Below are positions 1-41,089 of a DNA stretch of 41,089 nt, one piece after another. The position numbers and the translations under genes were made by a program. The notes under the pieces were generated by a model that was not told the DNA's origin, searched no databases, and saw nothing but the letters and a program-made list of their open reading frames with translations. The DNA is taken from positions 1 to 41,089 of the forward strand of contig VGOC01000022.1 in NCBI GenBank assembly GCA_016865865.1, in the 5' to 3' direction. Position 1 is the first letter of the stretch. Each line of letters starts with the position of its first letter. The stretch is from Chloroflexota bacterium (GTDB lineage: Bacteria > Chloroflexota > Anaerolineae > Anaerolineales > UBA11858).

Positions 1-15
1 AATCCTCTACATGTA

Positions 16-34
16 GTTTTTGCAGTGGACTCAT
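16..34 (-). repeat. Terminal sequence of a small inverted-repeat element, abutting the copA stop
   Basis: On the minus strand this reads ATGAGTCCACTGCAAAAAC. It closely matches ATGAGTCTACTGAAAAAAC at 21188-21206 and 38340-38358, and ATGAGTCCACTAAAAAAAAG at 38467-38486. It starts directly after the copA stop codon (35-37). The partner terminus, if there is one, lies outside the window. Confidence 0.55.
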
Positions 35-2575
35 CTATGCAATTTTCTGCTTTCTCAATCGGAGGCTATTAGTTACGACGAAGACGCTGCTAAAGGCCAT
101 CGCGCCCGCGGCCAGCATCGGGTTCAGGAAGCCGAGCGCAGCGGCAGGGATCAAAATCACATTATAGAAGAACGCCCAGAACAGGTTCTGCTTGATGGTG
201 CGCAGCGTCCGCCGCGAGAGGCGGATGGCGCGCGCCACCCCGCGCAGGTCGCCGCTGATGAGCGTGACCGGCGCGGCGGCCATGGCCACATCGGTGCCAG
301 TGCCGATGGCGATGCCAACATCAGCCTGGGCAAGGGCAGGCGCGTCGTTAACGCCGTCGCCAACCATCGCCACAACCTGTTGGGGCGACCCTTGCGGTCG
401 CCTGGGGGCAGGGATAAGCCCGGGGGCAGGGACAAGCCCGGGGGCAGGGACAAGCCCGGGGGCAGGGACAAGCCCTGCCCCTACAGTCTGCAACTTTTTG
501 ACTTCCGCGGCCTTCCCTTCCGGTAAGACTTCCGCTAGAACAATATCAATCCCAACCTGCTTCGCAATCGCTTCGGCAGTTTTTCGGTTGTCGCCGGTGA
601 TCATGGCGACCTTGAGTCCCATGCGGTGCAGTTCAGCAATCGCCTCGACCGAGCTGTCCTTGAGCGTATCCGCCACGGCGATGACGCCGCGCACCTGCCC
701 ATCCACGGCCACCAGCATGGCGGTCTTGGCTTCGGATTGGAGGCGTTCCACTTCGGAGTCCAGCCCGTCCAGCGGATAGCCGCGCGCCTCCATCATGCGG
801 GCGTTACCCACGCTGACCGCGCGCCCGTCCACCTCGGCGGAGACGCCGTGCCCCGCCTCTGCCTGGAAGCCAGTCGGCTCCGAGAACGTCAGGCCGCGGG
901 TCGTGGCTTCCGCCCATATCGCCTCGCCTAGCGGGTGTTCCGAACCCTTCTCAACAGAAGCGGCAAGCCGCAGCAGTTCTTCACTGGCGACTGACGACTG
1001 ACGGCTGACGACCATCTCTGTCACCGCTGGCTGCCCCTTCGTGATCGTGCCGGTCTTATCCAGCACTACCACGTTGACGCGCCCGGCGCGTTCCAGCGCT
1101 TCGCTGCTGCGGAACAGCACACCCAACTCCGCGCCCTTGCCTGTGCCGACCATGACCGCGGTCGGCGTGGCCAGACCCATCGCGCACGGGCAGGCGATGA
1201 CCAGCACCGCCACCAGGTTGATGAGCGCGCGGGTGAATTCGCCCGGCTCCCCAAGGAAGAACCAGGCCGCGAACGTCGCCAGCGCGATCAGGATGACGAT
1301 CGGCACGAACACCGCTGAGACCTGGTCGGCCAGTTTCTGGATGGGCGCCTTGCTGCCCTGCGCCTCCTCCACCAGCCGGATGATCTGCGCCAGCGCGGTC
1401 TCTTTGCCGACCTTGGTTGCCTCGAACTTGAGCAGGCCCAGCTTATTCAGCGTCGCGCCGATGATCGGGTCGCCGGGACCCTTCTCCACCGGCAGCGACT
1501 CGCCGGTCAGCATGGCTTCATCCACCGCCGAGCGTCCGTCCACGACCACGCCGTCCACCGGGATAGTCTCGCCAGGGCGGACAAGCACCAGGTCCCCGAC
1601 GCGCACATCGTCCGTCGGGATCTCGATCTCGGTCCCATCGCGCGCCACCCGCGCTGTCTTGGCGCGCAGTCCCATCAGTTTCTTGATCGCCTCCGATGTA
1701 CGTCCCTTCGCCCGAGCCTCGAAGAACTTGCCCAGCCGGATGAGCACGATGATCACTGCTGCGGTCTCATAATAGACATGCCCAGGGGCAAGCCCGATTG
1801 TGACAGCGACCGAGTAAAAAAACGCAGCCGAAGTGCCCATTGTAATCAACACGTCCATGTTTGCCGAGCGGTTGCGCAGCGCCTTGAATGCTCCGATGTA
1901 ATAGTGCCAGCCAACGTAGAACTGCACCGGTGTGGAGAGGCCAAACATCAGCCAGTTGACCCACCACCTGGCCTCGGCCATCCCGCCGCCGTGCGCTGCC
2001 TCATAGAAGAACGCAGGCAGTAAGCTGAAATCACGCGCCATGGCAAGAAGGAACAAAGGCGCGGTGAAAATGAGACCGGTGATGAGCAATCGCCGCTGCA
2101 TGTCAATTTCGGATTGACGGGCTTTCGCTTCCACATCCTCGGCCTCGCCGCCCAGTTCCACCGCCTCGAAACCGGACCGGGAAACGGCCGCGCGGATCTC
2201 GGCCTGGCTCACCACCGTCGGCACGTAGCGCACCCGCGCCCGCTCGGTGGCGACCGAAACCTGCGCCTCCAGCACCCCTTCCAGTTTGAGCAGCGACTTC
2301 TCCAGCCGCCGCGCGTCGTTGTCGTCGGCCAGCCGCTTGATGACCAGGTCCGCCTCGCCGGCCGCGACGCCGTACCCGGATTTTTGGACGCGGGCAATCA
2401 GGTCCGCCAGGCCGACCGCGGCCGGGTCGAAGGTCACAGTGGCGCGTTCCGATGAAAGGTTGACGGCCACGCCCTGCACGCCCGCCTGCTTCTTCAGGCC
2501 GCGTTCGACGGTCGCCACGCAGTTGGCGCAAGTCATGCCAGTAACGGGGAGGATGAGTTGTTTGGTTTCGCTCAT
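35..2575 (-). CDS. copA: Copper-exporting P1B-type ATPase CopA with two HMA domains
   Basis: Inner-membrane ATPase that pumps Cu(I) out of the cytosol. An N-terminal HMA domain has the metal site C16-x-x-C19 (GMTCANC). A second HMA-like domain (about residues 60-130) has lost its CxxC. Then come the A domain (TGES), the metal-transport CPC motif at 462-464, the phosphorylation site D506-KTGT, and GDGVND at 739-744. ATG at 2575 is preferred over a GTG six codons upstream, because that GTG lies in repeat DNA; the ribosome site is weak. Odd: four 18-bp repeats insert GLVPAP units (about residues 700-724) just before GDGVND, and another repeat adds a short stretch around residues 520-530. It is last in csoR-copZ-copA, so copper induction through CsoR is expected. 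About 846 aa, slightly longer than usual because of the insertions. Confidence 0.95.
404..475 (-). repeat. Four 18-bp tandem repeats inserted in frame in copA
   Basis: Four consecutive 18-bp units (404-421, 422-439, 440-457, 458-475) on the plus strand read GGGGGCAGGGACAAGCCC; the first has one T for C. On the coding strand each unit encodes GLVPAP or GLIPAP. The flanks carry GGCGACC...GGTCGCC and TAGGGGCAGGG words, typical of intergenic palindromic repeats. The insert lies between KAAEVKKLQ and [11 protein letters not shown], which are nearly adjacent in ordinary CopA proteins. Confidence 0.95.
985..1013 (-). repeat. Short-word repeat (GACTGACGACTGACG type) inside copA
   Basis: Near-tandem CTGACGA/CTGACGG words encode [10 protein letters not shown] in copA, between the DKTGT region and the conserved [21 protein letters not shown] segment. 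This is a variable surface loop, so the insert is probably tolerated. Confidence 0.6.
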
Positions 2576-2586
2576 GATGTGTTCCC

Positions 2587-2735
2587 GTGTCACGTGTCGA
2601 GTGTCACGTTTCCAGTGTCAAGTATCGAGTGTCGAGTGCCAAGTGTCCAGCGTCAAGTGCCAAGTATCAAGTGCCAAGTGACAAGTTCTCCAGTGTCACG
2701 TATCAAGCGTCAAGTGCCACGGATAATTCGTTTGA
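2587..2735. repeat. Degenerate GTGTCAAGTGTC-type word-repeat tract between copZ and copA
   Basis: About 150 bp made almost wholly of diverged 9-11-bp words such as GTGTCAAGT, GTGTCGAGT, GTGCCAAGT and GTATCAAGT. It fills most of the 208-bp gap between the copZ stop and the copA start. It is too irregular for a CRISPR array and has no spacers. No gene is seen in it. Confidence 0.85.
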
Positions 2736-2783
2736 CACGGGACGCCCGGCGCCAGAACACATGACACTGGAACACCTAATATA

Positions 2784-2990
2784 TTACGCCGCGACTGGGT
2801 AATTGATCCCGGCCATCAACGCCTTGATCTGCGCTTCATCCGCTGGCGCGTCGAAGACGATCACGACCTTCTTGCTTGCCGCGTCAGCCTTGACGGATTC
2901 CACGCCCGCCAGGTCTGCGACCTCGGTCTGGATGGTGTGAACACAGTGTCCGCAGCTAATATTGGGGATGTTGTAGGTTATGGTTGTCAT
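2784..2990 (-). CDS. copZ: CopZ-like heavy-metal-associated (HMA) copper chaperone
   Basis: A 68-residue single HMA-domain protein expected to carry Cu(I) in the cytosol and deliver it to CopA. The metal loop is NISCGHCVHTI (C-x-x-C near residues 10-13), in the usual place after the first beta strand, and the length is typical of the family. ATG 2990 is chosen because AGGAG lies just upstream and the HMA fold begins there; a longer reading frame upstream is only repeat DNA and antisense csoR. Histidine inside the CxxC (CGHC) is a modest variation seen in some chaperones. It lies 55 bp after csoR, on the same strand. Confidence 0.93.
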   Translation of the reverse strand: MTTITYNIPNISCGHCVHTIQTEVADLAGVESVKADAASKKVVIVFDAPADEAQIKALMAGINYPVAA

Positions 2991-3001
2991 GAGTGGCTCC
3001 T

Positions 3002-3050
3002 TTTTGGATATTGGGGATTGGATATTGGAGGTTGGAAGTTGGAAATTAGA
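3002..3050. repeat. GGATATTGGGGATTGG-type word repeat between csoR and copZ
   Basis: Diverged words (GGATATTGG, GGATTGG, GGAGGTTGG, GGAAGTTGG, GGAAATTAG) run in series across the csoR-copZ gap and reach the csoR stop. This is a second word family, distinct from the one in the next gap. Confidence 0.7.
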
Positions 3051-3315
3051 CTTTCGTGGCGGCGTCGAAGACGTCGGCGATCTCGCGGAGGACGCGCTCA
3101 CGGTCTTCCAGGTTATCGCCGCGGATAGCGGTGATCGCACAAGAATTCAGGTGTCCTTCCAGGATCATAGTGCTGACCTTGTTGAGGGCGGCCTGGGCGG
3201 CGTGGATCTGGTGGATGACATCAATGCAGTACTGACCTTCCTCGATCATCCGCTGGATGCCGCGAATATGTCCCTCGATGTTCTTCAACCGATGTACTGC
3301 GTCTTCATGTTTCAT
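3046..3315 (-). CDS. csoR: CsoR-family copper-sensing repressor
   Basis: An 89-residue all-helical DUF156 repressor that releases DNA when it binds Cu(I). The copper ligands C30, H55 and C59 keep the C-x24-H-x3-C spacing of characterised CsoR proteins, which points to copper rather than nickel or formaldehyde. ATG 3315 lies 8 bases from AGGAGG; ATG 3318 is also possible, giving one extra Met. First gene of csoR-copZ-copA. A strong sigma70-type promoter with a C5-AT-G5 palindrome lies immediately upstream, so autoregulation is likely. Confidence 0.95.
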   Translation of the reverse strand: MKHEDAVHRLKNIEGHIRGIQRMIEEGQYCIDVIHQIHAAQAALNKVSTMILEGHLNSCAITAIRGDNLEDRERVLREIADVFDAATKV

Positions 3316-3336
3316 CATAGCAGCCTCCTGACCCCG

Positions 3337-3391
3337 CCCCCATGGGGGGGGCCTAGATGGCATAGTATACTCTTCTCGTGGGCTATGTCAA
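3337..3391 (-). promoter_or_regulatory. csoR promoter with putative CsoR operator
   Basis: On the minus strand, TTGACA (3386-3391) is followed after 16 bp by TATACT (3364-3369), close to consensus. The palindrome CCCCCATGGGGG (3337-3348), within a longer C-run/G-run, lies about 10-20 bp past the expected start site and before the ribosome site. Such C-run/G-run palindromes are typical CsoR targets; binding here is inferred. Confidence 0.75.
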
Positions 3392-3446
3392 GATCGAATT
3401 GTTACATCCTGTCTTTCTTTCCTGCATCATGAGAAGGCATCAATTC

Positions 3447-3455
3447 TGGTAAAAT
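3447..3455 (+). promoter_or_regulatory. Possible extended -10 promoter of the HEPN/MNT operon
   Basis: TGGTAAAAT fits an extended -10 (TGnTAAAAT) about 110 bp upstream of the toxin-like gene, in the gap divergent from csoR. No good -35 is visible, so this is tentative. Confidence 0.35.
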
Positions 3456-3565
3456 AGTACTGCGCACATAAATCTTTGACTCATCGTAATCTGTGTACGA
3501 ATCACAGCCATTCCCCAAAACCCGATGCTTTCGAAGATCATGTATGCGCATTACGGAGAAGCACG

Positions 3566-3979
3566 ATGACAGCTCAAGACATACGCTGGATACAGCGCTC
3601 GAACAACTTCAATAAAGCGCTCAGCCAACTGACGAAATTTATCGAAAAGGGTGAGCTGAATGAACTGGAAAAACAAGGATTGATCCAGGCTTTCGAATAC
3701 ACGTTCGAATTAGCCTGGACTACACTCAAAGACTACTTTGAGGCGCAGGGGGAAACAGCCATTCATGGCAGCCGTGACGCTTTTCGCCTGGCGTTCCGGC
3801 GCGGCATAATCGAAAATGGCGAGACATGGATGGATATGATCAAGAGCCGCACCCTCACCAGCCATACCTATAACGAAGAAACAGCCGAGAAAATCGCCGC
3901 TGATACCATGAATGTCTATTTCTCGGAATTCGTGACCTTACGCTCCAAACTTGATTCGTTGAAAGGCGAGGCGGAGTAA
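3566..3979 (+). CDS. HEPN-domain toxin-like protein (HI0074/HepT family)
   Basis: A 137-residue helical protein of the HI0074 'nucleotidyltransferase substrate-binding' family. It keeps R95-TLTS-H100-T-Y102, matching the Rx4HxY motif of HepT HEPN ribonucleases; in the MntA-HepT system the partner AMPylates the tyrosine. ATG 3566 has GGAG nine bases upstream and starts at the family's usual N terminus; an upstream start would add about 30 unlikely residues. The MNT gene begins two bases after the stop, so the pair is translationally coupled. Function by family: RNA-targeting toxin, or substrate subunit of the nucleotidyltransferase. Toxicity is not demonstrable from sequence. Confidence 0.85.
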   Translation: MTAQDIRWIQRSNNFNKALSQLTKFIEKGELNELEKQGLIQAFEYTFELAWTTLKDYFEAQGETAIHGSRDAFRLAFRRGIIENGETWMDMIKSRTLTSHTYNEETAEKIAADTMNVYFSEFVTLRSKLDSLKGEAE

Positions 3980-3981
3980 CC

Positions 3982-4746
3982 ATGCGCTACGGGCTAAAAG
4001 ACGCCACGATCCAAAGAATACAATCTGTCCTGGCTCACTACCCTCAGGTTGAACAGGCGGTTCTGTACGGCTCGCGCGCCAAAGGCAACCACAAGAACGG
4101 CTCGGATATTGACTTGACATTGTGCGGCGGCGCAGATTTGACGCTGAATGTGTTGTACAAAATCATGGGCGATCTCGATGACTTGCTCCTGCCTTACACC
4201 ATAGATTTGTCCATCTTCCATGGGATCAGCGACCCCGATGTGGTGGAGCACATCCAGCGCGTGGGGATCACGTTTTACGAGAGAAATAGAAATGGAGGCA
4301 AGATGAACTTACTCGACCTTATCCGTGATGTGGAAATATTCAGAGGGCTGAACGAGAACGAACTCGAAGAAATCGTCGCGATTTGCCAATCGAAAGAATT
4401 GGAGGCTGGCGAAGACCTGGTCACGGAGGGCGACGTCGGCGAGGAGTTCTACCTGATCACCAGCGGCGCTGTCGAAGTCGTCCTCGGCGCAGGGTTGCCC
4501 TCCCCCCGCACTGTCCTGCATATGGGCGCAGGCCAACTCATCGGGGAGATGGCGCTCATCGATCTGGGCAGACGCTCGGCGACTGTGCGAGCCATCGAAG
4601 GCCCCACGAATGTTCAGGTGATCCGCAACGATGATTTTTTGGAATTATGCGAACGGAACACCCATGTTGGCTATGCAGTGATGCGTAATATGGCGGCTGA
4701 TCTTTCGTTCAAACTTCGCCACCTCAATCTAATCAAGAGCGCGTAG
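3982..4746 (+). CDS. MNT-family nucleotidyltransferase fused to a cyclic-nucleotide-binding domain
   Basis: 254 residues in two parts. Residues 1-105 form a minimal nucleotidyltransferase with G30-S31-x10-D42-x-D44 and a third acid at D75, the active-site pattern of MntA antitoxins. Residues 108-254 form a cNMP-binding domain with the phosphate-cassette pattern GEMALIDLGRRSATV, keeping the conserved Arg and Glu. Known MNT proteins of this type stop at about 105 residues, so the C-terminal sensor is an addition. An internal GGAGG and ATG (4303) could also start the cNMP domain as a separate protein. It is coupled to the HEPN gene upstream (2-base gap) and followed 16 bases later by a small gene. 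The inferred role is an antitoxin whose activity could respond to cAMP or a related nucleotide. Confidence 0.85.
   Translation: MRYGLKDATIQRIQSVLAHYPQVEQAVLYGSRAKGNHKNGSDIDLTLCGGADLTLNVLYKIMGDLDDLLLPYTIDLSIFHGISDPDVVEHIQRVGITFYERNRNGGKMNLLDLIRDVEIFRGLNENELEEIVAICQSKELEAGEDLVTEGDVGEEFYLITSGAVEVVLGAGLPSPRTVLHMGAGQLIGEMALIDLGRRSATVRAIEGPTNVQVIRNDDFLELCERNTHVGYAVMRNMAADLSFKLRHLNLIKSA
4294..4305 (+). promoter_or_regulatory. Internal ribosome site and start codon inside the MNT-cNMP fusion
   Basis: GGAGG (4294-4298) lies four bases before ATG 4303, exactly at the domain border. It would give a 147-residue stand-alone cNMP-binding protein. It may be the relic of two formerly separate genes or a working second start. 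Confidence 0.5.
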
Positions 4747-4762
4747 CAAAGGGGTATGAAAT

Positions 4763-4966
4763 ATGGCCGTCTACAAAGTCAGCTATGTTGTGATAAAGAG
4801 CGATCACCCTGGAGGTATCATCAACTTCGACAAGAAGCCAGAGGTGGGCGAAATCATCCGGATTGGCAATTTCGATTTGAAGGTGATCGAGATTTTCGAG
4901 TTGATCCCGCCGAGGGGGGATTTCTACTATATGCACGCCACCTGCGAGATCGCCGGGAAAGATTAA
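4763..4966 (+). CDS. Small conserved-looking protein of unknown function
   Basis: A 67-residue protein with alternating hydrophobic and charged residues suggesting mostly beta strands (MAVYKVSYVVI, VGEIIRIGNFDLKVIEIFELI). No signal peptide, membrane segment or recognised catalytic motif is seen. The start at 4763 has AGGGG about ten bases upstream. It begins 16 bases after the MNT-cNMP gene and is followed by a terminator, so it is probably the last gene of that operon. I do not recognise the family; a small beta-barrel fold is a guess. Confidence 0.7.
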   Translation: MAVYKVSYVVIKSDHPGGIINFDKKPEVGEIIRIGNFDLKVIEIFELIPPRGDFYYMHATCEIAGKD

Positions 4967-4969
4967 ACA

Positions 4970-4997
4970 AAAAGCGGAAGCCTGAACCTCCGCTTTT
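4970..4997. terminator. Bidirectional intrinsic terminator
   Basis: Perfect 9-bp stem AAAAGCGGA/TCCGCTTTT with a 10-base loop, A-rich on one side and T-rich on the other. It sits between the convergent small gene and the TadG gene and can serve both. Confidence 0.85.
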
Positions 4998-5045
4998 CAC
5001 CAGAAGCTACACCTCTCAGAGTAGATTAGCTTCTTGAATTCGGCT

Positions 5046-6383
5046 CTATTCCTGCAAATCTAACCTGGGCGGCGTGGCATAGTTTTCCCCGCCATTGAAG
5101 TTGATATCGATGGTGGCGTTGCCGGTGATTTCGACATTGTAACCAACAACCTGCGTATTGAATGTCGGGAAAGTGTCATTTCCGCCGGAAATCTGAACAT
5201 CGCCTTCGGGCGCATAGATCGTGCCTTGATAATACGACGTGTTATTCCCGGTGAGTTGAACCGCATTGGTATTTCCGGTAGCTACATAGATCAACATGCC
5301 TGCAATGGCCGGCGAGGGATCAGGCGAGGCGTCGGGGGCTCTCAAGTCTATCGGTTCGACATTGCTGCCGACATCTACGCCGCCATTCAGCACGTAGATC
5401 GTGACCCCATCCCCGTAGAGTTCACCACCCGTCGCTCGGAACGCATTCGGAGAACCGGTCAGGCAATACAGCCCCGGCTCCATGGTCAAAACGCCATTGC
5501 TCAACGTGATCTTGGAATAAACCCCTGGCTGGATCGTGCCTTCGCCAGAATGGCTGCCTCGGTTCGGCAGGCCAGCGCAATCCGGCGGATCGGCTACCAA
5601 AGTGATATCGGGCAGGGGAGTCACCTGTTGGGGCGAGGGCGAAACCGGGTCGCCGCCCGAGCAGGTCGTCGAGTTAGTATAATTTACACCGCCATCGAGC
5701 ACAGCGACATCAAAAGCGCTGCCGCTGCAAACCAGGCAGCCATTCGAGTAAATGCCGCCGCCGTTGATATCCACATCGCTGCTGCCAGAGAGTTTAACCC
5801 CAATGAGGCTGTTGCCACTACAGGGAGATTCGTTCAAAGCGACGATGGCATGCCCATAAGCCATTGGGGTGCGCGGTCGCACGCGAGCTATCGCCTCCAC
5901 CTGCTCTTGCACAGGGCCGCTATAGACGAAATGAATGAAGGTGGTATTTGTCACACGGGTGATATCGGTGATGACGTCAATATACTTGTCAATATAGGCG
6001 CCTTTATTCTCATCGTCAACACATGAGGCGATGACGCCATGGTGATCGGCAACATCGTAATCAATGGAGTAGTCGTTGGTGGTGGCCCGGGCGCTGGCAG
6101 CCGATAGGGCGGCAACATGAACCTGACCCATACTGGCGCCTGTATCGTTGAAACTGCTGCAATCGAAATTCTCGTAATGTACCCCCAGACTGTCCATGGT
6201 GTTGCCGGCTGCTCCAGCGCCGCCCAACGAAGAAGCATCAGCGGCGTTTTGGGCATGCCGCCGGTCTGCATAGACCATACCGCCGTCAATGGCCAGCGCC
6301 GCGAATCCCAAGAGCGCCACAAACCCCAGCACCAGGAGAACGAGAGCCTGGCCTTCCTCGGATTTAGATCGCTTTCGTATCAT
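5046..6383 (-). CDS. TadG-like Flp pilus assembly protein with beta-rich C-terminal region
   Basis: 445 residues. The N terminus (EEGQALVLLVLGFVALLGFAA) is the single-membrane-segment signature of TadE/TadG-like minor pilins, but +5 after the glycine is Leu, not Glu, as is common in TadG-type proteins. AIDGGMVYADRRHAQNAADAS is the family's conserved segment. The C-terminal half, from about residue 190, is rich in Gly, Ser, Asn and Val with repeating short strands (VKLSGSSDVDINGGGIYSNG), suggesting an extracellular beta-solenoid. Several cysteines could form disulfides. GGAGG lies 8 bases before ATG 6383. It is 13 bases after the TadE gene and last in the tad cluster, closed by the terminator. 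Confidence 0.85.
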   Translation of the reverse strand: MIRKRSKSEEGQALVLLVLGFVALLGFAALAIDGGMVYADRRHAQNAADASSLGGAGAAGNTMDSLGVHYENFDCSSFNDTGASMGQVHVAALSAASARATTNDYSIDYDVADHHGVIASCVDDENKGAYIDKYIDVITDITRVTNTTFIHFVYSGPVQEQVEAIARVRPRTPMAYGHAIVALNESPCSGNSLIGVKLSGSSDVDINGGGIYSNGCLVCSGSAFDVAVLDGGVNYTNSTTCSGGDPVSPSPQQVTPLPDITLVADPPDCAGLPNRGSHSGEGTIQPGVYSKITLSNGVLTMEPGLYCLTGSPNAFRATGGELYGDGVTIYVLNGGVDVGSNVEPIDLRAPDASPDPSPAIAGMLIYVATGNTNAVQLTGNNTSYYQGTIYAPEGDVQISGGNDTFPTFNTQVVGYNVEITGNATIDINFNGGENYATPPRLDLQE

Positions 6384-6396
6384 ACTCGTACCTCCA

Positions 6397-6834
6397 CTAC
6401 GGGCAGGGTGGGCTGAGGATCGTATCGGTGACGCTAGCTGTGATGTCGAAGCTCTGCGAACCTACAAGCGTCCCTAAAAAGGGCATGGTGATGGCAAAAT
6501 TACTGAAATGCACCGTGACAGAAATACTGTTCACTCCGTTCCCACAAGCGCCCCCAGAAATCGCCGGCGTGATGGTGACCTGAGAAGTATCTACCCGATT
6601 GGTCAAAACCGACATACCGCGATTATTGATGCCCGGAGAATCAGTGGGATTAATAGAACCATACAGGGCTGCTTCCTGGGCCGCGTCACGCAGGGCCATA
6701 TAGGCAAAGAAGGCGCGCCCCAGATCAATCACCCCGGCCAGCAAGATCAAAATCACTACGAGGGTGATTGCCAGCTCGACCAGGCTCTGGCCTTGTTCCC
6801 TGTGATGGTCGGTACGGAGACAATTACTGTTCAT
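6397..6834 (-). CDS. tadE: TadE-like minor pilin
   Basis: 145 residues with a short basic leader, then G15|QSLVE20LAITLVVILILLAGVIDLGRA. Glu at +5 after the glycine fits processing by a Flp-type prepilin peptidase. The rest (about residues 50-145) is a small extracytoplasmic domain with the usual ALRDAAQEAALYG segment after the membrane helix. The start overlaps the stop of the upstream gene (ATGA), so translation is coupled. Likely a low-abundance pilin that helps start or anchor the Flp pilus. Confidence 0.88.
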   Translation of the reverse strand: MNSNCLRTDHHREQGQSLVELAITLVVILILLAGVIDLGRAFFAYMALRDAAQEAALYGSINPTDSPGINNRGMSVLTNRVDTSQVTITPAISGGACGNGVNSISVTVHFSNFAITMPFLGTLVGSQSFDITASVTDTILSPPCP

Positions 6835-8393
6835 TGCTCTACCAGTGAGCCCTTATCGCACAAATAACTCTTCGACAGGATTTCGGAACCAAGCCCGCCA
6901 GAAAAGATCGCCTGTGCCCCAAAAGTGACCGTACCCTTGTTGTTCAAATCAACGCCGGTAACCCAGGTGGTGGGGCTGGGATCAGAGGGCGCCTGTGTCC
7001 CCTGCGAACCACCGTTCAAGTAGCGTTGATATTGGATGGGACTCGAGCCGGGGTTGCTCGACCAGTCGCCATTCGGCGCCCAGGTAAAGGTGATATCCTT
7101 ACACTTGTTGCCATCCGGAATCCAGTTGACGGCGTTGAAGACTGGGGCCGCTGGAGTGGGCAAAGCGAGATCATCATCCTCGATGGTCGCCGTATGCACA
7201 TCGGGCGAGCCTTTGGTCGCGTTAGTTGGGGTTTCCATGGTGATCAACACAGTTTCGTCGCCTTCGATATCGCCATCATCTACAACGGTGATGGTAATGT
7301 TCACCCAGGTGCTCCCCGCGGAGATGGTCACCGGGCTGGCAGTGATGCTATAATCAACGCCCCCGCCGGTCGCTGAGCCAGTTACAGTAAAAGGCACACC
7401 GACATCACTTCCGGTGGCATGATCTAACTCTACGCGCGCCAGCATCGTCACACTGTCTTCTCCGCCGCTCTGACTGGCCAGGGCAAAGGAAACCACAGGC
7501 ACACTGTCGTCATCGGTAATCGTCAGCGTGTGTTCATCGGGGGAGCCCTTGATCGCATTGGTAGGCGTCCCCATGGTCACGATGACCGTTTCACTCCCCT
7601 CGATGTCGAGATCGTCTACGATAGAGATTACGATATTCGCCGAGGCGCTTCCCGCCGGGATAGTGATGGGGCTGGCAGTGATGGTATAGTCGTCCCCGCC
7701 CCCTTGCGTGGCCGTTCCGCTGATAGTGAAAGGCACGGTCACGTCGCTGGCCAGGGTCGAAGTCAATTGAGCGGTGATGGTAGCTGTCCCCGCGCCTTCG
7801 GGCGCCGACTGGGCGCTCGAAGTGAAACTGACTGTAGGCAGCCCTCCGCCGCCGCCCCCTCCGCCACCCCCTCCGCCAGGCGCGCCGCCTTCTCCAAGCT
7901 CGATATCTTTGACAATCGTACGGGCGCTATCTGCGCTGATCGTGAAACTAATAAAATTCAAAAACGGTACGATGGGCTGATACGGGGCCTGAACCTGTAC
8001 AGATACACGATCTCGCCCGCCAACGATATCATCCGGGTTTGGCGGGGGACAGGAACTGGAGATCGTCGCTCCGCCTGGCCCCTCATCGTAGCTGATCGTA
8101 ACCGAGGTGAGGTTCGCCAGAGATCCAATGCGAGTTGCGGCAGCCTGAATTCCTGCGCAATCTACGAACCGCGGCGTTCCCCCTGTATCATCCACCGCAG
8201 AACCATACCTTACAGCTTCGCTGCTGGCAGTATTCAAAGCCGAATAAATGAACAACAAGCGTCCAAACTCGATGATCCCCATGACCAGCAGCAGCAAGAT
8301 AGGCAGCACCAGGGCGAATTCCACCATGCCCTGAGCCTTGCTGCCATGATCTAAGTTCTGGGTGAGTCTTGCACCTGGAGTATTACTCTTCAT
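6831..8393 (-). CDS. TadE-like pilin fused to two Calx-beta domains
   Basis: 520 residues. A TadE-type N terminus (A20|QGMVE25FALVLPILLLLVMGIIEFG) is followed by a globular part to about residue 170, a 12-glycine linker (173-184), two Calx-beta repeats (about 187-296 and 298-408, each ending in an Asp-rich DDD segment and containing SETV or DETV) and a C-terminal domain of about 110 residues. Calx-beta modules bind calcium and occur in bacterial adhesins. The residue before the cleavage site is Ala rather than Gly, so processing may be weaker. AGGAAG precedes ATG 8393. First gene of the three-gene minor-pilin group. Probably a surface-exposed, calcium-stabilised pilus tip or adhesin. Confidence 0.87.
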   Translation of the reverse strand: MKSNTPGARLTQNLDHGSKAQGMVEFALVLPILLLLVMGIIEFGRLLFIYSALNTASSEAVRYGSAVDDTGGTPRFVDCAGIQAAATRIGSLANLTSVTISYDEGPGGATISSSCPPPNPDDIVGGRDRVSVQVQAPYQPIVPFLNFISFTISADSARTIVKDIELGEGGAPGGGGGGGGGGGGLPTVSFTSSAQSAPEGAGTATITAQLTSTLASDVTVPFTISGTATQGGGDDYTITASPITIPAGSASANIVISIVDDLDIEGSETVIVTMGTPTNAIKGSPDEHTLTITDDDSVPVVSFALASQSGGEDSVTMLARVELDHATGSDVGVPFTVTGSATGGGVDYSITASPVTISAGSTWVNITITVVDDGDIEGDETVLITMETPTNATKGSPDVHTATIEDDDLALPTPAAPVFNAVNWIPDGNKCKDITFTWAPNGDWSSNPGSSPIQYQRYLNGGSQGTQAPSDPSPTTWVTGVDLNNKGTVTFGAQAIFSGGLGSEILSKSYLCDKGSLVEQ

Positions 8394-8599
8394 TCTGTTC
8401 TTCCTTACACAAAGCGGCGCGCCTGCCAGCTCACAAACACGCCCCGCGTATCTTCCCGATAATCGTTATATCATAGGTCAGGTTGACAACCAGACCCGCG
8501 TTTCCTAGAACATCGAAAGGATACGCTCTGCTATAAAGCGTACATTGAGTATGCGCCCACGTCAATAGGACTGGGGTATGGAGGGGCTATACAGTTCTG

Positions 8600-9166
8600 T
8601 CAGGCGATCTCTGGCTCGATGACGCCGTATTTGCCGTCGCGGCGCTTATAGAGCACGTTGATCTGCCCTGAGTTGGCATCGAGGAACAAGAAGAAGTCTT
8701 CATGGCCGAGCAGTTCCATCTGCTCGATGGCCTCCATTTCATCCATGGGGGTGAGGATGAAATGCTTGCGGCGGACGATCTCTGTATCTTCGCCCTCCTC
8801 GTCAATATGGATTGTCTCAGTGGTATCGGCGTCAGCAGCAGATATGCCGTCGCCCCGCTGCTGGTAATGCTTTCCTTTGTACCGTTCTATACGTCGCTGA
8901 ATCTTCGGAACCGCCATATCCAGGGCGGTGAAAATATCATCGGAGCGCTCCTCGGATCGCAGGATGAACCCCTTGCCGCGAATCGTGACCTGCGCCACGT
9001 ATCGGTCGCCGGCGTCACGGGCGGATTTGACATGAGCCAGGTCGACGCGCGCTTCGCTGATGTTGTTGATATAACGATCTAATCTGCTAACTTTCTTATC
9101 TACATACTCTTGCATTCGGTCGGTCAGTTTTAGATCACGTACGAATAATTTGACTTCTATCGCCAT
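8600..9166 (-). CDS. hpf: Long-form ribosome hibernation promoting factor
   Basis: 188 residues. The N-terminal S30AE domain (about 1-103) binds the 30S decoding region. After an acidic linker, the C-terminal domain (about 132-188, with HFILTPMDEMEAIEQMELLGHEDFFLF) mediates 100S dimer formation. Length and both domains fit the long form found outside gamma-proteobacteria. GGAGG lies 7 bases before ATG 9166. It begins 15 bases after comF, so it is probably co-transcribed with comF and the tad genes, an unusual setting for a stationary-phase factor. Confidence 0.96.
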   Translation of the reverse strand: MAIEVKLFVRDLKLTDRMQEYVDKKVSRLDRYINNISEARVDLAHVKSARDAGDRYVAQVTIRGKGFILRSEERSDDIFTALDMAVPKIQRRIERYKGKHYQQRGDGISAADADTTETIHIDEEGEDTEIVRRKHFILTPMDEMEAIEQMELLGHEDFFLFLDANSGQINVLYKRRDGKYGVIEPEIA

Positions 9167-9181
9167 GGTATACCTCCGATT

Positions 9182-9892
9182 TTATTTCGAGGATAGAACT
9201 GCACGAGCCAGCGTCATTCCATAAACGTTCTCCGCGCCAGTATGCCAGAGCGCTTCTGCACAGGAATCCAGCGTAGAGCCGCTTGTGGCGACATCGTCAA
9301 CGACCAACACAGCTTTCCCTGAAACCATAGACTTCGAAGCGCTGAAAGCGCCATGGACATTTTGGCGACGTTGGTCGAGGCTCAGTCCAACCTGGGAACG
9401 AGTGTCCCGTCCCCGCGATAATGCTTTATCACAGTACTTTAAACCCAACCCCAGGGCCAGAGGTTTCGCCAGCAACGCTGCTTGGTTGTAACCGCGCTCC
9501 TTCATTCGTTTTGCGCTGAGAGGAACTGGGACGATGATATCCAAATGCCAGTTCAGATCACGAACGTATCCCACCAGAGGTCGGCTGAGGGCTTCGGCCA
9601 GGGCGACATCGCGCCGATATTTGACACGATGCATGGCTTCTCGGATTGGGCCGTCGAAAACAGCCCAAGACCTGATGGCTGTCATCTTTGGAGGCGAGGA
9701 GATGCACCGGTCGCACAACCCACCCCCAGAGGTAGTCTGACCACAACGCTCACAAAAGGGGGGCGCGACGGGCGCGATTTTCACTTGACAATCGCGACAC
9801 CAACGTTCGCCAGGCATTTCACATCCCCCACAGGTGGGCGGAAACAACCAATCTAGAGCCGCCCAACGCCATCGATACCACTCATATCGCAT
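9182..9892 (-). CDS. comF: ComF-family phosphoribosyltransferase-like protein
   Basis: 236 residues. The N-terminal four-cysteine zinc motif (CGGC...WCRDC) plus a second C-x2-C pair (CERC...CDRC) is followed by a type I phosphoribosyltransferase fold with the PRPP loop VLVVDDVATSGST near the C terminus. ComF is needed for DNA uptake in naturally competent bacteria; its reaction is not settled. ATG 9892 is preferred over an upstream TTG because TGGAG lies eight bases away. It sits 53 bases downstream of tadC and 15 bases upstream of hpf, on the same strand. Confidence 0.94.
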   Translation of the reverse strand: MRYEWYRWRWAALDWLFPPTCGGCEMPGERWCRDCQVKIAPVAPPFCERCGQTTSGGGLCDRCISSPPKMTAIRSWAVFDGPIREAMHRVKYRRDVALAEALSRPLVGYVRDLNWHLDIIVPVPLSAKRMKERGYNQAALLAKPLALGLGLKYCDKALSRGRDTRSQVGLSLDQRRQNVHGAFSASKSMVSGKAVLVVDDVATSGSTLDSCAEALWHTGAENVYGMTLARAVLSSK

Positions 9893-9945
9893 CAATGGAC
9901 TCCAGAGCAAGACTTCTGGTCGAGTAGTGACTATTTCGCAATGAC

Positions 9946-10896
9946 TTAGAACATCGCACCCAGGGCGGAGCGCATCAACTGCACCGCTGCGGGGCCTAAC
10001 AAGATAATCAACAGAGATGGGAAGATCAATAATCCCATTGGAAAGAGCATTTTGATCGGCGCTTGCTGGGCTTTCTCTTCGGCGGCCTGACGCCTACGAA
10101 TGCGCATTTGATCGGCCTGAATACGCAATACCTTAGCCATGCTGACGCCCAATTGCTCGCTTTGAATGATGGCGGCTACGAAACTGGTCATCTCCGGGAT
10201 ATCAATGCGGTCGGCCATCGTGCGCAGGGCTTCACGACGCAGTTTTCCCAATTGGATCTCGCGCAATACCCTGCCAAGAGACAGGGAAAGTTCGTTATCC
10301 CACTTCCCATTGACTTTCGCCATAGCGCCATCGAAACCTAAGCCTGCCTCGACGCAAATGGTCAACAAATCCAGGGCGTCAGGGAGGGCTTTGCGGATAT
10401 CATCTTGCCGGCGGCGAATGCGACTATTCAGCAGAAGCGATGGCACATAAAAACCCAACAGGGTGAAGAGAACCACGATGATGATTTTCCTGCCCCAGCT
10501 CCAATCAATCGAGCTGATGGATAAGATGAAGAACAGGAGCGCAGCAATGCCAATCGCCGCTCCAAATCGCCCGGCCCAGAACAAAGTAGGCTCGAGACCT
10601 CGAGGGTTGCCAGCCAATTCGATTTTTCGGGCGGTATCTTCAAGCGCGTTCTGAGGGGTGAAACGCAGAGCGATCTCGCCGAAGCGGCGCGCCATCGGAA
10701 TGATGATACGATCCGCCAACGACTGAGACATCTCGATCTCTTCGAGAGAGGCCAACTCGCCTCGTTCCACGAACTCGGCCAGACGCTCCTGGAGTGGATC
10801 AGCGCGGCCTTCGCGGTCCCGAATCCCCACGATCACTAAGGCAATCGCCCCCACAACGATCACACCCACGATGATCAAAATCACCACGACATTCAT
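9946..10896 (-). CDS. tadC: TadC-like type II secretion F-family platform protein
   Basis: 316 residues. N-terminal membrane helix, cytoplasmic T2SSF domain (about residues 165-290, with DLLTICVEAGLGFDGAMAKV) and C-terminal membrane helices. Together with TadB it forms the inner-membrane platform of the Flp pilus. ATG 10896 has GAGG nine bases upstream; a GTG five codons earlier is the alternative. It follows tadB after 78 bp that contain a small palindromic repeat. Confidence 0.93.
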   Translation of the reverse strand: MNVVVILIIVGVIVVGAIALVIVGIRDREGRADPLQERLAEFVERGELASLEEIEMSQSLADRIIIPMARRFGEIALRFTPQNALEDTARKIELAGNPRGLEPTLFWAGRFGAAIGIAALLFFILSISSIDWSWGRKIIIVVLFTLLGFYVPSLLLNSRIRRRQDDIRKALPDALDLLTICVEAGLGFDGAMAKVNGKWDNELSLSLGRVLREIQLGKLRREALRTMADRIDIPEMTSFVAAIIQSEQLGVSMAKVLRIQADQMRIRRRQAAEEKAQQAPIKMLFPMGLLIFPSLLIILLGPAAVQLMRSALGAMF

Positions 10897-10920
10897 AGAC
10901 TCATACCTCACCCGGACGAG

Positions 10921-10959
10921 CCCTTCGGCTTTGCTCAGGGCAGGCCGGAACCAAACCGG
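10921..10959. repeat. Small palindromic repeats between tadB and tadC
   Basis: CCCTTCGGCTTTGCTCAGGG (10921-10940) is a variant of a CCCTTCG...CTCAGGG word that I know as a common intergenic repeat, and a CCGG...CCGG hairpin follows it. It fills most of the tadB-tadC gap and may adjust mRNA stability between the two genes. Confidence 0.5.
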
Positions 10960-10974
10960 TCTAGGGTACTATCG

Positions 10975-11934
10975 CTATACCTCGATATCGGCAATACGCA
11001 TCATAACAAAGTAGCCCAAACCAACCAGCATGAGCGCCGAGCCAAAAATCGCCACCCCACAATAGATCGTCTCGGGGCTGAAGACGGACATCACATATTC
11101 CCGATTTCCGAACCAGATGATACTGGATAGGATGAAAGGCAATAACGCAAGAAAACGTCCCGAATACATGACCTGGGCTGTGAGCACGCGAATTTCACCC
11201 TTGATGCGCACTCGTTCTCGAATGGTATGCGCGATGGTGTCTAATATCTCCGCCAGGTTGCCGCCGACTTCACGCTGCACATTGATCGCGGTAACAATCA
11301 AATCCAGGTCTTCAGAGGGGATACGGCGCAAGATGTTTTCGAGAGCCCTTTCCGTCGGCAAGCCTAATTGCATCTCCTGCACCACTCTTTTGAACTCATC
11401 GGATAGCGGCGAGGGCATCTCTTTGCTGACTGCTTCCATGGCTTGCGCAGTGGAGAAACCCGCCCGCAAACCATTGACCATCAGGCTAAGCATATCTGGC
11501 AACTGCTCTCCGAAGGTTTGCAAGCGTTTGTTTTTCTGACGATTGACATAGAAGCGCGGCAGGAAAAAACCTACAATCGCGCCGATCAGGGCAGAGACGA
11601 TTGATCGCCCACCAAAGAACCAGGCCACGAAAGCAACACCGATGATCGCAATGACGATGAGCGCAAGATACTCGCCGGGTTTCAGTTTTAGATCCGCCTG
11701 GGCCAGATTGCGCGCAACGCTGCCCCCCCATTGCGTCCCGGTAACTTGAACGTTGACCCAATCGGATACCGGAGAGGTCCTCGCCTCCCCGGCCGCATCT
11801 CGAAATAACTCCTCACCGACGTAATCAGTGAGGCGCTCCTCGACAAGCGATTGCCTTCCCCTCATGGAGATAACGATCCCGACGATTAGCAGGAGCAAGA
11901 TGAGCGCTCCTCCACCGATCAACAGTAATTGCAT
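10975..11934 (-). CDS. tadB: TadB-like type II secretion F-family platform protein
   Basis: 319 residues. N-terminal membrane helix, a paired helix region (LALIVIAIIGVAFVAWFFGG), T2SSF domain (about 145-270, with LSLMVNGLRAGFSTAQAMEAV) and C-terminal membrane helices. It partners TadC as the platform that transmits TadA ATPase motion to pilin. ACGGAG lies upstream of ATG 11934, and the gene follows tadA by 18 bases. Confidence 0.94.
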   Translation of the reverse strand: MQLLLIGGGALILLLLIVGIVISMRGRQSLVEERLTDYVGEELFRDAAGEARTSPVSDWVNVQVTGTQWGGSVARNLAQADLKLKPGEYLALIVIAIIGVAFVAWFFGGRSIVSALIGAIVGFFLPRFYVNRQKNKRLQTFGEQLPDMLSLMVNGLRAGFSTAQAMEAVSKEMPSPLSDEFKRVVQEMQLGLPTERALENILRRIPSEDLDLIVTAINVQREVGGNLAEILDTIAHTIRERVRIKGEIRVLTAQVMYSGRFLALLPFILSSIIWFGNREYVMSVFSPETIYCGVAIFGSALMLVGLGYFVMMRIADIEV

Positions 11935-11952
11935 GGAACTATACTCCGTTGG

Positions 11953-13341
11953 TTAATATCCACGGCGCGGTCCGACGCCGAAAATCGATGGCGGCAAATG
12001 GATGCCAGTAGCTTCGATCTGGCTGATCGCTTTCGGCCTCAATCCCGTCGGTCGCAGATCACCCACCACCTGACCTTCGTCAATGCCTCGCTGCTCGAAA
12101 GCAAAGATATCCGTCATGGTAATCACATCGCCTTCCATGCCGCTGATCTCGGTCACATTGACCACCTTACGAGTGCCATCCCGGAGTCGCTCCTGATGGA
12201 TGACTAAATCAATAGCCGAGGCGATCTGCTCCCGTATCGCGCGCACGGGTAATTCCATGCCCGCCATCAGAGCCATGGTTTCGATACGGGCAAGGGTATC
12301 GCGAGGGCTGTTGGAGTGAGCGGTGGTCATCGAGCCATCGTGACCGGTGTTCATGGCCTGCAACATGTCCAGGGCTTCTTCGTCGCGGATCTCACCTACA
12401 ATGATGCGATCTGGCCGCATGCGCAGGGAGTTGACCACCAGTTGTCGGATGGTGATCTCGCCCTTGCCTTCGATATTGGGTGGACGGGACTCGAGGGTGA
12501 CGACATGCTCCTGGCGAAGCTGCAATTCTGCAGCGTTTTCTATGGTGACAATGCGTTCATCACTTGGGATGAACTGGGAGAGGATATTCAAGAGAGTCGT
12601 CTTCCCCGAACCGGTGCCGCCCGAGATGATGATGTTCAAACGAGCCTCTACGCAAGATTTCAAAAACTGAAGGGATTCTGGCGTGAGGCTACCAAACTTG
12701 ATCAACTGCTCGATGGTGATGGGGTTTTTGGAAAACTTGCGAATCGTCAGGGTTGGGCCGACTAAGGAGATGGGTGGAATGACCGCATTGACACGCGAAC
12801 CGTCAGGCAGGCGAGCATCCACGTAGGGGCTGGATTCGTCCACTCGGCGACCGAGAGGAGCGACGATGCGTTCGATGATGCGCATCACATGCTCGTCGCT
12901 CTCGAAGGAAAGCGGGACACGGTTGAGTTTGCCTCGCTTCTCGATGTAGATATTCTTTGGCCCATTGACCATGATTTCGGTGATTTCGTCGTCCTCCAGC
13001 AATCCCTGGAGCGGGCCAAAGCCCAAGATTTCAGCAGCGATCTGTTCGAACAGACGATGCTTCTCCTGCCGGGAGAGCACGATGTTTTCTTCGGTGAGCA
13101 CCTGCTCGAACAAATCTCGAATCGTCCCCCGGACGACCCCGACCTGAGTCACATCTGTGGATGGGTCTAACTCTGCCAAAAGCCGGTTTTGTACCCTGGT
13201 TTTGAGGTCGAAATAGGTATCGCGTTGAGCATCCCCATCCGGCGGAGCAACCCGGCGCGATTGCAGAGAACCCACTCTAACCTGACCGCTGTCTTCGCCT
13301 GGCCCCGTTTGGCCTTGCTCGATTCGCCTGAGTAAAGACAT
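11953..13341 (-). CDS. tadA: TadA/CpaF-family pilus ATPase
   Basis: 462 residues. The cytoplasmic secretion ATPase that powers Flp pilus extension. The N-terminal domain (about 45-200) is followed by Walker A GGTGSGKTT (241-249), a Walker B/Asp-box segment (RIIVGEIRDEEALDMLQAM) and the His box (GHDGSMTTAHS), all intact. Gene order and length fit TadA/CpaF rather than a DNA-conjugation VirB11. The gene starts 12 bases after cpaE with AGGAAG upstream. Confidence 0.96.
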   Translation of the reverse strand: MSLLRRIEQGQTGPGEDSGQVRVGSLQSRRVAPPDGDAQRDTYFDLKTRVQNRLLAELDPSTDVTQVGVVRGTIRDLFEQVLTEENIVLSRQEKHRLFEQIAAEILGFGPLQGLLEDDEITEIMVNGPKNIYIEKRGKLNRVPLSFESDEHVMRIIERIVAPLGRRVDESSPYVDARLPDGSRVNAVIPPISLVGPTLTIRKFSKNPITIEQLIKFGSLTPESLQFLKSCVEARLNIIISGGTGSGKTTLLNILSQFIPSDERIVTIENAAELQLRQEHVVTLESRPPNIEGKGEITIRQLVVNSLRMRPDRIIVGEIRDEEALDMLQAMNTGHDGSMTTAHSNSPRDTLARIETMALMAGMELPVRAIREQIASAIDLVIHQERLRDGTRKVVNVTEISGMEGDVITMTDIFAFEQRGIDEGQVVGDLRPTGLRPKAISQIEATGIHLPPSIFGVGPRRGY

Positions 13342-13353
13342 AGTTCACGCTTC

Positions 13354-14592
13354 CTAGTTCGCCGCCTCGTGCGCGACTTCGATCTCGGCCAATTGCTGCC
13401 GAACTGTTTCTGCCAGGGTAAGTATCGCTCTGACAATGGGGCGCTTCTTGTCGCCAAGAACGAATGGCGACCCTCGATTTACCGAAGGCAGAACTGCGCG
13501 CTCATCGGCGGGGATGACCACGGAAATTTCTTTCTTCAAATTCTCACCAATCGATTCTGGCGTTATCGCGATGCGCTTATCGTACTTATTGAGCACAAAC
13601 AAGACGCGGTCACGCTCGATTCCGATCACACCGGCTAACTCCAGGAAGAGACGCGCATCGTTGATCGAGGGGATATCTTGATTGGCTACCAGAACGATCA
13701 TCGAACTGGCATCGAATGCGCTCAACACAATATCGGAGAGAGCAGATTCGGCATCCACGATAACATAAGAGTACATCCTTCGCAGATAGGCCAATATCTT
13801 CCCGAACTGATCTCCAGTAACGCCTTCAGCGTACTCTGGGCGTTGGGGGGCCGCCAGGAGCCTCAGGCCAGTGTCGCGATGCGTGATCAACACCTCTTCG
13901 ACGATCTCCACATCCAGTTCATCCGCCCTGGGCGCAAGATCAGCGACGCTGTTCTTGCCGCGTTGATTCAGCACGATGGCCAGGTCGCCAAACTGTAAAT
14001 TACCATCTACGATCACAACCGGGGTTTCGGCGTTATGCAGCGTTACGGCCAGGTTCGTAGCCAGAGTTGTGCATCCCACGCCACCCTTTGGGCTGTACAG
14101 GACGACAACCTTCCCATAGGAAGCCGCTTGCATCGCAAATTCTGCGCGGGCAGCCAGGCCGCTGGCATCGAGCGGATAACGGCCTTCGACTTTTTTCTTC
14201 TTTTCTTCATGCGCCATCTGCCCCGCCCGGCGTATGGCGGCGATCAACTCGTCCACCATGGGAGGTTTGGTCAAGAAATCGCGCGCGCCCGCCAACATAG
14301 CCCGACGCATGTAGTTCGGATCCCCCTGGACGGACAGGATGACGATCTGAATATAGGGAAGTTCTTTGAGAATATTTTCTGTCGCCGCGATGCCATCCAT
14401 GTCAGGCATGTTGATATCCATAAGGACAACATCCGGCGACACATCCCTGGCCAACTGTATTCCTTCTCGACCAGTTGCGGCGACTCCAGCAACTTCTATG
14501 TCGTTTTCGAATCGTAATAGCTTTCGTATGTTTTCCCGAGTCTCACGCACATCATCTACGATGATGACTCGGATTGTGTCGCCATCAGCCAT
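13354..14592 (-). CDS. cpaE: CpaE/TadZ-like protein: receiver domain plus ParA/MinD-type ATPase
   Basis: 412 residues. Residues 1-125 form a receiver domain with a complete phosphorylation set (D13/D14, D59, S88 region, K109), whereas many TadZ proteins have a degenerate one. The deviant Walker A KGGVGCTT (169-176) starts a MinD-like ATPase that positions the pilus machine at the membrane. A lysine-rich linker (KKKK, about 131-134) joins them. GGAG lies eight bases before ATG 14592. The intact receiver implies control by a histidine kinase, possibly the one encoded just upstream at 16255-17328 (inference). Confidence 0.93.
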   Translation of the reverse strand: MADGDTIRVIIVDDVRETRENIRKLLRFENDIEVAGVAATGREGIQLARDVSPDVVLMDINMPDMDGIAATENILKELPYIQIVILSVQGDPNYMRRAMLAGARDFLTKPPMVDELIAAIRRAGQMAHEEKKKKVEGRYPLDASGLAARAEFAMQAASYGKVVVLYSPKGGVGCTTLATNLAVTLHNAETPVVIVDGNLQFGDLAIVLNQRGKNSVADLAPRADELDVEIVEEVLITHRDTGLRLLAAPQRPEYAEGVTGDQFGKILAYLRRMYSYVIVDAESALSDIVLSAFDASSMIVLVANQDIPSINDARLFLELAGVIGIERDRVLFVLNKYDKRIAITPESIGENLKKEISVVIPADERAVLPSVNRGSPFVLGDKKRPIVRAILTLAETVRQQLAEIEVAHEAAN

Positions 14593-14625
14593 TAATCATC
14601 TCCGAAAGAATCGACTCGAACATTT

Positions 14626-15786
14626 CTACTGCTCGACAGGTGGAATATCGTTTTCCAAAACCGGCGGAACCAACTCGTCAATCCTTGGGGTAATCCCATA
14701 AGGCAATTTCGCCGGGATAGGAATATTATATACATCCAGCAGGAACTGTAAAGTTGCAGCCTCTGTGGTCGTGATCGTATCGTCCCTCGACGACCTGAGA
14801 GCCAGAGTAAGCTCGGCGCCGCTATAGAGCAGATAGTTAACCGTCACAGCATCTTGAGGGGTCACGATGATGGTAATCACATCAGGAGGAACGGCGGGCG
14901 CGGCCTCCTGCGCCTCGCCAACCTGAGGCTGGGCAGCTTCTACCGCTGCTTCAGCGGCTGCAGTTTCGGCGTCAGCAGCCGTAACTCCCTCTGATGCCGC
15001 TGCTCTCTCCTCTTCGACAAGCGGGAAATCCCCTACCTGGAGTATCTCGGCGTCATAAAGCACCATCTGGGTAACGAGTCGCGGCCTCTGTAACTCACCT
15101 GGGGCGATATAAGCAAGTTCGTTCAGGATTGGCTCAAGCTCTGTGCGACCGTAGAATGGAAACGCCGTTGCCATTTCGACTGTGGGTTTTTCGATCGTAA
15201 TCGTCATGAAGGCTTGACCGGTTTCAGGGTCGGTATAAGGCCCAGCGATTCCTCTTATGTGATTCGGCAGACTCGTCTGGAACTCGCTGTCTAAATCGAG
15301 GAAGAGCATCGAGGCGATCACACTCACATGATCGCCGGCCTTAGGGGCATACGACACGCTCGAAAGCCGGCTGATCGGGATCGAAATAGCCACCATTCCG
15401 CGCGGGATGGATAACGCAGCTAACGATCCTCTCGCCGAAAGCTGATCGGCCGTATCCACGAGCATACTGGCTGTCAGGGGTATCCCAGAGTCGAGGTCGA
15501 ACTTGGCCTGTCTACCGACCACGAGAGCCATATCGGTAAACATTCCCTCGATGACCACATCCCGGGGCAACGCAATCATCCCCAGGATGGTTTCGTTCAA
15601 CACGGTTCCGCGTGGCGTTGGTTGAGTGATCACGACGATCTCTACCAGATCCACCACTGGCGTCGGTTCTGCTCCGGTAATTTCCGCTCCAGAGGGCTGT
15701 TGGAGTCGTTGGGAAAACACGAAGACAGCCACCAATACCAGGATCAAGATTGCGGCTAAATAGAAGAAGACTCGTCCTCGGCGCAT
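14626..15786 (-). CDS. cpaB: CpaB/RcpC-like Flp pilus assembly protein
   Basis: 386 residues. One N-terminal membrane helix (about 7-26), then a SAF domain with the family's PRGTVL and IPRGMVAISIPISRLSS segments, and an extracytoplasmic remainder with an Ala/Glu-rich stretch (about 265-300). CpaB acts in the cell envelope during Flp pilus assembly; in diderms it works with the secretin. GGGAGG precedes ATG 15786. It lies after the flp pilin and its hairpin. Confidence 0.92.
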   Translation of the reverse strand: MRRGRVFFYLAAILILVLVAVFVFSQRLQQPSGAEITGAEPTPVVDLVEIVVITQPTPRGTVLNETILGMIALPRDVVIEGMFTDMALVVGRQAKFDLDSGIPLTASMLVDTADQLSARGSLAALSIPRGMVAISIPISRLSSVSYAPKAGDHVSVIASMLFLDLDSEFQTSLPNHIRGIAGPYTDPETGQAFMTITIEKPTVEMATAFPFYGRTELEPILNELAYIAPGELQRPRLVTQMVLYDAEILQVGDFPLVEEERAAASEGVTAADAETAAAEAAVEAAQPQVGEAQEAAPAVPPDVITIIVTPQDAVTVNYLLYSGAELTLALRSSRDDTITTTEAATLQFLLDVYNIPIPAKLPYGITPRIDELVPPVLENDIPPVEQ

Positions 15787-15957
15787 GATAGCCTCCCAAT
15801 TCGTTGGTTAGTTAAATAGATTGATGCTATCACCATTTCGTTCCCCGATTGTATGCAAGATCGGTGCCCAGATCTCGCATTCCGGGGTGAGATATAACAC
15901 ATATAGTCTACCTGATATTGTAAATAATTTCCACCCCTAAGATGCCTCCAATGAACC

Positions 15958-15991
15958 AAATAAGGCCCTGCCCCAAAGCAGGACCTTATTT
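15958..15991 (-). terminator. Hairpin after the flp pilin gene (terminator or attenuator)
   Basis: AAATAAGG-CCCTGC pairs with GCAGGA-CCTTATTT around a 6-base loop, with one mismatch. It sits about 30 bases past the flp stop and upstream of cpaB. It probably ends most pilin transcripts while some read through, giving more pilin than machinery. Confidence 0.7.
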
Positions 15992-16021
15992 GATGAAAAA
16001 ACATGTCTTACGGGTCAATGT

Positions 16022-16168
16022 TTAGATGTTGCTGATGATGTTGCTGAAGACATTACCAATGGCGGGGCCGAGCAGAGCGAGAATAACAATCACGACTACG
16101 GCTACTAAAACAAGAATCAACGCATACTCTACCAGACCTTGGCCTTTTTCTTTCGGTGCGAACAACAT
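16022..16168 (-). CDS. flp: Flp-type major pilin (48 aa)
   Basis: A short gene encoding a 48-residue prepilin. The leader MLFAPKEKG is followed by QGLVEYALILVLVAVVVIVI. Cleavage after G9 puts Glu at +5 and Tyr at +6, the Flp signature. The mature C terminus is short (GPAIGNVFSNIISNI). AGGAGG lies nine bases before ATG 16168, and a sigma70-type promoter lies about 50 bases upstream. It is the structural subunit of the Tad pilus and comes before cpaB, as in most tad loci. Only one flp copy is seen here. Confidence 0.95.
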   Translation of the reverse strand: MLFAPKEKGQGLVEYALILVLVAVVVIVILALLGPAIGNVFSNIISNI

Positions 16169-16216
16169 GGCTTACTACCTCCTTTCTTCTAAGATTGACT
16201 ACGAAGAGTCTCTTTC

Positions 16217-16244
16217 ATTATAGCAAAACTACGTTAGAGATCAA
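16217..16244 (-). promoter_or_regulatory. flp promoter
   Basis: On the minus strand, TTGATC (16239-16244) and a perfect TATAAT (16217-16222) are separated by 16 bp. The predicted leader to the flp ATG is about 40 bases. It lies just past the histidine kinase stop, so pilin expression need not depend on the disrupted upstream operon. Confidence 0.85.
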
Positions 16245-16254
16245 TAGGGAATAC

Positions 16255-17328
16255 TTACAGTTCTGTAAATACCGATTGGTGTGTTATGCCGACCGGGATC
16301 TGAAAAACGAAATACCCTCCCTTGCCGACCGTGCTTTCCACATCCATGAAACCGCCCAGCATTTCGATGCGATCCTTGATCGCCTTGATGGAAATGCCGC
16401 TCCCTTTGAAAACTTCATCCACATCGAAGACGTTGCCATTATCCTCGAGGGTAACTTTGACGATATTTTCTTCGATAGCCATATTGATCTTTATCTGGGT
16501 TGCCTGGCATTGCCGGTGGGAAAATCCTAATAAGTCTTGTAGAGATCGGAAGATGATCACTTCGATGTACGATTCCAGGCGACGCTCCAGGCCACTGATC
16601 GTCAGGTCAACCTTGATTTTCGTCTGCTCCTTGAAGGCCTCTGTATACCGCTTCAGGGTGGGAATCAACCCCAGGTCATCCAGCATCATCGGCCTTAACT
16701 CGAAGACGAAGTTGCGCACTTGCTGGAATGCGGCAGTGGCGGATGTTTTCAGGGCGGTCAATTCCTCGCGGGCTTGATCCTGATCCAGATCGAAGAGCCG
16801 CATAGCGATCTCAGACTGGAGGATGAAGTTGGACAATGCCTGGGCTGGCCCATCATGCATCTGGCGAGACAACCTCTGACGCTCAGCCTCTTGCGCCTGA
16901 ATGATGGCCTCGATCATGGTGAAGGCCTCCTTGCTGGCGCCTCGCGCAGGGGCAGCTACGCCATCCCTCAACAAGCCAGCGACTCTTTCCAATGCGTTGA
17001 TATAGTTCTCGATGTGTTTCTTATCGCTATTGAGCCTGTCAACCTGGCCGCGCATCAAAAACAGGCGTTGCTGAGTCTCTAACGCCCCATCATATACCTG
17101 ACGCACTTCCAGCGGCAGAAAGGCATCTGATTGACTCTGGACTTTTTGTAGTTGGGCGGCAATGGTAGCATTCCGCTCCGCCAGCTTACCAACTTCGACC
17201 TGGCTTTGCTGCAACTTGATCGCGATGTCTTTCAAAGCCTGTTGGGCTTCTTCGAGTTCGTTCTCGAAATCTTCTCTCAGCTTATCCCATGGACCAGCTT
17301 GGGGAACACCTTTACTTCCGAATACCAT
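16255..17328 (-). CDS. DegS/NarX-type sensor histidine kinase (cytoplasmic)
   Basis: 357 residues with no membrane helix. A long N-terminal coiled coil (about 15-115) leads to a HisKA_3 dimerisation segment with phosphorylatable H158 (SRQMHDGPAQALSNF) and an HATPase_c domain ending in GSGISIKAIKDRIEMLGG. The N box DNGNVFD is somewhat degenerate. DegS of Bacillus has the same plan. ATG 17328 has AGGAG nine bases upstream. It begins five bases after the stop of the response-regulator remnant, so the two were an operon. The regulator is now split by an insertion sequence, so this kinase may lack its partner here and may depend on read-through or a promoter within the element. Confidence 0.9.
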   Translation of the reverse strand: MVFGSKGVPQAGPWDKLREDFENELEEAQQALKDIAIKLQQSQVEVGKLAERNATIAAQLQKVQSQSDAFLPLEVRQVYDGALETQQRLFLMRGQVDRLNSDKKHIENYINALERVAGLLRDGVAAPARGASKEAFTMIEAIIQAQEAERQRLSRQMHDGPAQALSNFILQSEIAMRLFDLDQDQAREELTALKTSATAAFQQVRNFVFELRPMMLDDLGLIPTLKRYTEAFKEQTKIKVDLTISGLERRLESYIEVIIFRSLQDLLGFSHRQCQATQIKINMAIEENIVKVTLEDNGNVFDVDEVFKGSGISIKAIKDRIEMLGGFMDVESTVGKGGYFVFQIPVGITHQSVFTEL

Positions 17329-17570
17329 CCTCGTTACTCCTGGGTATCTTTGGATTTCATTTCTTCTTGATCGTACAGACGGAACCAACCCCGCCGCAGG
17401 GCATACACCGCGGCCTGGGTACGATCATCAACGCTCAACTTACGCAATATCGAAGTGACATGATTCTTGACCGTCTGATAACTGATCTTCAGCAAGATGG
17501 CAATGGGTGCGTTTCAGTTTTGGGGGGAGAATGTGGGAAAATAGGGTCATCTATGATAAGGAGATGATCC

Positions 17571-17921
17571 ATGAAAAAGAGCCAATCAAAGCTGAAAGCG
17601 GAGTACCTGGCGGAGGCCGAAGAACTATTTGATGAATTGATCGCCTGGGATGAAAACACGCCAGAGCCGGACATGGCGCAAATCGAAAATATTGTCTTGA
17701 AATTGAGAAAGCGAATGGGGAAACGGATGGCCGAAACGTTGCTAGCTCGGCAGGAGAGAAGACAACCTGCGGAAAGGATGCCCTGCCCTGAATGTGAAAA
17801 GGAAATGGAAAATAAAGGGCAGAAGTCAAACGATGTTGAAACACGGGTAGGAGAGGTGAAGATCGAGAGGAGTTATTACTACTGTCCCCGCTGTCGGCGA
17901 GGGTTTTTTCCCCATGGATGA
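17571..17921 (+). CDS. ISKra4-like transposase, N-terminal part
   Basis: 116 residues. A helical N-terminal region is followed by a zinc ribbon with two C-x2-C pairs (CPEC and CPRC) ending in RGFFPHG. The frame stops at TGA 17919, overlapping the second frame by eight bases. In the second frame, FFPMDEQLKLWE continues the expected protein straight from this point. The sequence at the junction is a six-T run between G and C runs, suggesting a programmed frameshift, transcript slippage or stop-start coupling. Alternatively the element has suffered a single-base mutation. Confidence 0.87.
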   Translation: MKKSQSKLKAEYLAEAEELFDELIAWDENTPEPDMAQIENIVLKLRKRMGKRMAETLLARQERRQPAERMPCPECEKEMENKGQKSNDVETRVGEVKIERSYYYCPRCRRGFFPHG

Positions 17922-18924
17922 GCAGTTGAAGCTATGGGAAAGACACTGGAGTGAACAGATTGCTAAACAAGCCGTGTGGCTGAGTGGAATAGTGACGTAT
18001 TCGCAAGTAGAAGAGATTATGCAAAAAGTGGGGCAGGTAGATATCTCGCGCAGCAGTGTCTGGCGGCGGGTGGAACGCTGGGGAGAGAAGTTTCAAGAGA
18101 TCGAAGATTTGCAGCAAGTGAAGGCCTATGAACTTGAAGAGCCTACCCCCGACCCTAACCATTCTCTGGAGCGTATGGGCGTAGCCATGGACGGTACCAT
18201 GGTGCATATCCGAGATGAAGGGTGGAAAGAATTGAAAGTTGGCTGTGTATTTGATGTTACCCAACGCCTTCACTACGATCAACATACCCAGGAAGAGATC
18301 GAATTAGGCAGTGCCAGCAACAACAGCTATGCAGCCCATCTAGGAGGGCCAGAACGCTTTGGCCGACAGATGTGGGCAGAAGCTCGCCAACGATTTTGGA
18401 TGCAGGCCGAAGATAGCTTGACAATCGGGGATGGGGCACTATGGATTTGGAACTTGGTTGATGAGCACTTCTATGACAGTCACCAACTGGTCGATTGGTA
18501 TCATGCCACTGAACATTTAGCCGAAGCCGCCCGCATCCTGTACGGGGAAGGGACATCTGCTGCTCGGCGTTGGTATCGCCGCTGGGAAACGAAACTCTAT
18601 CAAGGACATGTCGACAAATTGATCACCGCCCTCAAGCGGCAAGCGACCAATCAACCAAAGAAATCTGAAGACATTCACAAGCAAGTCGGTTACTTTCACA
18701 ACAATCGCAAACGCATGAATTATCTGGAGATGCGTAGTGAAGGGTATCCCATTGGGAGTGGCATGGTGGAAAGCGCAGCCAAACAGTACAAAGCACGTTT
18801 CTGTGGATCGGGAATGCGGTGGGGCCGCAAGGGAGCTGAACGTCTTTTGCCCATTCGTTCAGCTATTTTGAGTAGTCGTTTTGACAAAATGTGGGGCCGG
18901 GCTTACAACTCGCCCCCAAACTGA
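17914..18924 (+). CDS. ISKra4-like transposase, catalytic part
   Basis: 336 residues from ATG 17914. A DDE-type core with D93 (GVAMDGTMVHIRDEG), D173 (LTIGDGALWIWN) and E286 (IGSGMVESAAKQYK) is intact, followed by the conserved RWGRKGAERLLPIRSAILSSRFD segment. The frame is +1 relative to the first part and is open upstream to 17860, so a fused product of about 450 residues is possible. The stop is nine bases inside the right end of the element. Confidence 0.88.
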   Translation: MDEQLKLWERHWSEQIAKQAVWLSGIVTYSQVEEIMQKVGQVDISRSSVWRRVERWGEKFQEIEDLQQVKAYELEEPTPDPNHSLERMGVAMDGTMVHIRDEGWKELKVGCVFDVTQRLHYDQHTQEEIELGSASNNSYAAHLGGPERFGRQMWAEARQRFWMQAEDSLTIGDGALWIWNLVDEHFYDSHQLVDWYHATEHLAEAARILYGEGTSAARRWYRRWETKLYQGHVDKLITALKRQATNQPKKSEDIHKQVGYFHNNRKRMNYLEMRSEGYPIGSGMVESAAKQYKARFCGSGMRWGRKGAERLLPIRSAILSSRFDKMWGRAYNSPPN

Positions 18925-19569
18925 AATACGCCCGATGGCAATCTCCTTATTGCTCATCCCCTGGGTGACATACGACAAAACTTCCATCTCCCGGTTCGAC
19001 AAGGGATGCAGCGGCTCGCCAGGATCCCGGTGAGCGCCTAACTCATCCTCCAAATGTCTTTCCAACCAGCTATTCAGCTCGCGTTCTCCCAGAACGGTGC
19101 CCCCGATGACGTACTTCCCTTCGGCGACACGCCGGATCACCTCGACCAATTCCTCGGGTCGTATATCCTTGGGGCAATATGCCGCTGCCCCAGTACGCAT
19201 GGCGTGGACAACTTGCTCGACATCATCGTAAGCGGTCACCAGCACCACGCGCGTGGGTAAGCTTTCATCCCGTATGGCACGCGTCACTTGAAGCCCGTTC
19301 ATCCCCGGCAAGTTCACATCCAGGACAACCACCTGCGGGCGCTTTTCCCTGATCAAGGCCAGGGCTTCTTCGCCATCCGAGGCCTCGCATAAAACCTCGA
19401 TCTCTTTCTCCAGCGAGATCGTATTCACCACGCCCTGGCGAAAAAGCGGATGATCGTCAACAATAGCAACTTTATATGTATCCATAGGATCCCTGCTTTT
19501 GAATTTGGCGAATTGTCTACCGTCAGTATAGCACAGGAGTACTACATAGGCAATAAAATTTGCAGAACT

Positions 19570-19678
19570 TGTACACGCAAGACTTGTCAGGGTATCGTCC
19601 GAAAAAGGGGTGTGGGGAGTGCTTCACACGCCCCACACCCCTTTTTCGGGAATTCTTATGACACCTTTTGCGTGCACA
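19570..19678. mobile_element. Miniature inverted-repeat element between the response regulator and a glycosyltransferase gene
   Basis: The ends TGTACACGCAAGACTTGTCA and, inverted from the right, TGTGCACGCAAAAGGTGTCA match at 16 of 20 positions. Inside is a perfect 19-bp stem (19599-19617 with 19631-19649; CCGAAAAAGGGGTGTGGGG). No coding capacity. No clear target duplication. It stops exactly at the stop codon (19679) of the neighbouring gene and could act as its terminator. Confidence 0.7.
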
Positions 19679-21172
19679 CTACGGAACCTTCCAGGGATAG
19701 ACAGCCATATTCTCGCCACCCAAATCAGGGCTGAAGGGGGCATCAGTCTGGAAGATGGGGGTGAGAGGCGCTATCAAGGCGGGGTACCATCCTGGGAAGA
19801 TGACCAGATAATCCGCACCCCGGGCATTCAGATATTCTCCAAGGCGTTCGCCATCCCAAAGATAAGGGATTACCTCGGGGGAGATCAATCCAGCCAGATC
19901 TACGAGGGAACGGTCTGCATAATAGCCCAGCGCGCCGATATCATGGGTAGCGACCAGCGCGTCGGGAGGCGTGTTTTCGGCGATCCAATAAGCAATCGTC
20001 ACCATCTCACTCTCGATGACCGCGACATCACGGGCATACGCCCGCGCCCCGATCCACCAGAAGGCTATAAGTAGTGCTGCGGTCGCCCCAATCCAGGCCC
20101 GGTTGAGCACACGGATGAACAGTTTCGAGGAGCCAGGTAGCACGACCTTTGCCATACCAGCAAAACCCCACAAGAAGAAGGCCGGCATCATGGGGATGAT
20201 ATATCGCCCATGCTGATATGTCACCGGCAGTCGCCAGGCGTACATCAGGAGATAACCCAACATCCACAGAACAGGGATCGTTAACTCCCAACGCCTCCGC
20301 CGGATCGCGTCAACGATGATCGCAACATACCCGGGCAGCAACAGCGCGCCCACACCGATCAACGGCAACACTGCCTGATCGAGCCAACGTTTCCATAATG
20401 GGATTCGCTGCAGAAAGGCGTATTCAGCCTGCTTGGCAAAGAACGTGGTCGGCCACCATGCGCCAGCCAATTGGTCATTGAAGAAAAGGTAGGGGACAAA
20501 CACGATCAGGAACACAGTGCCCATCGAAAACCACGCAGTCATTCTCTCTCGCCACGGCATGGAAAACGCTATGACCGACAATCCCACGGGCGCCAACAAG
20601 GTCATGCCGTCAGGGCGCAGCCACACGCTCAGTCCAGCCAGCGCGCCGAGGCTCAACCAAACCCAATTCCCGATGCGCTCACCCCGCCGGAACTGCTCTC
20701 CGATGACAACCAGACATCCCAGGGTAATCATAGCCAGCAGTGCGAAGGTCAATGTCTCCATGCCTGAACCCGCTGCCCAAACCAGATGCCATTCAACGAT
20801 CAAAAGAACCCCACCCCAGATCGCCCACTCCTTTCGTTCAGGGCAAAGAACCCGGAATAGAAAAACGCCCAACACCCCCATCCCGAACAGAATCAACCCT
20901 CCCAGGATGAACGTCCAGAGATAAGGCCCAAGGCGCAGAGCGTGGCCCAGGGCGAGCATCACCCCCCACAATGGCCCCGTCGAACCACCCGAGGGCTGAC
21001 CCGGGATCAAAGCCCATTCTCCGCCCCACGCCAGGTTTCGAGCGTAGGTCTGATGAATCCAGGCGTCATCCAGGGGAAAACCTATACGAAAGAACAAGCA
21101 GCTAAACAGGATGTAGCCGCCGAGGGAGACCACGGAAAGGACAGCGAGGAAGACAAGCATTCGACGAGACAT
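19679..21172 (-). CDS. GT-C-type membrane glycosyltransferase-like protein
   Basis: 497 residues with about ten to twelve membrane helices. A D35-D36 pair in the first outside loop (FPLDDAWIHQTYARNLA) matches the acidic motif of polyprenyl-phosphate-sugar-dependent GT-C enzymes. A soluble C-terminal part (about 390-497) carries a PPDALVATHDIGALGYYADR segment, seen again in the 35100 gene as a variant (VLAAGDVGVLGFYTPAR). Substrate unknown. No clear ribosome site precedes ATG 21172. The end abuts a miniature element. Downstream-most member of the minus-strand array. Confidence 0.82.
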   Translation of the reverse strand: MSRRMLVFLAVLSVVSLGGYILFSCLFFRIGFPLDDAWIHQTYARNLAWGGEWALIPGQPSGGSTGPLWGVMLALGHALRLGPYLWTFILGGLILFGMGVLGVFLFRVLCPERKEWAIWGGVLLIVEWHLVWAAGSGMETLTFALLAMITLGCLVVIGEQFRRGERIGNWVWLSLGALAGLSVWLRPDGMTLLAPVGLSVIAFSMPWRERMTAWFSMGTVFLIVFVPYLFFNDQLAGAWWPTTFFAKQAEYAFLQRIPLWKRWLDQAVLPLIGVGALLLPGYVAIIVDAIRRRRWELTIPVLWMLGYLLMYAWRLPVTYQHGRYIIPMMPAFFLWGFAGMAKVVLPGSSKLFIRVLNRAWIGATAALLIAFWWIGARAYARDVAVIESEMVTIAYWIAENTPPDALVATHDIGALGYYADRSLVDLAGLISPEVIPYLWDGERLGEYLNARGADYLVIFPGWYPALIAPLTPIFQTDAPFSPDLGGENMAVYPWKVP

Positions 21173-21189
21173 AGGCAGTAGTCAGTGAT

Positions 21190-21234
21190 GAGTCTACTGA
21201 AAAAACTACGAGTACGAGTTTATTCAGTGAACAC
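21190..21234. repeat. Small inverted-repeat element supplying a stop codon
   Basis: GAGTCTACTGAAAAAAC and AGTTTATTCAGTGAACAC face each other across a short loop and match the ends of the 38342-38462 element. The right arm overlaps the 3' end of the next gene: its last residues (VFTE) and TAA stop (21220-21222) are read from the element. Confidence 0.65.
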
Positions 21235-22797
21235 AAAGAAATAAATATCATCGTCGCTCCAAAGAAGTTGGAGGGCGGGATTCTGGTCAGGGTGGCCGTA
21301 GAGATCGTTCAGGCCTTGAGGATGATTGAACTCCAAGATCACGTACTTCGCCTGGTATCGTTGGGCAGCCGATAACAAAGTCCCTTCATCTCCATCAGGG
21401 ATGACAATGGCCGGGCGTCCGCTGGCGATATAAAAACCAGGCGGATTATTGACCATGATGATCTCCGAACGAGAAATATCAAGCTTAAGTAATATATCGT
21501 CGAGGCGGCGATAGGTTTCTTGGCCGCCGCCCCACATCTGGCCTCCTGCGCCCCAACCGATCACCCGCTGGCCGAAAACGAAAATCGAGAGCGCCAATGC
21601 AAAACCCACCAATGCCGACGCAAAAACCCGGCGCGCCTGTCCGATATGCCAGCCTCTGACGCGGCTGCCCCAGGAAAGAAACTCCTCGAGGCCAACTGCG
21701 GCCAATGCCCAGAGCAGCGGCTGCAAAGCAGCGCCTGAGTGGAAAAATCCACCCCGGGCGCCGGCAAAGGGGAAAGCCAGGGTCATGGCAGCCAGGGTAA
21801 TCAGCCACGCCAGGGCGCCGACCTGCGCGCGGAAGTCTTTGCGCAAATGCCACCCACCAGCCAGGATGAATGGAACCAGGAAGATAGAACCTTGCACGGC
21901 AATCGCCGTCTGCAAATTCTGCCCCAAAGCCCAGAGGCGCACACGAATGATTTCAGCCAGACCAGAGGCCCACCATTGATCGAAGCCCACTTGGTCAGCG
22001 GGGTAGGCAAATAACTGATCGTAGCTGGTGAACCATAATGCTTTTTCTCCACCGGGAGAAAAGGGAGTACCGAAAACGAGTTGGTTGCGGATGAGCCAGG
22101 GAACAGCGATGAGGAAGAAACCGATCAATACGAGCGTAAAACGTGAAACGTGAAACGTGAAACGTAAATTGTCGAACGTTTTACGTATTACATTTCTATA
22201 TGACGCCATCACAAAAGCAACCAGCAGCCAGAGCAACGCATCGGCGCGAGTGAGGTACATTAAGCCGGCGATGATGCCGTAAATCATGTTTCGGGCGAGG
22301 TCATTCTTTATCGAGGTTGGTAGGAGAAAGAACAGTCCCCCGAAAATCATATACAACCCAAAGGTATCGGTTGTGGGGAAATAGGGTAGATAGAAAACCG
22401 AAAAGATCCCGAACAAGCCGGCCAGGAGGGCGGAATACCGCTTCTCGGTCAGAGCGTAGACGATCCCGGCAGTCAGCGGTGGGATCAGACCAGCCAAAAC
22501 GATAAACCCGATTTTCGCACCAACGAAACTCGAATTTCCAGATAGAGACATTCCCAAGGCGGCCAGAAGAGATGTCAATGGCAGCCAATAAACATGAGAG
22601 GGGTGTGGCAGCCCCTGAGGATCATCCAGGTAATTCCACAAGAACGGTTCGGTAAAGCCCTGCCCGCCGGCAAGCTGTAAGCTGGTTGCGTAGTAATACT
22701 CGGCGTCCATATAGCCCGGCGCAGACTGGAAGGCACCCACCGACCCGGGTATCGCTATCCCCAGCAGGAACAGAGAGACCATCATCCGGCGACTCAT
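21220..22797 (-). CDS. GT-C-type membrane glycosyltransferase-like protein
   Basis: 525 residues, strongly polytopic. The first outside loop has an acidic motif (GYMDAEYYYATSLQLAGGQGF) in the position of the GT-C catalytic acid. A word-repeat insert encodes RFTFHVSRFTL at about residues 200-225. The C-terminal soluble part includes a YILEFNHPQGL segment. The last codons come from a small inverted-repeat element, so the natural C terminus may have been altered. ATG 22797 overlaps the stop of the upstream gene (ATGA), with GGAG five bases before. Sugar and acceptor are unknown. Confidence 0.8.
   Translation of the reverse strand: MSRRMMVSLFLLGIAIPGSVGAFQSAPGYMDAEYYYATSLQLAGGQGFTEPFLWNYLDDPQGLPHPSHVYWLPLTSLLAALGMSLSGNSSFVGAKIGFIVLAGLIPPLTAGIVYALTEKRYSALLAGLFGIFSVFYLPYFPTTDTFGLYMIFGGLFFLLPTSIKNDLARNMIYGIIAGLMYLTRADALLWLLVAFVMASYRNVIRKTFDNLRFTFHVSRFTLVLIGFFLIAVPWLIRNQLVFGTPFSPGGEKALWFTSYDQLFAYPADQVGFDQWWASGLAEIIRVRLWALGQNLQTAIAVQGSIFLVPFILAGGWHLRKDFRAQVGALAWLITLAAMTLAFPFAGARGGFFHSGAALQPLLWALAAVGLEEFLSWGSRVRGWHIGQARRVFASALVGFALALSIFVFGQRVIGWGAGGQMWGGGQETYRRLDDILLKLDISRSEIIMVNNPPGFYIASGRPAIVIPDGDEGTLLSAAQRYQAKYVILEFNHPQGLNDLYGHPDQNPALQLLWSDDDIYFFVFTE
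22136..22190 (-). repeat. AAACGTGAAACGTG word repeat inside a glycosyltransferase gene
   Basis: GTGAAACGTGAAACGTGAAA-type words (period about 8) plus GTCGAACGTTTTACG sit in frame in the gene at 21220-22797 and encode RFTFHVSRFTL. The same word family occurs at 35650-35672 in a different gene, encoding HFTLYVSHS. Confidence 0.75.
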
Positions 22798-24776
22798 GGC
22801 GACTCCAACGCGTAGAGGGTGTAGCCTTCACCGAAGCGCTCCACCGCCGGTAAATCGGCCAGAATCCCATCAAGAGCGATCCACTCCGAAAGCTGATAGC
22901 GGCTATCAGAAGCGCGGATGAATTCCACACCCAAATCGTAAAAGAGCAGATGGGTGTAACCGCGCGCCCGCCAGTCGTCTAATACTGCTGTCGCGCTCCC
23001 AAAGGTGCGCAGGGCGTCCATCCAGTGATCGAGAGTCTCATCGGGGTCGCAGCGCGGGGCGCAGTAGAAACCGCGCGGCTCCCACAATAACAGCGCCCGC
23101 TTCCCTTCGGGCAGATCGCGCACCGCCTCCATCGCAGGGGCGTACCAGCCCAGGTTATCTATTTGATATTGTTCCGGTGTGCGCGTCCCCAACAGGACTT
23201 CCCAGGCTCTTCTTTCCAACGTTTCCTCCCCGATCTGCACCAGGTTGAAGCCCAGCGCCAGCCATACCAGCGCGCCGCCCAGCCGCGCTGTCCGCACCCC
23301 TGGAAGGCGCAGATTGCCCAGCGCGGCGAAACCCGCCCCGGCCAATAAAGCCAAAGCCGGGAAGATCGCAAAATACAAATGCGTGCGTATCAAATGCCCG
23401 TAGAAACGGCCCCCCAGCCCCCCAACGATCCATCCGACCAGAGAAAATAATCCAACCCTGCGCACAAACCCCCATTCTTTCGCCTTCCCCCGCCAGAGCA
23501 AAGCCAGTGGAGCCAACCCCAGCAGCAACGGCCCCAGGGAGGAGTTATATCCCGGCCTGCCCAACAGGGTAGCGTTCTCCACACCGTAGAAGGTCGCCCG
23601 CAAGGGCAACAGGAAGAAATCCAACCAGCCCCCCTCGATAGGTTGCTGCTGATAGAGCGACAGGCGCAACGGAGTCATCGCTCCAGCCGGATAACCAAAA
23701 GGATAGAATGGGTTGCCTGTCGCCGCCAGATTCTTCGACAACCAGGGGAACACCGCCAGCGCAGCCCCCAGGGTAAAAATCAACAACAACTTGAAACGCG
23801 AGGGTTTTCCCGCCGTCGCCAATACCACTGCGCCGCCCAACCAGACTACGCCTGCAGTGTACTTGGTGCCAATAGCCAACCCGGCGAAGATCCCGGCCAG
23901 CCAGAGCGTACGCGAGTCATCCGCCGCCAGACAACACTCCAACAAAGCCAACGCCGAAAACCCGAAGAGGATGGTGTGCCAGTCCACGTAGGCCCAGGAA
24001 AGAGAGGCCGCCAGCGAATAGCCCCCCAGCAACGCGGCGACCGTCACCCATCCAGCCCGGCGGCCAAAACGCGTCGAGCTGAACCCCAACAGACCGATGA
24101 CCGCGGTCAGACCGACAAGCCAGCCGAGGGCGGCAGCGGCAGGCGCGCCGCCCAGCGCCATCGCCAGCAGATAGCCCATCTGCGCCGCCTGCGGCATTCC
24201 CCAAAACATGTTGGCAGGATCATAAACAAGCCGCCCGGTAAGCAGGGTTTCCTGCGGCAGAGAAAGATGATAGACCAGGGCATCGAATTTCAGCGGCGGC
24301 GCGAGGGCGACTGGCAGGGTGAACAGGAAGATCAATCCCACTCCCAGGGCGATGCCCCGCCCCAGGGAACCGGCCTCCCGCCAAAAGGGGGGCAGCGCAG
24401 CCCAGTTTCGCCACCAGGAGATCACATCCCGCCAGAGCAGCGCCCCCCCGAGGGAGATCATCCCCAGAGCCCAGCCGAGGTTGATCCCAATCAACCCGCT
24501 CCAGATCAGCGCGATCACACTCCACACACCCAGGCCCACAGCGACCTGCAACGCCAGGCGCGTAAGAGGAGGCGTATCCGAGGCGGGGTACAGGCGCGCC
24601 CCCAGCCCCCCGGCTAGAGAGAGCCACATCAGCGCCGCAAGCAGACTCCAGCCATGACTCAGCCACGCCAGGACGATCTGCGGCGTGATCGGCTTGTGGC
24701 TGACGTAGTAACCACCGATCACCGCTGTCAGCCATAACAGGGAAATCATAAAGAGTAAGAAACGTTGTTTACTCAT
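22794..24776 (-). CDS. Large polytopic membrane protein, GT-C-like
   Basis: 660 residues and more than twelve predicted membrane helices, the longest of the array. An outside loop contains PPLKFDALVYHLSLPQETLL, where the Asp-x-x-x-Tyr-His-Leu pattern matches the presumed catalytic loop of related glycosyltransferase-like membrane proteins. A C-terminal soluble part (about 545-660) includes WEPRGFYCAPRCDPDETLDHW, with two cysteines that may pair. No clear ribosome site before ATG 24776. Very high G+C and a long antisense open frame are by-products of its composition. Confidence 0.8.
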   Translation of the reverse strand: MSKQRFLLFMISLLWLTAVIGGYYVSHKPITPQIVLAWLSHGWSLLAALMWLSLAGGLGARLYPASDTPPLTRLALQVAVGLGVWSVIALIWSGLIGINLGWALGMISLGGALLWRDVISWWRNWAALPPFWREAGSLGRGIALGVGLIFLFTLPVALAPPLKFDALVYHLSLPQETLLTGRLVYDPANMFWGMPQAAQMGYLLAMALGGAPAAAALGWLVGLTAVIGLLGFSSTRFGRRAGWVTVAALLGGYSLAASLSWAYVDWHTILFGFSALALLECCLAADDSRTLWLAGIFAGLAIGTKYTAGVVWLGGAVVLATAGKPSRFKLLLIFTLGAALAVFPWLSKNLAATGNPFYPFGYPAGAMTPLRLSLYQQQPIEGGWLDFFLLPLRATFYGVENATLLGRPGYNSSLGPLLLGLAPLALLWRGKAKEWGFVRRVGLFSLVGWIVGGLGGRFYGHLIRTHLYFAIFPALALLAGAGFAALGNLRLPGVRTARLGGALVWLALGFNLVQIGEETLERRAWEVLLGTRTPEQYQIDNLGWYAPAMEAVRDLPEGKRALLLWEPRGFYCAPRCDPDETLDHWMDALRTFGSATAVLDDWRARGYTHLLFYDLGVEFIRASDSRYQLSEWIALDGILADLPAVERFGEGYTLYALESP

Positions 24777-24827
24777 TGGCGATAATGGGGGGATAGATGG
24801 GGTCGAGACTTACGCATTAACATCCTA

Positions 24828-26432
24828 TCAAGGGTTGTCCAATTTGTACACGGCTACCTCCGGGTTTCGATACACCAGGGCTGCGCCAGCGGGAGCGAAC
24901 GTTCCTCCTGAGGCGCGCTCGTAAGGGCCGATGACCAGCCAATCACAGCCGCAGGCGGGCAAATCAGTCAGGGTGTTTTCGCCGGAGAAATAGGCCTCCA
25001 CCTGGGCGGCTTTGCGGTCGTAGTCCAGCGTCTCGATCGGATGGCCGATATAAGCGACCAATCCGGCGCGAGCAGCCAGCAGTTGGCCGCTGCGCGCTGA
25101 GCTGAGAACGACATCATCTCCCCCGGCCCGCGCGCCCAGCCAATCCACGGCTTCGACCAGCGGTGCGGGATCGAAAAGCTCCGACGGACGGCCGGATACG
25201 TACAGGCTCAGTCCAAGCGTCAGGTACAGCGAGGAGACCGCTGAAAGGCCGACCAGCAGCAAGGGCAGCAGGCGCGCTCGCGGCGAAGACCAGCGTCTCG
25301 ACCAATCCTGCAAACCCGTGACAGCCAGGATCGCCAATGGCAGCATCAGGGCATGGGTAAAACGGCGTTGTAGATTCCAGGGGAGGTAGGCCAGAACTAG
25401 CGCGCCCCCCAGCCAGATCAACGCGGCCAGAGGCGCGGCGAGAGGAGTTTCTCGCCAGCGACGCAGGAGCGTTCGGAACACGACCACCCCTCCCCACAGC
25501 GCGGGAGGCCAGAGCAACGCCATGCCCCAGAAATAATAGGCGGGCGGGGGCGAGAGGGTGACGTTCTGCCGGGCAAACTCGGCCCAATGCGGATCGCGCA
25601 GGAAAACCATCGTCCCATAAATCAATAACGGCGCCTGCGCCAGAGCGATCAACGACAGCGCGCCGGCTGCCCGCCAGCGCACGCGCTGGTCACGCAGGCA
25701 GATTCCCGCTGCCGCGCCCGCCATCCCCAAATCCGCCAGCAAGGGCGCGTAGGACTGCGCAGTCTGGAGCAACACGCCCGACATCATGACCCATGCCAGC
25801 TTCCAGCCCGCCGGGCGGCGCAGATAACTGAGGAATCCGGCCAGCATGGCGGCCAGCAGCGCCGTCGCCAGCGAGAAGTGCGGGAAAGTCAGCATCCCAA
25901 AGAAGGGATAAGGGTCTATCAGCCAGAAATCCATCGGCGAGATATCGGGCTGCGGCAACCAGCCGAGGAGCATCAACAACCAGCCCAGCCCAGAGCCGGT
26001 CAATGCCCACAGGAACGCCAGACGCCGCCAAAAGAGATCCTCGAAGACCTCCGCCATCAGCGCGTAGACGGCCAGGCAGGCCAGCAGGCCATACCCCAGG
26101 CGGAAGAGTTGATAGCCCGTCATGACAGATAGGCCCAAAGCCCACGCGGCATGACCTGAAGCCACATAGGCCAATTTGGTATACACACCCTGGTGCGGCT
26201 CACTGGTGAAGCGCAGCCGGTACGTCCACCCCCCATCGGCGCCCAGTTGCATCGTTGCCAGGTGAACGTCCACATCCAGACGGTTGAAGACGGCGCCGCT
26301 GAAAATCTCGGCATCTGTCTGGACGGTAACTCCAACGATAATAGGGAGTGAACTCAGCAGGAGGATCGAAGCCGAGACGAGGAATACCCAAAGCCATTCC
26401 GATGTCTTTCGATTATTTCTTGACATAGACAT
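24828..26432 (-). CDS. GT-C-like polytopic membrane protein
   Basis: 534 residues with roughly ten helices. The first outside region has TDAEIFSGAVFNRLDVDVHLA and then EPHQGVYTKLAYVASGHAA, with acidic residues where GT-C enzymes hold their catalytic group. A C-terminal extracytoplasmic domain (about 430-534) ends with the CGCDWLVIGPYERASGG segment. The start (26432, or the Met two codons later) overlaps the upstream gene by about 20 bases. Family assignment is by architecture only. Confidence 0.75.
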   Translation of the reverse strand: MSMSRNNRKTSEWLWVFLVSASILLLSSLPIIVGVTVQTDAEIFSGAVFNRLDVDVHLATMQLGADGGWTYRLRFTSEPHQGVYTKLAYVASGHAAWALGLSVMTGYQLFRLGYGLLACLAVYALMAEVFEDLFWRRLAFLWALTGSGLGWLLMLLGWLPQPDISPMDFWLIDPYPFFGMLTFPHFSLATALLAAMLAGFLSYLRRPAGWKLAWVMMSGVLLQTAQSYAPLLADLGMAGAAAGICLRDQRVRWRAAGALSLIALAQAPLLIYGTMVFLRDPHWAEFARQNVTLSPPPAYYFWGMALLWPPALWGGVVVFRTLLRRWRETPLAAPLAALIWLGGALVLAYLPWNLQRRFTHALMLPLAILAVTGLQDWSRRWSSPRARLLPLLLVGLSAVSSLYLTLGLSLYVSGRPSELFDPAPLVEAVDWLGARAGGDDVVLSSARSGQLLAARAGLVAYIGHPIETLDYDRKAAQVEAYFSGENTLTDLPACGCDWLVIGPYERASGGTFAPAGAALVYRNPEVAVYKLDNP

Positions 26433-27915
26433 ACAGGAGCAGATCCCCCCAATTCGAGATCTTCTCGAGAATGAAGCGGCTGTTCAGCCACTCCAGGTGA
26501 GGGTGGGCGCTGTACCCGAGGTCTCGATACTCCTCGATGGCGCGCTCGAAAATGACAAACCAGACTCGTCGAGACTCGCCGACGGCTGCTTCGGGGTTGG
26601 GGTCGGCGATCAGGCCCAAGACTTCCTGGGTGGCTGGGGCCAGAGTATCCGCGCCGCTGCCAGGAGGGTCGGCTAGATAGCGTTGAGGTAGATCTCGACC
26701 GTAGTAAACCATAGGCAACAGGGTTAGTTTGTTGGAGTGCAGGATCACATCTTCTCCAGAGGCGTATCTGGCGAGATAGGCATCCAACGCAGCATAAGGG
26801 CCATACGGGAAACCCGTGTAAGAGACATGATGGTAATTTCCCAGGAGCATCCCCACAACCAGGAGCAAAAAAGCCAGGGTTCGAATCGCTTCAGGCATTT
26901 TAGTCCAGCTGAAAGCCCACCCAAGCCAGGCGACAAAGATCACCCCAGAAGGCAGCAAGGCTCGCTCGATAAAGATCGGTTGCCATTGCGAGAATAGGAA
27001 CAGGAATACAGGCGGCGCGAAAGCCAGGTAGAAAAGCCATAAACCCCAACGCAATCCCTCCCTCCGACGACGCCAGGCCAGCCAAGTCTGCCAGAGGGCA
27101 AGAGCGACGATAGAAAAGGTTACGAACAGGGCGAGGGGAAGCCAACCCTCCGGGACGGGCAAATCAACCACGAAGCTGAGCAATGTAGCGATCAATCGAG
27201 AGGGGGACGGACGCTCGATCCAAAAATTGCCCTGGATTTTGGCGAACTGGGCGGGCAATCTCATCAGCCAGGGGGCATAGAGCAGCAGCGCACCCAGGCC
27301 GCTGAGGACCACCGCTTTCGACGAGCGCCAGTCTTTCATCCACAGCGGCGTTAACGCCAGAGGAAGCAAGTAGAAAGCCGCCAGGTTGTGTGTATATTGC
27401 CCGAGCGCTGCGCTAACCCCAAAGAGCAGCCACCATCCCCAACCCCCGCCCCGCATCCCCATCCATAAGGCGCAGGTCGCCCCCAACAACAGGAAAGTCA
27501 TCAGGGCATACATGCGCGCTTCCTGGGCGTAATGGATTTGAAAGGGGGAAATCGCCGTTATGCCCGCGACTGTCAAGCCAAATCGCTTATCGAATAATTG
27601 GCGTCCCAAAAGATAGGCCAGGTACACGATCCCCACGCCACACAACACCGAGAAGGATCGCACAGCCGGGGGGGTCTCTCCCAGGACCTTCATCCATCCC
27701 CATAATAGAGTGTAATAGAGCAACGGGTGCTCCTCTGAGGCCGCCTCATCAGACCCAAGCGTACCAGCCAGGATGGCCTGCGGACCCTTCTCGGCGAACA
27801 GAACAGAAAAGGCTTCATCGTACCACAGCGGGCGCGCGGAGATCGCCAGCAGTCGCAGGAGAAGCGCCAGGGCCAGTACAAAATAGACAGCAAAACGATT
27901 ATTCAGCGTGTTCAT
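26413..27915 (-). CDS. GT39-type dolichyl/polyprenyl-phosphate-sugar glycosyltransferase
   Basis: 500 residues. The clearest GT39/ArnT-like member: LWYD33E34AFSVLFAEKG in the first outside loop, then RSFSVLCGVGIVYLAYLLGRQLFDKRFG and HYAQEARMYALMTFLLL, both hallmark segments. About twelve helices and an extracytoplasmic C terminus. It would move a sugar from a polyprenyl-phosphate carrier to an acceptor on the outer face of the membrane. It overlaps its neighbours on both sides by about 20 bases, so it belongs to a tightly packed operon. Confidence 0.87.
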   Translation of the reverse strand: MNTLNNRFAVYFVLALALLLRLLAISARPLWYDEAFSVLFAEKGPQAILAGTLGSDEAASEEHPLLYYTLLWGWMKVLGETPPAVRSFSVLCGVGIVYLAYLLGRQLFDKRFGLTVAGITAISPFQIHYAQEARMYALMTFLLLGATCALWMGMRGGGWGWWLLFGVSAALGQYTHNLAAFYLLPLALTPLWMKDWRSSKAVVLSGLGALLLYAPWLMRLPAQFAKIQGNFWIERPSPSRLIATLLSFVVDLPVPEGWLPLALFVTFSIVALALWQTWLAWRRRREGLRWGLWLFYLAFAPPVFLFLFSQWQPIFIERALLPSGVIFVAWLGWAFSWTKMPEAIRTLAFLLLVVGMLLGNYHHVSYTGFPYGPYAALDAYLARYASGEDVILHSNKLTLLPMVYYGRDLPQRYLADPPGSGADTLAPATQEVLGLIADPNPEAAVGESRRVWFVIFERAIEEYRDLGYSAHPHLEWLNSRFILEKISNWGDLLLYVYVKK

Positions 27916-29137
27916 CTGCGGGTATCAACGGCGCGCGAATCCACCACCAACGCACCCACCACAAGCCGAAAAGACAAAACAGGGGCAGCGGCAGGTACAT
28001 GGCGGGTTGCTCCAGGTTGCCCTGCACGGTAGCGATGAACAAAGCCCATAAGCCGAAAAAGGCCAGCGCCATCGCCGCCCAAACCAATCCTAGCCCAACC
28101 TTCTCCCAGCGATCTGCCCATACTTCAAAAACCAGAACCAGAGCGGGGATCATCATCACATAGTTGGTGGTAGCTGTGCGCGCAGTCAGGAAATTCGTCA
28201 ACACCAGCGTCATGCAAGCCGTCCAGAGGAACCAGCGCGGGCCTTTCTTCCAGGCCAGCGCCCATTCGACGAGGAGATAACTCCAAAAGAAGATCAGCAG
28301 GCCCGTCCGAAGTTGCGGCTGAATCCCTGGGAGCGGCGCGGTGAGCAGGTAAATCAGCGAACCGATTCGGTCGGAGTACTCCGTGTATCCCATGAGCTGC
28401 CAGATCATCTGCAAAGGCCAGTTTGGGAGGAATACTAGCGAGATCAACAGCAATCCTAGCGAGCTACCCAGGAACCCCCAGATCAACCAGAATCGCCGAT
28501 GGGAGTAGGCCCACAGCAGGGCAAACGGCAAAATCAGATACAGCATTTGTGGTTTGGAAATTCCCAACGCCAGCAAAAAGCCGGCCAGCGCATCCTGCTC
28601 ACGTTGGACGAGCATCAGCGCCCCGACGATGAGCAAGGCCTCGATTGCAGCAAACTGCCCCACGATGACCGTGCGCGCGCCGTGATACCAGAGCACACTG
28701 AAGAGAATCGCGAGAGCGGTCTGCCAGGGGAGAAGCCGCCAACCCACCAATCGGAGGCTCAGCAAGGTCAGCGCGGCCAGGACAACCTCCAGGGTCGTCA
28801 TCCACAGGGCGCGGGCCATGGGATAATCGAACAGGCCAAAAGGGGCGAAAAACAACATGGATGGTAGGGGGTACACGAAATACCCGACATCTTCGTCCAC
28901 CGTTGGGTCCGCCGGGCGACCGTAGATCATCTCTTGAGTCGCCAGGCTGACGCGTGGGTCGTAGGGGCTGAGGCCCTCCAGCAGCCATTTGTGCGCCCCC
29001 ACCCAGCGCGCCAGGAAGTCGTTGCCGCCGGGATTCTGCGCGGCAAAGCGGTAGTTGGCCCAGGTCAACCCGGCCAGCCCGCTGACGATGAGCGCGATCA
29101 GAAAAATCAGGATGAGGGTTGGACGGTTGCGATACAT
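27899..29137 (-). CDS. GT87-family (DUF2029) mannosyltransferase-like membrane protein
   Basis: 412 residues. The first outside loop NPGGNDFLARWVGAHKWLLEGLSPYD carries the Asp that is conserved in GT87 mannosyltransferases, followed by YFVYPLPSMLFFAPFGLFDY. About nine to ten helices. ATG 29137 has GGGAG upstream and starts 16 bases after the previous stop; a start 29 codons earlier would overlap that gene. The donor in characterised relatives is polyprenyl-phosphate-mannose. Confidence 0.85.
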   Translation of the reverse strand: MYRNRPTLILIFLIALIVSGLAGLTWANYRFAAQNPGGNDFLARWVGAHKWLLEGLSPYDPRVSLATQEMIYGRPADPTVDEDVGYFVYPLPSMLFFAPFGLFDYPMARALWMTTLEVVLAALTLLSLRLVGWRLLPWQTALAILFSVLWYHGARTVIVGQFAAIEALLIVGALMLVQREQDALAGFLLALGISKPQMLYLILPFALLWAYSHRRFWLIWGFLGSSLGLLLISLVFLPNWPLQMIWQLMGYTEYSDRIGSLIYLLTAPLPGIQPQLRTGLLIFFWSYLLVEWALAWKKGPRWFLWTACMTLVLTNFLTARTATTNYVMMIPALVLVFEVWADRWEKVGLGLVWAAMALAFFGLWALFIATVQGNLEQPAMYLPLPLFCLFGLWWVRWWWIRAPLIPADEHAE

Positions 29138-29153
29138 GATGAAGATCTCCCTT

Positions 29154-30656
29154 TCAACGCCCATACACAACAGCAATGTCATCTTTATATAACAAATCCC
29201 AGCCCTCTTCGGCCAATTCATCAACGACCGGGCGGAACGGTTCCAACAGGATCACCCCCACATCCCATTCATCCAATACCTCCTGCCAGCCCTCCTCGGC
29301 CTGCACCACCTGCACCCATTGGCCGATCAACTCATCGCCGTACAAATCCGTACGCCCATCCACAAACACGGGATACTCAGGCAGCGCCCAGGTTAAATAG
29401 CCCCCCCAATTATACGAATTGAACAGCCGTCCCTCAGGCCACTCTTCTCTCAAGAAAACCACTGCGCTCACAGGCAATGTTTCCTCGAAATACGCTTCAC
29501 TTGCCGATCGGGGGATGACCAGGCTGGATTTGACTCCCACAGCCAGGATCAGCGCCACCAAGAGAATCCAGTTCAAGATAGATTGCCGCTGAGATGTTCG
29601 GACGGGGGGCTGGGCGAATCCTCGAATCCCCAAACGTTCTCCTGCCTCCTGGAGCCAGGGCGCGGCATGCCGCGTCAAGACCATTGGGGCCGCCAGCGCG
29701 AAGAGAGCGATATTCCGCCCCGCCCTCAGGCTCAGATAGACAAAGCCCGATGCCAGCAAGAAATCAGTCAGGAAAATCCTGCGCCGCGACGCGCCCACCG
29801 CCCCGAATGTCAAGAGCAGCAGCCACAAGAACGGCTGCACCTGCCGTTCATGGAAATTGGGCGGCTGCCACTCCTGGATGAAATCCTGCAACACGCCAAT
29901 GCCGACAGTCTTGATGGGATAGAGCAACATCGCGAGGCCGGAGGGGTTGATGCACACTCCTACAACCATGAGCGAACCCACGATAGCCAGCGTTCGTACG
30001 TTCGCATGTTCGAACATTTCAGCGCGCCAACGCACTAACGCGTCGACGAAATACACCCCCCATAAAACAAACCCCATCGCAAAACCGCCGTGACTGTTGG
30101 CCCAAACGACCATCAGCAGCGGCAGGAGCCACAAGCGGCCTGATGACCACCGACGGCCGACAGCAGACTGTGGTCCGCCGTCCGCCGTCCGTCGTCCGTC
30201 CTCCAACACCCACAAATACACCGCCGCGAACAAGAATGTCACCAGATACGGGCGCGCCGCCCAATAGACCCCAGAAGCCGCCGCGGCCAGGATGATCGCA
30301 AAGGCTCGCAGGAACTCCCCGCCCGTAAGAGTCATCCACACGAACCCAAAGGTCAGCGCGACCATCGCCGCAGTCCAGATATTCAAGCCGCCCGGCCCGA
30401 AAGCCTGGTAGATAACAACCATCGGAACTTCCACCAGCCAGCCGGGGTATTGCCACCGCTCCCCCAGGCGCGTATAAGAGAAGGGGTCCTGCTGAGGCGC
30501 GGCGCGATTCTCGATGATCCACTGGCCGGCGCGCAGATGCCACCAGGTATCCGTATCCACGGAGATACGCGCCGCCATGGCAAACACAGCCAGAAATGTG
30601 ATCGCGATCGCCAGCTTGCGAGTAGTCAAATGGAAGAAAAGCTGCTTCTTTTTCAC
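29154..30656 (-). CDS. GT-C-like polytopic membrane protein
   Basis: 500 residues. The first outside loop DTDTWWHLRAGQWIIENRAAPQQDPFSYT is typical of a family of uncharacterised GT-C-like proteins. The best start is GTG 30656. Two word-repeat inserts interrupt it: a GTCCGCCGTCC tract that encodes DGRRTADGGPQSAVGRR, and a GTTCGTACGTTCG tract that encodes EHANVRTLA. Both fall between membrane helices. A C-terminal soluble domain (about 380-500) ends near GWDLLYKDDIAVVYGR. Confidence 0.8.
   Translation of the reverse strand: MKKKQLFFHLTTRKLAIAITFLAVFAMAARISVDTDTWWHLRAGQWIIENRAAPQQDPFSYTRLGERWQYPGWLVEVPMVVIYQAFGPGGLNIWTAAMVALTFGFVWMTLTGGEFLRAFAIILAAAASGVYWAARPYLVTFLFAAVYLWVLEDGRRTADGGPQSAVGRRWSSGRLWLLPLLMVVWANSHGGFAMGFVLWGVYFVDALVRWRAEMFEHANVRTLAIVGSLMVVGVCINPSGLAMLLYPIKTVGIGVLQDFIQEWQPPNFHERQVQPFLWLLLLTFGAVGASRRRIFLTDFLLASGFVYLSLRAGRNIALFALAAPMVLTRHAAPWLQEAGERLGIRGFAQPPVRTSQRQSILNWILLVALILAVGVKSSLVIPRSASEAYFEETLPVSAVVFLREEWPEGRLFNSYNWGGYLTWALPEYPVFVDGRTDLYGDELIGQWVQVVQAEEGWQEVLDEWDVGVILLEPFRPVVDELAEEGWDLLYKDDIAVVYGR
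29991..30020 (-). repeat. GTTCGTACGTTCGCATGTTCG word repeat inside a membrane-protein gene
   Basis: GTTCG-based words (CGTTCGTACG, TTCGCATGTTCGAACAT) encode MFEHANVRTLA. They resemble the word families between genes in this window. Confidence 0.5.
30142..30204 (-). repeat. GTCCGCCGTCCGTCG word repeat inside a membrane-protein gene
   Basis: A run of GTCCGCC/GTCCGTC/GACGGCCGAC words. In the gene's frame it encodes DGRRTADGGPQSAVGRRWS, a polar segment inserted between two hydrophobic helices (AAVYLWVLE and RLWLLPLLMVVWA). Confidence 0.7.
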
Positions 30657-30671
30657 GGATTCACATGATAA

Positions 30672-31763
30672 TCAACCTGCCCACAAGACAGCATTCATCG
30701 CCAGCCATAGAGGAGCGTAGCGCAACGGACGCCAAAGATTATAACGCGAGGCAAACAATAAAACTGCCAAAAGCAAACCGCAGGAATAGCGCAGCAATCC
30801 GCCCGGCTCGGCGAAGGTCGAGAAAGGCAACGCCGCCACACTGAGAGCTTCCAGAATCAACCCCAGGGTCCAGAGGTTCACCTCCCCCTTGATCGCCCGG
30901 CGGCTTGCGGCTACCAACCCCCAGATCGTCGGCAGTATGATCGAAGGCCCAAAAACCACCAGATACGCCAGTAAAAGCGGCAAATCGTAGTAGCCAACGC
31001 GCAGCAATCCCATAAAGGGCGCCCATTCAAAAGCGGTGGCGTACGCCCCGCCGGAACCCAGCCCCGAAGCGCCGAAGACGCGCCACAACCAGAGTTGGAA
31101 CAAACCGTAAGGCAGCCCGGCCGCCAATCCCAGCCCCACCACCCGCCGCCATTCCCGCTGCCAGAGATAGACCAATCCAAGCGCAGCCGCGAAAGGCAGC
31201 ACTGCCTCTTTAGCAAACAACGCTAACCCCATCAGCAACCAGGCCAGGAGATGCCGCTCATCCACGATTGCCAGAAAGCCAGCGGCTACCAAACCATACG
31301 CTAACGGCTCGGGCAAATCCAAACGCGCAGCCAGCACAAAACCCACCCACAGGCCATAAACCAGGGCATACCATGGATTGACGCCCCAGCGCTTGAGTAA
31401 CACAGCTACTACCCAGGTCCCCAGAGATTGAGTCAACACTCCCAAAACAGCCAATACCCAGGGGATACCATCGGCGTCTCCCCAGGCAAAGGCGCGCGCC
31501 AGCATGGGGAGCAGAATCCGCTGGTAACGATAGGCCGGAACATCCAGGCGCGAGACCACCGACTCAGGCATGGGGTCGCGGGCGATATAGACAACGAACT
31601 GCCCATCGTATCCTTCTGACCCCTGAGGGTCGCCCTGACTGAAGCGTGTGCCAATCCGCGCCAGGGCCAGAGGGTCGCCCCCCGCCTGAAGGATCACAGC
31701 CGCCACGTAGACGATCAGCAGGGCAGCAGTCGCCAATGCCGGGGCCAAAGAATTATTCCTCAT
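30672..31763 (-). CDS. Polytopic membrane protein, possible glycopolymer-formation protein
   Basis: 363 residues with about nine helices. The outside loop EGYDGQFVVYIARDPMPESVV followed by VPAYRYQRILLPMLARAFAWG recalls proteins annotated as cell-surface glycopolymer formation (AZOBR_p60025-like), which I recall only loosely. ATG 31763 overlaps the upstream stop by 11 bases, with GGAGG 12 bases before. The shortest member of the array; it lacks the large C-terminal soluble domain of its neighbours. Confidence 0.78.
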   Translation of the reverse strand: MRNNSLAPALATAALLIVYVAAVILQAGGDPLALARIGTRFSQGDPQGSEGYDGQFVVYIARDPMPESVVSRLDVPAYRYQRILLPMLARAFAWGDADGIPWVLAVLGVLTQSLGTWVVAVLLKRWGVNPWYALVYGLWVGFVLAARLDLPEPLAYGLVAAGFLAIVDERHLLAWLLMGLALFAKEAVLPFAAALGLVYLWQREWRRVVGLGLAAGLPYGLFQLWLWRVFGASGLGSGGAYATAFEWAPFMGLLRVGYYDLPLLLAYLVVFGPSIILPTIWGLVAASRRAIKGEVNLWTLGLILEALSVAALPFSTFAEPGGLLRYSCGLLLAVLLFASRYNLWRPLRYAPLWLAMNAVLWAG

Positions 31764-33432
31764 CACACTCGATTTCCTCCGAACCGCCGCCGAATCCCAT
31801 CTCTTCGGGACGCACGTCGCGAGACAAATCGTAAAAGATATGATAATCGCCAATCTGCTGCTCCTCGAAAGACACCTCGAAACTGGAAAAATAATTTCGC
31901 AAGCAGCTATTCAAATCGGGGTGGCGGGTGGTTATGTAGCCAATCCGTTCGTGATTCTCAACCAAATCTCGATAGGGCGGGTAGCGGTCCTCGCGGGAGG
32001 TATAGCGAAAATCCTCATGGTAAGGCAGGCGCGGCAGGAAGATCAATTGCTCACCCGAGGCGAAGGCCAGGGGGTAGGCCACCCAATAATTGGTATAGCC
32101 TCGCCTGACATCCTGTTCGTTGAGAAATGCGATCAACTCATCCAAGTAACGATGATCCACTTGAGCAACCGGATCGAACTGTGTTGTGACGCCGGGCGGA
32201 TATTCCACCGCGCTCTGGATCGTCCCCCATAGATTGAAGGCCAGGATCAAACCGGCCAGGCCCCAAATCCAACGGCCATATTCGTTAACCCAACGAATGA
32301 TCATCTCGGCGGCGAAAAGAGATAAGGGGATCGTCAGGGGCAAGAAATAGCGACCGGAGGGGTCAGCCCCAAAGGGGGTAAAGAGATAGCCGAGGAACAG
32401 AATCCCCATCACCCCAATCAGCAAGCCCGCCCCTCTTCGATGAGATTGTCCTGCCCGGAGCCGGCCAGCGATATGCACAAGCACACCCGTCCAGAATGTC
32501 AGCGACAGAGGCAGAAGAGGCATTGCCAACCAGCGAATCTCCCAGGGAGGACGCAACCCAAAGATCACCGTGCCGCCAAACAGGAAGAAAGTCCAGAAAT
32601 GATCCCAGGTGCGCACCAGCCAGGGGGCCTGCTCCACCCCTGCGATGGCGCCGCCGCTCAATTCCCAAATCAACCGTTCCAGGCCATGCTGACTGGCATA
32701 GATCCACCAGGGCGCAGAACCCACCAACACGCCGAGCAGAATCAAAAATACCGCCCGCCAGGTTGCAAACAATCGCAAGGTTTCAACCAGTTTTTTCCCA
32801 TGCCCCCAATACCCCAACAAAGCGATCCCTACCGGCAGGCTGTACACCAGCGTCAGGCCAAAAGCCCAAATCCCCAGGCCGACCAGACCTCCCCACAGAC
32901 ACCACCGCCAGGTCGGGATCATCCGATCATCGCCCAGCGCGTTGATCAGAGAGAAGCCCTCGAGAAGGATCAAATTCCCCAGAAGCAGAGCCTCGCCATA
33001 CCCCCCCAGCGAAGCCGTTGTGTAGAGAGTCACAACCACGGGAGGGATCGCCAGGAACCAGGCAGCCAGATTCCCAGCCCGTCGGGAGCCAAGAGCGACC
33101 TCGCCCAGTTCGATCGTGGTCACGATGACTCCCACGTATAACAGACCTTGCACAAGCCGGATCACCCAGACCGCCTCGCCGAAGATCACAAATCCCCCGG
33201 CTACCAGCCAGGCATCCAGGCTGCCCACATAGGCCTGGCCATAGAAGAAAATCGGACGTTCGCCCTGCAGGATGTGGCGCGCCATCAGAGCCACGATCGC
33301 CTCATCGCTGTTGAAGGGCACAGCCTCGATCAGCAGCAGCCAGAACTTCAGCGCAACAGAAACGAAAACCGCGCCGACGATGGTGATGAGGCATATATAT
33401 TTACGGCTTGCCTGAAAATATCTATCGAGCAT
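31753..33432 (-). CDS. GT39-like membrane glycosyltransferase
   Basis: 559 residues. VPFNSDEAIVALMARHILQGERPIFFYGQAYVGSLDAW carries the GT39 acidic motif and the GQ-Y-GSL segment of a known subfamily. More than ten helices. The soluble C-terminal region (about 420-559) includes FLNEQDVRRGYTNYWVAYPLAFAS and a very acidic tail. The first gene of the minus-strand array; a divergent glycosyltransferase gene starts only 46 bp away, so their promoters must overlap. Confidence 0.84.
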   Translation of the reverse strand: MLDRYFQASRKYICLITIVGAVFVSVALKFWLLLIEAVPFNSDEAIVALMARHILQGERPIFFYGQAYVGSLDAWLVAGGFVIFGEAVWVIRLVQGLLYVGVIVTTIELGEVALGSRRAGNLAAWFLAIPPVVVTLYTTASLGGYGEALLLGNLILLEGFSLINALGDDRMIPTWRWCLWGGLVGLGIWAFGLTLVYSLPVGIALLGYWGHGKKLVETLRLFATWRAVFLILLGVLVGSAPWWIYASQHGLERLIWELSGGAIAGVEQAPWLVRTWDHFWTFFLFGGTVIFGLRPPWEIRWLAMPLLPLSLTFWTGVLVHIAGRLRAGQSHRRGAGLLIGVMGILFLGYLFTPFGADPSGRYFLPLTIPLSLFAAEMIIRWVNEYGRWIWGLAGLILAFNLWGTIQSAVEYPPGVTTQFDPVAQVDHRYLDELIAFLNEQDVRRGYTNYWVAYPLAFASGEQLIFLPRLPYHEDFRYTSREDRYPPYRDLVENHERIGYITTRHPDLNSCLRNYFSSFEVSFEEQQIGDYHIFYDLSRDVRPEEMGFGGGSEEIECDEE

Positions 33433-33478
33433 ATAATTCAGCCATTGGTATACGATACCCTCATTTTACTCTATTTCG

Positions 33479-35050
33479 ATGAGCGCCCCATCTGATCGAG
33501 TCACTTCTAGGAACGAGAATATCATCCGCCTTCTCGGATTAGGGGTTGCGCTTCTCCTCGGCGCCTTCGTCCGCTTCGTGCATGTGCTGCCCATTGAGTA
33601 TCCTCTCAACGATGGGGGCTTCTTCTTCACCTTGATCCAGGATCTCCGAGAGGCCAACACGATTCTCCCCCAATACACAAGCTACAATCAGACACAAATC
33701 CCATTCGCTTACCCGCCCCTGGCGCTATTCCTCGCTCGTCTATTAGCGAGTTTGCCTGGTGTTTCGACCTTCGATCTCATCCGACTGCTCCCCCCCATCC
33801 TCAGTTGTCTCACCATCCCGGCTTTCTATCTGCTTGCGCGGGCGCTGCTGCCTACGACGATCCAGGTCATTTCGGCTGCCATCGCCTTCGCGTTGTTGCC
33901 CACCGCCTTCGACCCGCTGATCGTCGGAGCCGGGCTGACCCGCGCCGCAGGCTTCCTCTTCGCCCTCCTGACGCTGACCCAAATTCATTCTCTGTACACA
34001 ACTGCAAACAAACGAACCATCCTTTTGGCTATCCTCTTTGCCAGCCTGACGGTCTTGAGTCACCCGGGAACAGCCTGGTTTGCCCTCTATATCGGCGGGG
34101 TGTTATTGGTTTTCTTTATCAGGTGGGATGCGCTTTGGGAAAGTGCACCCCACCTCGCCAGATCAATCCTCGTCGCCCTGGGAACCGCCCTCCTGACATC
34201 GCCCTGGTGGGCCACGTTGATCTACCGGCACGGACTGGCCACGCTGCTTTTCCCCTACCAAACAGAATCCTTTTCTCTCTCATCTCTGCTCACCCCATTC
34301 TCGCTTCTGTTCACCAACGAACCTCTTGTGGATATCCTGGCTGTGATCGGCTTCCTGGGATTGCTGGCCAGCCTGCGCGCCCGAAATTACCTCCTCCTCG
34401 CATGGCTTGCCGCCGTCTTCGTCTTCGAACCAAGACTGAGCGCGGTGTACGCAGCCATCCCGACGGCGCTGCTGGTTGGCGTCGGCGTCGAGCGGGCGAT
34501 CCTGCCCCTGGCGGCCTCAAAAAATTCCGACAATATGTATTCAGGGACGTTAGCAAAATGTACCGTCGCATTCCTGTTGATTTACGCCCTCGTCTCCGCC
34601 TACCTGGCGCCGGGTTACAACAGCCTCTCCCAGGCGCAGGCCGCCTCGATGGAGTGGGTCAGTCATCACACCACAGAGAACTCGACTTTCCTCCTCTTGA
34701 CCGGCCACGAGAGCTATGGGGATGATTACACCAGCGAATGGTTTCCCGCCCTCAGCCGCCGCTCTAGCCTGGCGACGCCCCAGGGGCACGAATGGCTGCC
34801 GGATAGAGAATTTTCTCGCCGCGTCAAGCTTCACACCGAATTACAGAGCCTTGCTTCAACAGACATAACCGACCTGGAGGTCTGGGCAAACCGCCATCAG
34901 CTCACCTTCTCGCATATCTACATCGCCACGAAAGCCCTGAAAGAGAATGAAATCCAGGTCATGCTTTTTCAGGAATCGCTTGCGGATTCGTCCAGATACG
35001 AGTTGATCTTCGAGAACGAAGACGCCATGATCTTTGCGCAGAGACCATAA
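33479..35050 (+). CDS. GT-C-like polytopic membrane protein
   Basis: 523 residues. The outside loop PIEYPLNDGGFFFTLIQDLREANTILPQYTSYN has an ND pair where GT-C enzymes keep their catalytic acid, then PFAYPPLALFLARLLA. About ten helices. The soluble C-terminal domain begins near VSHHTTENSTFLLLTGHESYGDDYTSEWFPALSRR. No ribosome site is visible within 15 bases of ATG 33479; translation may begin on a very short leader. It is divergent from the 33432 gene. Confidence 0.8.
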   Translation: MSAPSDRVTSRNENIIRLLGLGVALLLGAFVRFVHVLPIEYPLNDGGFFFTLIQDLREANTILPQYTSYNQTQIPFAYPPLALFLARLLASLPGVSTFDLIRLLPPILSCLTIPAFYLLARALLPTTIQVISAAIAFALLPTAFDPLIVGAGLTRAAGFLFALLTLTQIHSLYTTANKRTILLAILFASLTVLSHPGTAWFALYIGGVLLVFFIRWDALWESAPHLARSILVALGTALLTSPWWATLIYRHGLATLLFPYQTESFSLSSLLTPFSLLFTNEPLVDILAVIGFLGLLASLRARNYLLLAWLAAVFVFEPRLSAVYAAIPTALLVGVGVERAILPLAASKNSDNMYSGTLAKCTVAFLLIYALVSAYLAPGYNSLSQAQAASMEWVSHHTTENSTFLLLTGHESYGDDYTSEWFPALSRRSSLATPQGHEWLPDREFSRRVKLHTELQSLASTDITDLEVWANRHQLTFSHIYIATKALKENEIQVMLFQESLADSSRYELIFENEDAMIFAQRP

Positions 35051-35062
35051 AACGTACCCAAA

Positions 35063-35093
35063 AATCCGCGTCCATCCGCGGTCATCTGCGTCC
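35063..35093. repeat. ATCCGCGTCCATCCGCGGTCATCTGCG word repeat between two plus-strand genes
   Basis: Three diverged copies of a ten-base word (ATCCGCGTCC, ATCCGCGGTC, ATCTGCGTCC). It fills the 49-bp gap and leaves no room for a ribosome site before ATG 35100. Confidence 0.75.
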
Positions 35094-35099
35094 TAATAA

Positions 35100-36728
35100 A
35101 TGAAGCAACGCCTACAAATCATCATCCCTCTGGCGATATTCACTCTCGCCGTCGCCGCCCGGTTGATCCCTGGCCCGCGCACGATTGACGATTCCTATAT
35201 CACCTATCGCTACGCCCGCAACATCCTGGCCGGCGAAGGCTTCGTCTACAACCCTGACGAGCGTGTGCTGGGGACTACCACGCCGTTGTACACCCTGACC
35301 CTGGTCGCCGTGGGCGCTCTCACGGGAGGCGCGGAAGCGAATTTCCCCGTGATCGCCCTGGCCCTCAACGCCCTCGCCGACGCCCTCACCGCCCTGCTGC
35401 TCTGGAAATTCGGAACACGCCTGGGATACAAGATCGCCGGCGCGGCCGCCGGGCTGGTCTGGGCTGTCGCGCCCTTCAGCGTCACCTTCGCCATCGGCGG
35501 CCTGGAGACCAGCCTGTACGTTCTGCTGCTCACCGCGGCCGTCTACACGCACACATCGAATCGCCGCATCCTCACCGCCCTCCTGGCCTCCCTCAGCCTG
35601 CTCACTCGACCAGACGCACTCTTATTGCTCGCCCCCTTAGGCATCTCACACTTCACGTTATACGTTTCACATTCAGACCGCAGACCGCAGACAACTGACC
35701 GCGGCCAGCAAACCGCCACCCTTCTTGAAAAACCGACCACCGACCACCGTTCACTGTTCACCGAAGCGCTCGCCTTCATCCTCCCCGCCGCCGCCTGGTT
35801 CGCCTTCGCCGCCCTCTACTTCGGCAGCCTCATCCCCCACTCCATCCTGGCCAAATCCCTGGCCTACCACCTGCCCGATACCGCCGCGCTGACCCGTCTG
35901 CTCCAGCATTACACCACACCCTTCCTCGGCCACCTGACCTTCGGCGTCCCCTGGATCGGCGTCGGCATGATCATCTACCCCTTCTTCTTCGCCATCGGGG
36001 GACATGCTGCTCTTGTAGCAGATCGCCGTCTCTGGCCCTGGATCGCCTATCCCTGGCTGTATTTCGCCGCATTCGCCATCGCCAACCCGCTCATCTTCCG
36101 CTGGTATCTGACGCCGCCGTTGCCAGCCTACATCTTCTTCATTCTGGTGGGGATGGAAAGCTTTATTCGGACAATCACCAAAAGCAGGGATGTTCAGACG
36201 GGGACCCCAGGCTGGCGCGCCCGAATGAACATTTTACTGCTCCCCCTGGTGATCCTGTTCCCCCTGGCGCTGACCCTGCGGGGCTGGACTCTAAGACCCG
36301 ATCACGGCCCCGGGCGACCGGCCCCAGAGATGGCCTGGTTCGAGCTGGAGCTGCTCTACCGCCAGGCCGCGCAAATCTTGTCCAACGAAATTGGCGATCA
36401 TCCCACTTCGATCCCCGTATTGGCCGCCGGAGACGTGGGCGTATTGGGGTTCTACACGCCAGCTCGCATCCTCGACACAGTCGGGTTGAACTCTCCCCAG
36501 GCGCTGGCATACTACCCGCTGGACGAGTCCTATTACACCATCAACTACGCTGTTCCACCCGATCTGATCTTCGACCAGGCCCCTGATTACCTCGTCCTTC
36601 TAGAAACTTACGGGCGCAAAGGGCTATTCGTAGATCCCCGATTCGAAGAGAGCTACACACTGTTGCATAAAATCCCCACCGATATCTACGGCAGCGATGG
36701 GATGTTGATTTTCAAAAGAACCCCCTAA
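35100..36728 (+). CDS. GT-C-like membrane glycosyltransferase
   Basis: 542 residues. RTIDDSYITYRYARNILAGEGFVYNPDERVLGTTTPLYTL carries the DD motif and the following conserved segment of arabinofuranosyl-/mannosyltransferase-like GT-C proteins. A long word-repeat insert encodes HFTLYVSHSDRRPQTTDRG and more at about residues 183-220. The C-terminal part includes VLAAGDVGVLGFYTPARILDTVGLNSP, also found in the gene at 19679. No ribosome site; repeat DNA lies directly upstream. Ends at a hairpin shared with the sigma gene. Confidence 0.85.
   Translation: MKQRLQIIIPLAIFTLAVAARLIPGPRTIDDSYITYRYARNILAGEGFVYNPDERVLGTTTPLYTLTLVAVGALTGGAEANFPVIALALNALADALTALLLWKFGTRLGYKIAGAAAGLVWAVAPFSVTFAIGGLETSLYVLLLTAAVYTHTSNRRILTALLASLSLLTRPDALLLLAPLGISHFTLYVSHSDRRPQTTDRGQQTATLLEKPTTDHRSLFTEALAFILPAAAWFAFAALYFGSLIPHSILAKSLAYHLPDTAALTRLLQHYTTPFLGHLTFGVPWIGVGMIIYPFFFAIGGHAALVADRRLWPWIAYPWLYFAAFAIANPLIFRWYLTPPLPAYIFFILVGMESFIRTITKSRDVQTGTPGWRARMNILLLPLVILFPLALTLRGWTLRPDHGPGRPAPEMAWFELELLYRQAAQILSNEIGDHPTSIPVLAAGDVGVLGFYTPARILDTVGLNSPQALAYYPLDESYYTINYAVPPDLIFDQAPDYLVLLETYGRKGLFVDPRFEESYTLLHKIPTDIYGSDGMLIFKRTP
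35645..35762 (+). repeat. Composite word-repeat insert inside a glycosyltransferase gene
   Basis: TTCACGTTATACGTTTCAC, then GACCGCAGACCGCAGAC and CCGACCACCGACCACCG words, all in frame. The first word is the inverse of the AAACGTGAAACG words at 22136-22190, and both encode FTxxVS peptides. The insert adds about 35-40 polar residues between membrane segments. Confidence 0.75.
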
Positions 36729-36730
36729 TC

Positions 36731-36763
36731 AGAACCCCGGTTTCTTGGAGAAACCGGGGTTCT
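36731..36763. terminator. Bidirectional hairpin between convergent genes
   Basis: AGAACCCCGGTTTC pairs perfectly with GAAACCGGGGTTCT around a 5-base loop. It begins two bases after the glycosyltransferase stop and ends at the first base of the sigma-factor stop. It lacks a U tract; the AACCCCGGTTTCTTGGAGAA form is also a common dispersed repeat. Confidence 0.7.
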
Positions 36764-37992
36764 CAATCCAAATACTCGTTCAGCCTCTCTTGAATGGCCG
36801 GACTGCGCAGACGGCTGAGAGCCTGCGCCTCGATCTGGCGGACGCGCTCGCGGGTCACGCCCATCTTGCGACCAACTTCTTCCAGGGTGTAGAGCTGTCC
36901 ATCCAGCAGCCCATAGCGCAGTTGCAGCACACGCACTTCGCGCGGGGGCAGGTTATCCAAAACCGTCGAGAGATGCTCTTTGAGCAGGTTTTGGATCGCT
37001 TTGTCATCGGGAGGAGGCGAATCCTCATCGGGGATGAAGTCCCCCAAAACCGAGTCCGCTTCATCATCTGTGGGCATCTCCAAAGATAAAGGCCGTCGCG
37101 CCACCCGCATCATATACTCCACCTTCTCCGGCGAAACCTGCAAATGAATGGCTAATTCCTCGATGGTGGGATCACGCCCCAGCTCCTGGGTCAAATGGTG
37201 GCGGACACGCAGCAGCTTGTTGATCTGGTCGCCCATGTGCACCGGCAGGCGGATGGTGCGCCCCTGGTCGGCGATGGCGCGCGTCACAGCCTGGCGAATC
37301 CACCAGGTGGCATAGGTGCTGAATTTATAGCCGCGGTGATAGTCGAATTTCTTGGCAGCCCGAATCAAGCCGATATTGCCTTCCTGAATCAAATCCAGGA
37401 AGGGCACCCCACGGCCCATATATTTCTTGGCGACGCTGATCACCAGACGGGAGTTGGCAGTAATCAGGTGCTCGCGCGCTGCCCAGCCATCACGGATGAA
37501 CTGTTGCAACACAAAGCGATCGTCCTTGCCGAGTTTTCCGGCAGCCAATTCCTGACTCGATGAGCGGCCGCGCTCGATGCGCTTGGCCAGATCAACTTCT
37601 TCTACCGCAGTCAGTAAAGGCACCCGGCCAACTTCTTTGATATACAGACCAATCGTATCGCTAGTATCAATATTGGCAAGGAAGTTATCATCCAATCGGA
37701 GTTCAGCTTCCCGGTCGAATTCTGTCTCTGCTTCCAGTTCCTTATCGGACGGTTCTTCGAAACCATCATCGTCAACATAAGGAATCCCGGCGCTGAGCAA
37801 CGCCGCAAAGGTCTCCTCGATCTGGCTGACATCTTGTTCGGCGCCTGGGTAGAAACTCAGGATTTCATCAATGGTGACATAACCATTCTCGCGCCCAATC
37901 TCCAACAGGCGCGCAATCGGTGAGACATCCCCCGCACCGCCAGGCAGGTCATCAAGGTCTTCGATAGAAGATAACAAGGATTCGTCTATCAT
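36763..37992 (-). CDS. rpoD: Primary-type sigma-70 factor (RpoD/SigA)
   Basis: 409 residues. A region 1.1-like N terminus (about 25-75: [36 protein letters not shown]), an acidic linker, region 1.2 ([31 protein letters not shown]), region 2 with the RpoD box [18 protein letters not shown] and [15 protein letters not shown], region 3, and region 4 with [29 protein letters not shown]. It directs polymerase to TTGACA/TATAAT-type promoters like those of csoR and flp here. Chloroflexota often carry several such genes, so this need not be the housekeeping copy. No strong ribosome site before ATG 37992. An IS66-like miniature element lies 39 bp upstream and may alter its promoter. Confidence 0.93.
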
Positions 37993-38031
37993 CGTAGTCT
38001 CACTTCACTTTCGACAAATCGAAAATGAACC

Positions 38032-38148
38032 GTAACTACTCAGCCAAACGGGGAAGTTCCCGAAAAAAGGGTGTGCGAACGCAAAGCGGCTGCGCCCCCT
38101 TCGCACACCCTTTTTTCGGGCTAATCCGTTCGATGGCTGAGCAGTTAC
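38032..38148. mobile_element. IS66-like miniature element (MITE), 117 bp
   Basis: The ends GTAACTACTCAGCCA and, inverted, GTAACTGCTCAGCCA differ at one base in 15. AATGAACC is repeated exactly on both sides (38024-38031 and 38149-38156), an 8-bp target duplication. Ends beginning GTAA with an 8-bp duplication are features of IS66-family elements. Inside is a perfect 21-bp stem (38059-38079 with 38100-38120) containing CCCGAAAAAAGGGTGTG, much like the stem of the 19570-19678 element. No coding capacity. Confidence 0.85.
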
Positions 38149-38200
38149 AATGAACCTGAGAAACCCATGTTACGTATCATCTCAAAAAGAAGGGGAAACA

Positions 38201-38250
38201 TCCCGAAGGTTACCTCGAAGAACACGTTCGAACCGCTCGAACCTTCGGGA
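38201..38250. repeat. Inverted repeat TCCCGAAGGTT...AACCTTCGGGA
   Basis: An 11-bp perfect inverted repeat enclosing CGAA-rich words (CTCGAAGAACACGTTCGAAC). Probably another dispersed palindromic repeat; no promoter or gene is associated. Confidence 0.6.
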
Positions 38251-38341
38251 CGGTGTGTTGCCATCCCCAGGTTATTGAGAAGATGCCATGTTTCTGTTCC
38301 TCGTTGCTTGGCGGTGTATTTTACCAACAAATGAGATTAAT

Positions 38342-38462
38342 GAGTCTACTGAAAAAACAACGAATAGAGAATAGGGGGCGGCATATATGGGGGTGCGTGC
38401 TGCGCACGCACCCCCATATATGCCGCCCCGCCCTCTCATGCGTGAGTTTTTTCAGTGAACAC
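38342..38462. mobile_element. Miniature inverted-repeat element with a 25-bp perfect palindrome
   Basis: The ends GAGTCTACTGAAAAAAC and, inverted, GTGTTCACTGAAAAAAC share ACTGAAAAAAC. ATTAAT flanks both sides (38336-38341 and 38463-38468). The core is a perfect stem of about 25 bp per arm around a 3-base loop (GGGCGGCATATATGGGGG... and its inverse, about 38376-38429). Related ends lie at 16-34 and 21190-21234. No coding capacity. Confidence 0.75.
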
Positions 38463-38490
38463 ATTAATGAGTCCACTAAAAAAAAGTAAC

Positions 38491-38518
38491 ACCGCGGAGT
38501 CGCAGAGTACGCAGAGTT
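38491..38518. repeat. CGCGGAGTCGCAGAGTACGCAGAG word repeat
   Basis: Three diverged copies of a nine- to ten-base word (GCGGAGTC, GCAGAGTAC, GCAGAGTTA) upstream of the DUF4340 gene's end. Another word family of the kind seen throughout the window. Confidence 0.6.
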
Positions 38519-38568
38519 AATGAAGAAACAAGGTTCGGGGAATCCACGAAGATCACGTAGCCAACGGA

Positions 38569-39168
38569 CTACGGTTCCTCTGTAAGGACCGGCTCCGATT
38601 CGGATGTCGGCGTTGGCAACACCGGCAGGTTTTCCAGGATGCCGACTGCCGACTCGACATCGTACATGCCAACCACGAAGGGCAAACCATCGTCCAGGCG
38701 GGCGTAGTAACTGGTGGTCGTGATGGTTTCATCGCCAATGTAGAGGCTGTGCTGCTGACCATCGCTGAACGTCAATAGGATCGAATACTGAGGCGCCTCC
38801 AGGCCAACCACATCCAGCTCCGGGGCGGTCACGAGAGCCGTGTCTACGCTCATGAAGGTTAGCTGATCAACGACGCCCTGGATGCGGTCGCTATCCGCAT
38901 CGTCTCGGGGCGGCTCGATGATCGCCCAGGGCGACTCCTCGTCCTTGCGCTGCATCTCGACAAGATTCCCCTCCGCATCCTCGACGCGCAAGCCCGCGAC
39001 ATAGACTCCCTCAGGGATATCGAAAACCAGAGCAGTTTCCACCCCCAGGGAGGACTGTGGGGTCTCTCCCGCCTCGCCTGGGGGGACTTCCCGGTTATTC
39101 CAGTACAGCACAGAGGCTACCAAAACCAGGAAGACGACTACTACAAACCAGGTCGAACGGCGGATCAT
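38569..39168 (-). CDS. DUF4340-domain membrane-anchored protein
   Basis: 199 residues. One N-terminal membrane helix (about 7-22), then an extracytoplasmic domain with the DUF4340 pattern: VDQLTFMSVDTALV, LEAPQYSILLTFSDGQQHSLYIGDETITTTSYYARLDD. Shorter than many DUF4340 proteins, with a low-complexity Pro/Thr/Ser/Glu tail. GAGG lies eight bases before ATG 39168. It follows the GldG-like gene by four bases; the two are commonly linked. Function unknown. Confidence 0.85.
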   Translation of the reverse strand: MIRRSTWFVVVVFLVLVASVLYWNNREVPPGEAGETPQSSLGVETALVFDIPEGVYVAGLRVEDAEGNLVEMQRKDEESPWAIIEPPRDDADSDRIQGVVDQLTFMSVDTALVTAPELDVVGLEAPQYSILLTFSDGQQHSLYIGDETITTTSYYARLDDGLPFVVGMYDVESAVGILENLPVLPTPTSESEPVLTEEP

Positions 39169-39172
39169 GGCG

Positions 39173-40726
39173 CTACCCTCGTCGTTTCCTGCGCGCCCAG
39201 ACGACGATGCCAGATGCCAGCACCGTGCCAGGGAGGACGAATACTACGCCCAGCAGGATCAAGTTCATCATATAGGGCTGCGGCGGCAACATAATACGTT
39301 GGGTAGGATTGCGGGGCGTCAGGTTGATCAATTCTTCCTGACCAACAGCCCAATCCACCGAGTTGACGAACATATCCCCATTCCCCAGGTAGGTGAAGTT
39401 GACATCGGCGGCAAAATCGGAATCGCCAAAAACGACCAGGCGACCCTCGCCGCCCGAGGCCTCGGCAACAGCCGCAATCACCAGCGGGCCGAACCGATCC
39501 ACGCCTTCGTCAGGGGCGATCTTTCCACCGGTTTGGACAGCTTCCAGATTCGTCTCTGCCCAGGATTGAGCGGCGGTCAAGACCAATTGGGTGGCAAAGG
39601 CATTCTCCGAATCGGTATTCATCTGGAGGCTGCGCGCTGTGGGAAATGCAGTGCCAACACGCTGCATCCGCTGTGTGATGAGGTGATCTCCGTACTCAGC
39701 AGCGTAGGCGAACAAGGGTTGGGTTGAGGTTGTATCTACGATGACGTCCTCGCCCAGAGTGATGCCCCAGTTTTCTGACAGATAGACACCCAGGAGGTCT
39801 GCTTCCGCATCGTCGCTGAATTCCGTCAACACAGGCGGTTCGGAGAGCAACATCACTGCCCCGCCGCCATCGAGATAGGCGCTCAGCAGATCAACCTCTG
39901 CCTGGATCAACGAATGCAACGGGCCGGCGATGACGATCAACGAGGCATCCTCAGGCACTCGATTCGAAGAAAGCAGATTCAAAGTCTGAACGGTGTAATT
40001 CTTGCTCTCCAGGGTCGTGCGCGCCAAGGCGTAACTCTGATCTCCGGTTTCATCAGGGCTGTACTCGCCGTGACCGCTGAGGAAATAGACCACATGCTCC
40101 TGTCCGCTCATCAAGCGTACCAGGGCGCCTGTGAATTCGCGCTCAGTTACCGAGGTCGCTTGCTCTTGCCGATCTCCCATTCGGAAGACGATCGTGCCAT
40201 CCTTGTTCACCTGCGCCTCCTGGATAGCCTGGGGATTCGAGAGTGGGTCAATGAACTCGTAATCCAGCTTGCCATCGGAATAGAATTTATAATCGTCCAA
40301 CAAGCTCTGTGCATATCCACTGCTGCGCTGCGGCGAGAAGAACGCCAGGGCAGTCACCGGCTCAGGCAAAGCCGCCATGGTATCCAGGGTCTCCTGGGTG
40401 AGGGTGTTCTGTTTATCCTCGGTCAAATCCCAGCGCTTAGAATTCCCGTAGACGAAATAATTCACCACGACCAGGATGCCCAAGAAGGCCAGAGTCAACA
40501 CCAGGGCGTTGCTTCCATATCGCGCCTGCCGGCCCGTGAGAGCCTTCCGCACCCGGTCTGGATCGAGGGCGGCGAAGAGCGCCAGCCCAACCACAACCAG
40601 CGCCAGACCGACCTGCAAATAGAGGCTGAACTCGCGCTGCACGATGTACAGGCCCAGGGAAACCAGGGCTGCGGCTAAAGAGATAAACAGGCCAATGGGA
40701 GCGAAGCGTCGCCATTCAGGTTTCAT
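39173..40726 (-). CDS. GldG-like ABC transporter auxiliary protein
   Basis: 517 residues. Two N-terminal membrane helices, another at about 85-105 before YGNSKRWDLTEDKQNTLTQETLDTM, a large extracytoplasmic domain (SGHGEYSPDETGDQSYALARTTLESKNYTVQTLNLL and a LIQAEVDLLSAYLDGGGAVMLLSEPP segment) and a C-terminal membrane helix. This is the GldG/ABC-2 auxiliary architecture. ATG 40726 (GGAGG nine bases upstream) is preferred to GTG 40735; it overlaps the upstream stop (TGATG). In Bacteroidota GldG acts in gliding, but relatives in other phyla have no proven role. Confidence 0.87.
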   Translation of the reverse strand: MKPEWRRFAPIGLFISLAAALVSLGLYIVQREFSLYLQVGLALVVVGLALFAALDPDRVRKALTGRQARYGSNALVLTLAFLGILVVVNYFVYGNSKRWDLTEDKQNTLTQETLDTMAALPEPVTALAFFSPQRSSGYAQSLLDDYKFYSDGKLDYEFIDPLSNPQAIQEAQVNKDGTIVFRMGDRQEQATSVTEREFTGALVRLMSGQEHVVYFLSGHGEYSPDETGDQSYALARTTLESKNYTVQTLNLLSSNRVPEDASLIVIAGPLHSLIQAEVDLLSAYLDGGGAVMLLSEPPVLTEFSDDAEADLLGVYLSENWGITLGEDVIVDTTSTQPLFAYAAEYGDHLITQRMQRVGTAFPTARSLQMNTDSENAFATQLVLTAAQSWAETNLEAVQTGGKIAPDEGVDRFGPLVIAAVAEASGGEGRLVVFGDSDFAADVNFTYLGNGDMFVNSVDWAVGQEELINLTPRNPTQRIMLPPQPYMMNLILLGVVFVLPGTVLASGIVVWARRKRRG

Positions 40727-41089
40727 CAGCGCCACCTCCGAATTTCGATAGATAATGCGCCCAGGAAGAGGGCCAAAGCTGTCAGGCTGAGGTAATAGAC
40801 CATATCGGCAAGGTCAATCACGCCGCGAAAGAGCGAATTATAGAAGTGGCTGCGGAAATCCAGATACATCAACAGCTTGCTTCCCAAAGACCCGGCGGCT
40901 TCCGAGGGGATGCCGATCAGCCACAGCAGAAGCAGCGCCCCCAGTGTGGCAAAGAAGGCTGCCGTCTGATTCCGAAATAACGATGAGATCGCCACGCCCA
41001 CCGCGATCAATGCACCGGACATCAAAATCAATCCCAGGTAGGTAGAGATCAGCACGCCCTGGTCTATCCCCGGTTCAACCAACTGGTGC
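40726..41089 (-). CDS. ABC-2-type transporter permease, C-terminal part (cut by window end)
   Basis: About 120 residues visible and open to the window edge, so the true start is outside. At least three membrane helices are seen (LISTYLGLILMSGALIAVGV, AAFFATLGALLLLWLIGIP and VYYLSLTALALFLGALSIE). This fits a GldF/NosY-type permease that would pair with the GldG-like protein and an ATPase encoded beyond the window. Confidence 0.83.
   Translation of the reverse strand, partial: HQLVEPGIDQGVLISTYLGLILMSGALIAVGVAISSLFRNQTAAFFATLGALLLLWLIGIPSEAAGSLGSKLLMYLDFRSHFYNSLFRGVIDLADMVYYLSLTALALFLGALSIEIRRWR

Follow-up and report, generated by a model that had tools for sequence, protein, structure and literature searches.

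The element at positions 38032-38148 of the window (the whole 41,089-nucleotide stretch of DNA analysed here) is a non-autonomous, IS66-type MITE, which is an ordinary kind of mobile element and is soundly identified; very probably it was moved in trans, and with a second MITE beside it most likely lengthens the leader of the adjacent sigma factor gene. The features on which this reading is based are listed in Table 1. The terminal repeats GTAACTACTCAGCCA and GTAACTGCTCAGCCA, both beginning with GTAA, are identical at 14 of 15 positions, the flanking target duplication AATGAACC is identical at 8 of 8, and the hairpin arms CCCGAAAAAAGGGTGTGCGAA and TTCGCACACCCTTTTTTCGGG form 21 of 21 pairs around a 20-nt loop. 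The 117-bp element, its GTAA-starting ends, the perfect 8-bp duplication and the 21-bp hairpin put forward in the original prediction are hence all present, and the minus-strand sigma ORF starts 39 bp from the element, as had been stated. Folded as RNA of the sigma-coding strand, the element reaches -75.6 kcal/mol, against -35.8 kcal/mol (sd 3.6) for shuffled sequences (z = -11.1; equally stable shuffles, 0 of 200), and its hairpin is unusually strong and apparently flip-prone. No ORF of at least 80 aa lies within the 117 bp, a length too short for a transposase gene. Members of the IS66 family present inverted repeats of 20-30 bp starting with GTAAGCG and characteristic 8-bp repeats (PMC11946415, in its accessible part). 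The window MITE shares with them the 8-bp direct repeats and the GTAA-starting terminal repeats, but it lacks a transposase and its ends continue as GTAACT instead of GTAAGCG.

Table 1. Coordinates of the IS66-type MITE, the neighbouring sigma factor gene and associated features in the window.
Feature	Position	Strand	Remarks
RpoD-like sigma-70 factor	36763..37992	-	409 aa, regions 1.1-4
Left copy of 8-bp target duplication	38024..38031		AATGAACC
IS66-type MITE, long-loop form	38032..38148	+	117 bp; read directly, then recomputed
Left terminal inverted repeat (IRL)	38032..38046	+	GTAACTACTCAGCCA
Hairpin arm 1	38059..38079	+	CCCGAAAAAAGGGTGTGCGAA, with A6 tract
Loop, 20 nt	38080..38099	+	inverted, or swapped for a near-perfect short-loop palindrome, in other copies
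Hairpin arm 2	38100..38120	+	TTCGCACACCCTTTTTTCGGG, with T6 tract
Right terminal inverted repeat (IRR), inward reading	38134..38148	-	GTAACTGCTCAGCCA
Right copy of 8-bp target duplication	38149..38156		AATGAACC
Second low-copy IS66-type MITE	38174..38286	+	113 bp; ends GTATCATCTCAA/GCATCTTCTCAA
17-bp motif, candidate extended -10 promoter	38311..38327	-	TTGGTAAAATACACCGC; identical upstream of the G002 orthologue

Further copies, which the original prediction led us to look for, are abundant in the assembly from which the window derives (3,246,045 bases, 168 contigs, 94.3% complete). The end pattern GTAACTACTCAGCCA, with up to two mismatches, occurs 407 times (198 + 209), against a single match for the reversed control, and the core half-site CCGAAAAAAGGGTGTG, with up to one mismatch, occurs 424 times (211 + 213; control, 0). 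As each element has two ends and two half-sites, these counts correspond to some 200-210 copies, and the family accounts for about 0.7% of the genome (~204 copies of ~115 bp in 3.25 Mb). In a similarity search of the same genome, 40 of 265 first-look candidates were scored and all 40 match at 89-100%. The copies read comprise these 40 places and 100 listed places with an exact left end, in overlapping sets; because only exact left ends were listed, the sample is biased towards intact copies. Once repeated sites were dropped, 112 distinct paired-end copies were obtained, 108 of which are 111-117 bp long (63 of 112 bp, 29 of 117 bp, 12 of 114 bp and 4 of 111 bp), the rest measuring 96, 161, 162 and 185 bp. 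The pairs of 161 and 162 bp, probably fortuitous or compound, were left out of the context analysis. The 8-bp duplication is exact in 90 of the 112 copies, has one mismatch in 8 and two or more in 14. These copies comprise 84 distinct sequences. The window element is one of six that share the same sequence; the occurrence of identical copies at different exact duplications indicates recent movement.

Palindromes of the REP/REPIN type lack a target duplication and are mobilised by a RAYT. The window family is likewise short, palindromic, intergenic and present in high copy number, so that a palindrome spread by a RAYT-type protein had to be weighed against an IS66 MITE, but the exact 8-bp duplications in most paired copies and the IS66-like terminal repeats render it highly improbable. 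In the accessible part of the literature, REP/REPIN sequences resemble the window MITE in being intergenic palindromes with a proposed role in termination or mRNA stability (PMC3733652). They are, however, only 20-40 bp long (PMC3733652), whereas the terminal inverted repeats and 8-bp duplications of the window element mark it as a transposase-moved MITE.

The original prediction proposed searching the genome for a full IS66 element with the same ends. Full elements with near-matching ends exist in relatives, but a search with the Pfam IS66 transposase model identified no intact IS66 in the 94.3% complete, 168-contig assembly. The sole transposase remnant found there is a 214-aa fragment (contig C96, L032:201-943), and the end-like sequence near it, GTAACTACC, has just GTAACTAC in common with the MITE ends. 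A MITE is not defined by an intact partner in its own genome, although one would be evidence of present mobility. Matches to the transposase model were obtained in 10 of the 61 genomes searched, the own genome included. In a genome of the same genus (G003; Anaerolineales bacterium isolate BS750m-G45, a MAG, record JADHXE010000277.1), a 1549-bp element (L071) has ends GTAACTACTAAGCCA, matching the MITE end at 14 of 15 positions, and GTAACTACTAAGCCT (..CCT); its only ORF of at least 150 aa encodes a 456-aa IS66 transposase with PF03050 and zf-IS66 (NF033517, 307.7 bits; cut-off, 180). The 15-bp end GTAACTACTAAGCCA is identical in a MITE copy of that genome (L059), which carries an exact duplication. 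A 1505-bp element encoding a 498-aa IS66 transposase (L063; G042, from another family of the order) has ends GTAACTACTCAGCCC and GTAACTACTCAGCGG (..CAGCGG), at 14/15 and 13/15 to the MITE. No 8-bp duplication was found around either of these best-matching full elements, which counts against either as recently moved, and no relatives of the L071 transposase were found in the genome collection beyond its own record. Two further elements are a 1617-bp IS66 element in G025 (L066; NF033517, 301.6 bits), with GTAAC ends GTAACCGTTCAGT and an exact 8-bp duplication CTCAATTT, and a 1450-bp element in G042 (L082), with ends GTAACTGCTCACG and a 7/8 duplication. The identification of an IS66-like miniature element is thus upheld by the ~200 further copies and by IS66-family relatives with near-matching ends, and it seems reasonable to postulate that an IS66 transposase acting in trans mobilised the MITE, insertion duplicating an AT-rich 8-bp target.

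Matches to the element were found in 8 of the 61 genomes, namely the own genome, G001, G003, G004, G005 and G006 within the genus, and G025 and G033 in other families of the order, with no match in G002, also of the same genus. Counts of the GTAACTRCTCAGCCA end, with up to two mismatches, are 159 against 16 in the control for G003, 209 against 21 for G025, 148 against 22 for G041 and 89 against 5 for G019, and range from 20 against 7 (G033) to 43 against 10 (G005) in the other eight of the 12 genomes; the count in G002 (23 against 15) is near background. Among 20 stretches from G019 and G025, 19 have paired ends and 16 of these have exact duplications, the elements of G019 (130-135 bp) and G025 (122 bp) being similar in end style and unrelated in their cores. 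Elements of 105-114 bp in G025 present an A-rich tract, a GC-rich stem and a T-rich tract as in the window, but with a different stem sequence; the A-tract/T-tract flank is kept in same-genus copies and in those of G025, which belongs to another family, while the stem drifts. The G019 and G025 elements show that IS66-type ends have been used by several MITE families and that the A-tract/hairpin/T-tract plan is old. The MITE families with GTAACTRCTCAG ends and unrelated cores in G019 (L183-L192) and G025 (L193-L196) have exact 8-bp duplications in 13 of 14 cases. No exact match to a 20-base end pattern was found in the virus collection.

The 89 exact duplications counted have a GC content of 33%, as opposed to 55% in the fetched loci, and their commonest bases are A at position 2 and T at position 7. 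With genes called by a custom codon-usage script in place of a published gene finder, 110 copies (one of which, L017, repeats the site of L003) proved mostly intergenic (tandem gaps, 64; divergent, 30; convergent, 8), with 2 within a predicted gene and 6 at the edges of stretches. Predicted coding sequence makes up 82% of these stretches and contains 796 of their 1271 NAWWWWTN sites. The absence of the MITE from genes is hence best explained by selection, in a comparison that is affected by the stretches being centred on copies; the MITE would persist almost exclusively in intergenic DNA, insertions into genes being eliminated. Divergent gaps hold more copies than expected by bp (30 against 18.5, P 0.004), but after allowing for the NAWWWWTN target preference the excess is not significant (contingency P 0.27). 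It was therefore treated as target preference, and the idea of a functional placement on the 5' side of genes was dropped. In tandem gaps, copies lie near the stop (33) about as often as near the start (31). Of the start codons flanking a copy, 57 of 126 lie within 50 bp of it, so that the 39 bp separating the element from the sigma gene are nothing unusual in this family. With overlaps included, 48% of starts are this close to a copy, against 27% at control sites, but gap lengths were unmatched and no inference is therefore drawn from this difference.

The product of the sigma gene matches the NCBIfam RpoD models with scores below their cut-offs. Other RpoD-like genes in the own genome are a close paralogue on contig C46 and a 620-aa sigma frame on C35, the latter of which we take, judging by its length, to be the likely principal factor. 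Upstream of the G002 orthologue, which is 90% identical and has no MITE match, the motif TTGGTAAAATACACCGC lies 68 bp ahead of the ATG. The corresponding distance in the window is 318 bp, or 72 bp when both MITEs and one duplication each are subtracted, and the leader emptied in this way aligns to that of G002 with a score of 15 (maximum of 13 in 500 shuffles), against 3 for the filled leader. The agreement between 72 and 68 bp indicates that both MITEs most likely lengthen the leader of the sigma mRNA. TTGGTAAAATACACCGC resembles an extended -10 element (TGGTAAAAT); the scan did not identify it as a promoter, nor was it seen in the upstream regions of G004 and G006. The second MITE has GTATC/GCATC ends and a 7/8 duplication (CATGTTAC/CATGTTTC), and is present at four places in the genome at 90% identity or more, itself included. 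An IS66-family gene of G003 with GTATCTTCTCAA ends (L079) scores above the cut-off for PF03050 and below it for NF033517. At another locus (L172), the main MITE has a copy of the second one directly adjoining its right end.

Judging from the sequence, two IS66-type MITEs appear to have entered the interval between the conserved motif and the sigma gene, which makes the locus a documented case of such a pair. Both would have landed between the promoter region and the start codon, in which case the 5' leader would probably be longer by ~246 nt and would carry the 21-bp, A6/T6-flanked hairpin a short way upstream of the start codon. Most likely the sigma gene would thereby acquire a long structured leader, with expression lowered or partly terminated, rather than a new promoter. 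The original prediction had allowed for either a promoter effect or a structured leader. Of these, the leader fits best, because the 17-bp motif shared with G002, the closest relative, is on the far side of the element, while the supply of a promoter is unsupported by any sigma-70-like site. A blocking effect, which the original prediction also named, might arise through termination. That the element provides the sigma gene with an outward promoter or a -35 box is quite unlikely on several counts: its left end, read outwards, does have TTGGCT (4/6 to TTGACA) facing the gene, and transcripts starting inside another MITE, MITEAba12, are reported in the accessible part of its description (PMC6382973), but the scan identified no sigma-70-like site between 37900 and 38600, the flanks (49 left-facing, 45 right-facing) show no fixed-offset -10-like peak, and neither end preferentially faces a start (49 against 45, P 0.76). 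A MITE-supplied promoter was rejected on these grounds.

The hairpin may also be read as a two-way terminator or attenuator, the A6-hairpin-T6 core acting bidirectionally and the sigma gene being attenuated where the hairpin is opened neither by a factor nor by translation; we regard this as possible but rather doubtful. By a custom rule (a stem of at least 8 bp that ends at a T run), both strands qualify in 97 of 108 own-genome copies, and the persistence of the A-tract/T-tract flank in the genus and in G025, in spite of differing stem sequences, is congruent with such a role. On the other hand, the core was not recognised as a terminator by the consensus scan, and its T tract pairs with its own A tract. 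Nor do copies accumulate 3' of genes, with 30 of 102 classified intergenic copies in divergent and 8 of 102 in convergent gaps, and a strong terminator within 50 bp upstream of starts should be poorly tolerated, yet many starts lie that close to a copy. Rfam matches to the hairpin were all sub-threshold and mostly to microRNA families, and were taken as chance.

The cores of the own-genome copies comprise the form with the 20-nt loop and near-perfect palindromes with short loops. Stem variants change on both sides (GAAGGGGGC/GCCCCCTTC, GCAGGGGGC/GCCCCCTGC and GTGGGGGGGC/GCCCCCCCAC), and the centre occurs in both orientations relative to the arms (18 and 11 copies with the long loop, 45 and 27 with a short one and 7 unassigned, out of 108), also within each of the four commonest arm combinations. 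The compensatory stem changes cannot be attributed to RNA selection, since the flipped loops are a sign of palindrome correction in the DNA; as their source we favour correction or conversion at that level. One site is represented at two contig ends (L003:253-369 and L017:1501-1612), with the same duplication and left flanks agreeing at 245 of 252 bases, and has the long loop in one and the palindrome in the other. This suggests a change in place, but L017 lies only 18 bases from its contig end, so that misassembly may be responsible; the two sequences may also reflect different strains. With many copies, several core types, both orientations and a clear insertion signature, the family is a good natural data set on palindrome change, and is also suited to asking whether a MITE can spread terminators. 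More speculatively, and with rather little confidence, an Anaerolineales lineage of IS66-type MITEs might keep a mobile two-way terminator (A6-stem-T6) across genera and families, its centre repeatedly inverted or re-perfected, perhaps in place; the ~200 near-identical copies, many of them no more than 50 bp from a gene start, could then form a shared attenuation layer that here acts on a sigma factor.

No IS66-derived MITE was found in the accessible literature on IS66 and MITEs, outside subscription papers and ISfinder. As far as the accessible part of its description goes, MITEAba12 of Acinetobacter is similar to the window MITE in length (111-114 bp), AT-rich targets, target duplications, absence of orientation preference and presence in many copies, but differs in its 9-bp duplications, its parent (ISAba12), a maximum of 22 copies per genome, the outward transcripts observed, the lack of a predicted terminator and its weak structure, of -24 to -27 kcal/mol as opposed to -75.6 kcal/mol (PMC6382973). 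MITECca01 of Cardinium likewise underwent a genome-wide burst (169 copies, mostly intergenic), but intact copies of its IS982-family parent are described in the same genome (PMC9769881, in its accessible part), whereas the assembly studied here yielded no intact parent. Finally, a third palindromic repeat lies beyond the conserved motif, at 38341-38465 of the window, with ends like GAGTCYACTGAAAAAAC, a hairpin of ~54 bp and a duplication of perhaps 6-11 bp; in the own genome, 40 of 169 first-look candidates for this repeat were scored, and all 40 match at 83-100%.
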